Positions 1-56,440 of a DNA stretch of 56,440 bases are shown here, piece by piece (the stretch's first letter is position 1; each line of letters opens with the position of its first letter). Origin of the DNA: Woeseiaceae bacterium (GTDB lineage: Bacteria > Pseudomonadota > Gammaproteobacteria > Steroidobacterales > Woeseiaceae); assembly GCA_030066075.1 (NCBI GenBank), contig JASJCH010000023.1, forward strand, positions 1 through 56,440, given 5' to 3'. A model generated the notes under the pieces. It saw only the letters and a list, made by a program, of their open reading frames with translations, had not been told where the DNA came from and searched no databases. The position numbers were made by a program, and so were the translations under genes.

Positions 1-731
1 ACGCTCTTCATTCCGTTCCGATACTGCTCGAATACCGCATCGATTTCGTCAGAGGAGCCCATCTTCTCGACCATGAAGTCATAGAAGCCAGGATCGTCAT
101 CTGCCATGCCTGCGAAATCCGCCGAGGCGCCTACCAGCATGACCATGGGTGTACCGCCAATCCGCGTCAGCCAGAGCCATTCGTTACCGGCGTCGTCCCA
201 GCCGTATTCCTTCGCCATCTGGCTCATCTTTTCGCGCGCCATGCCGGGGCCAGGACCGGTGCCGGCTTGCCACTTGATGGTGGTTACCCAGAAGTACGGA
301 CCGTCGGTCGCGTCACCCTCCGGCCAGTGGCTGTTCTCCCGGTCTGTCTCCTCAAAATAATGGTGCGCATGATCGACGTACGGGAAGACGGTCTCGGCGT
401 AGTGTGCACCGATCGCCTCGAGGCTTTCTTCGGCAAGATAAGCGTCGTGGTCGGCCCAGTCGAAACAGCAGTGGCGGAACATGACAGGCCGCAGGTTATC
501 GCCGATTGCCACCCGGTAACCATTCCAATCGCGAGATTCACCCTGTTCCTTCCGATAAGCCACATGCGCTGCGATTGCTTCATTGAACTCGTTCTCCATG
601 CCGGCCTTCGGCACTAGAATCCACACGTCCGACAGAGACGGCTGTTCTTCTCCCTCGTGACCATCGGCCAGTGCGCCCAGCGGCAGGGCAAGCAAGGCAA
701 CAATTCCTGCAATAAACGTAGTTTTCTTCAT
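1..731 (-). CDS. Secreted protein of unknown function (3' end outside the window)
   Basis: The frame opens at an ATG at 731 and stays open to the left edge, so about 243 residues are visible and the C-terminus is missing. The first 22 residues are a clear Sec signal peptide (MKKTTFIAGIVALLALP, then GALA-D), followed by an acidic, His- and Trp-rich mature region that includes a vicinal Cys pair (RHCCFDW). A GGAG Shine-Dalgarno lies about 8 nt upstream of the ATG, which supports this start. I recognise no catalytic motif. The fold may be a small periplasmic dimeric-barrel-like protein, but that is a guess. It is transcribed leftward and separated from the next gene by about 50 nt. Confidence 0.7.
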   Translation of the reverse strand, partial: MKKTTFIAGIVALLALPLGALADGHEGEEQPSLSDVWILVPKAGMENEFNEAIAAHVAYRKEQGESRDWNGYRVAIGDNLRPVMFRHCCFDWADHDAYLAEESLEAIGAHYAETVFPYVDHAHHYFEETDRENSHWPEGDATDGPYFWVTTIKWQAGTGPGPGMAREKMSQMAKEYGWDDAGNEWLWLTRIGGTPMVMLVGASADFAGMADDDPGFYDFMVEKMGSSDEIDAVFEQYRNGMKS

Positions 732-780
732 TCTTATTCTCCGTTGTTGGTGAGCGTTTTTCTCAACGCTCTACAACGAA

Positions 781-2079
781 TTATAAGTTAGATGAGTTGC
801 GTAGGGTCGTCGTTTTTCCCGACCGGGCGCCAGGCTCTTCCGAATATCGCGTCTGGCCGACCGACGTGCCGACTTCTTCCAGCGCGTCCCTGAGTTCCTG
901 CCAGCGCTGCTCGAGCGTCCCTGTGTACCCGATCGACATGCGCACGAGGCCGGGGCTGATTCCCGCCTCGTTCTTGTCTTCGTCCGTTAATTCGCTCGAA
1001 GTGCTCGAGCCGGAGCAGGACATCAATGTGTCAAAGTAACCGAGACTGACGGCCATGAAGCCGAAGCGATACTTGTTCTGCAGCAGCGACATCAGCCGGT
1101 TCGCCGATTCCAGGTCACCCATGTCGATCGTCAACACGCCGCCGTAGCCGTGGTCAGGGCAACGTAGCTCATCGAACAGCAGGTGGTCCGGGTGGTGAGC
1201 AAGCCCCGGATAGCAGACATTGACACCAGCCTCATCCAGACGCTCCGCCAGCGCGAGTGCGCGTTCGCCGTGCGCCGCCATGCGAGTAGACAGGTGCGGA
1301 ATTCGCAGGCTCAGCGTTGACGCGACGTTCGGATCCATAGTCGGACCGAGCAGCATGAACGATCCCGTGTGCAGATCCATCAACGACTCGATGAAATCAT
1401 TACTGCCGCAGACGGCGCCGGCAATGACATCCGACATGCCGCTAATGAACTTGGTCATGCTGTGCACGACGACGTCGGCGCCCAGCGCTACCGGGCTCAG
1501 GATCAGGGGGGTGAAAGTATTGTCGACCACGAGTTGCGCCCCCGCGTCGTGTGCGATGCCAGCAAGCTGTGGAATATCGGCAACACGCAAGGTCGGGTTC
1601 GACACGCTCTCCGCATAAACCAGCCGGGTGTTGTCGGTCATTGCGTTGCGGACGGCGTCGAGGTCAGTGATGTCGACGAACGTTGTCGTGATGCCGGCTT
1701 TCTCGGGCAGGAAGTCGTGCATCAGGGCGTAGGTGCCGCCGTACACTGCCCGCGAGGCGACGATGTGATCGCCGGCCTTGCAGAGTGCGAATAGCGTCGA
1801 CGCAATGGCGCCCATACCGCTGGCGGTACAGTAGGCCGCCTCGGTTCCCTCGAGAGCAGCGAGCTGCCGGCCCAGGTTGTAGACCGTCGGATTGAAGTGA
1901 CGGCCATAGAGATAACAGCCTGCATCATGCCCCTTCAGGCCCTGGAACATCTCGGGCATCGTGCCCGGCTCCATAACGGTGAACGTTGAACTGGCTTCGA
2001 TGGACATGTTGACGCCACCGTGTTCGCCGAATTCATGGCGCAGGTGCGCAAGCGCCGAAATAGGGTTACGTCCGGTCAT
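781..2079 (-). CDS. PLP-dependent Cys/Met metabolism enzyme (cystathionine gamma-synthase / methionine gamma-lyase family)
   Basis: 432 residues, normal for the family plus a short extra C-terminal tail. The family cleaves or exchanges the gamma substituent of cystathionine, methionine or O-acylhomoserine in the cytoplasm. Visible landmarks are the YGRHFNPT segment (about 58-65, the phosphate/substrate loop of the neighbouring subunit), SGMGA (88-92), the PLP-ring aspartate in VVDNTF (D186) and the Schiff-base lysine in HSMTKF (K210). The segment that separates synthases from lyases cannot be settled by eye, so no gene symbol is given. A GCAGGAT ribosome-binding site lies just before the ATG at 2079. 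The gene stands alone, 50 nt from the tRNA-Val gene. A homocysteine methyltransferase at 7313 suggests a local sulfur amino-acid theme (inference). Confidence 0.85.
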   Translation of the reverse strand: MTGRNPISALAHLRHEFGEHGGVNMSIEASSTFTVMEPGTMPEMFQGLKGHDAGCYLYGRHFNPTVYNLGRQLAALEGTEAAYCTASGMGAIASTLFALCKAGDHIVASRAVYGGTYALMHDFLPEKAGITTTFVDITDLDAVRNAMTDNTRLVYAESVSNPTLRVADIPQLAGIAHDAGAQLVVDNTFTPLILSPVALGADVVVHSMTKFISGMSDVIAGAVCGSNDFIESLMDLHTGSFMLLGPTMDPNVASTLSLRIPHLSTRMAAHGERALALAERLDEAGVNVCYPGLAHHPDHLLFDELRCPDHGYGGVLTIDMGDLESANRLMSLLQNKYRFGFMAVSLGYFDTLMSCSGSSTSSELTDEDKNEAGISPGLVRMSIGYTGTLEQRWQELRDALEEVGTSVGQTRYSEEPGARSGKTTTLRNSSNL

Positions 2080-2129
2080 AATCCTGCTCCGTGGTTTGTG
2101 CTGGACTCGTCATCCCGCAGGCGGGGGAA

Positions 2130-2205
2130 TGGTGGGCGATACCGGTCTCGAACCAGTGACCTCTGCAATGTGAATGCAGCGCTCTCCCAACTGAGCTAAT
2201 CGCCC
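2130..2205 (-). tRNA. tRNA-Val (anticodon CAC)
   Basis: Read on the minus strand this is a complete 76-nt cloverleaf. The acceptor arm GGGCGAT pairs with ATCGCCC, the D arm is GCTC/GAGC, the anticodon stem is CTGCA/TGCAG with loop TTCACAT (anticodon CAC, reading GTG), and the T arm contains GGTTCGAGACC. The discriminator A and CCA are encoded at 2133-2130. The 3' end faces the lyase gene, away from the reverse transcriptase. Confidence 0.95.
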
Positions 2206-2373
2206 ACACGTGCCAATATAAGCGACACCAGCCAAGCTCAACTATCGGGGATCACCCTTACATCGACCTCCTGGTACGAGCGCATGGACAATGAAGGCGC
2301 CCTTCCCGGGACGCAGTGAATTCTTTGAACTGGCCGCTTGACGTTCCCAGGACCGTATCCCACCATGTAATTC
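2206..2373. other. Intergenic stretch with no gene seen
   Basis: No plausible reading frame or RNA gene is visible between the tRNA-Val 5' end and the inverted repeat that opens the candidate retron RNA. Apart from the tRNA promoter it contains TTGACG at 2338-2343. If used as a -35 box with a 17-nt spacer, this would start transcription at about 2373, exactly where the a1 arm begins, but the matching -10 (CACCAT) is poor. Confidence 0.4.
2215..2241 (-). promoter_or_regulatory. Candidate sigma70 promoter of tRNA-Val
   Basis: On the minus strand TTGAGC (2241-2236) is followed after 15 nt by TATATT (2220-2215). The implied transcription start is about 2208, only a few bases ahead of the mature tRNA 5' end at 2205. 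The -35 box is a partial match and the spacer is short, so this is a moderate call. Confidence 0.4.
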
Positions 2374-2538
2374 GCAGCCAGTCTTCGAGTAGCTCTTTGA
2401 TTCGGTGAAGATCGAATCCGGGAGATCTCCGGGGATACCCCGGGGAGAAGTCATTACTTAGGCATTTCAGCTCCGGCACGCCGCTGCGCTTCGCGCAGTT
2501 TTGTACCGGAAATACGAGAATGGTCGGAGACTGGCTGC
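2374..2538 (+). ncRNA. Candidate retron msr-msd non-coding RNA
   Basis: The segment is closed by a 15-bp inverted repeat. The arm at 2374-2388 begins GCAGCCAGTC and pairs with 2524-2538, which ends GACTGGCTGC, with a single G.U pair. This is the a1/a2 stem that defines retron RNAs, and it lies directly before a retron-type reverse transcriptase. Just after a1 is TAGC (2390-2393), a plausible site for the priming guanosine (G2392). Inside are: a 6-bp hairpin GATTCG/CGAATC (2399-2404/2413-2418, 8-nt loop); a 9-bp hairpin with one G.U and an ATA loop (2426-2434/2438-2446); and a longer imperfect hairpin spanning about 2464-2513. The last is built from ATTT/AAAT, CCGG/CCGG and a perfect CTGCGC-TTC-GCGCAG tip, and would be the msd. 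Known: retron RTs copy such an msd into branched msDNA. Inferred: the msr/msd boundary and a product of roughly 60-75 nt. Confidence 0.65.
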
Positions 2539-3855
2539 ATGTTAACCAGCAGATCCACACAAGCACGGTGGCTCGCGCTTTCCCTCCTCTCGGGGAATTG
2601 GGATGAAGCGGGAATTGCTGATCGGCTGGCCCGAGCCTTGCCGCCGGACTTCGATGAACTCGCCAAGGTCTCCGCCAGGCTCCGCCTGCGGTTCGATAAA
2701 TCGTCACGGCCGGGCATCGACACGCTGGTCGATTACCTGCTTTCGGAATCCTTGCTCAACCCGGTGTTCGAGGGGTCGGCGATCAAAGGCCCGCTCCTGG
2801 ATTCGCCGACTATGGAGGCGACTCCTGGCTCGCTCGTCACGTTTCCACTGCCAGAGCTATCGACGTGGTCGGACGTTGCGGCCTGGCTGTCTCTTTCCGA
2901 CAAAGAGCTTGCCTGGTTCTCCGACGGCCGTTCGCAGCAGTCGAAGGTCACCGAGAGGAAACTGCACCACTACAGTTATTACTGGGTACCGAAACGATCG
3001 GGCTCGCTGCGACTCATCGAGGCCCCGAAATCGCGCCTCAAGGAGATTCAACGGAAGGTCCTCAATGAGATCCTGAACCGGGTTCCCCCGCACCCTTGTG
3101 CACATGGATTCAGTCGAGGACGATCGACCCGGAGCTACGCTGCGCCCCATACCGGGCAAGAGGCCGTTCTCAGGCTGGACCTGAAAGACTTCTTCCACTC
3201 GGTGCCCGTCGCTCGCGTTGGCGCGCTGTTCCGCCGCGTCGGTTACCCGACGAACGTGGCCTGGCTGCTGCAGGGTCTCTGCACAACGTCGGCTTCGCCC
3301 GCCCTGGCCGGGAAACCGTTCGAGGCGCTGTCGTGGGATGTGCGCAAACGGCTGGAGAGCAAACACCTGGCACAGGGCGCACCGACATCGGCCCAGCTGG
3401 CCAACCTGTGCGCGTGGCGGCTGGACTGCCGGCTCGACGGGTTGGCGAAACGATTTGGGCTGCAGTACACGCGGTACGCGGATGACATGGCGTTCTCCGG
3501 GCCGTACCGGCTGGCCCGGATGTCCGGATTTCTGGAAGCGCTGGCAGGGTCAATCGCGATTGACGAGGGATTTCGACTGAATCATCGCAAGACCCGCCTG
3601 CGTCTGGCGTCGCAGCGGCAGTGCCTGGCCGGTGTCGTCGTCAATGAAAAGCCGAATTGCCGGCGCGCGGATTGGGATCGACTCAAGGCCATTCTGCACA
3701 ATTGCGGCAAACACGGCCCTGAAAGCCAGAACGTCGAGGGCCATCCGAACTTCAGGGCGCATCTGCGCGGCCGCGTCGCCTACATATCCTGGTTGAGTCC
3801 ATCGCGCGGCCAGAAACTCCAGCGACTCTGGGACAAGATCGACTGGAACTCGTGA
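2539..3855 (+). CDS. Retron-type reverse transcriptase with N-terminal extension
   Basis: 438 residues. The catalytic core occupies about residues 145-438. Motif A is LRLDLKDFF (211-219), motif B is QGAPTSAQLANL (279-290) and the catalytic YADD is at 313-316 in TRYADDMAFS. The thumb-side region reads CLAGVVVNEKPN (362-373), where retron enzymes usually carry VTG followed by LVVN. Residues 1-140 form an extension with no motif I recognise. The layout, a solo RT with a long N-terminal region and the RNA directly upstream, recalls the myxobacterial Mx162-like retrons (from memory of the family, not a search). The ATG at 2539 is the first in the frame after the stop at 2398, and GGAG (2526-2529) is its ribosome-binding site, so the site lies inside the a2 arm. 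Group II intron maturase and DGR features were not seen. No effector gene follows: the next gene is on the other strand. Confidence 0.9.
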   Translation: MLTSRSTQARWLALSLLSGNWDEAGIADRLARALPPDFDELAKVSARLRLRFDKSSRPGIDTLVDYLLSESLLNPVFEGSAIKGPLLDSPTMEATPGSLVTFPLPELSTWSDVAAWLSLSDKELAWFSDGRSQQSKVTERKLHHYSYYWVPKRSGSLRLIEAPKSRLKEIQRKVLNEILNRVPPHPCAHGFSRGRSTRSYAAPHTGQEAVLRLDLKDFFHSVPVARVGALFRRVGYPTNVAWLLQGLCTTSASPALAGKPFEALSWDVRKRLESKHLAQGAPTSAQLANLCAWRLDCRLDGLAKRFGLQYTRYADDMAFSGPYRLARMSGFLEALAGSIAIDEGFRLNHRKTRLRLASQRQCLAGVVVNEKPNCRRADWDRLKAILHNCGKHGPESQNVEGHPNFRAHLRGRVAYISWLSPSRGQKLQRLWDKIDWNS

Positions 3856-3885
3856 GTGCTCTTGATCAGGCTTGGGAATCCTGTA

Positions 3886-4263
3886 CTAGAACTGATGGCC
3901 GCACTGCGGGCAGCGCTGGGTCGCTTTTTCGTCGGACCGGGTCAGAAACGGGCCATCGTCGCCGAACGAAAGAATGCGGACGCTGTCACCGGTGCGGAAC
4001 TCGCTTGCCTGGGCGACCGGCACATCGGACTCGCCGAATCTCACGAACTCGGACCCCGATACAACACCCACATCGCCAACCCTGAGGCGAACCAGCTTCA
4101 TCGCGCCGGTCTTGAAGACCAGTCCGGGTCCTTTGAACGCCATGAATCGTCCCAGCATGAATACCGCGAATCGCTCGTTCTCGTTCGCGATCTTGAGAGA
4201 CTGGTAGGCGAGAATCATCACCAGTAGCAGGACAATCGGAATTACGAAGTCGAAAGAGCCCAC
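3886..4263 (-). CDS. Small membrane protein with SPFH/NfeD-like segments and a C-terminal CxxC
   Basis: 125 residues. Residues 5-22 form one hydrophobic helix. They are followed by a stretch resembling the start of a stomatin/SPFH domain (ERFAVFMLGRF, then KGPGLVF), then a beta-rich part resembling the NfeD OB-fold (VGDVGVVSGSEF, FRTGDSVRIL), and finally CPQCGHQF at the very end, half of a zinc-ribbon. It is far too short for a full SPFH protein (usually over 250 residues), yet the frame is clean with no frameshift. It may act as a membrane scaffold partner; the function is unknown. It converges on the retron RT gene. Confidence 0.6.
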   Translation of the reverse strand: MGSFDFVIPIVLLLVMILAYQSLKIANENERFAVFMLGRFMAFKGPGLVFKTGAMKLVRLRVGDVGVVSGSEFVRFGESDVPVAQASEFRTGDSVRILSFGDDGPFLTRSDEKATQRCPQCGHQF

Positions 4264-4285
4264 GGACTAGTACTCCATTGCTTGG

Positions 4286-4687
4286 CTATGCCTTCCCGAA
4301 TACCGCATCGATGAGCGCGGTATCCATGTATTCCCGCACTTCGGCGATCTTGCCATCGGCGATGCGAAGGACCTGGCAGTAGGTATTGTTATACGGCGTG
4401 CCGTCGTGCGTCTCGGCCTGCCCCAGGGTCAACGCGACCACCATGTCATCCTCGGCGATCAGCGCCTCGATGCTTGACGCGATGCCCGCTTTCAGCTGGC
4501 CGAACAAAGGTCCCAGCAATCCTTCCACGAGCGCCTGTTTACCCGTAAACGAACCGGAAAATCTCGTCGAACCGATGTTGGTCCAGATGACGTCGTCTGC
4601 TACCAGGCTGAAGCACGTATCGATATCGCCGCGCGCCCCGGCCTCGTAGAAGTCGATGACGACCTGCTTGTTCTCAACAATGCCCAT
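4286..4687 (-). CDS. NTF2-like / SnoaL-like protein
   Basis: 133 residues, the usual size of the cone-shaped NTF2-like fold: an N-terminal helix (NKQVVIDFYEAGARGDID), then DDVIWTNIGS, and an end strand with ADGKIAEVREYMDT, typical of SnoaL/ketosteroid-isomerase relatives. Members are small cyclases, isomerases or binding proteins; the substrate cannot be read from sequence. The AAGGAG ribosome-binding site overlaps the stop codon of the flavoprotein gene upstream (TAA at 4701-4699), so it is the last gene of a three-gene leftward operon with 4699-5958 and 5958-7295. Confidence 0.7.
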   Translation of the reverse strand: MGIVENKQVVIDFYEAGARGDIDTCFSLVADDVIWTNIGSTRFSGSFTGKQALVEGLLGPLFGQLKAGIASSIEALIAEDDMVVALTLGQAETHDGTPYNNTYCQVLRIADGKIAEVREYMDTALIDAVFGKA

Positions 4688-4698
4688 CTTCTCTCTCC

Positions 4699-5958
4699 TT
4701 ACAGCTTGTCTCTGATCTGGTGATACAGCACGCCGAGCGCCACGAGCGGCTTGCGGAAAGTGTGCGAACCGGGGAAGCGCGTCGACTTGATACCGGCAAA
4801 GATGTCGAAGCGTTCGAGCGTGCCGGCGATCGCGTCGGCCATGATCTCGCCAGCAAGGTGCGTCACGTTGACGCCGTGGCCTGAGTAACCCTGCGAATAG
4901 AAGACATTGGGCGCCACCTGGCCGATGCGCGGCACCCGGTGCAGCGGCACGCCAATCGTTCCGCCCCAGGCGTAGTCGACGCCGATACCCTCGAGCTGCG
5001 GATACAGCCGCAGCAACAACGGCAGGTGATGCTTTGCGATGTAAGCGGGATCATCGCCGAACGTGTTAATGCGGGCGCCGAACAGGAAGCGCTTGTCGGC
5101 GCTCAGCCGGTAGTACTGCAACACGAAATTGGGGTCGCAGACGGCGAGGTCGTGCGGGTTCACGCTGGCAACCTGTTCTGCCGTCAGCGGCTCGGTCGCG
5201 ATGATGAAGCTGTTCACCGGGAACATGATGCCGCGCAGCTTCGGTTCTACGAGGTGATAGGCGTTGCCGGCGATGACGACCGAGTCGGCGGTGACCGACG
5301 CGTCGGCCGTAACGACCTTCGGCCTGGCGCCATGCTCGATACGCAGGACCTCGGAACCCTCGTGAATCTTCACGCCCAGCCCGGTCGCCGCACGCGCTTC
5401 GCCGATGCAGAGGTTCAGGGGATGCAGGTGCCCGTTGCGCATGTTGAGCAGGGCGCCGAGGTAGGCATCCGTGCCAATCAGCTCGCGCGTCTCGTCGCGG
5501 TCGAGCATGCGGTGTTCGTATTCGAAGCCGTGTTTCTCGAGGTAGTCGAACTCCTCCTGAAAGTCGCGCAGGTGGCGCGGCTTGATTGCCACGTCAACGT
5601 AGCCGTATTTCAAATCGCACTCGATGCCGTACTTTTCGACCCGCTCGGCGATGATGTCGTGGCCGCGCCAGTGCATCTGCCACAGCATGTCCGCATCGCA
5701 GGCTTTGGCCACATGCTTCTCGCCGGCAATGCCGCCGATCATCTGGCCGCCGTTGCGCCCCGAAGCACCCCAGCCGACCTTGTTGGCCTCGACGACCCGC
5801 ACATCGTAGCCGCGTTCGGCGAGCGTCAACGCGGTGGCGATACCCGTGAAGCCGGCGCCGATGACGCAGACGTCGGCCAGCTGGTCGCCCTGCAGCGGCG
5901 GATAGTCGGTCTGTTCGTTAGCCGTGGCGGCGTAGTAGGAACCGGTGTGTGGCTGCAT
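4699..5958 (-). CDS. FAD-dependent oxidoreductase, DAO family (PuuB/OrdL-like)
   Basis: 419 residues from the ATG at 5958. The frame is open further upstream, but that extension lies inside the amidohydrolase gene and has no protein-like character. The N-terminal Rossmann motif is CVIGAGFTGIATALTLAERG (about 31-50) with the acidic ribose ligand in VVEANKVGWGASGRNGGQ, the pattern seen in gamma-glutamylputrescine oxidoreductase and related amine oxidases. The C-terminus carries the FAD-binding GYSGHGVNVTHLAGE. It oxidises a secondary or primary amine (family knowledge); the actual substrate is unknown. The start overlaps the amidohydrolase stop by one base (TGATG), implying translational coupling. 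Confidence 0.85.
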   Translation of the reverse strand: MQPHTGSYYAATANEQTDYPPLQGDQLADVCVIGAGFTGIATALTLAERGYDVRVVEANKVGWGASGRNGGQMIGGIAGEKHVAKACDADMLWQMHWRGHDIIAERVEKYGIECDLKYGYVDVAIKPRHLRDFQEEFDYLEKHGFEYEHRMLDRDETRELIGTDAYLGALLNMRNGHLHPLNLCIGEARAATGLGVKIHEGSEVLRIEHGARPKVVTADASVTADSVVIAGNAYHLVEPKLRGIMFPVNSFIIATEPLTAEQVASVNPHDLAVCDPNFVLQYYRLSADKRFLFGARINTFGDDPAYIAKHHLPLLLRLYPQLEGIGVDYAWGGTIGVPLHRVPRIGQVAPNVFYSQGYSGHGVNVTHLAGEIMADAIAGTLERFDIFAGIKSTRFPGSHTFRKPLVALGVLYHQIRDKL

Positions 5959-7295
5959 CAGTGCTTCTTCTCCGGCAGCTTGAAGGCCAGGCCACCCTTG
6001 ATGACGACCCGCACGTCTTTCATGACGGCCGGGTCCTCGAGCGGATTGCCCCTGACGGCGATGAGGTCGCCGTAAAGCCCCGGCCTGATGGCGCCCACCC
6101 GATCCTGCCAATCCATGAGCATTGCCGCGACCGACATGGCCGAGCGCATTGCGTCCATCGGCGCCATGCCGCGCTCCACCATGATGCCGAATTGCCAGCC
6201 ACCCATATCGTGGGGCAGCACCGCGGCGTCGGTACCATAGGCGATCGGTATGCCAAGGGCGTAAGCCTTCTCGAACACGACGCGCTGCGCCTCGGTGGTT
6301 TCGAAATTGCGCTGCATGATGTTCTCGGGGTAGCCCTGGTCGCGGCCGACGTTCTCCGTGTAGGTGCCGTTGTAAACGTCCATCGACAAGAAGACGCCGC
6401 GCTCAGCGACTAGCGCAATGGCCTCGTCGTCGAGCAGGGACGCATGTTCGAGAGCGTCGACGCCGGCAAGCACCGCGTCCTTGCCGGACTGCGCGCTGTG
6501 CACGTGCGCCGTGACCTTCAACCCGTGTTCGCGAGCCACCCTGACAACCGCCTCGATATCGGCCTGGGTCATTTCGGGCGCGCCGGGTTCTGTGCCGAAA
6601 GAGAACACGGCGCCCGACGCGATCACCTTGAGGAAGTCAGCGCCGTTGTATACGGCGCGTTGCGCCGCGGCGGCGAACTCCGCAGGCGTCGATGCAACGC
6701 CCTGTCGCGCTTCGATGGGTATCTCGTTCTCGTCATGACCGGGCAGGACGAGGTCCCCGCCGCCGCCCGGTATGGTCAGGTAAGGACCTGCCGCCTGAAT
6801 CCGCGGGCCGACAGCGCGGCCGGCCTGGATCTCGTCACGAATGTCGTAAACCGGCTGCGGGAAATAGTCGCCGACATTGCGCACCGTGGTGAAGCCGGTC
6901 ATCAGCGTAACCTCGGCATTTGCCGCCGTCGTCCGCGCGTGGTCCTCCTCCGTCAGGCGGTAATAGACCGTATAATCCGCTGCCCGCTCCGGGACGTCGT
7001 TGAGGTGCACGTGCGTGTTGATCAAACCCGGCAGGCAGGTGTAATCGCCGAGGTCGAGGAACGCGATGTCATCCGGCGGCGCCGCATCATCGCTGATGCG
7101 CTCGAAGCGGCCGTCGCGGATAATAACGAGCTTGTCCGCAAACGGTGCGTCGCTGATACCATCGATGAGCGCGCCGCAGCGAATAGCGACGTTGCCATCG
7201 TCGGGATCGTAGGGCGCCTCCGTGAGAAAGGGCCCCGGCCGCGGCTCGCTGCAAGCGGCGACCAGGAACAACAACAGCATCAGCAGAAAGCGCAT
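5958..7295 (-). CDS. Lipoprotein metal-dependent amidohydrolase (imidazolonepropionase/prolidase-like)
   Basis: 445 residues from the ATG at 7295. The longer upstream frame runs through the divergent methyltransferase gene and is not credible. The N-terminus is a lipoprotein signal with lipobox LVAAC (C15), so it sits on the periplasmic face. Amidohydrolase landmarks: HVH at 95-97 (in NTHVHLND), a candidate carboxylated lysine K223 (NGADFLKVIASG), HVH at 264-266, H284 in ALEHASL and the catalytic aspartate D356 in YGTDAAV. Relatives include membrane-attached Xaa-Pro dipeptidase-like and organophosphate-degrading enzymes. It leads the operon with the flavoprotein and the NTF2-like protein. Only 17 nt separate its start from the divergent gene at 7313. 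Confidence 0.85.
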   Translation of the reverse strand: MRFLLMLLLFLVAACSEPRPGPFLTEAPYDPDDGNVAIRCGALIDGISDAPFADKLVIIRDGRFERISDDAAPPDDIAFLDLGDYTCLPGLINTHVHLNDVPERAADYTVYYRLTEEDHARTTAANAEVTLMTGFTTVRNVGDYFPQPVYDIRDEIQAGRAVGPRIQAAGPYLTIPGGGGDLVLPGHDENEIPIEARQGVASTPAEFAAAAQRAVYNGADFLKVIASGAVFSFGTEPGAPEMTQADIEAVVRVAREHGLKVTAHVHSAQSGKDAVLAGVDALEHASLLDDEAIALVAERGVFLSMDVYNGTYTENVGRDQGYPENIMQRNFETTEAQRVVFEKAYALGIPIAYGTDAAVLPHDMGGWQFGIMVERGMAPMDAMRSAMSVAAMLMDWQDRVGAIRPGLYGDLIAVRGNPLEDPAVMKDVRVVIKGGLAFKLPEKKH

Positions 7296-7312
7296 CTGGG
7301 AATAGTGACACA

Positions 7313-8248
7313 ATGACCAATGAATTCGCAGCTTTGCTCGCCGCCGGCAGGCCTGCCGTGATCGACGGCGGGCTGTCAACGCAGTGCGAAGCCATGGGCC
7401 ACAATATCGACGGTGAGCTTTGGTCGGCGCAGTTGCTGCAATCGAACCCCCGGGCCCTCGTCGATGCGACGCGTGCTTACCTCGATGCAGGCGCGCGCAT
7501 CGTCGCGACGGCGAGCTACCAGGCGAGCAGGAAGGGCTTGATGGCGGCCGGCCACACGGGCGAGCAGGCGGATCAACTGATCCTGGATTCGGTGAGCCTG
7601 GCTCGCCGGGCATGCGACGAATACCTGGCCGACAACCCCGACGCCGAACCTGCGCTAGTGGCGGCCAGCATCGGTCCGTACGGCGCTGTCGTCCATGACG
7701 GGTCCGAGTACACCGGCGCTTACGATATCAGTGATGAGGATCTGCGAGCCTTTCACGAAGAGAGGCTCGCGCTGCTCGACACGAGCGATGCCGACCTGTT
7801 CGCCTGCGAGACCATCCCGTCCGGCCGCGAGGCAGAAATACTCGCTGACCTGCTCGGCCGCGTGTCGAAACCGGCGTGGGTCAGCTTCTCCTGCCTCGAC
7901 GGCAGCCATCTCGTGGACGGGACGCCGCTTGCGACCGCCGCAGGCCACTTCACAGCGCGTGACGGCGTGATGGCCCTCGGCGTTAATTGCGTGCCGCCCG
8001 AGATCGTACTGGCGGCGATAGAAACCCTGAGAGAAACGGCCCCTGGCAAGGCGATAGTCGTCTATCCGAACTCCGGCGAGACATATCGGTCCGAGGACAA
8101 CAGCTGGCACGGCACGAGCACGCCGCTGCAGTGCGAGCAGGCCGCGGCGGAGTGGGTCGCGGCGGGCGCCAGCCTGGTCGGCGGCTGCTGTCGGATCGGA
8201 CCGGAGCAGATCGCCGCGATGTCACAGTCAGTCAACAACTCGGGCTAG
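7313..8248 (+). CDS. mmuM: Homocysteine S-methyltransferase family protein (MmuM-like)
   Basis: 311 residues, the usual size of MmuM. The enzyme moves a methyl group from S-methylmethionine (or S-adenosylmethionine) to homocysteine, giving methionine, in the cytoplasm. The three zinc cysteines are present: C226 in LGVNCVPP and C292/C293 in VGGCCRIGP. The N-terminal barrel strand VIDGGLSTQCEAMGH has the family's DGG(L/M)(A/S)TxLE-type pattern. The start is the ATG at 7313, just 17 nt from the divergent lipoprotein gene, so at least one of the two promoters must lie within coding sequence. The 5'-nucleotidase gene follows after 10 nt and is probably cotranscribed. Confidence 0.85.
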   Translation: MTNEFAALLAAGRPAVIDGGLSTQCEAMGHNIDGELWSAQLLQSNPRALVDATRAYLDAGARIVATASYQASRKGLMAAGHTGEQADQLILDSVSLARRACDEYLADNPDAEPALVAASIGPYGAVVHDGSEYTGAYDISDEDLRAFHEERLALLDTSDADLFACETIPSGREAEILADLLGRVSKPAWVSFSCLDGSHLVDGTPLATAAGHFTARDGVMALGVNCVPPEIVLAAIETLRETAPGKAIVVYPNSGETYRSEDNSWHGTSTPLQCEQAAAEWVAAGASLVGGCCRIGPEQIAAMSQSVNNSG

Positions 8249-8258
8249 AATACCGACC

Positions 8259-9929
8259 ATGCGTAACCTCCTCTTATTATTCTTACTGCTTGCCGCCGGA
8301 TGCGCGCAGGTAGAAACGCAGCCCGATGTCGTCGTCATCACGGTCATCGGCACCAACGATGTCCACGGCGAGCTGGTCGAGCAATCCGGGCGGGGCGGCC
8401 TGACCACGTTCTCGGGGTACGTAAACGCCGTTCGCAAGGCACGCGCCGACGACGGCGGCGTGCTTCTCGTCGATGCCGGTGACATGTGGCAGGGCACGCT
8501 GGAGTCCAATCTCAACGAGGGTTACTCCGTCGTGGAGGCCTACAACGCGCTGGGTTACGCGGCGGCGGCCATCGGCAATCACGAATTCGATTTCGGCCCC
8601 CTCGGCCCGAAGTCGATCCCCGATGGCGACGGCGACGATCCGCAGGGCGCCCTGCGGGCGCGGGCGAGCAAAGCCAACTTCCCTTTACTGGGGGCGAACC
8701 TGATCGACGCGTCGACCGGGGAAATGGTCGAGTGGGACAACGTGCAGGCGTCCGCTGTGGTGCAGCGCGCCGGCGTACTCATCGGCGTGATCGGCGTGTT
8801 GACCGAGGCGACGCCGGCGACCACGATCGCGGCCAACGTGCGCGGGCTGGAAATTGCGCCGCTGGCCGAGACGATCGAGCAACAGGCGCAAACGCTGCGG
8901 CTGGCGGGCGCCTCGCTCATCGTCGTCGTGGCGCACGCGGGCAGCCGCTGCACGGAATTCGATGACCCTTACGACACTTCTTCTTGCCGTATGGACGGCG
9001 AGATCATGCGGGTGGCGCAGGCTTTGCCGCCCGGTCTCGTCGATCACATCGTGGCGGGCCACGAGCACCAGGGAATCGCCCATGACGTCAACGGTATCGC
9101 GGTCACGGCCGCCTATTCCAACACCCGGGCGTTCAGCCGGGTCGATTTCACCATCGATCGCACCAGCGGCGAGATAATCGATCGCCGTATCTTCCCCCCG
9201 CAGCCGATTGTCGCCGGGGGGAACTACGAAGGGCGTGACGTGGTGCCGGATGAGCAGGTGGTCGCGATCGCCGGGCTCGCACAGGATATGGCGGCGAGGC
9301 GCCGGGCCGAGTCGCTGGGCGTGGACATGGAAGAGCCCATGTTGCACCGGACGCGACCCGAATCACCGCTCGGTAACCTCTTCACCGACGCGATGCTGCA
9401 GATGAACGACGCCGACATCGCGATACACAATGTCTGGGGCGGCATCCGCGCCGAATTGCCCGAGGGCGAGCTGACTTACGGTGACGTGTACCGGGTGTTC
9501 CCCTTCGATAATCGCGTGTCGATCATCGAACTGACGGGCGAGCAGTTGCGCTCGATTGTCGCAATCCAGGCGCACAACCGCAGGCGTGCGGCCGGCTTCT
9601 CGGGCATGCGCGTTTACGTAAGCTGTGACGCGAACGATATGCAGGTCAGCATGCTGCGGCCCGATGGCAGCGAAATCGCGGACGAGGACGTGCTGCGCGT
9701 TGTAGCTAACGATTTCCTGCTGCTTGGCGGCGACAGTATTCTGACGCCCGTGACTCCCGAGGAGGGCTTCCAGATTCCGAACGGCACGCCGCTGGTCCGC
9801 GAGACGCTGGTCGCGTGGTTTCGGGCCAACCCCGGTGAAATGGATCCGGACGACTTCGTCGATCCCGACGCGCTGCGTTGGAACCTGCCGACCGATCTGC
9901 CAGCCGACTGCCAGCTCTCAGGAGGCTGA
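8259..9929 (+). CDS. Lipoprotein 5'-nucleotidase / bifunctional metallophosphatase (UshA-like)
   Basis: 556 residues. Signal peptide with lipobox LAAGC (C15), so outer-surface or periplasmic. The metallophosphatase half shows TNDVHG (32-37), DAGDMWQG, GNHEFDFG, then VVVAHAG and AGHEHQ, the full dinuclear-metal set. The C-terminal half (from about residue 350) is the 5'-nucleotidase substrate domain, with SPLGNLFTDAML and VFPFDNRV. Members hydrolyse nucleotides or UDP-sugars in the periplasm to salvage nucleosides and phosphate. Its end overlaps the convergent gene's stop by 12 bp. Confidence 0.88.
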   Translation: MRNLLLLFLLLAAGCAQVETQPDVVVITVIGTNDVHGELVEQSGRGGLTTFSGYVNAVRKARADDGGVLLVDAGDMWQGTLESNLNEGYSVVEAYNALGYAAAAIGNHEFDFGPLGPKSIPDGDGDDPQGALRARASKANFPLLGANLIDASTGEMVEWDNVQASAVVQRAGVLIGVIGVLTEATPATTIAANVRGLEIAPLAETIEQQAQTLRLAGASLIVVVAHAGSRCTEFDDPYDTSSCRMDGEIMRVAQALPPGLVDHIVAGHEHQGIAHDVNGIAVTAAYSNTRAFSRVDFTIDRTSGEIIDRRIFPPQPIVAGGNYEGRDVVPDEQVVAIAGLAQDMAARRRAESLGVDMEEPMLHRTRPESPLGNLFTDAMLQMNDADIAIHNVWGGIRAELPEGELTYGDVYRVFPFDNRVSIIELTGEQLRSIVAIQAHNRRRAAGFSGMRVYVSCDANDMQVSMLRPDGSEIADEDVLRVVANDFLLLGGDSILTPVTPEEGFQIPNGTPLVRETLVAWFRANPGEMDPDDFVDPDALRWNLPTDLPADCQLSGG

Positions 9930-11519
9930 GCGCAGTATTGCGTGCGCGGCGTTGTAGCCGGGCGCTCCCGTGACGCCGCCGCCAGGGTGAGTCCCCGCAC
10001 CGCACAGGTACAGGCCGCGAACCGGCGTCTCGTAATGCGCCCAGCGCGGCAGCGGCCGCATGAAGAACATCTGCTGCAGCGAGATGTCGCCGTGGAAGAT
10101 ATTGCCCTCCGTGATGCCGAAGCGCGCCTCGAGGTCCGGCGGTGAGAACACGCGCCGGGCGACCACGGAGCCCGGGACATTCGGCGCGAACTGCCCGATC
10201 AGTTCGGTGACGCGGTCGCCGAGTTCCTCGCGCCGGTCGTCCCAGCTCCCGTCGCGCAGCTCATAGGGCAGGTACTGCACAAAGCAGGTCAGCATATGCC
10301 GGCCGTCGGGCGCCAGCGTGTCGTCGACATTCGATGCCAGCACACAGTCGACCCACAAACGCTCGGGCAGTTCGCCACGCTGCGAGGCGTTGTAGTTGTC
10401 CTCGGCTTCCTGCAACGTCGGGATCAAGGTGAACAGCGACCGCTGCGGCTTCGTACGCTCGGACGGCATGCCGTTGACCTTCGGCTCTTCGGAGAGCACG
10501 AAGTTGACCTTGCCGGCGGGTCCGTCCATGCGAATAGCGGCGACATCGCGCAGGAAATCGTCCGGCAGGTCCGATTCTTCGAGCAGCGTCAGGAACGTGC
10601 GCTTCGGGTCCGCGTTCGAGACGACGAGCCGCGCCTCGATCTCAAGACCCGACTCGAGGGTCACGCCGGTCGCCCGGCCGTTAACGACGTTGACGCGGTG
10701 CACTGTTTCACCGGTACGCACCTCGACACCCAGGTCTTCACAGGCGCCGCGCAGGGCATTGCTGATGGCGCCCATGCCGCCGATGACGTGGCCCTGCCAG
10801 GCCTGCTGGTCGGCATCGCCGCCGCTCAGCAGGTGAAACAGCAGACCCATGGCCGTCCCGGGCTGGTAGGGGCCACCGTGCTTGCCATAGAGGCTGTTCG
10901 ACAGGATCAGCCGCTTGAGTTTGTCGGACCGGAAGCGCTGGTCCAGGAACTCACCGAGCGAGCCGGTCAGGAACCGGGTCATCGCGGCGATCTCGTCGCC
11001 GCTGATGCCGCGGAACCGGCGGTACATGCGCCAGCTCTCGGCGAGTCGGGCGAGTCCCGTCGCATGCAGATCCGGCGGAGCCTCGAGGAAGAAGGGTTGC
11101 AGGTAGGCCGCGAGACGCATGAGCTCGGACTCGGTCGCGAAGAACGTGTCGATATCTTCCGATGCGCAGTGGCCCAACTCCGATCGCATGCGGTCTTCAT
11201 CCGACCACCAGCCGACGACCGTGCCGTCGTCGAAAGCCGCCTGTACGCCCGGATCGCAGGCGACCATGCGCAAACCGTACGATCCGAGCTTGAGATCGCG
11301 TATGATCGTCGGCCGCAACATGCTGGCAATGTACGACGCCGTCGAGACGCGACAGCTGGGCGCGAGTTCGGGATCGACCTCCTCGGTGACGGCGCAGCCG
11401 CCGACGATGTCGCGGCGTTCGATAACGAGTACACGTTTTCCCGAACGGGCGAGGTAGGCGGCGGCAGTCAGGCCGTTGTGGCCGGCCCCGATGATGACGA
11501 CGTCGTACGACATGAGCAT
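9918..11519 (-). CDS. Phytoene desaturase-like FAD-dependent oxidoreductase (PYROXD2/CrtI-like)
   Basis: 533 residues. N-terminal dinucleotide fold VVIIGAGHNGLTAAAYLARSG with VIERRDIVGGCAV, and the C-terminal FAD-capping motif GLYLCGAGTHPGGGVTG. Both are hallmarks of the carotenoid-desaturase/isomerase superfamily, and the GHNGL variant is typical of the widespread PYROXD2-like branch rather than true carotenoid enzymes. No other carotenoid gene is nearby. Two starts are possible (ATG at 11519 or 11513); neither has a strong Shine-Dalgarno, and the second gives the more typical MSYDVVIIGAG beginning. It is divergent from the gene at 11559. Confidence 0.82.
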   Translation of the reverse strand: MLMSYDVVIIGAGHNGLTAAAYLARSGKRVLVIERRDIVGGCAVTEEVDPELAPSCRVSTASYIASMLRPTIIRDLKLGSYGLRMVACDPGVQAAFDDGTVVGWWSDEDRMRSELGHCASEDIDTFFATESELMRLAAYLQPFFLEAPPDLHATGLARLAESWRMYRRFRGISGDEIAAMTRFLTGSLGEFLDQRFRSDKLKRLILSNSLYGKHGGPYQPGTAMGLLFHLLSGGDADQQAWQGHVIGGMGAISNALRGACEDLGVEVRTGETVHRVNVVNGRATGVTLESGLEIEARLVVSNADPKRTFLTLLEESDLPDDFLRDVAAIRMDGPAGKVNFVLSEEPKVNGMPSERTKPQRSLFTLIPTLQEAEDNYNASQRGELPERLWVDCVLASNVDDTLAPDGRHMLTCFVQYLPYELRDGSWDDRREELGDRVTELIGQFAPNVPGSVVARRVFSPPDLEARFGITEGNIFHGDISLQQMFFMRPLPRWAHYETPVRGLYLCGAGTHPGGGVTGAPGYNAAHAILRSAS

Positions 11520-11558
11520 GCAAGAATACTGGAACGCAGGAACAAGGACTAACGCGGA

Positions 11559-12497
11559 ATGACGGAGCGGCTACCCAAGCTCGTGGCCACCTCGGTGGTG
11601 CGCGGCGCCCAGCAGGGCGATAGCCACGGCGGCATTTTCACGATCGACTTCGCGAACCAGGAGTCGCTGCAGCACGTCGACTGGAACACCGGCGAAATCG
11701 ACTTTGAGGGCAGGGGCGCCGACCGTGGTCTGCGCGGCATCGCGTTCGACGGCGACGATATCTACGTGGCTGCCAGTGACGAGCTGTTTTGCTACGACCG
11801 CGACTTCCGCATCACGGCCTCATGGCGCAACCCGTACCTCAAGCATTGCCACGAAATCGCGCGCATGGACCGCACCATCTTCCTGACCTCGACCGGATTC
11901 GACAGCCTGCTGGCTTTCGATCTCGACAGCCGCCAGTTCACGTGGGGCATGCAGGTCGCGCGAGCCCTCGGCGGCTGGGCTGGTACCGTTTTCGACCCGC
12001 GCTCCGACAAAGGGCCGGGCCCGATCAACAACTTTCACATCAACATGGTGTTCGTCGACGGCAGCGGCGTTTACGTCAGCGGCTTGCGGACGAAGGCCAT
12101 GCTGCACATGAACAGCAAGTTCGAGCTCAACGAGGTCTGCAACATCCCGGTGGGTTCGCACAATGCGCAGCCCTGGCGCGACGGGGTGCTGGTCAACGAC
12201 ACCGAAAGCGACGCAGTGCGCTATTCCGGTCGCGATGGGACCAACAAGGCGTTTCGGGTGATTACCTATCCTGAAGACGAGATCCAGTTCGCCGGCATCG
12301 ACGATTCCAAGGTGGCGCGCCAGGGCTTCGGACGCGGGCTGTGCGCCATCAGCGACCAGCTCGTGGCCGCCGGTTCGTCGCCGTCGACAGTGACCATCTA
12401 TGACGTCGACAATGCGACCGTGGTCGCGCGCGCGACGCTCACCATGGATATCCGCAACGCAATTCACGGGCTCGAGGTCTGGCCCTACGAGGACTAG
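11559..12497 (+). CDS. Beta-propeller-like protein of unknown function
   Basis: 312 residues without signal peptide. Repeating strands such as GLRGIAFDGDDIYVAAS, RTIFLTSTGFDSLLAFDL and GVYVSGLRTKAMLHM suggest a five- to seven-bladed propeller of the kind found in TIGR03032-like or strictosidine-synthase-like proteins. A histidine-containing stretch (NNFHINMVFVDG) and SHNAQPWRDG could be metal or substrate sites. I cannot assign a reaction. It ends just before a strong bidirectional hairpin terminator. Confidence 0.6.
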   Translation: MTERLPKLVATSVVRGAQQGDSHGGIFTIDFANQESLQHVDWNTGEIDFEGRGADRGLRGIAFDGDDIYVAASDELFCYDRDFRITASWRNPYLKHCHEIARMDRTIFLTSTGFDSLLAFDLDSRQFTWGMQVARALGGWAGTVFDPRSDKGPGPINNFHINMVFVDGSGVYVSGLRTKAMLHMNSKFELNEVCNIPVGSHNAQPWRDGVLVNDTESDAVRYSGRDGTNKAFRVITYPEDEIQFAGIDDSKVARQGFGRGLCAISDQLVAAGSSPSTVTIYDVDNATVVARATLTMDIRNAIHGLEVWPYED

Positions 12498-12504
12498 CCA
12501 AAGA

Positions 12505-12540
12505 AAAAGGGGTCAGAGCCCCAGGGCTCTGACCCCTTTT
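12505..12540. terminator. Perfect 17-bp hairpin, bidirectional intrinsic terminator, REP-like sequence
   Basis: The arms 12505-12521 and 12524-12540 are exact reverse complements (left arm AAAAGGGGTCAGAGCCC). The A-run on one side and T-run on the other give a U-tract in both directions. It sits between convergent genes ending at 12497 and 12560, the right place for a shared terminator. The GGGGTCAGAGCCC core recalls short dispersed palindromes in environmental proteobacteria (recollection, not a search). Confidence 0.85.
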
Positions 12541-12559
12541 CGGGTCTTGCTGTTTCGGC

Positions 12560-15088
12560 CTAGTCGCCCCAGAACTTGACGAAGCGCACGCCGTACTCGC
12601 GCGGCCGGATAACCGACGTGCGCTGGCGGCCGAAGAACGGCTCGAAGTCGCTCACATCGTGGTAGAGCTGGCCACGTTCGTCGGTGAGGTTGTTGATGAA
12701 GACATTGGCCTCCCATGAGGAACCCTGGAGTCCGAACCGGACGCTGGCCCAGTTGTAGGCCTCCTGCTTGATCTGCGGCGTCGGACCGTCTTCGAAAGCC
12801 TGGACCTGGTTCAGCGAACTGCCGGTGTGGCTGAACTGGAACTGGAAGAAGCCCTCGTTCGATCCGGCGACACTCATCGGCCAGTTGTACTGTGCCATGA
12901 GAGAGCCCTTGAAGTCGGGCGCGAACGGCAGCTTGGAGCCGTCGCCGACATTGTCCAGCCCGGGAACGTCGTCGTTGAGTTCCGACGTCAGGAACGTCGT
13001 GTTGATCTGCAGCTTGAACTGGTCGTTCGGCATCGCGTCGATCGTGAACTCGAAACCGTCGGAACTCGCGCTGCCCGCATTGAGCACGCCCTTCTGCCAC
13101 GGCTGGCCGCACGGGGGCGTCGGGTCGATGGCGCAGGGGATGTTCGACGGGTCTACGACCTCTAGCTGGTAGTCGTCCCAGTCCTGGAAGAAAGCAACCG
13201 CGGTGACGTTGACGCGACCACCGGCGAAGCTGCCCTTCATGCCGACTTCGTAGTTCTCGAGGAAGTCGGCGCTGAAGGCCTCCGGCAACCTGGGGGCGCC
13301 GCGGTTGCGGTTGGTGCCGCCCGGTCGGAAGCCTTCGGAATACAGGGCATAGAACATCAGGTCGTCGTTCGGCGTGTACTGGAACGACAGCTTGACCGCG
13401 ACGTCGTCGTCGCTGGAATCAGGCCGTGTGAAGCCGAGATCGTCGGGGTTATCACTGTCGAGCGGGTTGCAGGGGGCATCGCTGAAGATACAACCGTGCT
13501 TGGCTGCAGCATCCCCGTTCAGCATCTTGCCCGCTGGCGTCAGGCGGCCCGCCGGCAGTTCTACGAAATACGTCTTGGTCTGGTCGACGTCGAACCAGCG
13601 CGCGCCACCCGTGAATGACCACTGGTCGTTGATCTGGAAGGTCGCCTCGCCGAACACGGCAATCGTCTCCCAGTCGGTATCATCGGCCGAGAACCACCAG
13701 GCGTCCGAGGGAACTGGCGAAACGTTCCAGTACGCATCCCAGTGGTAGAAACCCTGGGAGTCCGAGTAACCGCCCGCATCGGTGGTGTAGGTCGTGAAGT
13801 CCCACTCCTCGGTGCGGTCTTCCCAGAACGCGCCCGCTACCCAGTCGACCCGGTCACCCACGTAGGAGAAGCGGAACTCCTGCGTGAGGTTGGTGTTCTC
13901 CTGGTCGTTGGTCAGGAAACCAATCGGGTCGTTGTAAGCGTAGGAGGCGCCGGCCGGCTGGAAGCAGTAGGCATTGTAAGTGGCGGTGGCGTAGTAGCAG
14001 AACGAACCGAAGTACGCCGCGTACTCGGTGGTGTCCTGTATGTACTTGGTGTCGCGTGTGAAGTAGGCGGTCGCCGACGTGAAGCTCAGGTTGTCGGTGA
14101 TGTTGCCTTCGATCGTCAGGGCGTACTGCGTCCAGTCGTCGTCGAACGAATCGGGGTAGAACGCGATCAGCTCCAGGTCCCCAACTGTCGGATCGTAGGT
14201 GTTCTCGGCATCTGCCTCGACGGACTGGTATGCGAGGCCGAGCGTGGCGCTCCAGTCTTCGTTGATGAACCACTTCGCGGACACGCGGCCGCCTGTAACG
14301 GTGGTTTCGTTCCAGTCGTCCTTGACGGCGTTGGCATTCGACTGCGGGCCGCCGACCGCGCAGCGGAAGCCGGAGTCACAACTGGCCGTCGTGCCCTCGA
14401 CATTGTCGATGAAGCCGCCCTCGGTCGCGGTAAAGCCGACCAGGCGAACGGCGAAGGAATCCTCGGCAAGCGGGATGTTGACCATGCCCGAGATATCGAA
14501 ACTGTTGTCGCCTTCCGACATGCCCTTGATCGTGGCGTCGGCAAAGGCCTCGAAACGCGACGGGTCGGGCTTGTTGGTGACGATACGTAGCGTGCCCGAC
14601 TGCGAGCTGGAACCGTACAGCGTGCCCTGCGGCCCGGAGAGAACTTCGACGCGCTCGATGTCGACGAGGCGCGGATCGACCGCGGCGCTCTGGGTGATGG
14701 GCTGCTCGTCCAGGTAAACGGCGGAACTTTGGCCGACGATGAAGGTGTCGGGGGCGTCGGCGATGCCGCGAATAAACACCTTGCCCTGGCCGGTCGTGTT
14801 GCCGAAATAGGTCAGCGTCGGGGTGAGCTTGGTGTAGCTCTCCATGTCCGTCAGGCCCTGGTTGCGAATTGCAGCCGTGTCAAAGGCCTGGATGCTGCCG
14901 GCGAGGTCCATGATGCTGATCTCGCCGCGTTTGGTAGCGGTAACCGTGATTTCCTCGATGCCGCCTTCGTCCTGGGCCAGTGCAGCGCCCGGGCCGGCGC
15001 CGACAGCTGCCGCTACAGCTGCGCCGATCGTGGTCTTGTAGTTGATTCCCGTAAATGTAGCGGGATCGGTGTCTCTCTCTTTTGGCAT
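12560..15088 (-). CDS. TonB-dependent receptor
   Basis: 842 residues. An N-terminal region ends in a signal-peptidase-like site (GAALAQDEGG), followed by a TonB box EEITVTATKR and a plug domain with YLDEQPI and RVEVLSGPQGTLYGSSSQSGTLRIVT, then a long beta-barrel rich in alternating aromatic residues. The receptor imports a large or scarce substrate across the outer membrane using TonB energy. It ends in VKFWGD rather than a terminal aromatic residue. The barrel contains Cys-bearing loops (SGFRCAVGG, FCYYATATYNAYCFQP). A GGGGGAG ribosome-binding site precedes the ATG. It is the last gene of a leftward run starting at 19366; its partners suggest import of a modified peptide- or amine-like compound (inference). 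Confidence 0.92.
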   Translation of the reverse strand: MPKERDTDPATFTGINYKTTIGAAVAAAVGAGPGAALAQDEGGIEEITVTATKRGEISIMDLAGSIQAFDTAAIRNQGLTDMESYTKLTPTLTYFGNTTGQGKVFIRGIADAPDTFIVGQSSAVYLDEQPITQSAAVDPRLVDIERVEVLSGPQGTLYGSSSQSGTLRIVTNKPDPSRFEAFADATIKGMSEGDNSFDISGMVNIPLAEDSFAVRLVGFTATEGGFIDNVEGTTASCDSGFRCAVGGPQSNANAVKDDWNETTVTGGRVSAKWFINEDWSATLGLAYQSVEADAENTYDPTVGDLELIAFYPDSFDDDWTQYALTIEGNITDNLSFTSATAYFTRDTKYIQDTTEYAAYFGSFCYYATATYNAYCFQPAGASYAYNDPIGFLTNDQENTNLTQEFRFSYVGDRVDWVAGAFWEDRTEEWDFTTYTTDAGGYSDSQGFYHWDAYWNVSPVPSDAWWFSADDTDWETIAVFGEATFQINDQWSFTGGARWFDVDQTKTYFVELPAGRLTPAGKMLNGDAAAKHGCIFSDAPCNPLDSDNPDDLGFTRPDSSDDDVAVKLSFQYTPNDDLMFYALYSEGFRPGGTNRNRGAPRLPEAFSADFLENYEVGMKGSFAGGRVNVTAVAFFQDWDDYQLEVVDPSNIPCAIDPTPPCGQPWQKGVLNAGSASSDGFEFTIDAMPNDQFKLQINTTFLTSELNDDVPGLDNVGDGSKLPFAPDFKGSLMAQYNWPMSVAGSNEGFFQFQFSHTGSSLNQVQAFEDGPTPQIKQEAYNWASVRFGLQGSSWEANVFINNLTDERGQLYHDVSDFEPFFGRQRTSVIRPREYGVRFVKFWGD

Positions 15089-15155
15089 TTGTCTCCCCCA
15101 CAGGATACGTACTTACCCCTATGTCTCTCGACTATAGAGGATGGTCGGATCTCGA

Positions 15156-17138
15156 TCAACGCAAAATGGCGGGCTGCTGATCCTCGGGAAGCTTGCGCAG
15201 CAAAGGCTCCAGGACCTCGATGAGCGGCGCCAGTTGCGCCTCGAAACGGCGCCACGAATTGACGGACTTCGAGTAGATAGGCTGGCGGACCTGTTCCGAG
15301 CTGGCCGTGATGACGGCGCGGTCGGTTTCGTAGAATCTGAGCACCCGGTCTTCCCACGGCAGACCGCAATGCTCGACCAAACGACGGGTCTGTGCTTTCT
15401 GGTCCGCGACCATGGCCTCGTAGTGCACGTCGAGGACCATATCCGGAACGACTTCGTGCCAGTAGTCCATCATCCGCTGGTACTCGAGGTAGTACTCGCC
15501 GAGTTCGACCAGGTCGTAGGTAAACGACTGGCCGCTGTAGAAGAGCTGCTTGTAACAGCCCATGCAGCTGTCCAGCGGGTGGCGGCGCGCGTTGACGACC
15601 TTCGCGTTCGGCAGGATCGCCGCGATGAGCCCGATGCTGGCGAAGTTGTTCGGCAACTTGTCGGTGAAGCGGGGCGCGCCCTTGCGATAGCGAGCGGTTG
15701 ACTCGAGGTACTGCCGGCCGAGTTCGGCAAGGTCTTTACCATAATGCGGCAAGGACTGCGGGTAGCCTTTTCCATCGCGCTGCTGCTGGTTGATGGTCTT
15801 GATCACGCGCGGCAGCTCCGGCAGCTCGAGCGTGCCGTCGACCGCGCTGTGACTGGCGAGAATCTGCTCGATCAGCGTCGAGCCCGAGCGCGGCAGTCCC
15901 ACGATGAAGATAGGGTCGTCGTCGGGGCAGCCGTGGTCACGATTGGCGGCGAGAAACTCCGGCGTGATCGTCTCGATAATCTGGTCGTGCACCATCTCGG
16001 TCTGCACCGGGTCGTAACTCTCGTGCGGCCGGCGCAGCTGGTTGCCCTGGTCATATCGCGCAAACGCCCGGCCGTATGCTTCCCGGTCCTCGTAGGCCTT
16101 GCCCAGCGAATAATTGAAGTTGACCCGGGTTTCGTCGGTCAGCGACTCGTCGTCGACATGCCTTTCCATAGTGGCGATCTCATCATCGCTGAAGCGAAAG
16201 GTCTTGAGGTTGGCCAGCGCCCAGTAGGCTTCGCCAAACTCCGGGTGACGCGTGATGCAATCGCGGTAGGTGTCGATCGATTCGTCCTGCCGGCCGATTG
16301 TCTTCAGGGCGTGACCCATGCCGGCCAGGCTCGGCCCGTGGTTCGGCTGTTTATCCAGCGCGGTCTTGAAAGCCTCTACCGCTTCCTCGAAGTCGCCCCG
16401 CTTGGTGTACAGGTTGCCGAGCAGGGAATACGGGTGCGGCAGTTCCGGCTTCAGCCGAACAGTCTCCCGCAGCATTTCTTCGCACTCGTCGAACTCCTCG
16501 ACTTCCAGCAAGGCCCGCGCGAGGTCGAGGCGCGCGCCATAGAACTCGGGCGCGAGATTGACGGCGTTGCGCAGCATGCGCGCCGCGAGCCGCGGTTTGC
16601 CGGTATCGCGGGCCAGGGTGCCGAGCATGCGCGTGGCGTTCACGTTGCGCGGATCGCGCCGCAGTATCTCGCGACAGATAATCTCGGCCTTGCCGTGCTC
16701 GCCGTCGTTCTGGTGTTGCATCGCCATCACGAGTTCGCGTCGCTCCGGGTCGAGTTCCAGCGACTCGTCGAGCGCCGCCTCGGCTTGCTCGCGTTTGCCC
16801 AGGGTCTTGTAGGCCATCGCGAGATCGCGGTGCGCGGCCGGGTTGTCCGGCGTCAGCTCGATGACGCGCTTGTAGCACCGAATCGCCTCGTCGCCCTTGC
16901 CCTGGGCGATCAGCGCGTTGCCGAGCTCGCGCACGGCCTTCGGAATCTCCGGTCGCCGCGATATGACGTCACGCAGCTCCTTCTCCGCCGCGGCGAACTC
17001 GTTCTGGCGAACGAGTACGGTCCCCAACAGGACGCGAATCTTGTCGTCGCGCGGTTGTTCTTCCAGCGCATCGCGGCACAGGTCTGCCGCCATCTCGAAC
17101 TCGCTGCTGCGCAGGTAGTTCAGCGCCAGGTTGAACAT
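15156..17138 (-). CDS. TPR-repeat sulfotransferase
   Basis: 660 residues. Residues 1 to about 330 are tandem tetratricopeptide repeats (for example AVRELGNALIAQGKGDEAIR, PYSLLGNLYTKRGDFEEAVE). From about residue 400 comes a sulfotransferase domain with the PAPS 5'-phosphosulfate loop VGLPRSGSTLIEQILASH near residue 415 and the 3'-phosphate region VVNARRHPLDSCMGCYKQLF. No signal peptide, so cytoplasmic. Such proteins are common beside TonB-dependent receptors in gamma- and alphaproteobacteria, but the sulfate acceptor is generally unknown. The start is the ATG at 17138, 37 nt after the stop of the oxygenase gene; GAGGAG lies directly against the ATG and is too close to be an ideal ribosome-binding site, so the start is somewhat uncertain. 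Confidence 0.88.
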   Translation of the reverse strand: MFNLALNYLRSSEFEMAADLCRDALEEQPRDDKIRVLLGTVLVRQNEFAAAEKELRDVISRRPEIPKAVRELGNALIAQGKGDEAIRCYKRVIELTPDNPAAHRDLAMAYKTLGKREQAEAALDESLELDPERRELVMAMQHQNDGEHGKAEIICREILRRDPRNVNATRMLGTLARDTGKPRLAARMLRNAVNLAPEFYGARLDLARALLEVEEFDECEEMLRETVRLKPELPHPYSLLGNLYTKRGDFEEAVEAFKTALDKQPNHGPSLAGMGHALKTIGRQDESIDTYRDCITRHPEFGEAYWALANLKTFRFSDDEIATMERHVDDESLTDETRVNFNYSLGKAYEDREAYGRAFARYDQGNQLRRPHESYDPVQTEMVHDQIIETITPEFLAANRDHGCPDDDPIFIVGLPRSGSTLIEQILASHSAVDGTLELPELPRVIKTINQQQRDGKGYPQSLPHYGKDLAELGRQYLESTARYRKGAPRFTDKLPNNFASIGLIAAILPNAKVVNARRHPLDSCMGCYKQLFYSGQSFTYDLVELGEYYLEYQRMMDYWHEVVPDMVLDVHYEAMVADQKAQTRRLVEHCGLPWEDRVLRFYETDRAVITASSEQVRQPIYSKSVNSWRRFEAQLAPLIEVLEPLLRKLPEDQQPAILR

Positions 17139-17175
17139 CTCCTCGTGTGAGTAGGCCTTGTTGATCTTGCTGTCC

Positions 17176-17901
17176 TTACTTGGGTCGAACCGAAGCGAAA
17201 CAGTTTAGCGTCAATCGGCCGCGCGCAAAATCAGCCGACAGCCGCTCGGGCTGCGGGATGTGGGCGCTGTGGGGCACGTCGCCCGAGTAGAACAGCAGGC
17301 GATTGAAGCGCGCCGGAATTTCCAGCAATAGTTCGGCCACTTCATTGCTGCCGTTCATGTAGCGGGGCGGCTGCCGGTACATCTCGAGGTGCTCGGCGAG
17401 AAATTCGGCGGAGCTGTCGGTACGGTCGATCTCCATGGCGGTCGCTTCCTCGATCAGCTTGCGGTTCGTCCAGCGGTAGAAGCCGGTGCCGCCGAGTTCG
17501 GCGTCGTCGAACAGGTAGACGAGCGCCGCATAGTTGTTGCGCTCGAGGTTGGCGCGCGGGTCCGAATGCGGCAAGCGCTGCAGCGGCGCGAGTTCCTCGG
17601 GCTGGCGCGTCGCCATCGACAGGTAGGTCGACGTGCGAATATCCCCCTTGAAGAAAGAAAAGCGCCGGCTCATGTGCGAGCGAATGAAGCCGTGTATAGC
17701 GTCCATGGCCGAACGCGGCACGTCACAGAGCACTCCCGGGTAGCCGATTGCCTGGGGTTCGAATGCCGCCGCGTTATCCATGGCGAACTCGACGAGGTGC
17801 CCGGGGTTCTTCAGGAAATTGTCGACGACGACGCAGACGTCCTGGTCCGTGATCGGGTGCACGGTCATTGCCGGGGAGGGATTGATCTCGATGAGTTTCA
17901 T
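17176..17901 (-). CDS. DUF6445 / 2OG-Fe(II) oxygenase-like protein
   Basis: 241 residues. It contains the double-stranded beta-helix signals of Fe(II)/2-oxoglutarate enzymes: a candidate HxD in LPHSDPRA, a strand ALVYLFDDAELGGTGFYRW, and a distal histidine in RLLFYSGDVPHSAHI followed by R in FARGRLTLNCF. These match the DUF6445 pattern as I remember it, a family often found near TonB receptors and tryptophan-halogenase-type loci. The enzymatic role is unproven. Its ATG (17901) overlaps the stop of the MTHFR-like gene by four bases (ATGA), showing translational coupling. Confidence 0.68.
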   Translation of the reverse strand: MKLIEINPSPAMTVHPITDQDVCVVVDNFLKNPGHLVEFAMDNAAAFEPQAIGYPGVLCDVPRSAMDAIHGFIRSHMSRRFSFFKGDIRTSTYLSMATRQPEELAPLQRLPHSDPRANLERNNYAALVYLFDDAELGGTGFYRWTNRKLIEEATAMEIDRTDSSAEFLAEHLEMYRQPPRYMNGSNEVAELLLEIPARFNRLLFYSGDVPHSAHIPQPERLSADFARGRLTLNCFASVRPK

Positions 17902-18791
17902 GGACGCAGACCTGCGGCACGCACCGCGGCCGGTATCAGGGCAGGTTCGCCGGGCGTAACCAGCGTGACGCCCGAGACGCCGGGCATGCGCGCGATCGCC
18001 CGCAGCTGCTCGGCGGCCACGGCGATACCTTCCGCTGCCTGGTCGTCGGCGTCCTCGATGCGCTGGACAACTTCTGTCGGGATGATTGAATCCGGCCGCG
18101 CCTTGCGAAACTCGCGCGCGGCGTCGGCCGATGGAAATACCGCAATGCCCGTCAGCAACTGGAAGCGCCAGGTCAGTTTCGCATCGACAATTTTAGCGAC
18201 GTAGGCAGCGAGCAAATCGATGTCGTGGCAGGGCTGCAGCTGGATGAACTGCGCGCCCGCGTCGGCCTTGCTGGTCAGCTTCTCGGGCGTCCAGCCATCG
18301 GCCGGGTGAAATGCGGTCGCCACCGTGCCGAGATACAGGCCCGGCGAACCTTCGGGCTCGGTGCCCGGGAAGGCGTCGCCGTCGCGTATCGTTGCGGCCG
18401 CCGCGATCAGCCCGATTGCGCCCACGTCGAAGACGCCCGTGGTTTTGGGTCGGTGCCCCTTCGGGAAATTCGTGCCGCGCAGGAGCAGCAGGTTACAGGC
18501 GCCCAGCGCGCGGGCGCCGACTATATCGCTCTGCAGCGCAACGCGGTTGCGATCGCGGCAGTTCATCTGCACGACCGGGTCGACACCGTTCTGCAGGAGC
18601 AGGGCGGCGACGGCGACATTCGACAGGTGCGGCAGCGAGTGACGGTGATCGGGGATTTGCACCGCGTCGGCCACCTCGGCCAGCACCTTCGCCTGTTCGA
18701 CCACCGCCTCGGGACCGGTGCGCGGGTCGAGCGAGAGCTCGGCCGTCAGCGTCAGCTCCTCGGATCGCAGGGCGTCTCGTAGGGTCTTCAA
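17898..18791 (-). CDS. Methylenetetrahydrofolate reductase-like protein
   Basis: About 297 residues from the TTG at 18791, the normal length for MetF-type enzymes. The frame is open upstream to 19007, but that part lies within the Asp hydroxylase gene and reads as low-complexity Arg/Pro. The sequence follows the MTHFR barrel: LTAELSLDPRTG, DAVQIPDH, NVAVAALLLQNGVDPVVQMN, CNLLLLRGT and QFIQLQPCHD. MTHFR reduces 5,10-methylene-THF to 5-methyl-THF with FAD. Family relatives without FAD-site residues may act differently. It starts 8 nt after the preceding stop, with no clear Shine-Dalgarno, so coupled translation is likely. Its presence in a cluster of oxygenases hints at handling one-carbon units from demethylation (inference). 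Confidence 0.75.
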   Translation of the reverse strand: MKTLRDALRSEELTLTAELSLDPRTGPEAVVEQAKVLAEVADAVQIPDHRHSLPHLSNVAVAALLLQNGVDPVVQMNCRDRNRVALQSDIVGARALGACNLLLLRGTNFPKGHRPKTTGVFDVGAIGLIAAAATIRDGDAFPGTEPEGSPGLYLGTVATAFHPADGWTPEKLTSKADAGAQFIQLQPCHDIDLLAAYVAKIVDAKLTWRFQLLTGIAVFPSADAAREFRKARPDSIIPTEVVQRIEDADDQAAEGIAVAAEQLRAIARMPGVSGVTLVTPGEPALIPAAVRAAGLRP

Positions 18792-18799
18792 AGTGGCGG

Positions 18800-19366
18800 T
18801 CAGGCTGTCTGGACGGCGAGCGGTCCGGGCGGCACGTAATCGAAAATGAAATGAATGCGGTCCTCGCTGCCCTTGTTCATCACGCTGTGCTGCAGCTGGT
18901 TGTTGATCTCGTAGGCCTGCCCGACCTCGAACGCGTACGGCCGGCCGTCGATCATGAACCGCGCGCGCGGGTTGGTCTGGATCGGGATGTGGATTCGGTG
19001 CCCGCAATGAAAAGAGGCGTGGCTGTCCTGGTGTGGCGTGATCTTGCCGCCCGGCAGCAGCTTCGCCGCCATGGCGCGGATGATCGTGCCGCCTGCCGGG
19101 TAATGCTTCGCGATGATCTCGTCCATGATGGGCATGGCCACATCGGCAAGCCGGTCCCAGCCGGGTTCCTTGCGAATGTCCGGGTCCGGCCAGTTGGAGC
19201 CGTCGGTGAAGATAAGGACTATCGACTGCGTCTGCAGGTGCACGTCGTAGGTCTGCTGGCGAAACTCGTCTTCGTGCCAGGCCGCCTCTTCCTGGGCTAG
19301 AATCGCATCGCGAAGAGGCGCCATATCGACCGCGCCAAGCTCGCGAATTGGTACATCGATATCCAT
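18800..19366 (-). CDS. Aspartyl/asparaginyl beta-hydroxylase-like oxygenase
   Basis: 188 residues. The core shows GGKITPHQDSHASFHCGHRIH, where the histidine in the PHQD segment is a candidate iron ligand, then IPIQTNPRARFMIDG, and a distal HSVMNKG histidine. This is the pattern of Asp/Asn beta-hydroxylase (AspH/LpxO) type Fe(II)/2-oxoglutarate enzymes, which hydroxylate a carbon next to an acid or amide. The substrate is unknown. It is the first gene of the leftward operon ending with the TonB receptor. Only 18 nt separate it from the divergent flavoprotein gene at 19385. Confidence 0.78.
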   Translation of the reverse strand: MDIDVPIRELGAVDMAPLRDAILAQEEAAWHEDEFRQQTYDVHLQTQSIVLIFTDGSNWPDPDIRKEPGWDRLADVAMPIMDEIIAKHYPAGGTIIRAMAAKLLPGGKITPHQDSHASFHCGHRIHIPIQTNPRARFMIDGRPYAFEVGQAYEINNQLQHSVMNKGSEDRIHFIFDYVPPGPLAVQTA

Positions 19367-19384
19367 CCTGAGACTCTACCCGAT

Positions 19385-20743
19385 ATGTCTGAAGCCGTGC
19401 CAGCCGATCTCGTCAGCCGTAACTGGGAGCAACCGTTTACGGCGCCAGAGCGCATTCCGGGGCAGGCTGACGTCGTCATCATCGGCGGTGGCATCGTCGG
19501 CGTCTCGACAGCCTGGTTCCTGGCGAAGCAGGGTATCGACGTGGTGCTGTGCGAGAAGGGACACATCGCGGGGGAGCAGTCCGGGCGCAACTGGGGCTGG
19601 GTGCGCCAGCAGCTGCGCGATACCCGCGAGATGCCGATGATCGTCGAGAGTCTGCGTATCTGGCGGACGCTGTCGGATGAGATTGGCGAGGATGTCGGCT
19701 ACCACGAGCAGGGGGTCATGGTCGCGGCGAACACCGACAGAGAAGCCGAGGACTTCGCCAACTGGATCAAGACCTCGGATGAGCATGGTGTCGAGACCCG
19801 GCTGCTGCAGGGGCGCGAAATAGAGGATGTCATCCACGGCGCCGCGAAGACGTGGAAGGGCGTGCTCTACACGCCGAGCGACGGGCGCGCCGAGCCGCAC
19901 AAGGCAGGACCGGCCATCGCGCGCGCGGCGGAGCGGGCCGGCGCAACGGTGCTGACGGCCTGTGCGGTGCGCGGCCTCGAGACCGAGGCGGGCAGTGTTT
20001 CCGCGGTGGTTACGGAGCACGGCACGATCCGGACGTCGACCGTGTGCTGCGCGGCCGGCGCCTGGACTTCCATGTTCTGCCGCTCGCTGGGCATCACGGT
20101 GCCACAGCTCAAGGTGCGCGGCACGGTGGCTCGGACAGCGCCGTGCGACAACGTGCTTGACGGCAACTTCTTCAACAACCAGGTCGCGCTGCGCCGCCGC
20201 GAGGACGGCGGCTACACCGTTGCGCACGGCACTATCCTCGACCACCCGATCACGCCGTCGACGTTTCGTTTCGCGTTCAAATACATCCCTGCACTGATGA
20301 TGGAGATCAACAATTTGCACCTGTCGATCGGGCGGGAGTTCGTCGAGGAGTTGCTGGCGCCCACGCGCTGGGCCCTGGACGCGCCGTCGCCGTTCGAGGA
20401 AACGCGGGTGCTGAACCCGAAACCCAACCAGCGCGCCTTGCGCGGAATCAAAAAGAACCTGGGCATCGTCTTCCCGCAACTGGCTGGCACCGAGCTGGTC
20501 GAGTCCTGGGCCGGCATGATCGAGACGACGCCCGACGTCATCCCGGTCATCGACCGGGCCGGGTCACTGCCCGGTTTCTACATAGCGACGGGTTTCAGCG
20601 GTCACGGCTTCGGCATCGGGCCCGGCGCGGGCAAGGCGATTGCCGGTCTGCTGACCGGCGACGACTCAGGGATTCCGCTCGATGAATTTCGTCTCAGCCG
20701 CTTTTTCGATGGCACGAAGCTCGAGATCCAGGGCTCCGTGTAG
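19385..20743 (+). CDS. FAD-dependent amine/amino-acid oxidoreductase (DAO family)
   Basis: 452 residues. FAD-binding Rossmann motif ADVVIIGGGIVGVSTAWFLA with the acidic LCEKGHIAGEQSGRNWGWVRQQ. The SGRNWGWVRQQ segment is the one seen in sarcosine/D-amino-acid-dehydrogenase-like enzymes. The C-terminal FAD loop is FYIATGFSGHGFGIGPGAGK. It oxidises an N-substituted or D-amino acid, passing electrons to oxygen or the quinone pool. The cytochrome c gene just beyond is on the other strand. It is divergent from the AspH-like gene with an 18-nt gap, and probably belongs to the same functional group. Confidence 0.85.
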   Translation: MSEAVPADLVSRNWEQPFTAPERIPGQADVVIIGGGIVGVSTAWFLAKQGIDVVLCEKGHIAGEQSGRNWGWVRQQLRDTREMPMIVESLRIWRTLSDEIGEDVGYHEQGVMVAANTDREAEDFANWIKTSDEHGVETRLLQGREIEDVIHGAAKTWKGVLYTPSDGRAEPHKAGPAIARAAERAGATVLTACAVRGLETEAGSVSAVVTEHGTIRTSTVCCAAGAWTSMFCRSLGITVPQLKVRGTVARTAPCDNVLDGNFFNNQVALRRREDGGYTVAHGTILDHPITPSTFRFAFKYIPALMMEINNLHLSIGREFVEELLAPTRWALDAPSPFEETRVLNPKPNQRALRGIKKNLGIVFPQLAGTELVESWAGMIETTPDVIPVIDRAGSLPGFYIATGFSGHGFGIGPGAGKAIAGLLTGDDSGIPLDEFRLSRFFDGTKLEIQGSV

Positions 20744-20758
20744 ACGCCAGCAAGGACC

Positions 20759-21136
20759 CTAGTCGGCGGGCGGCGCGTCCGGGAACGTCCTGGTCAGCAT
20801 GTACTCCGCGGCCATCTCCACCGCGGCGTCATCGAGCGACTCGTCACCGCCCTTGGCCGGCATGTCCAGGTAGCCGTCTTTAGCGTGCTCGAACAGCACG
20901 GCCTCCCACAGCCACGACCGGCCGGTCCAGGCGTCGCGATCGCCGGTTCGCGGCGCCCCGTCCAGGCCTTCCTCGTGGCAGCTCGCGCAGGCCTGTTCGT
21001 AGGCCCGCTTGCCGGCGAGCTGAACCGAACTGTCCGTGGGCTCGAAGTCAACGGGGGTGGTCGACGGCGCCGCGTCGTCACCAGCCTGGCCGCAACCGGC
21101 CAATAGCAACAGCGTAATCATAAGAATGCGCAGCAT
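20759..21136 (-). CDS. Small lipoprotein cytochrome c (c5-like)
   Basis: 125 residues. Lipoprotein signal with LLAGC (C15). One haem-attachment motif CASCH follows YEQA, and the likely distal methionine is in DMPAKGG, the arrangement of cytochrome c5-type electron carriers. It would be anchored on the periplasmic side and shuttle electrons between a dehydrogenase and a terminal oxidase. It stands alone between convergent and codirectional neighbours; the flavoprotein that ends 15 nt away is convergent. Confidence 0.85.
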   Translation of the reverse strand: MLRILMITLLLLAGCGQAGDDAAPSTTPVDFEPTDSSVQLAGKRAYEQACASCHEEGLDGAPRTGDRDAWTGRSWLWEAVLFEHAKDGYLDMPAKGGDESLDDAAVEMAAEYMLTRTFPDAPPAD

Positions 21137-21200
21137 CGAACCACCTCCTGAGACGCCAGTATGTTACCGCAGAGTCGCGTGTCGCAATCGTGGAAGCTGC

Positions 21201-22763
21201 CTAGCCGGCTTTTTCGAGCACGGCGGCGACAATCTGGTCCACCTGGCGCGCCCGCCGCTGGCCGGACCTGCCGAGGCAATGCTTGTCGCGCGGGCAGCTC
21301 GAACTGCGCGGGCAGATGATCGTGGCCTCGCGCTGCGTGCCTTCCGCGATCCAGCCGATGTTGAGAATCTTGCCGATGCTTTCGAGCTGGCGCCGCGCTT
21401 CGGCGGGGATTTCGCCGGAACCGCCGTTCCGGTTGCAGCTGTTCTCGATGGCCTCGATCGTTTCCAGTGGCTCGAGTCCCTGCGCTTTTATCGCCGGGGC
21501 CAGGTCGATGCCGGCGCACAAGACATGCGGATTGCCCGCGGCGTCCGTGCTGCGAATCGACTGGCAGCAATACAGGCGCTTGTCGTCGCCCGCGCGCAGT
21601 ACCGAGATCTGTGACGACGGCCTGGTGGAGCGGGTGCTGAGCATCCGGAACACGGCCCAGTGCTGGCAGGGGTCCGAGATCATCGCCATGTTGCCCCAGG
21701 GCAGCGGGATGCCGTTGCCGCGGTACACGGCCCGCAGGATGCCTGGCGGATAAGCATCGAAGTAATGCCAGTGCGGGTACGGGCTCACGCTCGGCATCCG
21801 GCGCATGACCAGCGCCGTCGTCAGGTCGATGCGGTCGCCGGCGTCGATCGCGTAAGCATGCTTGGCAAGGAACTGGCGAAACGGCGTCTTCGGCGCCAGC
21901 AGCGCGGCCGCGAAGTAGCTGCACTCGAAGTCGCGCCACGCATACAGGATGTCCTTGGCGTCGACGTTCGGGCCTTCGGCGTCATGGCGGCGGCCGGCGA
22001 CGAGTCCGCCGGAGACCTGGGGCGCACGCGCGCCGTCGCCGCCGTGCAGCACCACATGCGCGATGTGATTCGCCAGGTCGTACTTGAGTCTCGCGGGCGT
22101 GCGCTCGATGGCGCGGTTGAGAAAGACCTTGTTGGGGGCCTCGAAGAACGATCGCACCGACTTCTTGAGCACCACGTCCTTGGATTCGCGGTCGTTGGTC
22201 GGCGGCTCGTCGAACCAGCGAATGTCGAGCCCGACATCGGCCGCGAGGTCCCACATGTCATCGACGCTCAGCGGGAATCGCTTCTTCCCGACGCTCTCGG
22301 CCGCCCGCTCGATGTCGGGGAAACGATTCTGGCTGGCTTCCTGGTGCGCCCGGATCAGCAAGTGGGCGAACTGCCGGCCCGTGGTGCCGGTCTGGGACAA
22401 TAACTCCGGGATCGCGATTTGCAGGAGCGTCTCCGAGAACAGGAAGCCCGGTTCCAGCGGCAGGCCGGCCACGGGTGCCGTCAGCGGGGCAGGGTCGACG
22501 GCCGGATCTTCCAGCGCCTCGTCGAAAAACCATGACACGTCCTTCTGGAAGATGTCCGCGATGATCTGCAGGAGTCGTTCCGAGGGCGTGCGCTTGCCGT
22601 TCTCGATCATCGACAGGTAGGACACGGACGGCGCGGCGTCCGCGTCGATCTGCACACAGCGTACTGACAGGTCCTCGAGCGTCAGGTTATTGCGCTTGCG
22701 CAAGGAGCGGATCTTGGTGCCGACGAAATGGGCCCTGCGGCCGAGCCCCTGGCGCGCACTCAT
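21201..22763 (-). CDS. XRE-family regulator of the glyoxylate shunt (ScfR/RamB-like)
   Basis: 520 residues. An N-terminal helix-turn-helix (about 12-75, with GTKIRSLRKRNNLTLEDLSV and YLSMIENGKRTPSERLLQII) is followed by an ImmA/IrrE-related domain whose zinc motif is degenerate (ANHIAHVVLHGG has H..H but lacks the HExxH glutamate). The C-terminal region is the DUF2083-like part found in short-chain fatty-acyl regulators (LLAPKTPFRQF, QHWAVFRMLSTRS, DLAPAIKAQ). In actinobacteria and proteobacteria these proteins control aceA and glcB in response to acyl-CoA. Its gene is divergent from a small gene followed by isocitrate lyase and malate synthase, which fits that role and autoregulation. 520 residues is typical of the family. 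Confidence 0.88.
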   Translation of the reverse strand: MSARQGLGRRAHFVGTKIRSLRKRNNLTLEDLSVRCVQIDADAAPSVSYLSMIENGKRTPSERLLQIIADIFQKDVSWFFDEALEDPAVDPAPLTAPVAGLPLEPGFLFSETLLQIAIPELLSQTGTTGRQFAHLLIRAHQEASQNRFPDIERAAESVGKKRFPLSVDDMWDLAADVGLDIRWFDEPPTNDRESKDVVLKKSVRSFFEAPNKVFLNRAIERTPARLKYDLANHIAHVVLHGGDGARAPQVSGGLVAGRRHDAEGPNVDAKDILYAWRDFECSYFAAALLAPKTPFRQFLAKHAYAIDAGDRIDLTTALVMRRMPSVSPYPHWHYFDAYPPGILRAVYRGNGIPLPWGNMAMISDPCQHWAVFRMLSTRSTRPSSQISVLRAGDDKRLYCCQSIRSTDAAGNPHVLCAGIDLAPAIKAQGLEPLETIEAIENSCNRNGGSGEIPAEARRQLESIGKILNIGWIAEGTQREATIICPRSSSCPRDKHCLGRSGQRRARQVDQIVAAVLEKAG

Positions 22764-22775
22764 GTTGACACCATT

Positions 22776-22837
22776 TGTGAAATTAACATTGTGAAGTTTT
22801 TTGTGTGAAATTTTCAGTTAACAGCGCTTACTATACA
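22776..22837. promoter_or_regulatory. Divergent control region: three 14-bp-spaced repeats and a -10 box
   Basis: TGTGAAATT (22776-22784), TGTGAAGTT (22790-22798) and TGTGAAATT (22804-22812) start exactly 14 bp apart. They lie between the ScfR-type regulator start (22763) and the gene at 22883, followed by TACTATACA (22829-22837), a good rightward -10 region. No consensus -35 is visible; the third repeat occupies that place, suggesting activator dependence or steric control. The regulator upstream is the obvious candidate to bind here (inference). Confidence 0.55.
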
Positions 22838-22882
22838 CCTCACGCAGGAGCTATTCACGACAAGATTTCGAGGGGACTTGCC

Positions 22883-23197
22883 ATGGACATATCTCAACTG
22901 GACCAAATGCTGCCGCTGAAGAACGCCAGCCACGCCGACGTCGCGCACTACGGCGTCGACATCCCGATGCGCTACTCCGAGTGCTACGCCAGGCTTAACG
23001 ACGGCCGCGTGGTGCGCCTGCGCAACGCCCGCCAGTTCAAGGGCTGGGTCGGCATGAACGGCAGCCGGCGCCTGCTCTTCAGCAACGGCCAGAACCCGAT
23101 CGAACTGAAGCGCGCGCCCGACCGCGGCTTCCTGGTCAACAACGCACAGAAGGGCTGCCAGTATGTCGCGCGCGACGGCAGCCTCGAGACCCTTTAA
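22883..23197 (+). CDS. Small protein of unknown function upstream of isocitrate lyase
   Basis: 104 residues, Arg/Asn-rich and soluble. The start is the ATG at 22883 because GAGGGGA (22870-22876) is spaced 6 nt before it; the frame opens earlier at 22805, but that part overlaps the promoter. It has no recognised domain. A basic middle (GRVVRLRNARQFKGWVGMNG) looks like a compact beta-barrel or nucleic-acid-binding segment, which is only an impression. It lies 30 nt before aceA on the same strand, so it is likely part of the glyoxylate operon and possibly an accessory regulator. Confidence 0.7.
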   Translation: MDISQLDQMLPLKNASHADVAHYGVDIPMRYSECYARLNDGRVVRLRNARQFKGWVGMNGSRRLLFSNGQNPIELKRAPDRGFLVNNAQKGCQYVARDGSLETL

Positions 23198-23227
23198 CCA
23201 GACACTGAAGAGCAAGGCAGAATCCGT

Positions 23228-24508
23228 ATGAACAAGGAAGAACAGGTCAAGAAACTCCAGTCGGAGTGGCAGGACAGCCCTCGCTGGTCGGGCGTGAAAC
23301 GCGACTACAGCGCAGAGGACGTTGTTAAGCTCCGCGGCACGGTCAACATCGAATACACGCTCGCGCGCCTGGGCGCCGAGAAGTTCTGGCGCCTCGTCAA
23401 CCAGGAGAACCCGGTTTGCGGCCTCGGCGCCCTGACCGGCAACCAGGCCATCCAGGAAGTGCAGGCCGGGCTCAAGGCGATCTACTGCTCGGGCTGGCAG
23501 GTGGCCGGCGACGGTAACAGCGCCGGCGAGATGTACCCGGACCAGAGCCTCTACCCCGTCGATTCAGTGCCCAAGATGGTGGAGCGCATCAACAACGCGT
23601 TCATACGCACCGATGAGATTCATGCCCTGAACGGCGAAACTGACATCGACTGGTTCCCGCCGATCATCGCCGACGCCGAGGCCGGCTTCGGCGGCAACCT
23701 CAACGCTTTCGAACTCATGAAAGCGATGATCCGGGCCGGCGCGGCCGGCGTGCATTTCGAGGACCAGCTGTCCTCGGCGAAGAAGTGCGGCCACATGGGC
23801 GGCAAGGTCCTGGTCCCGACACAGGAAGCCGTCGCCAAGCTGAGCGCGGCCAGGCTGGCAGCCGACGTCTGCGGTGTACCGACCGTTTTGATTGCGCGCA
23901 CCGATGCCGACGCGGCCAACCTCATTACTTCGGATGTCGACACGCGCGATCACGCGTTCATTACGGGCGAACGCACGCCCGAAGGCTTCTACCGCACCAA
24001 GTCCGGTCTCGACCAGGCAATTGCCCGCGGCCTGGCCTACGCACCTTATGCGGACCTGCTCTGGTGCGAGACCTCGAAGCCCGACCTCGAACAGGCGCAG
24101 CGCTTCGCCGACGCCATCCATGCAGAGTTCCCCGACCAGTTGCTGGCATACAACTGCTCGCCATCGTTCAACTGGAAGGCCAATCTCGACGACGCGACGA
24201 TGAGGACCTTCCGCGAAGAGTTGGGCAAGATGGGTTACAAGTTCCAGTTCATCACGCTTGCCGGCTGGCACGCGCTGAACTCGAGCATGTTCAATCTCGC
24301 CCGTGCCTACAAGGCCGATGGAATGTATGCTTACTCGCAGCTGCAGCAGCAGGAGTTCGCCGATGAGCAGTTCGGCTTCCGCGCTGCCAAGCACCAGTCA
24401 TTCGTCGGCGCCGGCTACTTCGATGCCGTGCAGAACACGATAATGGACGGTCTGTCATCCACGACGGCCATGGACGGTAGCACCGAAGAGGAGCAGTTCG
24501 TGGCCTGA
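23228..24508 (+). CDS. aceA: Isocitrate lyase
   Basis: 426 residues, the normal length for the bacterial enzyme. The active-site signature KKCGHMGG is at 185-192 with the catalytic C187, and [15 protein letters not shown] carries the Mg2+-binding acids. It splits isocitrate into glyoxylate and succinate, the first step of the glyoxylate shunt for growth on acetate or fatty acids. It is followed 20 nt later by malate synthase, which uses the glyoxylate. Confidence 0.97.
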
Positions 24509-24528
24509 ACCCAAACAGGAGGCTGCCG

Positions 24529-26652
24529 ATGGCATCTACGGAGTACGAACAAGTCGGCAGTCTCTCTGTTAAGAGCGTTTTCCACCGCTTCGTCGAAAAT
24601 GAACTGCTGCCCGCTGCCGGGCTCCAGTCCGCGCCGTTCTGGCAGGGCCTCGAGACACTCGTAAAGCGATTCACCGCCACCAACCGCGAGCTCCTTCTGG
24701 TTCGTGACGTGCTGCAGCAGAAAATCGACGACTGGCACGGCCTGCACGACGGCCCTGCCTTTGATCACGACGAGTACGTCGCTTTCCTTCGACACATCGG
24801 TTACCTGCGCGACGCGGGCGAGCCGTTTACGATCAGCACGGCTGGCGTCGACGCCGAGGTTGCCGAAATCGCCGGGCCGCAGCTCGTCGTCCCGGTCAGC
24901 AATGCGCGCTTCGCGCTGAATGCCGCCAACGCGCGCTGGGGCAGCCTTTACGATGCGCTCTACGGCACCGACGTCATCCCGGCCGACGACGGCCGGGAGC
25001 CGGGAAGTTCCTACAACCCGACGCGCGGCGCCGCGGTCATCGCCTACGCTGCCGATTTCCTCGACCGGGTGATCCCGCTACCCGACGCTACGCACTCGCA
25101 GCCGGGCGATGCGGCTTACCGGGCCGCCGAGTCGTTTGTGGGCACCTGCGAAGATGGCGATCGCCGCTGCTACCTGTTCCGCAATAACGGGCTGCACATC
25201 GAGATCCAGGTCGACCCGAATCACCCGATCGGCCGCGACGCGCCAGGCAACGTCAGCGACGTCGTGCTCGAGTCGGCCGTCACGACGATCCAGGACTGCG
25301 AGGACTCGGTCGCGGCGGTGGATGCCGACGACAAGGTCAACGTCTACCGCAACTGGCTGGGGCTGATGACGGGCGCGCTCGAGGCCAGCTTCGAGAAAAG
25401 CGGCCGCACGATGACGCGCAAGCTGAACCAGGATCGCCACTACACGGGGCCGAACGGCGAGGCGTTCACGCTGCCAGGCCGCAGCCTGCTGCTCGTGCGC
25501 AACGTCGGCCACCTGATGACCACGGAGACGGTGCTGGACGAGAATGGCGAGGACATCTTCGAGGGCATCCTCGATGCGCTCGTGACCTCGGCCTGCGCCA
25601 TGGCTAATCGGCGCCAGGACGCCCGACTGCCGAACAGCCGCAGCCACTCGATCTATATCGTCAAACCCAAGATGCACGGGCCCGACGAGGCCGCGCTGAC
25701 CAACGCGCTCTTCGACGGCGTCGAGGACGTACTCGGCCTGGAGCGCAACACCCTCAAGGTCGGCGTTATGGATGAGGAGCGCAGGACCACGGTAAACCTG
25801 CCGGCCTGCATCCGCGAGGTGCGGGAACGGCTCGTATTCATTAATACGGGTTTTCTTGATCGGACCGGCGACGAGATCCATACGAGCATGCAGGCCGGGT
25901 CTGTGCTTCCCAAGGAAACGATCAAGGCGCAGCCCTGGATCAACGCGTACGAAGACTGGAACGTCGATGTCGGTATCCGCTGCGGGTTGCCGGGTCGTGC
26001 GCAGATCGGCAAGGGCATGTGGCCCAAGCCCGACGAGATGAAGCAGATGATGGACACCAAGCAGGCGCACCCGGAAGCCGGCGCCAACTGTGCGTGGGTG
26101 CCGTCGCCGACCGCGGCCACGCTGCACGCGATGCACTACCACTTCGTCGACGTGCGCGCGGTGCAGGAGCAGCTCGCGTCGCGACCGCTGGCGAGTCTCG
26201 ATGACATCCTGACGCCGCCGCTGGGCGACCCGTCAGCGCTCAGTGCCGAGCAGATCCAGGCCGAGCTCGACAACAACGCGCAGGGAATCCTCGGCTACGT
26301 CGTGCGCTGGGTCGACCAGGGCGTCGGCTGTTCCAAGGTGCCCGACATTGAAGACGTCGGGCTCATGGAGGACCGGGCGACGCTGCGAATCTCCAGCCAG
26401 CATATGGCCAACTGGCTGCTGCACGGCGTGACGACCAGGGAGCAGGTCACGGAAACGTTCCGGCGCATGGCCGCGGTCGTCGATGACCAGAATGCCAACG
26501 ATCCCAACTACCGGCGGATGAGCGACGACTTCGACGCCAGCGTTGCGTTCGAGGCTGCCTGCGACCTGGTCTTCAAGGGCTGCAAACAACCTAACGGTTA
26601 CACCGAACCCCTGTTACACGCTCACCGGCAGCAGCTAAAAGCACTATCATGA
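24529..26652 (+). CDS. glcB: Malate synthase G
   Basis: 707 residues, close to the roughly 720 of the single-chain G isoform and much longer than malate synthase A. It condenses glyoxylate with acetyl-CoA to malate. Typical stretches are [31 protein letters not shown] (the Mg2+/acetyl-CoA face), [19 protein letters not shown], and the C-terminal cap [14 protein letters not shown] strong AGGAGG precedes the ATG, 20 nt after aceA, so the two are cotranscribed. This gene pair completes the shunt. No glycolate-oxidation genes are adjacent, so the acetate/fatty-acid role is favoured. Confidence 0.96.
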
Positions 26653-26656
26653 GCCG

Positions 26657-27406
26657 ATGCGCCCGCACCGGCTGTTACCGCTACTACTGTTACTGAGTTC
26701 GGCTCACGCCGAGCCGGTCACGATCGCGGTCGCCAGCAATTTCATCACGCCCATGGCTGAGCTGGTCGCGGCGTTCGAGGAGGCGACCGGCCAGGCCGTG
26801 CGCGTGTCCTCCGCGTCGACGGGCGTGCTGTATGCCGCGATTCGCAACGGCGCCGGCTACGCGGCGCTGCTTGCGGCGGACAGCGAACGACCGCGCCTGC
26901 TGGAGGCCGACGGCATCGCCGTGCCGGGCAGCCGGTTTACCTACGCGGTCGGCACGCTCCAGCTCTGGTCCGCCGATCCGGCCCTGGCCGGTAAAGATTG
27001 CCGCGGGGCGCTCGACGACCTTGGTAACCGGCGTCTCGCAATCGCCAACCCGGTCACGGCGCCATACGGCGCCGCGGCGCAGGCGTTCCTGCAGCAGGCA
27101 GGATTATGGGACCAGGTGCAGGACAGGCTCGTGTTCGGCCAGAACATCGCCCAGACGCTGCAGTTCGTCGCCACGCGCAACGCCAGTCTCGGACTGGTCG
27201 CCACGTCGCAATCCGGTAGCGAGCAACTGCCGGACGCGACCTGCCAGTGGGCCGTGCCGACATCCATGCATCCGCCCATCGAGCAGCAGGCCGTCCTGCT
27301 GCAGCCAGTCGACGAGCACGCAGCGGCAGCCGCCTTTCTCGAGTTCATCGCCGGCCCGGAGGGCAGGGCGATCATCCGCGCACAGGGCTACGAGGTAGCC
27401 GACTGA
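26657..27406 (+). CDS. modA: Molybdate ABC transporter, periplasmic binding protein
   Basis: 249 residues with a Sec signal peptide ending SSAHA. The mature part opens with VTIAVASNFITPMAELVAAFEEATG, where ModA proteins bind molybdate through a serine/asparagine cluster, and continues with the two-lobe pattern LAIANPVTAPYGAAAQ and VFGQNIAQTLQFVATRNASLGLVA. It captures molybdate or tungstate in the periplasm and hands it to ModB. It starts 4 nt after glcB without an obvious Shine-Dalgarno. The modABC order and tight spacing show one operon. Confidence 0.9.
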   Translation: MRPHRLLPLLLLLSSAHAEPVTIAVASNFITPMAELVAAFEEATGQAVRVSSASTGVLYAAIRNGAGYAALLAADSERPRLLEADGIAVPGSRFTYAVGTLQLWSADPALAGKDCRGALDDLGNRRLAIANPVTAPYGAAAQAFLQQAGLWDQVQDRLVFGQNIAQTLQFVATRNASLGLVATSQSGSEQLPDATCQWAVPTSMHPPIEQQAVLLQPVDEHAAAAAFLEFIAGPEGRAIIRAQGYEVAD

Positions 27407-27407
27407 C

Positions 27408-28073
27408 ATGGAATCGCTGCTGCAACCGCTGTGGCTGTCGGTCAAGCTTGCGGGCATCACGACGCTGCTGCTGCTGGTGCTGGCGACGCCGATCGCGTGG
27501 TGGCTGGCGCAAACGCGGTCCGGCCTGAAGCCGCTGGTGCAGTCGCTCGTCGCCCTGCCGATCGTGTTGCCGCCGACGGTCATGGGTTTCTACCTGCTGA
27601 TCGTGCTCGGCCCCGCCGGCGCGCTGGGCAGCTGGTGGGTGGAGCTGACCGGCAGCGCGCTGACGTTCTCGTTCACCGGTCTCGTTATCGCGTCCTGTAT
27701 CTACAGTCTGCCGTTCGCGGTGCAGCCGCTGGCCGTGGCGTTCGAGTCGCTGGGCAAGCAAAAACTCGAAGCGGCGTGGACGCTGGGCGCGTCGAAGGCC
27801 GACGCGTTCTTTTCGGTTGCCTTGCCGCTCTCCGTGCGCGGTTACCTCGGCGCGATGGTGCTGAGTTTTGCACATACGCTCGGTGAGTTCGGCGTGATCC
27901 TGATGGTCGGCGGCAACATCCCGGGTGAGACCCGCGTGGTCTCGATAGCCATCTACGACCAGGTCGAGTCGCTCAACTATGCTGCCGCGCATCGACTGTC
28001 GGCGTTGCTGCTGGTCGTCGCGTTCGTGGCCCTGTTTACGATGTTCCTCGTTAATCGCAGGTGGCGGCGATGA
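27408..28073 (+). CDS. modB: Molybdate ABC transporter permease
   Basis: 221 residues with five predicted membrane helices. The ABC-coupling EAA loop is visible as KLEAAWTLGASKADAFFSVA, with the typical G of the EAA motif. Together with ModA and ModC it moves molybdate across the inner membrane. It starts 1 nt after the modA stop and overlaps modC by four bases. Confidence 0.93.
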   Translation: MESLLQPLWLSVKLAGITTLLLLVLATPIAWWLAQTRSGLKPLVQSLVALPIVLPPTVMGFYLLIVLGPAGALGSWWVELTGSALTFSFTGLVIASCIYSLPFAVQPLAVAFESLGKQKLEAAWTLGASKADAFFSVALPLSVRGYLGAMVLSFAHTLGEFGVILMVGGNIPGETRVVSIAIYDQVESLNYAAAHRLSALLLVVAFVALFTMFLVNRRWRR

Positions 28074-29155
28074 TCGGGCTGCGGTACAGGGTCGAGCGCC
28101 CCGGGTTCTCGCTCGACGTGGACCTCGAGCTGCCGCTGCGCGGCATCAGCGGCGTGTTCGGCGAGTCCGGCGCGGGCAAGACGACCTTGCTACGGTGCAT
28201 CGCCGGCCTCGAAGCGGCGCACGCGAGCAGGCTGTCGGTGGCCGGAGAAACCTGGGAGGACACGCAGGAAGGCATCGCACTGCCGGTGCAGCGGCGCGAT
28301 ATCGGCTACGTCTTCCAGGAGCCGCGCCTGTTCGACCACCTGGCGGTGCGCGCGAACATCGATTACGGACGCAAGCGCAGAGCCGGCGAGACAGCGTCGA
28401 ACTTCGATCACATCGTCGAACTCCTGGGCCTGGAAAAGCTGCTGGAGCGGCGCCCGGCCGAGCTGTCGGGCGGCGAGGCGCAGCGCGTCGCGATTGCACG
28501 GGCGTTGCTGAGCGCACCCAAGCTGGTGCTGATGGACGAGCCGCTGGCGTCGCTCGACCGTGCGCGCCGCGACGAGATCCTGCCGTTCCTGGAGCGCCTG
28601 CATGCCGAGGCGCGGATCCCGATCATCTACGTGAGCCACAACATCGACGAGGTGTGCCGGCTGTGCGACCACCTCGTGGTAATGGAAGCGGGCAGGGTGC
28701 TCGCGAGTGGCGTCCTGCAGGATGTCCTCGTGCGTCTCGACATTCCCGTGCTCGGCGGCGATAACGCGGGCTCGATCATCGACGGCGTGGTTGCCAGCTA
28801 CGATGGTGATGACGACCTGACCCGCCTGGAATTCTCGGGCGGGAGCCTGTGGGTGCCCGGGCACGCCGGCGCCGAGGGGGCGACGCTGCGCCTGCGGACG
28901 CAGGCGAGCGATATCAGTCTGTGCCGCTCGCGGCCGGAGCAAAGTACGATCCTGAATATCCTGCCCGCGCAGGTCGAAGCTATCGAGGGCAGCGAGGGAC
29001 CAACCATGCTGGTGCGGCTCAGGCTCGGTGACGACCGTATCGTCGCCCGCGTAACGCGGCGTTCGGTTCGTGAACTGGGTCTGCAGGAGGGCGACTCGCT
29101 GTTCGCCCAGGTGAAGAGTGTCGCGGTGCGACCGCCGCGGCCGGTAACGCCCTAG
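28070..29155 (+). CDS. modC: Molybdate ABC transporter ATP-binding protein
   Basis: 361 residues from the ATG at 28070, preferred over the GTG at 28061. The ATG forms an ATGA overlap with the modB stop and has CAGG about 8 nt upstream. Walker A is GESGAGKTTLLR, the signature is LSGGEAQRVAIARALL, Walker B is LVLMDEPLASLD and the switch histidine is in YVSHNIDE. The C-terminal part is a TOBE/Mop-type molybdate-binding domain (ILNILPAQVEAI, LRLGDDRIVARVTRRS), the feature that marks ModC rather than another importer. The stop codon overlaps that of the convergent gene in a shared CTAG. Confidence 0.93.
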   Translation: MIGLRYRVERPGFSLDVDLELPLRGISGVFGESGAGKTTLLRCIAGLEAAHASRLSVAGETWEDTQEGIALPVQRRDIGYVFQEPRLFDHLAVRANIDYGRKRRAGETASNFDHIVELLGLEKLLERRPAELSGGEAQRVAIARALLSAPKLVLMDEPLASLDRARRDEILPFLERLHAEARIPIIYVSHNIDEVCRLCDHLVVMEAGRVLASGVLQDVLVRLDIPVLGGDNAGSIIDGVVASYDGDDDLTRLEFSGGSLWVPGHAGAEGATLRLRTQASDISLCRSRPEQSTILNILPAQVEAIEGSEGPTMLVRLRLGDDRIVARVTRRSVRELGLQEGDSLFAQVKSVAVRPPRPVTP

Positions 29156-29619
29156 AGATCGCGCAGGTCGCGCTGCATTTCCCGGAGATCGTTGTCCCAG
29201 CGGCGCACCACCATCTGCCAGTGGTCGCGGTCGAAACCCTCGGCATCGCGCAAGCCGAACTCGCGCTCCATGTTCTCTCTTTCCTTGTCGATCTCTTTTT
29301 TCATCGACCGAAGATCGAGGCGCATGCGCCGCAGGTCGCCGCTCATCGGGTCGGCGCCAACGCCGCTGGGTCTGCCGCCGTTGTTGATACTGATCCTGTT
29401 GCTTGAAGCCGTCGCCATGCCCATCCTTTGTTGCACGGCCGTGTCCATGTTGTCCCGCCACATCTCGATGCGGCGCATCTCCGACTGCATGCGTGACAGA
29501 AACGCCTGGTCGGATTCCTCTTTCTCCGAGTCCTGCGCAAGCGCCGCCGGGCCGAATGCGAAGCTCGCCGCCACCAGCGATAGCAGGAATGCCGGTTTCA
29601 ATGAGAATGTCGTCAACAT
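29152..29619 (-). CDS. Secreted coiled-coil protein of unknown function
   Basis: 155 residues from the ATG at 29619, chosen over the GTG at 29628 because AAGGAG lies 8 nt before it. A signal peptide ends at PAALA, followed by a highly charged helical protein: Met/Arg-rich heptads in the first half and LRRMRLDLRSMKKEIDKERE, predicted to form a coiled coil, then a Trp-containing tail. No catalytic residues are recognisable. It may be a periplasmic scaffold or metal-responsive protein of the CpxP/Spy style, but sequence alone does not show this. It lies 12 nt downstream of the M28 peptidase gene and may be cotranscribed with it. Confidence 0.7.
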   Translation of the reverse strand: MLTTFSLKPAFLLSLVAASFAFGPAALAQDSEKEESDQAFLSRMQSEMRRIEMWRDNMDTAVQQRMGMATASSNRISINNGGRPSGVGADPMSGDLRRMRLDLRSMKKEIDKERENMEREFGLRDAEGFDRDHWQMVVRRWDNDLREMQRDLRDL

Positions 29620-29631
29620 GGCTGTCACTCC

Positions 29632-31095
29632 TTATTGAGACAGTATTTCAGCAGAAAGTGCCGGCTCGCGAAAATCGACGTCGAGTTCAGCCGCGACGTA
29701 GAACAGCGTCGCGTAGGCTGCCGTCAGGTAGCGCATGTCCTCGGGGATGATTTTGTCGAAAGTGTCATTCGGCGTGTGGTGATACATAAAGTATCCGTTC
29801 GGGTTCTGCCGCAGATGTAAGGCGGGCATGCCGGCCCTGCTCAAAACGCTCATATCCGACTGCGCGTGCACGTTGTTGGCCTCGTTGAACTCGATGCCGA
29901 GCGGTTCCACGAGCGTGTGCATTTCCCGCACGACCTCCAGAGCGCTGCCTCCGACCCGCGACGAAAGCGTGTTGGCCCGCCCGCCGCCCGTGTCGACCTC
30001 GGCGCCCAGCAAGTGCGCGTCGATGTTGTAGCGATGTTTCTCGATATAAGCGTTCACGCCGTAGAAACCGATCTCCTCGCCGGAGAACAGGATGACGCGG
30101 ACGCTGCGGCGAGGCCGCTGCTCCATCTGGCCGATGAACGCGGCCGCGGCCATCATCGAGCCGATGCCGGCGCCATCGTCGAGCGCCCCGGTTCCCTCGT
30201 CCCAGGAGTCGACGTGGGCGCCGAGCACGACGAAACGGTCCGGGTCTTCACGGCCCGTGATCTCGCCGATGATGTTGGCGCTCATCTGTGGGCCGGTAAA
30301 CCTCGACGTCAGGTTCATCTTGAAAATAACCGGCTTGCCGCGTCGCAGGATGTTCTGGATCAGCATCGCGTCGGGCGCCGATACGGCCGCGGCAGGAATC
30401 CTGCGGACACCGTCCTCGTAGTTGTAGCCACTGCCCGTGTGGCCGAAGCGATTGTGACTGGTGCCGACCGAGCGGATGATCAGCGCTTCCGCGCCGCGCC
30501 GTGCGGCTTCGACGCGGCCCTTGCCGCGTGCCCGGGTTCCCTCGCCGTAGGCGCCACGTTTCGACCCGTCCACCGGGTTGACGTAGTCCGGCATGCTGTA
30601 GGAGACGAACGCGATTTTACCCGCGAGGGTGTCGCCCTCGGGTACTGCCAGCAGGTCGTCATAAGTCGGGAACTCGACGATTTCGCCGACAAGATCGCCA
30701 TCGGTACCGATGCTGTAGCCGAGCGCCGTGAGCACGATGTCGTGGGCAAAGGGCTCGAGCACTTCGGCATGCGCTTCGCCTCTCTCCCAGCCGCGGTCGA
30801 GTTCGACGGGTTCGGTCCACACCCGGTCGAAGCCAAGCTCCGCGAACTTCGCCTCCGACCAGGCAATGACTTTGCGGTCACCTTCCGTGCCCATGCGCCG
30901 AGCACCGACTTCCGTAGTGACGGACTCGACGATATCGACAGACAAGTTGTCATCGAGCGCGCGCTCGCGCAGCGCTACCGCGTTGGCGGCGACGTCGGGC
31001 GGGATGATCGACAGCTCGGGGTCGATGACAGGCTCGTCGGCCGGCGTGCAACCTGAGAGTAGCAAGGCAACAAGTAAGAACGGAGTGAACTTCAT
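29632..31095 (-). CDS. Lipoprotein M28-family aminopeptidase
   Basis: 487 residues from the ATG at 31095; nine extra codons upstream are not needed for the signal. Lipobox LLSGC. A PA-like inserted domain precedes the peptidase core (IAFVSYSMPDYVN and RRGAEALIIRSVG). The dinuclear-zinc residues of family M28 are present: GAHVDSWDEGTGALDDGAG, LFSGEEIGFYG, GAEVDTGGG and HHTPNDTFDK. The enzyme removes N-terminal residues from peptides on the cell surface or in the periplasm, and would supply amino acids alongside the S41 protease that diverges from it. Confidence 0.9.
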   Translation of the reverse strand: MKFTPFLLVALLLSGCTPADEPVIDPELSIIPPDVAANAVALRERALDDNLSVDIVESVTTEVGARRMGTEGDRKVIAWSEAKFAELGFDRVWTEPVELDRGWERGEAHAEVLEPFAHDIVLTALGYSIGTDGDLVGEIVEFPTYDDLLAVPEGDTLAGKIAFVSYSMPDYVNPVDGSKRGAYGEGTRARGKGRVEAARRGAEALIIRSVGTSHNRFGHTGSGYNYEDGVRRIPAAAVSAPDAMLIQNILRRGKPVIFKMNLTSRFTGPQMSANIIGEITGREDPDRFVVLGAHVDSWDEGTGALDDGAGIGSMMAAAAFIGQMEQRPRRSVRVILFSGEEIGFYGVNAYIEKHRYNIDAHLLGAEVDTGGGRANTLSSRVGGSALEVVREMHTLVEPLGIEFNEANNVHAQSDMSVLSRAGMPALHLRQNPNGYFMYHHTPNDTFDKIIPEDMRYLTAAYATLFYVAAELDVDFREPALSAEILSQ

Positions 31096-31215
31096 GAAGT
31101 GTGATCTGGTCGAAATTCTCACGCTCGCTAGACTACATAATTCGACATTCAGCTGCTACGCCGCACCGGCGTGGTGTGTACAATTTTCAATTACTTCTGG
31201 CACCTACAAGAACCT

Positions 31216-32754
31216 ATGATCAGACTGATTTCTGCACTCCTGGTAATGGCGTCCCTCGCGGCTTGCGGTGGCGGCAGCGGTAACGGCGGCCTCGGGCAGG
31301 GCGGCGCCAACAACAATGACGAATGGCAGGAGGGCGTCTTCCTCGACTGGCGCGGCTTCTACCAGCAGTGCGGCAATACGCTGGCGCAGAATAACTTCCT
31401 GCGCTCGTACAGCAATGACACCTATCTCTGGTACGACGAGATCATTGATCGCGATCCTGCCCTGTACAACGATCCGGTGGCCTACTTTGACCTGCTGAGA
31501 ACCAATCAGTTGTCGCCGTCGGGCCAGCCCAAGGACAAGTTCCATTTCACCTACGACTCGGACGTGTGGAACCAGCTATCACAGTCCGGCGCGTCGGCGG
31601 GCTACGGAATCCAGTGGGCCTTCCTGTCGAACACGCCGCCGCGCGACCTTCGCATTGCCTACACGGAGCCGAATTCGCCGGCGACAAACCTGGCCCTGCC
31701 CCTGGAGCGCGGCGCGCAGATTCTCGAAATTGACGGCGTCGACATCAATGACAACACACAGGCCGGCGTCGATACGCTCAATGCCGGAATCAGACCGAGT
31801 GAGGGTACGCAGCACACGTTCACGGTCCGGGACGTTGGCGCCACCGCGACGCGCACCGTCACCATGACGGCTGAAGTCATTACATCGGCGCCGGTGCAGA
31901 ACACCCAGGTCATCTCGACACCGACGGGCGCGGTCGGCTACCTGACCTTCAACGACCATATCGCAACGGCCGAGCAGGCTCTCATCGATGCCGTCGACCA
32001 GCTCAACGCTCACGACAACGGGGCCGGCATCGACGACCTCGTGCTCGACCTGCGCTACAACGGCGGCGGCTACGGCGATATCGCCAACGAACTGGCGTAC
32101 ATGATCGCGGGCCCGGTCCCCACCGCTGGCAGGAGCTTCAACACAAGACAATTCAATGACAAGCACCCCGTAACCGATCCGGTTACCGGGAACCCACTGG
32201 CGCCGACGCTGTTCTACGACGAGGCTATCGGTTCACCTTTCAACGGTACCGCCGGCGACCCGTTGCCCACGCTCGATCTGCCGCGGGTTTTCGTCCTGAC
32301 CGGCTTCGGCACGGCTTCGGCCAGTGAATTGATCATCAACGGGCTGCGAGGTGTCGGCGTCGAGGTCATACAGGTCGGCGCAACGACTCGCGGCAAGCCA
32401 TACGGTTTCTACCCGACGGACAACTGCGGCACGACCTACTTCACGATCCAGATGCGGAGCATCAATGACGTGGGATTCGGCGACTATACGGACGGGTTTT
32501 CTCCGGAGAACACGACCGGGATTATGGGCGTGTCGGTGCCTGGTTGCTCCGTGGCCGATGACTTCACCAAGCAGCTCGGCGATCCGACTGAGGCCAGGCT
32601 TGCCGCTGCGCTGGAGTATCGTGACACGCAGACCTGCCCGGCAGCGTCGGCTGTCGTAGACGGCGAGCCTGGTGAGCCCGCGTTGACCGTGGACGAGCGG
32701 GAGCCGATCGTGCCGAAGTCGCCATGGCATAGCAACACGATCTTCCGACAGTAA
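31216..32754 (+). CDS. Lipoprotein S41-family peptidase with PDZ domain
   Basis: 512 residues from the ATG at 31216; the longer frame from 31171 includes promoter sequence. Lipobox SLAAC, then a Gly/Asn-rich linker, a PDZ-like region (YTEPNSPATNLALPLERGAQ) and the S41 catalytic domain with VLTGFGTASASELIINGL (nucleophile serine in TASASE) and the lysine of ATTRGKPYGF. C-terminal-processing-type proteases like this cut periplasmic proteins at the C-terminus. TACAAT (31179-31184) is a likely -10 box. It is the first of three tightly coupled genes. Confidence 0.88.
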   Translation: MIRLISALLVMASLAACGGGSGNGGLGQGGANNNDEWQEGVFLDWRGFYQQCGNTLAQNNFLRSYSNDTYLWYDEIIDRDPALYNDPVAYFDLLRTNQLSPSGQPKDKFHFTYDSDVWNQLSQSGASAGYGIQWAFLSNTPPRDLRIAYTEPNSPATNLALPLERGAQILEIDGVDINDNTQAGVDTLNAGIRPSEGTQHTFTVRDVGATATRTVTMTAEVITSAPVQNTQVISTPTGAVGYLTFNDHIATAEQALIDAVDQLNAHDNGAGIDDLVLDLRYNGGGYGDIANELAYMIAGPVPTAGRSFNTRQFNDKHPVTDPVTGNPLAPTLFYDEAIGSPFNGTAGDPLPTLDLPRVFVLTGFGTASASELIINGLRGVGVEVIQVGATTRGKPYGFYPTDNCGTTYFTIQMRSINDVGFGDYTDGFSPENTTGIMGVSVPGCSVADDFTKQLGDPTEARLAAALEYRDTQTCPAASAVVDGEPGEPALTVDEREPIVPKSPWHSNTIFRQ

Positions 32755-33143
32755 TGTCCAGGAACGTCATCCTGCTGCCACTCTGTGTCTTCGTGCTGGC
32801 AGCCTGCAAGCACCTGGCCCCTGACGCGGATCAGCCGGCTGTGATCGTCAACCCGTCGGACGCGAGTCGCGCGGCCCTGCAGGCAACGGTCAATAACGCG
32901 CTTGGCAAAGACGTAATGCTTGCCGGCGATGCGCTGACCGATACCAGCATCCTGATCATCGAGCGCAGGATACCGAGCACGATCGAGGGATCCCCGGCCA
33001 AGGGAATGGCAATGGAGGACCCCGTTCGCTTTACGTTGATGAGCAACGGTGTGGACTGTGTGCTGGTCGACGAGCGCGACGGGTCGCGTTATCTTCTGGC
33101 CGACACAGAATGCAAAGCTGAGGACGGTCAGCCCCCGAATTAA
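32754..33143 (+). CDS. Small lipoprotein of unknown function
   Basis: 129 residues. Signal peptide with lipobox VLAAC (C18) followed by a mature domain with two cysteines (VDCVLVDE and DTECKAE) that could form a disulfide. No known domain is recognised. It is coupled to both neighbours by TAATG overlaps (its ATG shares the A of the S41 stop, and its own stop does the same with the next gene), so it is made together with the peptidase and may be its periplasmic partner (inference). Confidence 0.75.
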   Translation: MSRNVILLPLCVFVLAACKHLAPDADQPAVIVNPSDASRAALQATVNNALGKDVMLAGDALTDTSILIIERRIPSTIEGSPAKGMAMEDPVRFTLMSNGVDCVLVDERDGSRYLLADTECKAEDGQPPN

Positions 33144-33649
33144 TGCTCGACGTTTACAAGAACTTCCTGCCTGAAGGTCACTTCGCCGACATCGAGCGAA
33201 TTTTCATGACCAACGAAATTCCCTGGTTCTTCACGGACCGCGTCGTGTCGACCGAGAAGCACTTCATGTTCGGTCACACGTTCATGGAGGACGGGAAGGT
33301 CATCAACGAGCGCTACTTCGAGCCTGTCCGGGGCATGCTGTTCCAGATTCAACAGAAGCTGGACTTCATCGGCGTCAGCCGCATCCGCGCCGTGCTCTAC
33401 ACGAACCAGGGTCGCGAGATCCAACACCCGACGCACCTCGACGTACCGGCGGATTCGGGCGTATCGGACAAGTTCAGGATCGCGGTTTTCCACGTCAATA
33501 CCTGCAACGGCAAGACCGTGGTCGGCGACGAAGTGATCGAGTCCGAGGGCAACCAATTGATCATCTTCGACAACGTCCCTCACTACGGCACGGTGCAGAC
33601 CGACACCGACACCCGGGTCGTCATCAACTTTAACCTGCGGATCGCCTAG
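33143..33649 (+). CDS. 2OG-Fe(II) oxygenase-like protein
   Basis: 168 residues, cytoplasmic. A clear HxD pair in THLDVP, then a spacing typical of the double-stranded beta-helix to a distal histidine in DNVPHYG and an arginine (DTRVVINFNLR) that could bind 2-oxoglutarate. Small stand-alone enzymes of this shape are known from marine bacteria and cyanophages, with unknown substrates. It is coupled to the lipoprotein by a TAATG overlap, odd company for a cytoplasmic oxygenase. Its stop shares a CTAG with the convergent esterase. Confidence 0.72.
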   Translation: MLDVYKNFLPEGHFADIERIFMTNEIPWFFTDRVVSTEKHFMFGHTFMEDGKVINERYFEPVRGMLFQIQQKLDFIGVSRIRAVLYTNQGREIQHPTHLDVPADSGVSDKFRIAVFHVNTCNGKTVVGDEVIESEGNQLIIFDNVPHYGTVQTDTDTRVVINFNLRIA

Positions 33650-34524
33650 TCGGCTTCCAGCAAGCGGCGCGCGGCGTCCAGAACCAGCGGCCACGTTGAC
33701 GAGCGAGGGTCGATCATCTCGAAATGCCCCGATTCCGCCGCGTCGATGACTTCGATGGGCGCCCCCTGTTCGGCCGCGGCTTTGGCATAGTGAACGCCGA
33801 CCGGCCGCCACGTTTCGTCGTATTTGCCGATCACCGCGATCTGCGGCGTCGACTGCGGGATGCGATGGGCGACCGATCCGTAGGCATAACGCTCCGGATA
33901 CTCATCGGGTGAGCCGCCCATCAGCTTTCCGGCGGCCTGGTCGCAGGTCTCATGCGCGTAGAGGAACTCGAGATCGGGGGCGGGCGCCAGACCCAGGACG
34001 CCGCGGGGACGGATCACGCCGTCAGGTTGTTGCTCCTCGATACGCTGGGCAATCCAGAGGGCGAGGTGTCCGCCCGCCGAATGGCCGGCGATGATGACGC
34101 GCTCCGGGTCGAGCCCATAGTCGCCAACCAGGTCCGAGAGGTAGGCATAGCCGGCTTCTGCGTCCTCGAAGGTGCCTGGCCAGGCGCCGCCCGGATCGCC
34201 AATGCGGCGGTACTCGAGCGACCACGTGGCGATTCCGGCGCGTGGAAACGCATCCGTTAATACCCGGCTGTGGCCGATGTCGTACTCCGACATCCAGCAG
34301 CCGCCGTGCAGATAGACCACGACCGGAAAGGGACCTTCACCCTCTGGAAGGCGCAACTCGCCGAACTGCAGGGGGTCATCGCCGTAAGCGATGATGTGAT
34401 CGGCTTCGGGGTTCGGGAAGTCCGCGAGCGCCCCCGCCGTCATGATTTCCGGCGGCGCGGGCTCTGCGGTAGCGGTCAACGTCAGCGTGGTCATAAGCGC
34501 ACCGACGATCGAGGTCCTGAACAT
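33646..34524 (-). CDS. Secreted alpha/beta-hydrolase (esterase/BD-FAE-like)
   Basis: 292 residues with a signal peptide (LTLTATAEPAPP region). The oxyanion motif YLHGGCW and the nucleophile elbow IIAGHSAGGHLALWIA are clear; the acid and histidine appear in IAVIGKYDETW and AAESGHFEMIDP. This is the hormone-sensitive-lipase/feruloyl-esterase-like group of alpha/beta hydrolases, which cut ester bonds in carbohydrate or lipid substrates. The specificity is not visible. Confidence 0.85.
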   Translation of the reverse strand: MFRTSIVGALMTTLTLTATAEPAPPEIMTAGALADFPNPEADHIIAYGDDPLQFGELRLPEGEGPFPVVVYLHGGCWMSEYDIGHSRVLTDAFPRAGIATWSLEYRRIGDPGGAWPGTFEDAEAGYAYLSDLVGDYGLDPERVIIAGHSAGGHLALWIAQRIEEQQPDGVIRPRGVLGLAPAPDLEFLYAHETCDQAAGKLMGGSPDEYPERYAYGSVAHRIPQSTPQIAVIGKYDETWRPVGVHYAKAAAEQGAPIEVIDAAESGHFEMIDPRSSTWPLVLDAARRLLEAD

Positions 34525-34558
34525 AGGACCCGGATTATAGCGGCAAAGCGCGTGACCG

Positions 34559-35959
34559 TTACCGGGTGGCCGCGCTGAGGTCCTGGTGGATCTCCGCGGC
34601 CGCGTCCTTGCCGGCGCCGGCTGCGAGAATCACGGTCGCCGCTCCCGTAACGGCATCACCGCCCGCGAACACGTGCTCCTTCGACGTTTCCGAAGAGCCG
34701 TCGTGAACAACGAGGCAACCCCACTTGTTGGCTTCGAGCCCCTTCGTGGTCTGTAGCAGCAGCGGGTTCGGCTTGTTGCCGATCGACAGTACGACGTTGT
34801 CCACCGGGATCACGAACTCGGAGCCTTCGATCGGCACCGGCCGTGCGCGGCCGGAGTCGTCGGGCTCGCCGAGTTCCATGCGCACGCAGCGCAGGCCTGT
34901 AACCCAGCCGTCTTCGTCACCGAGAATCTCGACCGGGTTGGTCAGCCAGTGGAATTCGACGCCTTCCTCGATCGCGTGCGCGTGCTCTTCGACGCGCGCG
35001 GTCATTTCCTGGACGCTGCGCCGGTAGACGACGAGGCCTTGCTCCGCGCCGACGCGGAGCGCCACGCGAACCGTGTCCATGGCGGTATTGCCGGCGCCGA
35101 TAACGGCGACGCGCCTGCCGACCATGACGGGCGTATCCGCATTCGGGAAGTCATTGGCCTCCATCAGGTTGACGCGCGTCAGGAACTCGTTGGCCGAGTA
35201 CACACCGTTGAGGTTCTCGCCGGGGATGCCCATGAATGACGGCAGGCCGGCGCCCGTACCGATGAACACGGCCTTGAAACCCATCTCGCCCATGAGCTGG
35301 TCCATAGTCAGCGTCTTGCCGATGATGATGTTGCACTGAATCTCGACGCCCAGTTTCTTGAGCTGTTCGATCTCCCAGTCGAGCACGTCTTTGGGCAGGC
35401 GGAACTCGGGGATGCCGTAGCGGAGCACGCCGCCGGGCGCATGCAGCGCCTCGAAGATCGTGACCGGGTATCCCAGGCGCGCCAGTTCACCGGCGCAGAC
35501 GAGACCGGCCGGGCCCGAGCCGATAACCGCAACCTTCTCGTCGCGGTTCAGGTTGGCCGTGATGTCGATGTCGGTCTGTTCCATCTCCCAGTCGGCAACG
35601 AAGCGCTCGAGGTAGCCGATCGCAACGGGCTTGAAGCGGATACCTACCGAGCACGCCTCTTCGCACTGGACTTCCTGCGGGCAAACCCGTCCGCAAACGG
35701 CGGGCAGCGGGTTCGAGGAGCGCAGTATCTCCGCCGCGCTCCGCATGTCGCCCTTGGCGACTTCGTGGATGAACTCGGGAATCGGCACGCGGACCGGGCA
35801 ACCGTCGATGCAGACGGCGTCCTGGCAGCGCAGGCAGCGCTCGGCTTCGAACTGCGCATGCGCCATTCCGTAACCTTCGTTGACCTCCCCGAAATCGTGC
35901 GAGCGCAAAACCGCGTCGCGTTCGGGCATGGGTGTCTTTTCAACTCGTTTGACAGGCAT
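34559..35959 (-). CDS. NAD(P)H-dependent FAD/Fe-S oxidoreductase, NfnB / GltD-like
   Basis: 466 residues from the ATG at 35959; a 10-codon upstream extension overlaps the preceding gene. The N-terminal GltD-type Fe-S region (ERCLRCQDAVCIDGCPV and CGRVCPQEVQCEEAC) holds two [4Fe-4S] clusters. Two Rossmann folds follow: VIGSGPAGLVCAGELARLG for FAD and VIGAGNTAMDTVRVALRVG for NADP(H). In Thermotoga-type NfnAB this subunit couples NADPH and NADH with ferredoxin; in glutamate synthase it feeds electrons to GltB. Here it is coupled by one base to the NfnA-like subunit and follows a ferredoxin-using oxidoreductase. No gltB is nearby, so the ferredoxin:NADP role is favoured. Confidence 0.85.
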   Translation of the reverse strand: MPVKRVEKTPMPERDAVLRSHDFGEVNEGYGMAHAQFEAERCLRCQDAVCIDGCPVRVPIPEFIHEVAKGDMRSAAEILRSSNPLPAVCGRVCPQEVQCEEACSVGIRFKPVAIGYLERFVADWEMEQTDIDITANLNRDEKVAVIGSGPAGLVCAGELARLGYPVTIFEALHAPGGVLRYGIPEFRLPKDVLDWEIEQLKKLGVEIQCNIIIGKTLTMDQLMGEMGFKAVFIGTGAGLPSFMGIPGENLNGVYSANEFLTRVNLMEANDFPNADTPVMVGRRVAVIGAGNTAMDTVRVALRVGAEQGLVVYRRSVQEMTARVEEHAHAIEEGVEFHWLTNPVEILGDEDGWVTGLRCVRMELGEPDDSGRARPVPIEGSEFVIPVDNVVLSIGNKPNPLLLQTTKGLEANKWGCLVVHDGSSETSKEHVFAGGDAVTGAATVILAAGAGKDAAAEIHQDLSAATR

Positions 35960-36810
35960 CAGTCTTGTCCTACGGCGAGTTTCATGCATTCAGAGCGATC
36001 TTTGGATTCCTGCTCCTGCCTGACGTACATCTTGTTGCGGCGGACCGCCTCTTCGAAATCGACCTGGTGCGCGTCGAAGAACGGGCCGTCGACGCAGGCG
36101 AATTTCACCTCGTCGTTGACGGTGACGCGGCAGCCGCCGCACATGCCGGTGCCGTCGATCATCAGCGGATCCAGGGAGACGAGCGTCGGGATTTCCGCGC
36201 CGCGCGTCGTCTCGGTGACCGCGCGCATCATCGGCATGGGGCCGATCGCGACCACGGAGTCCGGCCGGCCGGGGCCGTCGCCGTCGATCAGCTGTTGCAG
36301 GCGGTCGGTAACGAGGCCGTGGAATCCGGCGGAGCCGTCGTCCGTGCACAGCTCGAGGTTGTCGCAGACCTCGGTGAGTTCCTCGTTGAGGATCAGCAGG
36401 TCTTTCTCACGGGCGCCATTGATGATGGTGGTCGTGTCGCCACGGGCGCGCAGCTCGCGCATCAGGCACAGCAGCGCGGCCGAGCCGAAACCGCCGCCGA
36501 TGCCGACGATATGGCCTTCGGCCGGGATCTCGAGCGGCATCCCCAGCGGGCCGACGAGATCGAGAATCTCGTCGCCAACGCCGAGCTGGCCCATGTAGCG
36601 CGTGGTCGTGCCGACCTCCTGGACGACGATCGTCAGGACGCCGGCCTCGCGGTCGTAGTCGGCGATCGTTATCGGAATGCGCTCGCCACCCTTGCGAACA
36701 CGAAGAATGACGAACTGGCCGGGTTTGGCCGCCTTTGCAACCAGCGGCGCATCGATTTTGTAGAGCTGGGTGATCGGCGTCAGACGACGTTTTTCGAGAA
36801 TCTTTGCCAT
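35959..36810 (-). CDS. Ferredoxin:NADP oxidoreductase alpha-like subunit (NfnA / SudB-like)
   Basis: 283 residues. An N-terminal FAD-binding beta-barrel of the ferredoxin-reductase type, then a nucleotide-binding region (GIGGGFGSAALLCLMRELRA), and C-terminal cysteines in GTGMCGGCRVTV plus FACVDGPFF that hold a [2Fe-2S] cluster. This is the classic NfnA/dihydroorotate-dehydrogenase-B architecture. It pairs with the gene at 34559 by a one-base stop/start overlap. The pair would exchange electrons between ferredoxin and NAD(P)H, completing the pathway from the 2-oxoacid oxidoreductase genes just upstream (gaps of 3 nt). Confidence 0.85.
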   Translation of the reverse strand: MAKILEKRRLTPITQLYKIDAPLVAKAAKPGQFVILRVRKGGERIPITIADYDREAGVLTIVVQEVGTTTRYMGQLGVGDEILDLVGPLGMPLEIPAEGHIVGIGGGFGSAALLCLMRELRARGDTTTIINGAREKDLLILNEELTEVCDNLELCTDDGSAGFHGLVTDRLQQLIDGDGPGRPDSVVAIGPMPMMRAVTETTRGAEIPTLVSLDPLMIDGTGMCGGCRVTVNDEVKFACVDGPFFDAHQVDFEEAVRRNKMYVRQEQESKDRSECMKLAVGQD

Positions 36811-36813
36811 GGT

Positions 36814-39111
36814 CTACAACTCCGGGTGCTCGGATTTGACTTTCAGCTTGCGCCAGCGCTTGTCGATTTCCTGTTCGGTCATCTCGAGCTGGTCGGCGTG
36901 TTCGGGCGCGAGAATGTGCTTCGTCTTGCCCATCATGCCGAGCCAGTCGGCGACGGGGCGCCGGCGACCGATGGCGTCAGGATCGTAAGTGATGTGCGTG
37001 CTGCCTTGCTCGACCTCGTACAGCGGGAAGAAGCAGCAGTCGATGGCCGCCTGCAGGACCTCCTGCGCGGCGTTGTCTTCGGTGCGCCAGTTCAGCGGAC
37101 AGAACGAGTACACCTTGCCGTACACCATGCCCTCGCGCTGCGCATACCACTGTGCCTTCGACATCTTGCGCATGAAGTCTTCCGCGTAACCCTCACTGGC
37201 CGTGAACACGTACGGCAGGTTGCACGCGGCGAAGATCTGCGGCGTGTCCTTGTGGTGGAAGCGCTTGCCGGACAGCGTGGCGCCGACTTCACTGGTTGAG
37301 GTGCGGTGACCGAACGGCGTGGAGTAGGACAACTGCGAGCCGGTGTTCATGTAGCCCTGGTTGTCGTACTCGAGGATGATCATCTTGTGGTTGCGGTTGG
37401 CCGTGCCGAGGGCCGCACCCATGCCGATGTCCATGCCGCCATCGCCCGTCACCATGATGAACGTGATGTCCTCGCCCTCGGGCGCAGCCGGGATCTCACC
37501 GCGGCGGACGCGCTCGTGATACATCTCGACGAGGCCCGACATCGTCGCGGCGCCGTTCTGGAACAGGTTGTGGATGTAGGTAATGCGATGCGCCGTCTTC
37601 GGATAGCCCGTGGTCGTGACCATGGCGCAACCGGTCTGGAAGAGCACGACGACGTGGCCTTCTAGCACGTTGTACGCCTGGCGCAGCATCGGGAAGAACC
37701 CGCAGCCCGGGCAGGCGCCGTGACCCGGCGCGACCCGCGAGGGCGTCGTGGTCATCTCCCACAGCGGCTTCAACTCGACTTCGAGCTTGTTGGTCTCCGG
37801 GTTCGGCGTGACGGTGGCCATGCCGCGCGAGACCTCTTCCTTCGTGATGGGAGGCAGTCCCGGCGGTGGGCCCGCGGCGTCATCGCCGGCGTAGGCGCCG
37901 TGATACTCGAACGGCACCTCGACCTTGCCGGTCTCGGCAGCCGTCAGCGCTTCGCGGAAGAACTCTTCAGCATCCGCGTCATAGAAGTCCTTGCCGCCCA
38001 GGCCGTAAACACGGCTCATGACCAGGGTTTTGTTGTCAGGGTCCTGTTGCAGGGCAGCGCGTACTTCGAGGGACAGGTTACCGCCCTCTGCGCCATAAGA
38101 ATCACCGCGGTCGCCGACGACAACGGCGCGAACGTTCTTGAGCAGCCTGCGAATCTCGTCGGTCGGGAACGGACGCAGGACGTTGGGTGACACGACGCCG
38201 ACCTTCTTGCCTTCATCGCGGAACCGGTCGGCCACTTCCTTGGCGTTCTCTGCCGCGGAGTTCAGCAACACCAGTGCAACCTCGGCATCGTCCATGTGAT
38301 AGGCGTCTACCGTGCGATAGTCACGGCCCGAGAGTTCCGCGAACTCGGCGAATACCTCGGGGATCACGCGGCGCGCAGCTTCCATCGCTTCATGCTGCTG
38401 CACCTTGTTGTTGATCAGGTCCGGGTCGTTCATGTACGGCCCGAATGTGACGGGATGCTCGGGATCAAGCGCGGTGTACGGATCCTCGCGCTCACCGAGG
38501 AAGGCCTTGACGGCCTCCGGGTCGTCGAAGCGATCGATGCGGCGTTTCTGGTGGCTGGTCAGGAAACCATCGTAGGCCACGATGACCGGCAGGCGAACAT
38601 CCATGTGCTCGCCGATGCGGATCGCGCAGAAGTTCAGGTCATAAGCAGCCTGCGGATCGCGAGCCATCAGGATGACCCAGCCGGCGTTCAGCACGAAGTA
38701 GATGTCGGAATGGTCGCAGCGAATGTCGAGCGGGCCCGACACGGTACGCGTGGAGATATTGAGCACCATCGGTACGCGGGTACCCGATTGCACGGGGAGC
38801 TGCTCGAGCGCGTACAGCAGGCCTTGCGACGAGGTCGCGTTCAGGACGCGGCCGCCGCCGAGCGCGGCGCCATAGCAGATGCCGGCGGCGCCGTGTTCGC
38901 CGTCCGCCGGGATCATGACGATGTCATGCTCGCCGTCGGCCTGCATCTTGGAAAGCGTCTCCGCGACTTCCGTCGAAGGCGTGATCGGGAAGTAGCCCAT
39001 GACATGGAAACCAATGTCCCGGGCGGCGAGAGCGGCAGCTTCGTTGCCGCTCTTGAAGTCGTGAACCTGCCGGGCTGGACCGGCTGTGATTGCGCGTGCC
39101 TGGTCAAGCAT
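36814..39111 (-). CDS. 2-oxoacid:ferredoxin oxidoreductase, fused alpha and beta subunits (PorAB-like)
   Basis: 765 residues. The N-terminal half is the alpha domain (GNEAAALAARDIGFHVMGYF, PGYFPITPS-like start, and the swivel around residue 330). The C-terminal half is the TPP-binding beta domain: GHGACPGCGFFPMLRQA near 467 and the TPP motif GDGGMDIGMGAALGTANRN near 556. The enzyme oxidises a 2-oxoacid (pyruvate, 2-oxoglutarate or another) with CoA, passing electrons to ferredoxin, and can run backward. Most aerobes have separate subunits or none. An alpha-beta fusion with a gamma-delta fusion next door is unusual but self-consistent. The substrate is not decided by sequence. Confidence 0.88.
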   Translation of the reverse strand: MLDQARAITAGPARQVHDFKSGNEAAALAARDIGFHVMGYFPITPSTEVAETLSKMQADGEHDIVMIPADGEHGAAGICYGAALGGGRVLNATSSQGLLYALEQLPVQSGTRVPMVLNISTRTVSGPLDIRCDHSDIYFVLNAGWVILMARDPQAAYDLNFCAIRIGEHMDVRLPVIVAYDGFLTSHQKRRIDRFDDPEAVKAFLGEREDPYTALDPEHPVTFGPYMNDPDLINNKVQQHEAMEAARRVIPEVFAEFAELSGRDYRTVDAYHMDDAEVALVLLNSAAENAKEVADRFRDEGKKVGVVSPNVLRPFPTDEIRRLLKNVRAVVVGDRGDSYGAEGGNLSLEVRAALQQDPDNKTLVMSRVYGLGGKDFYDADAEEFFREALTAAETGKVEVPFEYHGAYAGDDAAGPPPGLPPITKEEVSRGMATVTPNPETNKLEVELKPLWEMTTTPSRVAPGHGACPGCGFFPMLRQAYNVLEGHVVVLFQTGCAMVTTTGYPKTAHRITYIHNLFQNGAATMSGLVEMYHERVRRGEIPAAPEGEDITFIMVTGDGGMDIGMGAALGTANRNHKMIILEYDNQGYMNTGSQLSYSTPFGHRTSTSEVGATLSGKRFHHKDTPQIFAACNLPYVFTASEGYAEDFMRKMSKAQWYAQREGMVYGKVYSFCPLNWRTEDNAAQEVLQAAIDCCFFPLYEVEQGSTHITYDPDAIGRRRPVADWLGMMGKTKHILAPEHADQLEMTEQEIDKRWRKLKVKSEHPEL

Positions 39112-40126
39112 GTTTGCCTCCTGCCGTCACGGCGAGATCGGGAAACAGCGGAACGCGTAAGTCGTCCGCCATGCCCGGGATTTCTGCTTCGCGTGTCATG
39201 GCGCCCGTCGAGCAGGTCTCGACGCAGCGCATGCAGCCCTTGCAATACTGGTAGTCGACGCCGTCCAGCATGACGCCCGGTTTGCCGTCCGCATCGACGT
39301 GAGTCGACCAGACGAGGCAGAGGTCGGGGCACACCATGTCGCACATGCCGCAGTCGATGCACTTGTCGCGATCGAGGACGGGCATCCAGCCGGTGCGCGA
39401 GGTGTGCAGGTCGTTGTGGGCGGTGTTGCCGGGTGTTGGCAGCACGCCGCCCAGCGGCGCGGACATGTAGCCCCATGCGGGGTGCGATTGCATGGTCGGG
39501 ACGTCGCCGTCGACCTGGCCGACATCCTCGATGATCTCGGCCTCGTCGGCGCCGCGGTTGAATGCACGGTCATTGGACGCGACGACTGCCGCGCTCTTGC
39601 CCGCAAACGTCGCCTCGAGCGCCTGCAGGACCGCGTCACGATCGAGCTCGGGAACGGCTTCGGCGAGCGCGCCGATGAGCACGGCGTTCTCGCGGGATTT
39701 TTCTTCGAACGCGATCTTCTGCGCGTCGACCCGGATGACCTTCGCGGATTTCGGAGTTCGCTGCAGCCCTTCGGGAATATCGCCCTCCTGGCCCGCGAAG
39801 ATCAGCGTGCCGCCCGCCTTGAGACCCGAGAGGGTCGCCGGGTGCGCCAGCAGCCCGCTGTGAAAGACGACGATGACGTCGGGCTCTTCGATCGGCGCAC
39901 TCGTGCGGATACTGCGGTCCGCCGGCGCCAGCCGGATGAACGACCGAACGACCGAGCCCTTCTTTTCCGAGCCGTAAGACGAGAAGTGCGCACCGTTCAT
40001 GTTCATTCGCAGAACGGCCGCGCCTGCAACGATCTTGCCGGCTACGTGGGCGCCGAGCCCACCAATAGATTCAAACCGGATTTCAAAGAAATCCGCACCA
40101 GAGCGTTCCGAGGAATCCCGGGTCAT
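39104..40126 (-). CDS. 2-oxoacid:ferredoxin oxidoreductase, fused gamma and delta (ferredoxin) subunits
   Basis: 340 residues. The first 180 are the gamma domain (RFESIGGLGAHVAGKIVAGA, HFSSYGSEKKGSVVRSFIRL). The C-terminal part has two ferredoxin motifs, DKCIDCGMCDMVCPD near 250 and YCKGCMRCVETC near 292, holding two [4Fe-4S] clusters of the delta domain. The gene overlaps the alpha-beta gene by 8 bp, so the two chains are made together. Together they form a complete OFOR/POR set in two polypeptides. Confidence 0.88.
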   Translation of the reverse strand: MTRDSSERSGADFFEIRFESIGGLGAHVAGKIVAGAAVLRMNMNGAHFSSYGSEKKGSVVRSFIRLAPADRSIRTSAPIEEPDVIVVFHSGLLAHPATLSGLKAGGTLIFAGQEGDIPEGLQRTPKSAKVIRVDAQKIAFEEKSRENAVLIGALAEAVPELDRDAVLQALEATFAGKSAAVVASNDRAFNRGADEAEIIEDVGQVDGDVPTMQSHPAWGYMSAPLGGVLPTPGNTAHNDLHTSRTGWMPVLDRDKCIDCGMCDMVCPDLCLVWSTHVDADGKPGVMLDGVDYQYCKGCMRCVETCSTGAMTREAEIPGMADDLRVPLFPDLAVTAGGKHA

Positions 40127-40156
40127 GATCCTGCTCCGTTACGTGCGCGACAACGC

Positions 40157-40196
40157 ACCCTGACACGCTCAGGGTACGCACTGGGCGCTCCCAGTG
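40157..40196 (-). other. Two tandem hairpins between the MFS transporter and the oxidoreductase genes
   Basis: ACCCTGA/TCAGGGT (40157-40163 with 40169-40175) and CACTGGG/CCCAGTG (40179-40185 with 40190-40196) are perfect 7-bp stems in the 93-nt gap. Neither has a U-run, so they are not a strong terminator. They may set mRNA ends or modulate readthrough from the transporter gene into the operon. Confidence 0.45.
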
Positions 40197-40219
40197 AATA
40201 CGCAAAATGCCGTATGGAG

Positions 40220-41572
40220 CTAAGGCGTAGCGAAACCCCGCTTCGAACCGACCTGCGGTGACTCCTCAGGCTTGTTCGACGTGGGCCGTTTCGCCATGGA
40301 CATGACGACCGCGCCGAGCAGGCACACCGCGCCCGCGATAACGAAGGGCGTCATCCAGACGCCGGGATCCGCCGCGCCCTGCGCCGTGTCCTTGAAGTAA
40401 CCCGCAAGCAAGGGGCCGGCCAAACCGGCGACGCCGTAGGCCGTGAACATCCAGCCGTAGTTGCTGCCGACACTCTTGTTACCGAAGTAGTCGGCCGTGA
40501 TGGCAGGGAACAGCGCGAAGCTGCCGCCGTAGTTAAAGCCGATCAGCGCCGCGGCAAAGATGAATCCGACGACAGACCCGAAGGTAATGAAGACGTGGTA
40601 GGTCATCAGCATCGTGACGCCCTGCAGGGCCGACATGACGATGATCGTGCGCTTGCGGCCCAGGCGGTCCGAGATGCTGCCCCAGGCAATGCGGCCGAGG
40701 CCGTTGAAAATGGCGTACCAGGCCATCGCCGTGCCGGTGATAGCGCCGGCGTTCGCCACGCCGCGGTACTCGAGCGCGTCGATACCGAACAGCTTGATGC
40801 AATAGATGACCATGAGGCCGGCGATGCCGGCAAACATGAACGTCGACCACAGCATGTAGAACTGCGGTGTGCGCAGCATGTCGCGCGCGCGGAATTCGAC
40901 GCCGCCCTCGTGGCCGTTCTCCGAATCCGGCGGCGTCCAGCCGGCAGGCTGGTAGCCTTCCGGCGGATTGACCATTACGAAACTGCCGGCCAGCACGAGC
41001 AGGAAGAACACCAGCCCGTAGATGACGAACACGCTCTGCACGCCCGGCAGGCCGAACCAGCTGGTCGTGTTCAGCAGGCCGCCGAACCACGAGCCGGCGA
41101 GCTTGACCCATATCGTTGCCCCGAAGCCGAAGCCGGCCACGGCGAGACCGGTGATCAGGCCCTTCTTGTCAGGGAACCACTTGACGCAAACAGCAATAGG
41201 CACGACGTACGCAAGGCCGATGCCGGCGCCGGCGATGAAACCGATGCACAACAGCTGTACCCAGAACGTCTCGCCGAACAGTCCGCCGAGGAAGAAGCCG
41301 GCGCCCAGCAACAAGCCGCCGGCAATCGCCAGGGGCCGCGGCCCCGATCGCGGCAGAATGCGTCCCGCAATGACCATGACGATCGCGAACGTCGCCAGCC
41401 CGGTGGAGAAGATCCAGGCGGTCTCACTCGCCGTAAATGCGTACGCCCCGGCCTGGTCGGTCAGCCTGGCCGTGAACACCGACCACGCGTAAAGGGCGCC
41501 CAGCGCCAGCTGAATGATGATCGCGCCGGTGACGACCAGCCAGCGATTCCGCAGAAGTAGTTGGGATCCCAT
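40220..41572 (-). CDS. MFS transporter of the oxalate/formate antiporter (OFA) family
   Basis: About 450 residues from the ATG at 41572, preferred over the adjacent ATG at 41575 because GGAGG is then spaced 6 nt; the long upstream frame has no membrane character. Twelve membrane helices. Motifs of the OFA family are present: ALGALYAWSVFTARL at the start, and YVVPIAVCVKWFPDKKGLITGLAVAGFG. The last ends in the G-rich helix typical of OxlT-like proteins. Members move oxalate, formate, pyruvate or similar small carboxylates. Upstream of and codirectional with the 2-oxoacid:ferredoxin oxidoreductase genes, it may supply their substrate (inference). Confidence 0.82.
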   Translation of the reverse strand: MGSQLLLRNRWLVVTGAIIIQLALGALYAWSVFTARLTDQAGAYAFTASETAWIFSTGLATFAIVMVIAGRILPRSGPRPLAIAGGLLLGAGFFLGGLFGETFWVQLLCIGFIAGAGIGLAYVVPIAVCVKWFPDKKGLITGLAVAGFGFGATIWVKLAGSWFGGLLNTTSWFGLPGVQSVFVIYGLVFFLLVLAGSFVMVNPPEGYQPAGWTPPDSENGHEGGVEFRARDMLRTPQFYMLWSTFMFAGIAGLMVIYCIKLFGIDALEYRGVANAGAITGTAMAWYAIFNGLGRIAWGSISDRLGRKRTIIVMSALQGVTMLMTYHVFITFGSVVGFIFAAALIGFNYGGSFALFPAITADYFGNKSVGSNYGWMFTAYGVAGLAGPLLAGYFKDTAQGAADPGVWMTPFVIAGAVCLLGAVVMSMAKRPTSNKPEESPQVGSKRGFATP

Positions 41573-41699
41573 CATGGGCCTCCGTTGCCGAGCCTCGGTG
41601 AGTAATTTCGCGACGAGATGGTCTAACAAAAGCCGTAATGGGGATACTGTAGACTTCAGCAGACTTGTAAGGGGCAATACCTATGGAGAGACGCTACCT

Positions 41700-42461
41700 A
41701 TGAGAAGACTTATTTCATCCATTCTTATCGTATTTGCCGTGGGGCTGAGCGGCGCTACGTCGCCGGCATCCGCCGACGCGCACGCATCCCCGGTTGTGCT
41801 GATCACGGGCGCTAATCGCGGACTCGGCCTGGAGTTCGCGCGGCAGTATGGCGACGCCGGCTGGCAGGTGATCGGTACGGCGCGCAAGCCGGATACCGCA
41901 GCGGACCTCAGGGAAACCGGTGCGCGGGTCATGCAGCTCGACGTGACCAGCGCCGACAGCGTCGCGCAACTGGCTGCGGAGCTCGACGGGCAGCCGATCG
42001 ACCTGCTGATCAACAACGCGGGCGTCCTCGACAGGAACTCGGCGTTTCCCGACGTGGACCTGGCCACGGTGGAGTGGATTCTCGACGTCAACGTGCTCGG
42101 GCCGATGCGGGTGACGCAGGCACTGCTGCCCAACCTGTCGGCAGGGGATCGCAAGACGATCGTCGGCATCTCCAGCGGCCTCGGGAGCCTGGCGCAGAAC
42201 GAGTCGGGCGGGCTATACGGGTACCGCGAGAGCAAGGTGGCGCTGAACATGTTCACCCGGTCGCTCGCGAACGAGCTGCGCGACGACGGTTTCATCGTTA
42301 TCGCCATGAACCCGGGCTGGGTGCAGACTGACATGGGCGGCGAGAACGCAGCGCTGACGCCGGAGCAGTCCATCAACGGCATTCGTTCCGTGATCGACGG
42401 CCTCACGCCCGAGGACACCGGCTCGTTCCGGGTCTATAACGGTGGGACAAATCCCTGGTAG
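41700..42461 (+). CDS. Short-chain dehydrogenase with a signal peptide
   Basis: 253 residues from the ATG at 41700. The first 28 residues form a Sec-type signal (ISSILIVFAVGLSG, SPASADAHA). The rest is a standard SDR: LITGANRGLGLEFARQYG, the NNAGV motif in LLINNAGVLDR, the catalytic serine in GISSGLGSLA and YGYRESK (Tyr and Lys). An exported NAD(P)-dependent enzyme is unusual because its cofactor is not made in the periplasm. Either the N-terminus is a membrane anchor holding it on the cytoplasmic side, or the start is misread; but the next possible starts would remove the nucleotide fold. Confidence 0.78.
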   Translation: MRRLISSILIVFAVGLSGATSPASADAHASPVVLITGANRGLGLEFARQYGDAGWQVIGTARKPDTAADLRETGARVMQLDVTSADSVAQLAAELDGQPIDLLINNAGVLDRNSAFPDVDLATVEWILDVNVLGPMRVTQALLPNLSAGDRKTIVGISSGLGSLAQNESGGLYGYRESKVALNMFTRSLANELRDDGFIVIAMNPGWVQTDMGGENAALTPEQSINGIRSVIDGLTPEDTGSFRVYNGGTNPW

Positions 42462-42522
42462 CGCAAATGCAGCAGCGGCCTGGAGCTTCCCCTAGTCAGT
42501 CAACCAGGCTGATCGAGGCTCT

Positions 42523-43467
42523 ATGGAAGTAGTCCTCCTGATACTCGGCCTGGCAGGCCTCTGGATCGGCACCGAGATGACGATCCACGGGGCTGTCTCG
42601 GTCGCGCATCGTTTCGGCGTTCCCGAGTTCATCGTCGGGGTCGTCATACTCTCCATCGGCAGCGACCTCCCCGAACTGGCGATTGCCGTCGATGCGGGTA
42701 TCAGGAACCTGGCCGGCGGAGACTACTCGGATGTTGTCGTCGGCAGCGCGCTCGGCAGTTCCCTGGGGCAGATCGGTTTCGTGCTCGGTGTTGCGGGCCT
42801 TTTGGCTTACCTGACATTGCCGAAGGGCGTGGTGTATCGACACGGCGCCACACTGCTGGGGTCGCTGCTGCTCGTAGCGCTGTTTGGCTGGGACGGTCAG
42901 GTGACGAAGACGGAAGGCTTTGCGTTGCTGCTAGTCTACGCCATCTACCTTTTCGCGCTCCTCGGAGAGATCGACGGCTCGGCGGCTCCAGAGCAACCCC
43001 CGGATGCCCCTGTGAAGCGGTCCATCGTGTACCTGGTGATCGGCCTGGTCATCGTCGTGGGCAGTGCGGAAGTCACCGTGCAGTCAGCGGTCAGCGTTGC
43101 GCAGATGCTGGGGCTCAGTGACGCCGTTGTCGCGGTCATCCTGATAGGTCTGGGCAGCAGCCTGCCCGAACTCACGATCTCAATCGTGGCTGTCATGAAA
43201 GGCCATCACCGCATGTCGGTGGGTAACCTGATCGGCAGCAACGTATTCGATACCCTGGTGCCGATCGGCGCGGCTGCCGTCATTGCCCCACTCAGTTTCG
43301 ATAGCAGTATGCTGCGCTTCGAAGTGCCTTACCTGTTCTTCGTGACTACCGTGGTGCTGTTCTTTTTCCTCTACAAGCGCGGCATCCAGCGCTGGGAAGC
43401 GGCGGTAGTGCTCGGGTTATACTGCGCGTACGTTTTCGTACGATTGGCCGGGTCGATATTCTTCTGA
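42523..43467 (+). CDS. Calcium/sodium:cation antiporter (CaCA/YrbG-like)
   Basis: 314 residues, about ten membrane helices. The two alpha-repeats that define the family are visible: GSDLPELAIAVDAG in the first half and GLGSSLPELTISIVAVMKG in the second. They form the ion path for Ca2+/Na+ (or H+) exchange. The first repeat has GSD where many members have GTS, so the ion preference may differ. It is coupled directly to the DUF885 gene, whose ATG begins at the last base of its stop codon. Confidence 0.88.
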   Translation: MEVVLLILGLAGLWIGTEMTIHGAVSVAHRFGVPEFIVGVVILSIGSDLPELAIAVDAGIRNLAGGDYSDVVVGSALGSSLGQIGFVLGVAGLLAYLTLPKGVVYRHGATLLGSLLLVALFGWDGQVTKTEGFALLLVYAIYLFALLGEIDGSAAPEQPPDAPVKRSIVYLVIGLVIVVGSAEVTVQSAVSVAQMLGLSDAVVAVILIGLGSSLPELTISIVAVMKGHHRMSVGNLIGSNVFDTLVPIGAAAVIAPLSFDSSMLRFEVPYLFFVTTVVLFFFLYKRGIQRWEAAVVLGLYCAYVFVRLAGSIFF

Positions 43468-45194
43468 TGCCGCTCTTTTCAACCGGGTTCAAAAGGACCG
43501 GTCTGCGCCGAATGGCAGGCGTCATGGCTATGCTTGCCCTGGTTAACGGTCAGGCGTTCGCTGATACGCCCAAGGCCTACGATGGCATGCCGGCGGGCGA
43601 CCAGGACTACGCGGCGTTTGTCGAGCTCTGGGACGATTATTTTTTCTGGCTGGATCCGAAGAACGCCGGCAAAGAAAAGTCGCTGGTCGATGTAGCGGGT
43701 CTCGAGACCGACGTCTATCCTGACTACAGTGCGCAGGCCATTGCGACCCGGCTGCAGGCGCTTGGCGATTTCCAGCAACAGCTTGGCGATTTTGCCGTAG
43801 CCGACTGGCCGCTCGATCAGCAGGCTGAGTTCCTCGCTGTGCGCGCGAAGATGGATGAAGAGGAGTTCACGCTGCGCGTCTCCAAACCCTGGTCTCGCGA
43901 CCCCGGCTTCTATGTCGATCGCATGCTGCGCCTGACGTTCACCGAGTTGCCGGTGAGCGGGGAGGCCCTGGCGGAGTTTGAGCGTTTGCTCGATGCCATC
44001 CCCGGGCTCGTCGCACAGGGCAAGAACAACCTCACCGAGGTGGCGGCCGACTACGCCGACCTCGCCATTTTCAACCTGACCAACGCGGACGGCGTTGGTC
44101 ATGGCTTCCCCTACCGCGCCGCGCCGCCGCCCGGCGTTATCGGCTGGTACGACGACCTGCTCGGTCGAGCAAGAGACCGGCAGCCCGAGCTGGTCGAGCG
44201 GATCGAGATGGCCAGGGCCGCAGTGGAGTCGTTCCGCGAGTGGCTCGTGGCCAATCGTCCGTCAATGAACGCCAATGCCGGGGTCGGCAAGGAAGCCTTC
44301 GACTGGTACCTGAAACACGTCAAGCTGATGCCGTACACGAGCGACGAGATCGTTACGCTGGGACAGCGCGAGCTCGACCGGCTGTGGGCGATGTACGCGC
44401 TCGAACGCCACCGCAACCGAAACATTCCCGAGATCGAGATCTCTCAATCGGCCGAGGAGTACCAGTCACGCATCGACGACACCGACTCGATCATTCGCCA
44501 ATACCTGGTTGACGAGGACATCATCACGATTCCCGGGTATATCAGCTTTCTGTCGACCAACGTCCCGTGGATCGTCCGCGAGGGCGGGCCAAACTTCTGG
44601 GAGCAGGTCCAGTTCCGCGACCCGACGCCGGATCACCTGCACGCGGTTATTCCGGGGCACCGTTTTGACGCGGTGCTCGAGCGCCGCAACCCGCATCCGG
44701 TTCGCAGACACCTGACCGACGGGGCTCGCGTAGAAGGTTGGGCCGTGTATCTCGAGGAAGCCGTGATGAACGCGGGCCTGCTCGATGACAAGCCGCGCGT
44801 CCGCGAGCTCATCTACCTGTTCGGTATTTTCCGCGCCGCGCGTATGCCGGCGGATGTCTGGCTACAAACCAACGTGATGACTGCGGACGAAGTTGCCGAC
44901 TACTGGATCGAACGTGTGCCCTACCTGGATCGCGACGTGGCCAGGGTCGACGCCGAGATCTACTTGCGCCGTCCGCCGGGTTACGGACTCGGCTACACCG
45001 CGGGCATGCTGCAGATGCAGAGCCTGCTGGCCGAACGCAAACGCCAGCTGGGCGACGCGTTCAGCCTCAAGGACTTCCATGATGAGTTCATGGCGGCGGG
45101 ACGGATGCCCATCTCACTGATTCACTGGGAGATGACGGGCAACGACAAAGACGTTGCGGCCCTCTGGTCGCGAGAGCCACTCCCCGCCAACTGA
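43467..45194 (+). CDS. Secreted DUF885-family protein with an altered zinc motif
   Basis: 575 residues. A signal peptide (GVMAMLALVNGQAFA) precedes the DUF885 domain, a zinc-peptidase-like family. The key segment here reads HLHAVIPGHRFDAVL; the family typically has HEAIPGHHLQ, so the usual glutamate is replaced by alanine. The rest of the C-terminal region (GWAVYLEEAVMNAG, YLRRPPGYGLGYTAGM) is conserved. If the consensus is right, the protein may be a poor or inactive hydrolase, a binding protein, or use another residue. It is coupled with the upstream antiporter. Confidence 0.75.
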   Translation: MPLFSTGFKRTGLRRMAGVMAMLALVNGQAFADTPKAYDGMPAGDQDYAAFVELWDDYFFWLDPKNAGKEKSLVDVAGLETDVYPDYSAQAIATRLQALGDFQQQLGDFAVADWPLDQQAEFLAVRAKMDEEEFTLRVSKPWSRDPGFYVDRMLRLTFTELPVSGEALAEFERLLDAIPGLVAQGKNNLTEVAADYADLAIFNLTNADGVGHGFPYRAAPPPGVIGWYDDLLGRARDRQPELVERIEMARAAVESFREWLVANRPSMNANAGVGKEAFDWYLKHVKLMPYTSDEIVTLGQRELDRLWAMYALERHRNRNIPEIEISQSAEEYQSRIDDTDSIIRQYLVDEDIITIPGYISFLSTNVPWIVREGGPNFWEQVQFRDPTPDHLHAVIPGHRFDAVLERRNPHPVRRHLTDGARVEGWAVYLEEAVMNAGLLDDKPRVRELIYLFGIFRAARMPADVWLQTNVMTADEVADYWIERVPYLDRDVARVDAEIYLRRPPGYGLGYTAGMLQMQSLLAERKRQLGDAFSLKDFHDEFMAAGRMPISLIHWEMTGNDKDVAALWSREPLPAN

Positions 45195-45199
45195 GCGTT

Positions 45200-45589
45200 T
45201 CAGTCGGCTCCGAGCTGCTTGACCAGTTCCCGGATATACGTAGAGCGCATCTTGATCTCGTCTTCGAGCGCCTGCAGCTCCCCGAGAACCGTCTCGGCTA
45301 CGCACTCCTTGTTGTCTTTCTTGGCAAAGAGGCGTTCCAGCTCATCCAGCGCGCTTTTCAGCTGCGGATGGGTCTCGAGTACCGATTGTTCCTTGTCGCC
45401 AATCTTCGCGGTCTTTTGCACGCGCGGAAACTTGTAGATGCGGGTATCGGGCAAGAACGAGTCTTTGCCGCGCTCATAAATCACGCGCAGGATGTCATGG
45501 TTGGCAATACTGTTGACCTGGTAACGGTCGATCTGCAGGGGGTGCAGTATTCCCATTTCGGTGAGCTGGGGATAGTCGTCTCTTGTCAT
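45200..45589 (-). CDS. DUF3461 family protein
   Basis: 129 residues. The opening YPQLTEMGILHPLQIDRYQV and the stretch SIANHDILRVIYERGKDSFLPDTRIYKFPR match my memory of the DUF3461 family, which is typical of gammaproteobacteria and has no assigned function. The C-terminal half is an acidic, probably coiled-coil helix. Cytoplasmic, no signal peptide. It ends 6 bases from the DUF885 stop and is convergent to it. Supports the proposed lineage of the organism. Confidence 0.75.
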   Translation of the reverse strand: MTRDDYPQLTEMGILHPLQIDRYQVNSIANHDILRVIYERGKDSFLPDTRIYKFPRVQKTAKIGDKEQSVLETHPQLKSALDELERLFAKKDNKECVAETVLGELQALEDEIKMRSTYIRELVKQLGAD

Positions 45590-45715
45590 GGTCTCGATGC
45601 CTGCTGTGGGTTATTGCGGCGAATCCCCCTTTTGTCCGCCGGCTACGGTTTAGAGCTCAGAATCAGGTTAGCGGGTTTCGGGTAAGGCCGCCAGTTTGGC
45701 GAAGCTGAAGCGACA

Positions 45716-45746
45716 TTGAACGGCCGGCCCGTCAGCACTGTAGAAT
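45716..45746 (+). promoter_or_regulatory. Candidate promoter for the beta-lactamase-fold gene, possibly leaderless
   Basis: TTGAAC (45716-45721) and TAGAAT (45741-45746) are separated by 19 nt, slightly long. The implied start point is at about 45753, the A of the ATG, and no Shine-Dalgarno precedes that ATG, suggesting a leaderless message. Confidence 0.35.
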
Positions 45747-45752
45747 CACGCC

Positions 45753-47069
45753 ATGTCAATCAGAAAATGGCGATCACACCTGGGAGCGATCGCCGTGGTC
45801 GCTATGTGTCCGATCACGGGTGTTGCCCAGCAGCTCTCGCCCGCGGAAACCGACCCGCGGGTCCTCGGGTGGATGGAAGGCGTTCCGCCGCCGCCCGACA
45901 AGCTGATCATGCAGCCTGACTCGAACTACTTCAGCTTTCCGAAGCTGCGCTGGACGGTCTGTCACCTTCGCGAGCTGTTGCCGACGGAACAGGTCAGTCG
46001 TGGCATAGGCGCCCCGGTCCCGTTCGAGTACGACCTCGACGAAGCAGCTATCGACGCGCTGGCATTCAAGCCGATGGGCAGCCAGGAAACGATGACCTGG
46101 CAAGAGTCGCTGGTGGCGAACTATACCGACGGCTTACTCATCATCTACAAAGGTAAAGTCGTCTACGAGCGTTACTCCGGGTGCCTGAACGAGTCCGGCA
46201 AGCATGGCGCCATGTCGATGACGAAGTCGCTAACGGGCCTGCTCGCGGAGATACTGGTGGTTGAGGGCAAGCTCGACGACAACGCACGGGTCTCAGACAT
46301 CATTCCGGAGCTAGCCAACAGTGCTTTCGGAAATGCCACGGTCCGGCAGGTGATGGACATGACCACTGGTCTCGCTTACAGCGAAGACTACTCTGACCCC
46401 GAAGCCGATATTTGGATCTACTCGCGGGCGGCCAGCCCGCTCCCGAAGCCCGCGGACTATGCGGGGCCCGACGGCTACTTCGAGTACCTGCAGACCGTGC
46501 GGCCCGAAGGTACTCACGGTGATGCGTTTCATTACAAGACGATCAACACCGATGCGCTGGGGTGGATTATTTCTCGGGTTACAGAAAAGGAAGTCACCGA
46601 GCTCCTCTCCGAGCGAATCTGGAGCAGGATGGGCGCTGAACAAGACGCCTATATGACCGTTGACGCCAAAGGTACTCCGTTCGCGGGCGGCGGCCTGAGC
46701 GCCGGCTTGCGTGATCTCGGACGCATTGGCTTGTTGATGCTGAATGAAGGTGCGATCAATGGCGAACAGCTGTTCTCACCGGATGTGGTAGCCAGTATCC
46801 GCGGCGGCGGCAGCAAGACGGCGTTCGCGAAAGCCGGTTATAAGACGTTGGACGGCGGCAGTTACCGCAGCATGTGGTGGCTGTTGCACAACGAGAACGG
46901 CGCATTCGCCGCACGCGGGGTGCATGGTCAGACGATCTATGTCGATCCGAAGGCAGACATGGTTATCGTCCGTTTCGCCTCATACCCGACGGCCAAGAAC
47001 GCATTGATAGATCCGACTTCGCTCCCTGCTTACCAGGCTGTCGCGGACTACTTGCTGGTGCGGGACTGA
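45753..47069 (+). CDS. Beta-lactamase-fold serine hydrolase (class C / esterase-like)
   Basis: 438 residues with a signal peptide (VVAMCPITGVAQQ). The SxxK catalytic pair is SMTK (S155, K158), the second motif is YKTIN in FHYKTINTDALGW, and the third is a His-Gly motif in GVHGQTIYVDP. These are the marks of class C beta-lactamase-related hydrolases, most of which are esterases or peptidases rather than resistance enzymes. No regulatory gene of ampR type is nearby. The C-terminal part is a normal domain end. Confidence 0.87.
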   Translation: MSIRKWRSHLGAIAVVAMCPITGVAQQLSPAETDPRVLGWMEGVPPPPDKLIMQPDSNYFSFPKLRWTVCHLRELLPTEQVSRGIGAPVPFEYDLDEAAIDALAFKPMGSQETMTWQESLVANYTDGLLIIYKGKVVYERYSGCLNESGKHGAMSMTKSLTGLLAEILVVEGKLDDNARVSDIIPELANSAFGNATVRQVMDMTTGLAYSEDYSDPEADIWIYSRAASPLPKPADYAGPDGYFEYLQTVRPEGTHGDAFHYKTINTDALGWIISRVTEKEVTELLSERIWSRMGAEQDAYMTVDAKGTPFAGGGLSAGLRDLGRIGLLMLNEGAINGEQLFSPDVVASIRGGGSKTAFAKAGYKTLDGGSYRSMWWLLHNENGAFAARGVHGQTIYVDPKADMVIVRFASYPTAKNALIDPTSLPAYQAVADYLLVRD

Positions 47070-47081
47070 GTCGAGACGCTG

Positions 47082-49478
47082 ATGATCTGGACCCTGAGCA
47101 CAAGACTGCTCTTCACGGCGATCTTCATCTCGGGCGCGTCCGCGCTGATCTACCAGCTGATCTGGGTCCGCTTGCTGGGCCTCGTCTTCGGCGTCAGCAG
47201 TTTCGCGGTCGCCACGGTGGTCGCGGTATTCCTGCTGGGCCTGGGCCTGGGGAGCTATTTCTTCGGCCGCTGGTCGGAGCGAGCCCGCGACCCGCTGCGC
47301 ATATATATGTATGTGGAGCTGGGAATTGCCGCGACGTCGCTGATCGCTTACCTGGTGATCGAGGCATTGCCGATCTACCGCTATCTCTACGAGTACGCCT
47401 ATAACAACCTCGGCTTCTACGGCCTGTCGCTGGCCCGGCTGCTGCTGTCGACGCTGGTGCTGCTGCCGCCGGTATTCCTCATCGGCGGCACGATGCCCTT
47501 GCTCGCCAAGTTCTTCCTGTGCGACTCGGCCAAGCTGGGTTCCAGCTTCAGCAAGATTTACTACCTCAATACGCTCGGGGCCTGCGCCGGCGCGCTGCTG
47601 ACCGGCTTCGTGCTCGTGCGGTACTTCGGCGTGGTCGGCACGTTTATGATCGCCGTCGGCGGCAACCTTCTGGTCGCACTGATCATTGCGCTGAGCAAGC
47701 GCGACGCAGGTATCGCAAGTCCCGAGTCCGGTGAGCGGTCGCCATACTCCTACATGCTGGTCTTCCTGTTTCTGACCGGCTTCATCAGCCTCGGCTATGA
47801 GATGCTGTGGGTGCGCATTCTCTCGACCTACGGGCTGTCGACCTCCCAGGCCTTCGCGCTGATCCTCGCCGGATTCCTGCTGGGCTTTTCGGTCGGCGCC
47901 TGGGTCGTGGCGCGCAAGGTCGATCAGCGCAAGGACCTCGAAACCTGGTTCAGCGCCGTGTCGATCGTCACAGCGTTCAGCGGCGCCGTCGTGTTGCTGC
48001 TGTTCCGGCAATTCGAGACGCTAACAGTCCTGCTTGCGGATGCCACATCGATGAGCCAGCTCACGCTCGGCCTGGGCTTGGCGTTCACCGTGTCTTTCAT
48101 CCCCGCGGTGTTCATGGGAATCCTGTTTCCGCTCGGCGTGCGCATCTACGCGCAGGACATCGACCGAATCGGCGCCAAGGCCGGGAACACGTTTTTCTCG
48201 AATACGCTCGGCTGCGTGCTGGGCAGCCTGCTGACAGGGTTCGTGCTGATCCCCTTCGTGGGGATGTGGAACACGACGCTGCTGCTCATCAACCTCAGCC
48301 TGCTGATCGCGGCAGCTTTCCTGCTGCGCGGGGTCGGGCGCGCCAGGGTGCAGTGGGCGTCGCTGGTCGTCGTCGCGGTTGTCGCGAACCTGCTGGTGTT
48401 CACGGATAGCAAGACCTTCCACGCCGAACTGAAGGGTGCCGATCTGCGCTCGGCGGCCGCGGGCTTTGACGTCATCTATTACGAAGAAGGTCTGTCCGGA
48501 ACGGTCACCGCCGTCGAGCGGGGCGACTACCGCGGGCTGTTCGTCGACGGCCAGAACGTGTCGGGAACGGATCTCGTGCTGCTGGCCGACTCGAAGATGC
48601 TCGCCCACGTGCCGCTGCTGCTGGCCGAGGAGCCCAAGGTATCGCTGACCGTGGGCTACGGCACCGGTACGACCTCCGGGAGCATGCTGCTGCACGGCGT
48701 CGACGTTCACGCGGTCGAGATCGAGGACAAGATCATCGAGGCGGCGCCGTTGTTCAGCAAGGTCAACTACGCGTCCTACGCCGACCCTCGTCTTAGTATC
48801 GTCCTGGACGATGCGCGCAACTATATCGCCACGACGGACCAGGAGTTCTCGGTCATCGTCACGGATGTCACCAATCTGAAGTACAAACGCAATCCCTATC
48901 TCTACACCCGGGAGTACTTCGAGATCATGCGGGAAGCGCTCGGCGCGGACGGGGTTGCCGCCGCGTGGCTGCCGGTCGGCGGCCTGTCCTTCGAGGACCT
49001 GCGCATCCTGATCGGGACGTTCGACAGCGTCTTCCTGCATACCACCGCCTGGTACTTCACCCAGTTCCCGACCCATTTCATCATCCTGGTGGGCACGCCG
49101 GAGCCGACGCAGGTCAACCTGGGGGAACTGCGTGAGAGAATGGCTACGGTAGAGGGCGACCTGCGCAGCCTCAGTGTCGACAATGTCTATGAGCTCGCCA
49201 GCATGCTGCTGCTCGGCGAAAGCGACGTCGATGCGCTGGTGGACGGCGCGCCGCTACACACGGACAACCGCCCGATCCTCGAGTACTCCGACATGGACCT
49301 TTACAACGTCATGGACGTCGCGCCCAACCTCGGCCGGCTCATGGAGTTCCAGCAGGAGGACCTGCTAGCGTATTTCGCCGGTAGCGAGCGACAGCTCGAT
49401 GAGCTCGCGGAACATTTCGACCGGTATATCGCCCATTATCGCGATTATGTCCGGTTGTACGAGGCGCAGCGCCGCTGA
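47082..49478 (+). CDS. Membrane protein fused to a spermidine-synthase-like domain
   Basis: 798 residues. The first 430 form about ten or more membrane helices with an MFS-like layout (LIYQLIWVRLLGLVFG, GGTMPLLAKFFL). From about residue 450 comes a methyltransferase/aminopropyltransferase fold: SLTVGYGTGTTSGSMLLHG, VHAVEIEDKIIEAAPLF and VLDDARNYI. The aspartate-rich site of true spermidine synthases is not evident (VIVTDVTNLKYKRNP instead of D-P-type motifs), so it likely acts on another substrate. Such fused proteins are widespread and poorly understood. It starts 12 nt after the hydrolase gene. Confidence 0.82.
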   Translation: MIWTLSTRLLFTAIFISGASALIYQLIWVRLLGLVFGVSSFAVATVVAVFLLGLGLGSYFFGRWSERARDPLRIYMYVELGIAATSLIAYLVIEALPIYRYLYEYAYNNLGFYGLSLARLLLSTLVLLPPVFLIGGTMPLLAKFFLCDSAKLGSSFSKIYYLNTLGACAGALLTGFVLVRYFGVVGTFMIAVGGNLLVALIIALSKRDAGIASPESGERSPYSYMLVFLFLTGFISLGYEMLWVRILSTYGLSTSQAFALILAGFLLGFSVGAWVVARKVDQRKDLETWFSAVSIVTAFSGAVVLLLFRQFETLTVLLADATSMSQLTLGLGLAFTVSFIPAVFMGILFPLGVRIYAQDIDRIGAKAGNTFFSNTLGCVLGSLLTGFVLIPFVGMWNTTLLLINLSLLIAAAFLLRGVGRARVQWASLVVVAVVANLLVFTDSKTFHAELKGADLRSAAAGFDVIYYEEGLSGTVTAVERGDYRGLFVDGQNVSGTDLVLLADSKMLAHVPLLLAEEPKVSLTVGYGTGTTSGSMLLHGVDVHAVEIEDKIIEAAPLFSKVNYASYADPRLSIVLDDARNYIATTDQEFSVIVTDVTNLKYKRNPYLYTREYFEIMREALGADGVAAAWLPVGGLSFEDLRILIGTFDSVFLHTTAWYFTQFPTHFIILVGTPEPTQVNLGELRERMATVEGDLRSLSVDNVYELASMLLLGESDVDALVDGAPLHTDNRPILEYSDMDLYNVMDVAPNLGRLMEFQQEDLLAYFAGSERQLDELAEHFDRYIAHYRDYVRLYEAQRR

Positions 49479-49615
49479 TGCCGTTCATGTCCGCGGACTA
49501 CCATTCATGAAGAATTCGTGCCGTTTGTTTAAGTCGTTACAACCACTTACAACAATGCCCGCCGTTGGTGCGCTAGTCTTAGCTCCAGTTAGTCTGTAAC
49601 CCACGAGGTCGCGCC

Positions 49616-52015
49616 ATGTTCCGCCGTCCCCAGCGAGCCTTTTTCCGGACGCCAACAGTCCTGTTGCTGCTGTTTGCGGTATCTCCCGCTGTCGCCGATA
49701 CCGGCGCAATGTCCATCGAGGTCGTCGATGCTGAAACACGCCGGCCTGTCGAGAACGTCACGGTCTCGGCCGAGTCACGCGATGGCGATATCCAGTCGCG
49801 GACGACGGAGAACGGCGCGGCGATCATCGACAACCTGCCGGTCGGGTTCTTCACGGTTCGCGCGGAAGCGGCGGGCTACGTCACCGCGATCGAGCCTGCG
49901 GTGCGAGTTCTGGAGCGGCGGACGGGCGAGATTATATTCGAGCTCGAGCCTGTAACCGACGCGGTCGACGAGATTGTCGTTACCGGCCGCGCGCGCAAGG
50001 CCGATCCTTTCGGCGCCGTCTCAAACAGTTTCCTGACCCGCGACGAACTGCGCAACGCGCCGGGCAGTGGCAGTGACGTCATGCGGGCGCTGAGCGGGCT
50101 CCCCGGGCTGGTCTCGACGGGCGAGTTCGCAAGTTTCTCGGTGCGCGGCCACGGCCCCAAGAACAACCTGATCTACGTCGACGGCTTCCCGTTCCAGCAG
50201 ATCGTGCACTTCGAACAGACGCTCGGCGAGGAAGAGGACATCGTCAACGGCGGCCGCTATTCGATTTTCGCGCCCAATGCTGTATCCGGCGCTGAGTTCT
50301 CGCCCGGCGGCTGGAGCGCGGAGTTCGGCGGGCGCAAGGCGTCGCTACTGCAGTTCGATGTCGTCGATGGCGGGCCGTCGGCGGTGGGCAGCATGCGCGT
50401 CGATCTCGCCGGTCTCGAGTTCCTCTACGAGGGGCCCAGCGGTTTTCATGACGATACGACGATGTTCGTGCAGGCGCGTCACCTCGACTTCGGGCAAGCG
50501 TTCGAGATTATCGGCCTGGACGACATCGGCTCGCCGGTCATGACCGACGTCATCGTGAAAACCAAGACCGAGATCGATGAGGACGACGAGTTCGAGTTCC
50601 TGGCGATCTACGCCCCCGAGGAGTACACGCGCGACATCGACAACGTGCTTGCCGGCGAGGAGGAGGAAGAGGGCATCGAGGATGTCTCGCTGCAACAGGT
50701 CGACCAGGATCTCGCGCTCGTCGGCGCTACCTGGCGCCGCCTGTTCGGCAACGACGGTGAGTGGACCAACCGCGTCTACTTTCGCGAATTCGACAAGGTG
50801 TCGTCCGAGGGCGAGTCCTACCCCGACCTCGTCCCGCCCGGCTCGCCGGCCAGCCTGGTGCCGGTACGCGAGGATCTCCTGACCGTGCGGGAGGAGGAGT
50901 CGGAAATTGGCTGGCGCAGCGACGTAGCAATTGGCAACCAGTTCGGCCTGTTTACCGCGGGCCTGCACCTCATGAGCAAGGACATCGACTATTCGGCCGA
51001 GCTGCGTGAAGACTGGATTCGTTACTGGTATGACACGGACGACCCGCGCCCACCCGGTGCAGACTACCTCCTGCTGCAGCCTGACCAGATCAACTCCGTC
51101 TACAGCGCCAGCGAGACCGACTACGCTGTTTACGGCGAGCAGGTGTTCGAATGGGGTGACGCCAACCTGCGCACGGGTATTCGCTATGATCGCAACGGCT
51201 TCGGGGATGAGAACCTCGTGTCGCCGCGACTCGGCTTCAACTACACGTTCTCACCCCGCCTGCGATTCTCGGCAACGGCCGGCATCTTCTACGAGGCGCC
51301 TAGCAACCTTGCGCGCGCGGCGGACCCCGAGAACTTCAGCCTCGAGAGCGAAGAGCTCACCCACTTCGGCGCCGGTTTCGATTATCAGCTGAGCGACAAC
51401 TGGAGCCTGCTGGTCGAGGCGTACTACCAGGATCTCGACAACCGGCTGGTCGCGGGCAGCCGCGCCACCCGTCAAATTTCGAACGACGGCGAAGGCACTA
51501 ACCTCGGCCTCGACCTCGTGCTGACGCGCGAATTCAGCCGCGGCTGGTCAGCCGACTTCGTCTACTCGTGGAATGACTTCCAGGTCGATGACAATGACGG
51601 TCGCGGCGAGTACGACTGGGACTTCAACCGCGAGCACTTCGTGTCCGTCGGCGGACGTTGGGAAATCAACGAGCGCTGGCAGGTGGCCGGGCGCTGGAAG
51701 TACGGCTCCGGGCAGCCGATCGACCGCTACGTCATCAACGAAGACGTACTGGCGCCGAACCCGCCGGTGCGATACTCGCAGGAATTCACCGAGCAGAACT
51801 ACACCCGGGGTGATGCGTTCCACTCGCTCGATATGCGCGTCGACTACCGGCGGCCGATCGGGCCGGTCGATTTCGTGTTCTTCCTCGACGTGCTGAATAT
51901 TTATGGCGGTCCGTCAGGCGAGCCGCCGGAGCTGAACATTCTCACGGGCGAGGAGGTTAGCGATGAAGAGGACGCCTTTCCGCTGCTCGGCCTGATTGTC
52001 GAGTACGCCTGGTAA
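49616..52015 (+). CDS. TonB-dependent receptor with a carboxypeptidase-regulatory-like N-terminal domain
   Basis: 799 residues. A signal peptide (LLLLFAVSPAVADT) is followed by a CarboxypepD_reg-like beta domain (about 28-115, SIEVVDAETRRPVENVTV, GFFTVRAEAAGYV), then a TonB box DEIVVTGRAR, a plug with NLIYVDGFPFQQ and a barrel ending in the canonical terminal aromatic residue (VEYAW). It is longer than many receptors' plug/barrel because of the extra N-terminal domain, common in receptors for glycans or large ligands. A membrane LytTR-type regulator follows after 31 nt, probably controlling it. Confidence 0.9.
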   Translation: MFRRPQRAFFRTPTVLLLLFAVSPAVADTGAMSIEVVDAETRRPVENVTVSAESRDGDIQSRTTENGAAIIDNLPVGFFTVRAEAAGYVTAIEPAVRVLERRTGEIIFELEPVTDAVDEIVVTGRARKADPFGAVSNSFLTRDELRNAPGSGSDVMRALSGLPGLVSTGEFASFSVRGHGPKNNLIYVDGFPFQQIVHFEQTLGEEEDIVNGGRYSIFAPNAVSGAEFSPGGWSAEFGGRKASLLQFDVVDGGPSAVGSMRVDLAGLEFLYEGPSGFHDDTTMFVQARHLDFGQAFEIIGLDDIGSPVMTDVIVKTKTEIDEDDEFEFLAIYAPEEYTRDIDNVLAGEEEEEGIEDVSLQQVDQDLALVGATWRRLFGNDGEWTNRVYFREFDKVSSEGESYPDLVPPGSPASLVPVREDLLTVREEESEIGWRSDVAIGNQFGLFTAGLHLMSKDIDYSAELREDWIRYWYDTDDPRPPGADYLLLQPDQINSVYSASETDYAVYGEQVFEWGDANLRTGIRYDRNGFGDENLVSPRLGFNYTFSPRLRFSATAGIFYEAPSNLARAADPENFSLESEELTHFGAGFDYQLSDNWSLLVEAYYQDLDNRLVAGSRATRQISNDGEGTNLGLDLVLTREFSRGWSADFVYSWNDFQVDDNDGRGEYDWDFNREHFVSVGGRWEINERWQVAGRWKYGSGQPIDRYVINEDVLAPNPPVRYSQEFTEQNYTRGDAFHSLDMRVDYRRPIGPVDFVFFLDVLNIYGGPSGEPPELNILTGEEVSDEEDAFPLLGLIVEYAW

Positions 52016-52046
52016 ATAAGGAAACTACACCGCGAGGAACCACGCA

Positions 52047-52973
52047 ATGAACCGCAACTCGGTCGTCAGCAATGGCACGGTATTCGGGCTCTGGCCGCTG
52101 GGCCGGTCCATCGTTGTCGTCGGCGCAGTGCTGGTTGCGATCTTCGTGCTGATGGAGCCCGAGGCAAGCCAGGGCCTCGGCCTGGTCGACCGGACCCTGT
52201 TCTGGATTACGAACGTCGGGCTCGCGCTAGGCGCGCTGTATGCCGCGAGCTGGCTGTTACTGCCGCGAATCATGCACCACCTGCCGGCGTGGCTGGCTTT
52301 GCTGCTCGCCGGCGTTGCCGGTGCGGCGCTGATGGCGCCCTTCGGCTACCTGGTCGAGCTGGTGCAGCCCGAATCGTGGGAGATGGCCGACGATGGCGAC
52401 TGGCTGGATGTCTTCGAGAAGGCTGGCATCTGGCAGGGCATTGTCGCGGAGTTCGTGGAGGTCGGACCGCAGGTTCTGGTCGTGTGGATGGCAATCAATC
52501 TGCCGTTCTTCGCATCGAGGCCGACCCTCAACGATCCGCCAGGCCCCGGGGGAGACGGCAAGCGCCGCGGGCCCGTGGACGTTGAAAAAGACGAGGCGGG
52601 ACAGTACGCGGAAAAGGTTCGCGACGAGTTCCTGAGCGAGATACCCAAATCACTGGGCACCAATGTCCTCGCGATCTCATCCGACCTGCACTACCTGCAT
52701 GTTTACACGGATCTCGGGCGCTGCATGATACTCGGGTCGCTGCAACGCGCCGCGGACGCCATGGGCGAGGACGGCATACGCGTGCATCGCGCGCATTGGG
52801 TAGCGCGCAAAGCGGTCGTCAAGATCATCAAGGACGGGCAACAGTGGTACTGCCTGTTGCAGAACGACCTCAGGGTGCCCATCAGCCGACGTAAGAAATC
52901 CACTGTGGCGGGCTGGTTCGGGCACTCGACGAAAATCGTGCCCGTGAAGAGTTCAAAGCGGGGCGCGGCTTAG
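52047..52973 (+). CDS. Membrane-anchored LytTR-domain regulator
   Basis: 308 residues. Four hydrophobic helices in the first 160 residues (for example RSIVVVGAVLVAIFVLM, WLALLLAGVAGAALMAPFGY), a short linker, and a C-terminal LytTR DNA-binding domain (DLHYLHVYTDLGRCMILGSL, VHRAHWVARKAV). LytTR proteins bind direct repeats in promoters. A membrane-embedded form would sense an envelope signal without a kinase. It is cotranscribed with the upstream receptor, a plausible ligand-to-transcription link (inference). Confidence 0.82.
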   Translation: MNRNSVVSNGTVFGLWPLGRSIVVVGAVLVAIFVLMEPEASQGLGLVDRTLFWITNVGLALGALYAASWLLLPRIMHHLPAWLALLLAGVAGAALMAPFGYLVELVQPESWEMADDGDWLDVFEKAGIWQGIVAEFVEVGPQVLVVWMAINLPFFASRPTLNDPPGPGGDGKRRGPVDVEKDEAGQYAEKVRDEFLSEIPKSLGTNVLAISSDLHYLHVYTDLGRCMILGSLQRAADAMGEDGIRVHRAHWVARKAVVKIIKDGQQWYCLLQNDLRVPISRRKKSTVAGWFGHSTKIVPVKSSKRGAA

Positions 52974-53941
52974 AAACCGTCAGCGTTCGCCACCCTGCGA
53001 CGCACCTTGTCCTTGTACATGCGGTGATCCGCATCGGCCAGCAGAGACTCGATGGTATCGTGCCGGTCGGGGTCCAGCTCGATGAAGCCGACACTCCACG
53101 CCAGTTTCTGGCGAATCTCGCAGTCCGTCTCATTGGCCATCAATTCGAGGCGTTCTGCCGCCCGAACCGCTATGCCCTTACTACCGGCCATCAGGACCAC
53201 GAACTCGTCGCCACCGAGGCGCGCCACGACATCGGCCGTTCGAAAGCACTTGATCAAAAGGTCCGCGAAATGCTTGAGGAGCTTGTCGCCTGCCGCGTGC
53301 CCATAGGAGTCGTTGACTGCCTTGAAGCCGTCAAGGTCAAAATACGCGAGCTCCGCGTCGGTTCCCGTGCGACGGCAGAGTGACAGCATGTGCCCGGCCA
53401 CGAGATGAAAACCGCGGCGATTGGCCACCTGGGTGAGATCGTCAACCGTCACCTGGGAGGCGACGGCGATTTCGTCATCGACCATGCCTGCAAGATCCTG
53501 CAACGTCGACACATCGTTGTCCGAGAACTCCCGCGGCTCGGGGTGGATCAGGCACAGCGTACCGATGCGTTGCCCCCCGGGCCCGTGGATAGGGCAGCCG
53601 GCATAGAAGCGAATATCAGGGTTGCCGAGGACCAGCGGATTGTCTTGGAAACGGTCGTCGCTGGTCGCATCGTTCACGATAAACACGCCGTCCTGCAGGA
53701 TGGCATGCCCACAGAACGATATCTCCCGCGAAGTTTCGCAGGCCTCCAGACCTTGCTTCGACTTGAACCACTGGCGGTCGGAGTCGACCAGGCTGACGAG
53801 GCAGATATCCACGCCGAATATCCGTCTGGCCATTCGCGTGAGCCGGTCGAAGCGTTCCTCCGACGGCGTATCGAGAATGCGCAGCGAATGCAGGCTTTTC
53901 AGGCGAGCCGTCTCGTCGATAGGAAGCGGCGGTTTGAGCAT
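52970..53941 (-). CDS. Diguanylate cyclase with a GAF domain
   Basis: 323 residues. An N-terminal GAF-like domain (FGVDICLVSLVDSDRQWFKS, SFCGHAI, GQRIGTLCLIH) is followed by a GGDEF domain with an intact RLGGDEFVVLMAG active site and an RTAD inhibition site five residues upstream (RxxD), so it is expected to make cyclic-di-GMP and be product-inhibited. The NDSYGHAAGDKLL turn, typical of active cyclases, is present. Its stop overlaps that of the regulator gene by four bases. It is cytoplasmic with no membrane helix. Confidence 0.9.
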   Translation of the reverse strand: MLKPPLPIDETARLKSLHSLRILDTPSEERFDRLTRMARRIFGVDICLVSLVDSDRQWFKSKQGLEACETSREISFCGHAILQDGVFIVNDATSDDRFQDNPLVLGNPDIRFYAGCPIHGPGGQRIGTLCLIHPEPREFSDNDVSTLQDLAGMVDDEIAVASQVTVDDLTQVANRRGFHLVAGHMLSLCRRTGTDAELAYFDLDGFKAVNDSYGHAAGDKLLKHFADLLIKCFRTADVVARLGGDEFVVLMAGSKGIAVRAAERLELMANETDCEIRQKLAWSVGFIELDPDRHDTIESLLADADHRMYKDKVRRRVANADGF

Positions 53942-54039
53942 TGGTAATCCCGGCAGAATTAATCGTGCACGGTTATCGGCCGCACCCCGCGAGTTCTTTA
54001 GTCGGAAAGGCGCGTACGCCGCGTTTCCACGTTGGTAAC

Positions 54040-54237
54040 AGTGAACCCAGGCCGCTGAATGTCCCGCGTGTCTACAACCTGACGACTGACCCTAAAGAGG
54101 AGTACAACATGGCCGCCGAGGCCACGTGGCTGTTGCCGGTGATGTTCGAGAAGATTGTGGAGTTCCAGGCGACGCTGGAAGAGGAGCCGCCGATTGCATT
54201 GGGTACGCCGGACCCCTACAAACCAGGAAGGAAATAA
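54040..54237 (+). pseudogene. C-terminal remnant of a sulfatase
   Basis: The reading frame through 54237 gives VPRVYNLTTDPKEEYNMAAE and then EFQATLEEEPPIALGTPDPY, which matches how arylsulfatases end (DPKEEY, a Trp-bearing linker, PPI..GTPDPY). The catalytic N-terminus (CxPxR) is absent: upstream the same frame begins only at a TTG at 53941 and reads unlike a sulfatase. About 60 residues remain of a protein of roughly 450-550. The most economical reading is a decayed or truncated gene. Confidence 0.6.
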
Positions 54238-54241
54238 GGCC

Positions 54242-54266
54242 AGGCCTGCTTCTTCTTTGCAGGCCT
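54242..54266 (-). terminator. Candidate terminator hairpin after the tiny membrane genes
   Basis: AGGCCTGC (54242-54249) and GCAGGCCT (54259-54266) form a perfect 8-bp stem with a 9-nt loop. It begins at the stop codon of the 40-residue ORF on the minus strand and is followed there by a weak T-rich stretch (TTATTT). Confidence 0.4.
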
Positions 54267-54388
54267 CAGAATGGCTTAGCGTCCGAGCGCTCTATCTTCT
54301 TGGATGGTCGATGACGAGACGCTTCGCGAATGATCAGCACCCACGCGAGCACGAACGCAGCCAATGGGATAATGACGAACCATTCCAT
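54266..54388 (-). CDS. Tiny single-helix membrane protein (40 residues)
   Basis: This frame is below the usual length cutoff but convincing: ATG at 54388, stop at 54268-54266, one hydrophobic helix (FVIIPLAAFVLAWVLII) then a basic tail (REASRHRPSKKIERSD). It begins one nt after the stop of the 75-residue ORF upstream, with GAGGA about 9 nt before the ATG, so the two are coupled. No family is recognised. The positive-inside tail predicts a C-terminus in the cytoplasm. Confidence 0.55.
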   Translation of the reverse strand: MEWFVIIPLAAFVLAWVLIIREASRHRPSKKIERSDAKPF

Positions 54389-54389
54389 G

Positions 54390-54617
54390 TCAGTTGTCCT
54401 CGAGATCGTCAATGAGACGATACGCAATGCGGTTAATTTGGAAGATGCCGCTGATGACTACTATAGCAGCAACGCCGGCAGCAGCGACAAGGATCGGGTT
54501 TGCTTTGGTGTAAGACTGCGCCAGCCAACCAAGCAAGGATGCGTCGATCACAGCCAGAAGCCCGAACGGGACTTTCAACCATCCGATTTCTTCCTTGATT
54601 CGGTCAACTCTCGGCAT
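54390..54617 (-). CDS. Small two-helix membrane protein (75 residues)
   Basis: 75 residues from the ATG at 54617; the earlier GTG (54638) has a GGAAG site and is possible. It has a charged amphipathic start (MPRVDRIKEEIGWLK) and two membrane helices (VPFGLLAVIDASLLGWLA, ILVAAAGVAAIVVISGIF), ending in an acidic tail. Its stop is followed one nt later by the start of the 40-residue ORF. Similar tiny membrane proteins occur scattered in environmental proteobacteria, often in mobile regions (recollection). Function unknown. Confidence 0.6.
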   Translation of the reverse strand: MPRVDRIKEEIGWLKVPFGLLAVIDASLLGWLAQSYTKANPILVAAAGVAAIVVISGIFQINRIAYRLIDDLEDN

Positions 54618-54905
54618 ATCACAGTACCCGCTGGCCACCTTCCTTCAGTTTTGATGGATTGAACACGGGCGTCTATGTCGATTTGCGGTCAATTCCTTCC
54701 GATTTGTTCAGTCCAGCAAGTCAACACGGCCGTCTTTGAGCCAGTCCGATTACTCGGTTCTCTCGCTGCGATCAGGCGGTCCAGCCGGACGGGGCGGCAG
54801 GCCTCATCGGTGCCGGCCTGACCCTGGCCCGGAAACGATAAAACAGATACGGCTTCATCAATTACAATACAGGCAACACGCGTTCCAATAATTTTAAGAA
54901 ACTCT

Positions 54906-56285
54906 ATGAAACCTCTAATCAAAGACTTTTTACACAGCGATTCCGCTATCGATTCAATTTCCGTCCAGGGCTGGGTTCGCACCCGCCGGGACTCGAAAGA
55001 ATTTTCTTTTATTGAGCTGAACGATGGGTCCTGCCTCGCCAATATACAAATTATTGTCGATGCGAGTCTTGATGATTACGAACAGATAAAGAACATCACC
55101 ACCGGTTCTGCCGTCAGTATTGATGGCAACCTTGTGGAGTCACCTGGCAAAGGCCAACGCTGGGAGATCCAGGCCACGTCGATAGAACTGATTGGGGGCG
55201 CACCGGATGATTTCCCCCTGCAAAAGAAACGCCATAGCGATGAGTACCTGCGTACGATCGCACACCTGAGACCACGCACAAACAAATACGGCGCCATATT
55301 CAGGATCCGCTCGAAACTATCTCATGCGGTTCATCAGTTCTTCCAGCAACGTGGTTTTAACTGGATCCATACACCCATCATTACCGGCGCTGACTGCGAA
55401 GGCGCCGGTGAATTGTTTCGTGTTACTACCCTGGACCCGGCAAAGGTGCCTCTTGAGAATGGCAAGGTTGATTACCAGCAGGACTTTTTCGGCAAGGAGG
55501 CTATGCTGACAGTATCAGGTCAACTATCTGTCGAGTCGTTCTGTCAAAGCCTTGGCAATGTCTACACCTTCGGTCCAACTTTTCGAGCCGAAAATTCTAA
55601 TACCAGCCGGCACGCATCAGAATTCTGGATGATTGAACCGGAAATGGCATTTGCTGACCTTGAAGACAATATGAATCTTGGGGAAGAAATGATTCGAGAG
55701 CTGGTTAAATTTACCATTGACGAATGTGCAGATGATCTTTCGCTGTTTGCAAAGTTTGTCGATAAGACCTTGATGCAAACCCTCGAAAATATTGTAAACA
55801 ACGATTTCGTCCGACTTCCCTACACAGAAGCTATTGATATTTTGCAATCTGCCAAATCCAGTTTTGAATTCGAACCAAAATGGGGCAATGATTTGCAAAC
55901 CGAGCATGAAAGATACCTTACCGAGAAACACTTTAAACGGCCCGTTATCGTCTTCGATTACCCGAAAGATATTAAGGCGTTTTACATGCGCTTAAACGAC
56001 GACAACAAAACTGTTGCCGCTATGGATGTGCTGGTACCTTCTGTTGGTGAAATTATCGGCGGCAGTCAACGAGAGGAGCGCTTTGATTTTTTGCAAAAAA
56101 GAATCAAGCAAATGAATTTCAACGAAGAAGACTACTGGTGGTACCTGGAATTGCGCAAATACGGCACAGCACCACATGCCGGCTTCGGGCTGGGCTTTGA
56201 GCGCCTGTTAATGCTGCTGACGGGTGTTTCAAATATTCGTGATGTGATCCCTTTTCCACGAACCCCGAAACACCTGGAGTTTTGA
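54906..56285 (+). CDS. asnS: Asparaginyl-tRNA synthetase
   Basis: 459 residues, close to the E. coli length. It attaches asparagine to tRNA-Asn. An N-terminal anticodon-binding OB fold ([20 protein letters not shown]) is followed by a class II core: motif 2 [16 protein letters not shown] and motif 3 [13 protein letters not shown]. The GSQRE segment ([14 protein letters not shown]) contacts asparagine and ATP. Compared with the rest of the window the gene is visibly AT-richer (many AAA, ATT and TTT codons), as is its 5' flank from about 54838. TACAAT (54863-54868) is a likely -10 box; the ribosome-binding site is weak. This suggests recent acquisition or a boundary between chromosomal domains. 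Confidence 0.93.
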
Positions 56286-56379
56286 AGAAAATACATAAGC
56301 CAGCCTTCTTAACAGTCGGCAGGAACAAGTCTTATTATTTTGCTCACTCGGCTGTAGACTAGAGCTAACTCCCTGATCT

Positions 56380-56416
56380 GCGGGTGTAGTTCAATGGTAG
56401 AACATCAGCTTCCCAA
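56380..56416 (+). pseudogene. 5' half of a tRNA-Gly(CCC), with an unrelated 3' continuation
   Basis: GCGGGTG at 56380 opens a normal acceptor arm, then TAGTTCAATGGTAGAAC (D arm) and ATCAGC-TTCCCAA, the anticodon stem and loop with anticodon CCC. From 56417 the sequence (TCGGAGTCGCTGAG) no longer pairs with the 5' arm of the anticodon stem and shows no T arm before the window ends at 56440. Either a real truncation or the end of a contig. Confidence 0.6.
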
Positions 56417-56440
56417 TCGGAGTCGCTGAGTTGCCCATCC

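Follow-up and report, generated by a model that had tools for sequence, protein, structure and literature searches.

A 1.5-kb stretch of a Woeseiaceae-like gammaproteobacterium very probably (roughly 0.92) holds a complete retron, with promoter, msr-msd RNA and reverse transcriptase (RT) in one unit of about that length. It lies in a window of 56,440 nucleotides, the whole stretch of DNA analyzed here, from a host genome of 2.6 Mb that is ~80% complete. The retron is of a known kind, since PADLOC already has protein models for its RT clade, RT_other. Rfam has no entry for the RNA of this clade, which now gains an RNA-defined retron together with a covariance model. The features recognized, all on the forward (+) strand, were:

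2338..2366, +, putative promoter: -35 TTGACG (2338-2343), 17-nt spacer, -10-like CACCAT (2361-2366)
2374..2388, +, a1 arm of the a1/a2 stem, GCAGCCAGTCTTCGA, 15 pairs with a2
2389, +, putative branching (priming) guanosine, directly 3' of a1, context CGAG/T
2393..2424, +, msr hairpin 1
2426..2446, +, msr hairpin 2, TCTCCGGGG-ATA-CCCCGGGGA
2462..2468, +, GCATTTC just 5' of the msd hairpin, partly conserved in the nine-copy alignment
2472..2510, +, msd hairpin (putative msDNA template)
2514..2523, +, ACGAGAATGG adjoining a2, conserved in the alignment of copies
2524..2538, +, a2 arm of the a1/a2 stem, TCGGAGACTGGCTGC, 15 pairs with a1, one G.U
2539..3855, +, retron RT, 438 aa, intact ORF, YADD at 3475-3486
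2545..2772, +, N-terminal five-helix module of the RT, residues 3-78 (AlphaFold2 models)

The msr-msd RNA and its conservation

The RNA of 165 nt directly upstream of the RT is closed by complementary a1 and a2 ends, as in retrons. A preliminary description of this DNA had reported a 15-bp inverted repeat with one G.U, and its coordinates were correct. On the plus strand of the 56-kb window, no other stem combined 15 or more pairs, no more than one G.U and a span of 120-260; shuffling the mononucleotides of 2279-2545 yielded such a stem in 0/2000 trials. The RNA (2370-2542) folded at -86.5 kcal/mol (z -6.9), a value that 0/200 dinucleotide shuffles equaled. As also described before, a2 abuts the RT start codon, ending at 2538 with the ATG at 2539. 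The three internal hairpins were recovered as well (2393-2424, 2426-2446 and 2472-2510); calling the msd-like one "long" was generous, because it has only ~15 pairs, with internal loops.

For covariation, nine gammaproteobacterial copies were aligned (the window, L013-L017, L078, L142 and L143). Left out were L002, which shares its contig position with L013, and L141, which has the same upstream sequence as L015. The window-derived structure of 52 pairs was paired in 89.7% of 465 cells, a percentage biased toward the structure because this was taken from one row, the window. Two-sided compensatory changes were found in 25 of the 52 pairs. When the partner was slid by 1-3 columns as a control, pairing in the nine copies fell to 31-46%, and none of 500 shuffles, which do not keep relatedness, reached any of five covariation measures. 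Thus, homologous RT genes keep the inverted repeat with compensatory changes, as the preliminary description had proposed to check, and the model matches in further loci reported below agree with this.

The a1/a2 stem had two-sided changes in 6/15 pairs, with 95.5% of cells paired. The corresponding values were 12/13 pairs and 79.5% for msr hairpin 1, and 6/15 pairs and 88.9% for the msd hairpin. The most conserved element was msr hairpin 2 (96.3% of cells paired), and a GGGG-nnn-CCCC hairpin was also present in the Burkholderia, Myxococcus and Labilithrix copies. RNAalifold predicted 47 pairs for the nine-copy alignment and 60 pairs for 13 Myxococcus-type copies plus Labilithrix, with two-sided changes in 20 pairs each. 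The element at 2514-2523 was ACnAGAnnGG-like in most gammaproteobacterial copies and GACnnGACAGG-like in the Myxococcus-type and Labilithrix copies; ACGAGAATGG would be the template for the 5' end of the msDNA. The GCATTTC at 2462-2468 is a possible zone for the end of reverse transcription.

A GGAG inside a2 (2526-2529) may double as the ribosome-binding site of the RT. Because it lies within a2, closure of the RNA and translation of the RT may compete. This overlap is not general, because in L015-L017 the RT match begins ~50-75 nt after a2.

At the end of a1, A2388-G2389 was invariant in 9/9 copies, giving a guanosine at the inner a1 end in the AG context usual for retrons. An AG directly after a1 was also found in L022, L033 and L136-L139. 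In the Myxococcus-type copies the stem continues, with an interruption, before the motif, which is mostly CCCAGC. According to the review PMC6868368, the priming G lies at or just past the inner a1 end of retrons, mostly as TAGC, and also as CAGA, CAGC, GAGC or ACGC. The preliminary description had pointed to a TAGC inside a1 as the priming site. This TAGC is indeed present (2390-2393, +), and it was conserved in only 1/9 copies. Its G2392 is itself invariant (9/9), and TAGC is the commonest priming motif among characterized retrons (PMC6868368). The two bases 5' of G2392 vary, however (TA, AA, TT, TA, CA, TC, TC, CA, CC), with AG kept in 5/9 copies. Because the AG ending a1 is kept throughout and TAGC is not, and given where PMC6868368 places the priming G, G2389 is the likelier branch guanosine, and priming at G2392 seems rather unlikely.

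Upstream of a1, all nine gammaproteobacterial copies had TTGACn, a spacer of 17-18 nt and an nAnnnT box, 6-9 nt 5' of a1. The box was CAnnAT-like in these copies, with TAGATT in L143. The stricter pattern TTGACn-N16-18-CAnnnT fitted 8/9 copies and was found in 37 of 20,000 random 60-mers of the window. A generic sigma-70 scan called no promoter at 2338-2366, where the -10 box is poor. From this site, the transcript would start about where a1 begins.

A covariance model, R1, was built from the nine gammaproteobacterial copies; its E-values are rough. The first run covered 50 sources out of 169 loci plus the window. In 23 of them R1 matched directly upstream of the RT (E 3e-16 to 2e-3): the nine used for building and 14 unused loci (L018-L025, L033, L034 and L136-L139). 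Another 11 rows were partial or antisense matches within the same RNAs. The other 27 sources gave no match (ten were later typed as RT_XIII or as other groups, the rest are untyped), including L026, even though L026 and the matched L034 have syntenic flanks. In the second run, of 34 loci, R1 matched Labilithrix and each of the 13 copies of the window type from the genus of Myxococcus sp. CA023. L020 and L018, two of these 14 matches, were counted in both runs. The 20 remaining loci of the second run carry other RTs, among them L205-L207, scanned as RT_XIII, and gave 0 matches. The R1-matched loci span Pseudomonadota, Myxococcota, Actinomycetota and Verrucomicrobiota.

The comparison with known RNA families suggested by the preliminary description came out negative: Rfam 15 (4227 families) gave no match to 2300-2600 up to E 10, and with gathering scores applied, the retron RNAs of the window and of ten relatives went unmatched too. 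Therefore, the msr-msd RNA is not in that library. We found no description of the clade's RNA in the accessible parts of PMC6868368, PMC8934634, PMC12548924, PMC9252829, PMC8867640 and PMC12262390.

The reverse transcriptase, its class and its N-terminal module

The ORF had been recognized beforehand as a retron-type RT, and profiles, fold and tree bear this out. The top three PADLOC models were RT_other (483.8 bits, 1.8e-145), RT_outgroup (460) and RT_XIII (312.6). RT_other matched residues 5-437 and RT_outgroup residues 6-436, thus including the N-terminal part. Pfam RVT_1 matched with 3.3e-20. Among NCBIfam models, the retron models scored 160-178 bits, below their cut-offs, and the DRT2 and group II models 31-32 bits. 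Region X, usually NAxxH, is YAAPH here, and LAG stands in place of the VTG triplet; His204 and Gly365 were invariant in 25/25 rows of the RT alignment. Known retrons with substitutions in region X and in the VTG triplet are described in PMC6868368.

The sequence matches in the PDB were retron RTs. In a PDB fold search with the AlphaFold2 model of the RT (pLDDT 91.0), the top 18 chains were all from retron RTs, with group II, DRT2 and DRT9 chains ranking lower. The best solved structure was Retron-Eco1 (Ec86, type II-A), with a TM-score of 0.81-0.82 by the Ec86 chain and 0.59 by the query. Ec86 differs in having a separate effector and a shorter RT chain (309-314 residues), and is 26-27% identical to the window RT.

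In a tree of 34 RTs, 18 RT_other-type rows formed one group (support 99/98). Ten type XIII rows grouped as its sister (90/93), and two group II RTs fell far outside. The RT thus groups with retron RTs and away from the two group II intron RTs, the outcome by which the preliminary description had asked its phylogeny to be judged. The ten XIII rows, the window, L020, L136 and L139 took their labels from PADLOC scans; the remaining RT_other rows took theirs from similarity and, where it was found, from the RNA. RT_other or RT_outgroup was also the best PADLOC model for L020, L034, L136 and L139. The viral RTs L093, L095 and L097, which had RT_XIII as best model, and the unscanned L005 were given no group in the tree; their long branches arise basally in the joint RT_other and XIII group or outside it. 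The extent of type XIII is thus unsure; if they are counted as XIII, type XIII is not one group.

On sequence evidence, the window RT belongs to the PADLOC RT_other/outgroup clade (PDLC02949, PDLC03740), a likeness seen at the level of protein models, and this clade is sister to type XIII. It does not appear to be a type XIII member itself, its best profile being RT_other and not RT_XIII and the two forming separate tree groups. Type XIII RTs are also N-extended. Over the RT domain, the window RT was 41% identical to the type XIII RT of L206 and 37% to that of L207, whereas the N-terminal parts gave no BLASTP alignment beyond chance with either.

The five-helix module at the N-terminus, modeled alone, had a pLDDT of 89.5. 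Between it and the RT runs a connecting stretch, part of which is a linker of low confidence (residues 90-99). A Pfam search with the N-terminal module of 14 members gave no match (best E 0.085). The module residues invariant in eight RT alignment rows were G19, W21, F52 and L63, none of them catalytic-looking. With no Pfam match and no catalytic-looking invariant residue, the module is unlikely to be an enzyme; our guess is that it binds RNA, makes oligomer contacts or docks a host protein. Retrons with one protein, an RNA and no separate partner also occur as PADLOC RT-Toprim_I-C, RT-Protease_XI and RT-TIR_XII. In these the fused part is a known enzyme domain and sits C-terminally, whereas the extra part of the window RT is a small bundle of helices at the N-terminus that no Pfam family matched.

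Proposed mechanism, function and alternatives

We infer priming at G2389, msDNA production, msDNA length and activity of the locus from the sequence. One transcript, starting near a1, would be both template and RT message. The a1/a2 stem would close the RNA and expose a guanosine, most likely G2389, whose 2'-OH would prime the RT. The RT would then copy leftwards from ~2523 across the msd hairpin and halt in the zone before msr hairpin 2. The predicted product is a branched RNA-DNA with an msDNA of ~60-75 nt.

As described in PMC12548924, in characterized defence retrons a complex of RT, RNA and RT-DNA restrains an effector until a phage trigger. We surveyed 23 RT loci for recurrent neighbors (ORFs no shorter than 60 aa and no more than 5 kb away, BLASTP 1e-6). 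Some loci had short flanks (L068 lacked an upstream flank altogether), and genes below this size would escape the survey. No family occurred in more than 2/23 loci, and most recurrences were syntenic pairs from close relatives. Thus, no linked effector was found, and the 23 loci surveyed lack the linked effector gene of the tripartite defence retrons by this measure. A PADLOC scan of the two neighbor proteins of the RT gave 0 matches. Since no effector was found nearby, the effector may be unlinked, the N-terminal module may serve as one, or the clade may have another role. Phage defence, with an effector that is unlinked or is the N-terminal RT module, is tentatively the likeliest role.

We weighed two other readings of the locus. 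The retron-type RT and structured RNA could be a decaying or silent relic that makes no msDNA. The patchy occurrence, in 2/73 genomes of the genus, would fit this, as would the existence of broken RT relatives (an in-frame TAG in L142, and similarity lost past ~residue 212 in L078). The window ORF, however, is intact with a catalytic YADD, and its RNA, promoter-like site and stem resemble those of the other copies, which makes a relic very unlikely. Some DRT systems consist of a stand-alone RT and an ncRNA without an effector gene, a composition similar to that of this locus. A DRT-like or group II-derived RT could use the RNA in a non-retron way, with no 2'-5' priming. Against this stand the scores of the DRT2 and group II models, only 31-32 bits, the rank of group II, DRT2 and DRT9 chains below 18 retron chains in the fold comparison, and the a1/a2 and msr/msd anatomy, which is that of a retron. 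We consider this reading even more improbable than a relic.

Within the reading as a complete retron, a further-reaching proposal can be made, which we regard as doubtful. RT_other could be a separate old retron class found in four phyla or more (Pseudomonadota, Myxococcota, Actinomycetota and Verrucomicrobiota), with its own RNA family and no effector gene, in which RT and msDNA act alone and the five-helix module is a built-in effector, sensor or docking site. If true, the biology of RT_other would fall outside the usual three-part retron scheme. With no linked effector found across the clade, the question of what such retrons do alone becomes testable. In addition, the compact one-gene unit with its 165-nt RNA would be a candidate ssDNA maker for genome editing.

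Genomic context and distribution

The genes flanking the retron were all on the reverse (-) strand:

781-2079, -, Cys/Met-metabolism PLP enzyme gene
2130-2205, -, tRNA-Val(CAC)
3886-4263, -, gene of a 125-aa protein
4286-4687, -, gene of a SnoaL-like protein

The first 60 residues of the 125-aa protein resembled part of longer frames, mostly of ~250-310 aa, which were found in most genomes of the genus. Near full-length relatives of this protein were found only in two genomes (G024 and G026) among the matches listed.

Insertion at tRNA-Val(CAC) was considered and rejected: the retron is on the 5' side of the tRNA rather than at the 3' end, and we could read no clean empty site. Two genomes, G034 (L216) and G059 (L222), had the same tRNA with a SnoaL-like gene nearby, inverted, and without the retron RT. 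For 29 relatives' loci that carry the neighboring PLP-enzyme gene, the stretch examined contained no tRNA.

The nearest relative of the RT was in a Woeseiaceae MAG (L013, 72% identity), followed by a Chromatiales MAG (69%), three more gammaproteobacterial MAGs (53-57%), Massilia (47%, partial), Labilithrix (45%) and Myxococcus (41%). RT matches below E 1e-140 were found in 4/369 genomes of the class, the host genome included. Within the genus the RNA was patchy: under strict filters, by which weak copies may be lost, R1 found it in 2/73 genomes (G000 and G021), both times at the RT, and no orphan copies.

Carriage by mobile elements was also looked into and discarded. The 36 phage records with a match did not reach 80% coverage, the 43 viral contigs were at most 34% identical, and the 127 plasmid records were all below 60% identity, the best being from Burkholderia (43-49%).

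Myxococcus sp. CA023 had three RTs, one of the window type (L020) and two, of 427 and 485 aa, that fitted RT_XIII (L206 and L207). Judging by RT lengths, the latter two are probably the Mx65 and Mx162 types. RT matches were found in 27/27 genomes of this genus, up to four per genome, and the window type in 13/27 (L203, L238-L249), beside other retron-like RTs. Subsets of the 13 window-type loci had flanks in common, with seven alike on the upstream side, an indication that the retron was inherited in place in these cases.

Several relatives deserve mention on their own account. The window-type RT of L142 (G543:C9:5422-6726) has one in-frame TAG, while its RNA and promoter-like site look intact; it may have become a pseudogene recently, or the TAG may be an error of the assembly. 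In L078 (4241-5275) the RT frame is dissimilar to its relatives past ~residue 212, and the upstream RNA is well kept. Two MAGs assigned to two verrucomicrobial families (L023 and L024) have near-identical RTs (end branches 0.025 and 0.002) and both flanks in common, pointing to either a recent transfer or a mis-assigned MAG. A Lokiarchaeota MAG (L084, 6001-7011) encodes a retron RT with RT_XIII as best model and a Clostridium RT as tree neighbor. In L207 of Myxococcus sp. CA023, a hairpin with a 21-bp stem (881-968), as expected for a long msd stem, precedes the gene of the 485-aa RT; R1 had no match to it.
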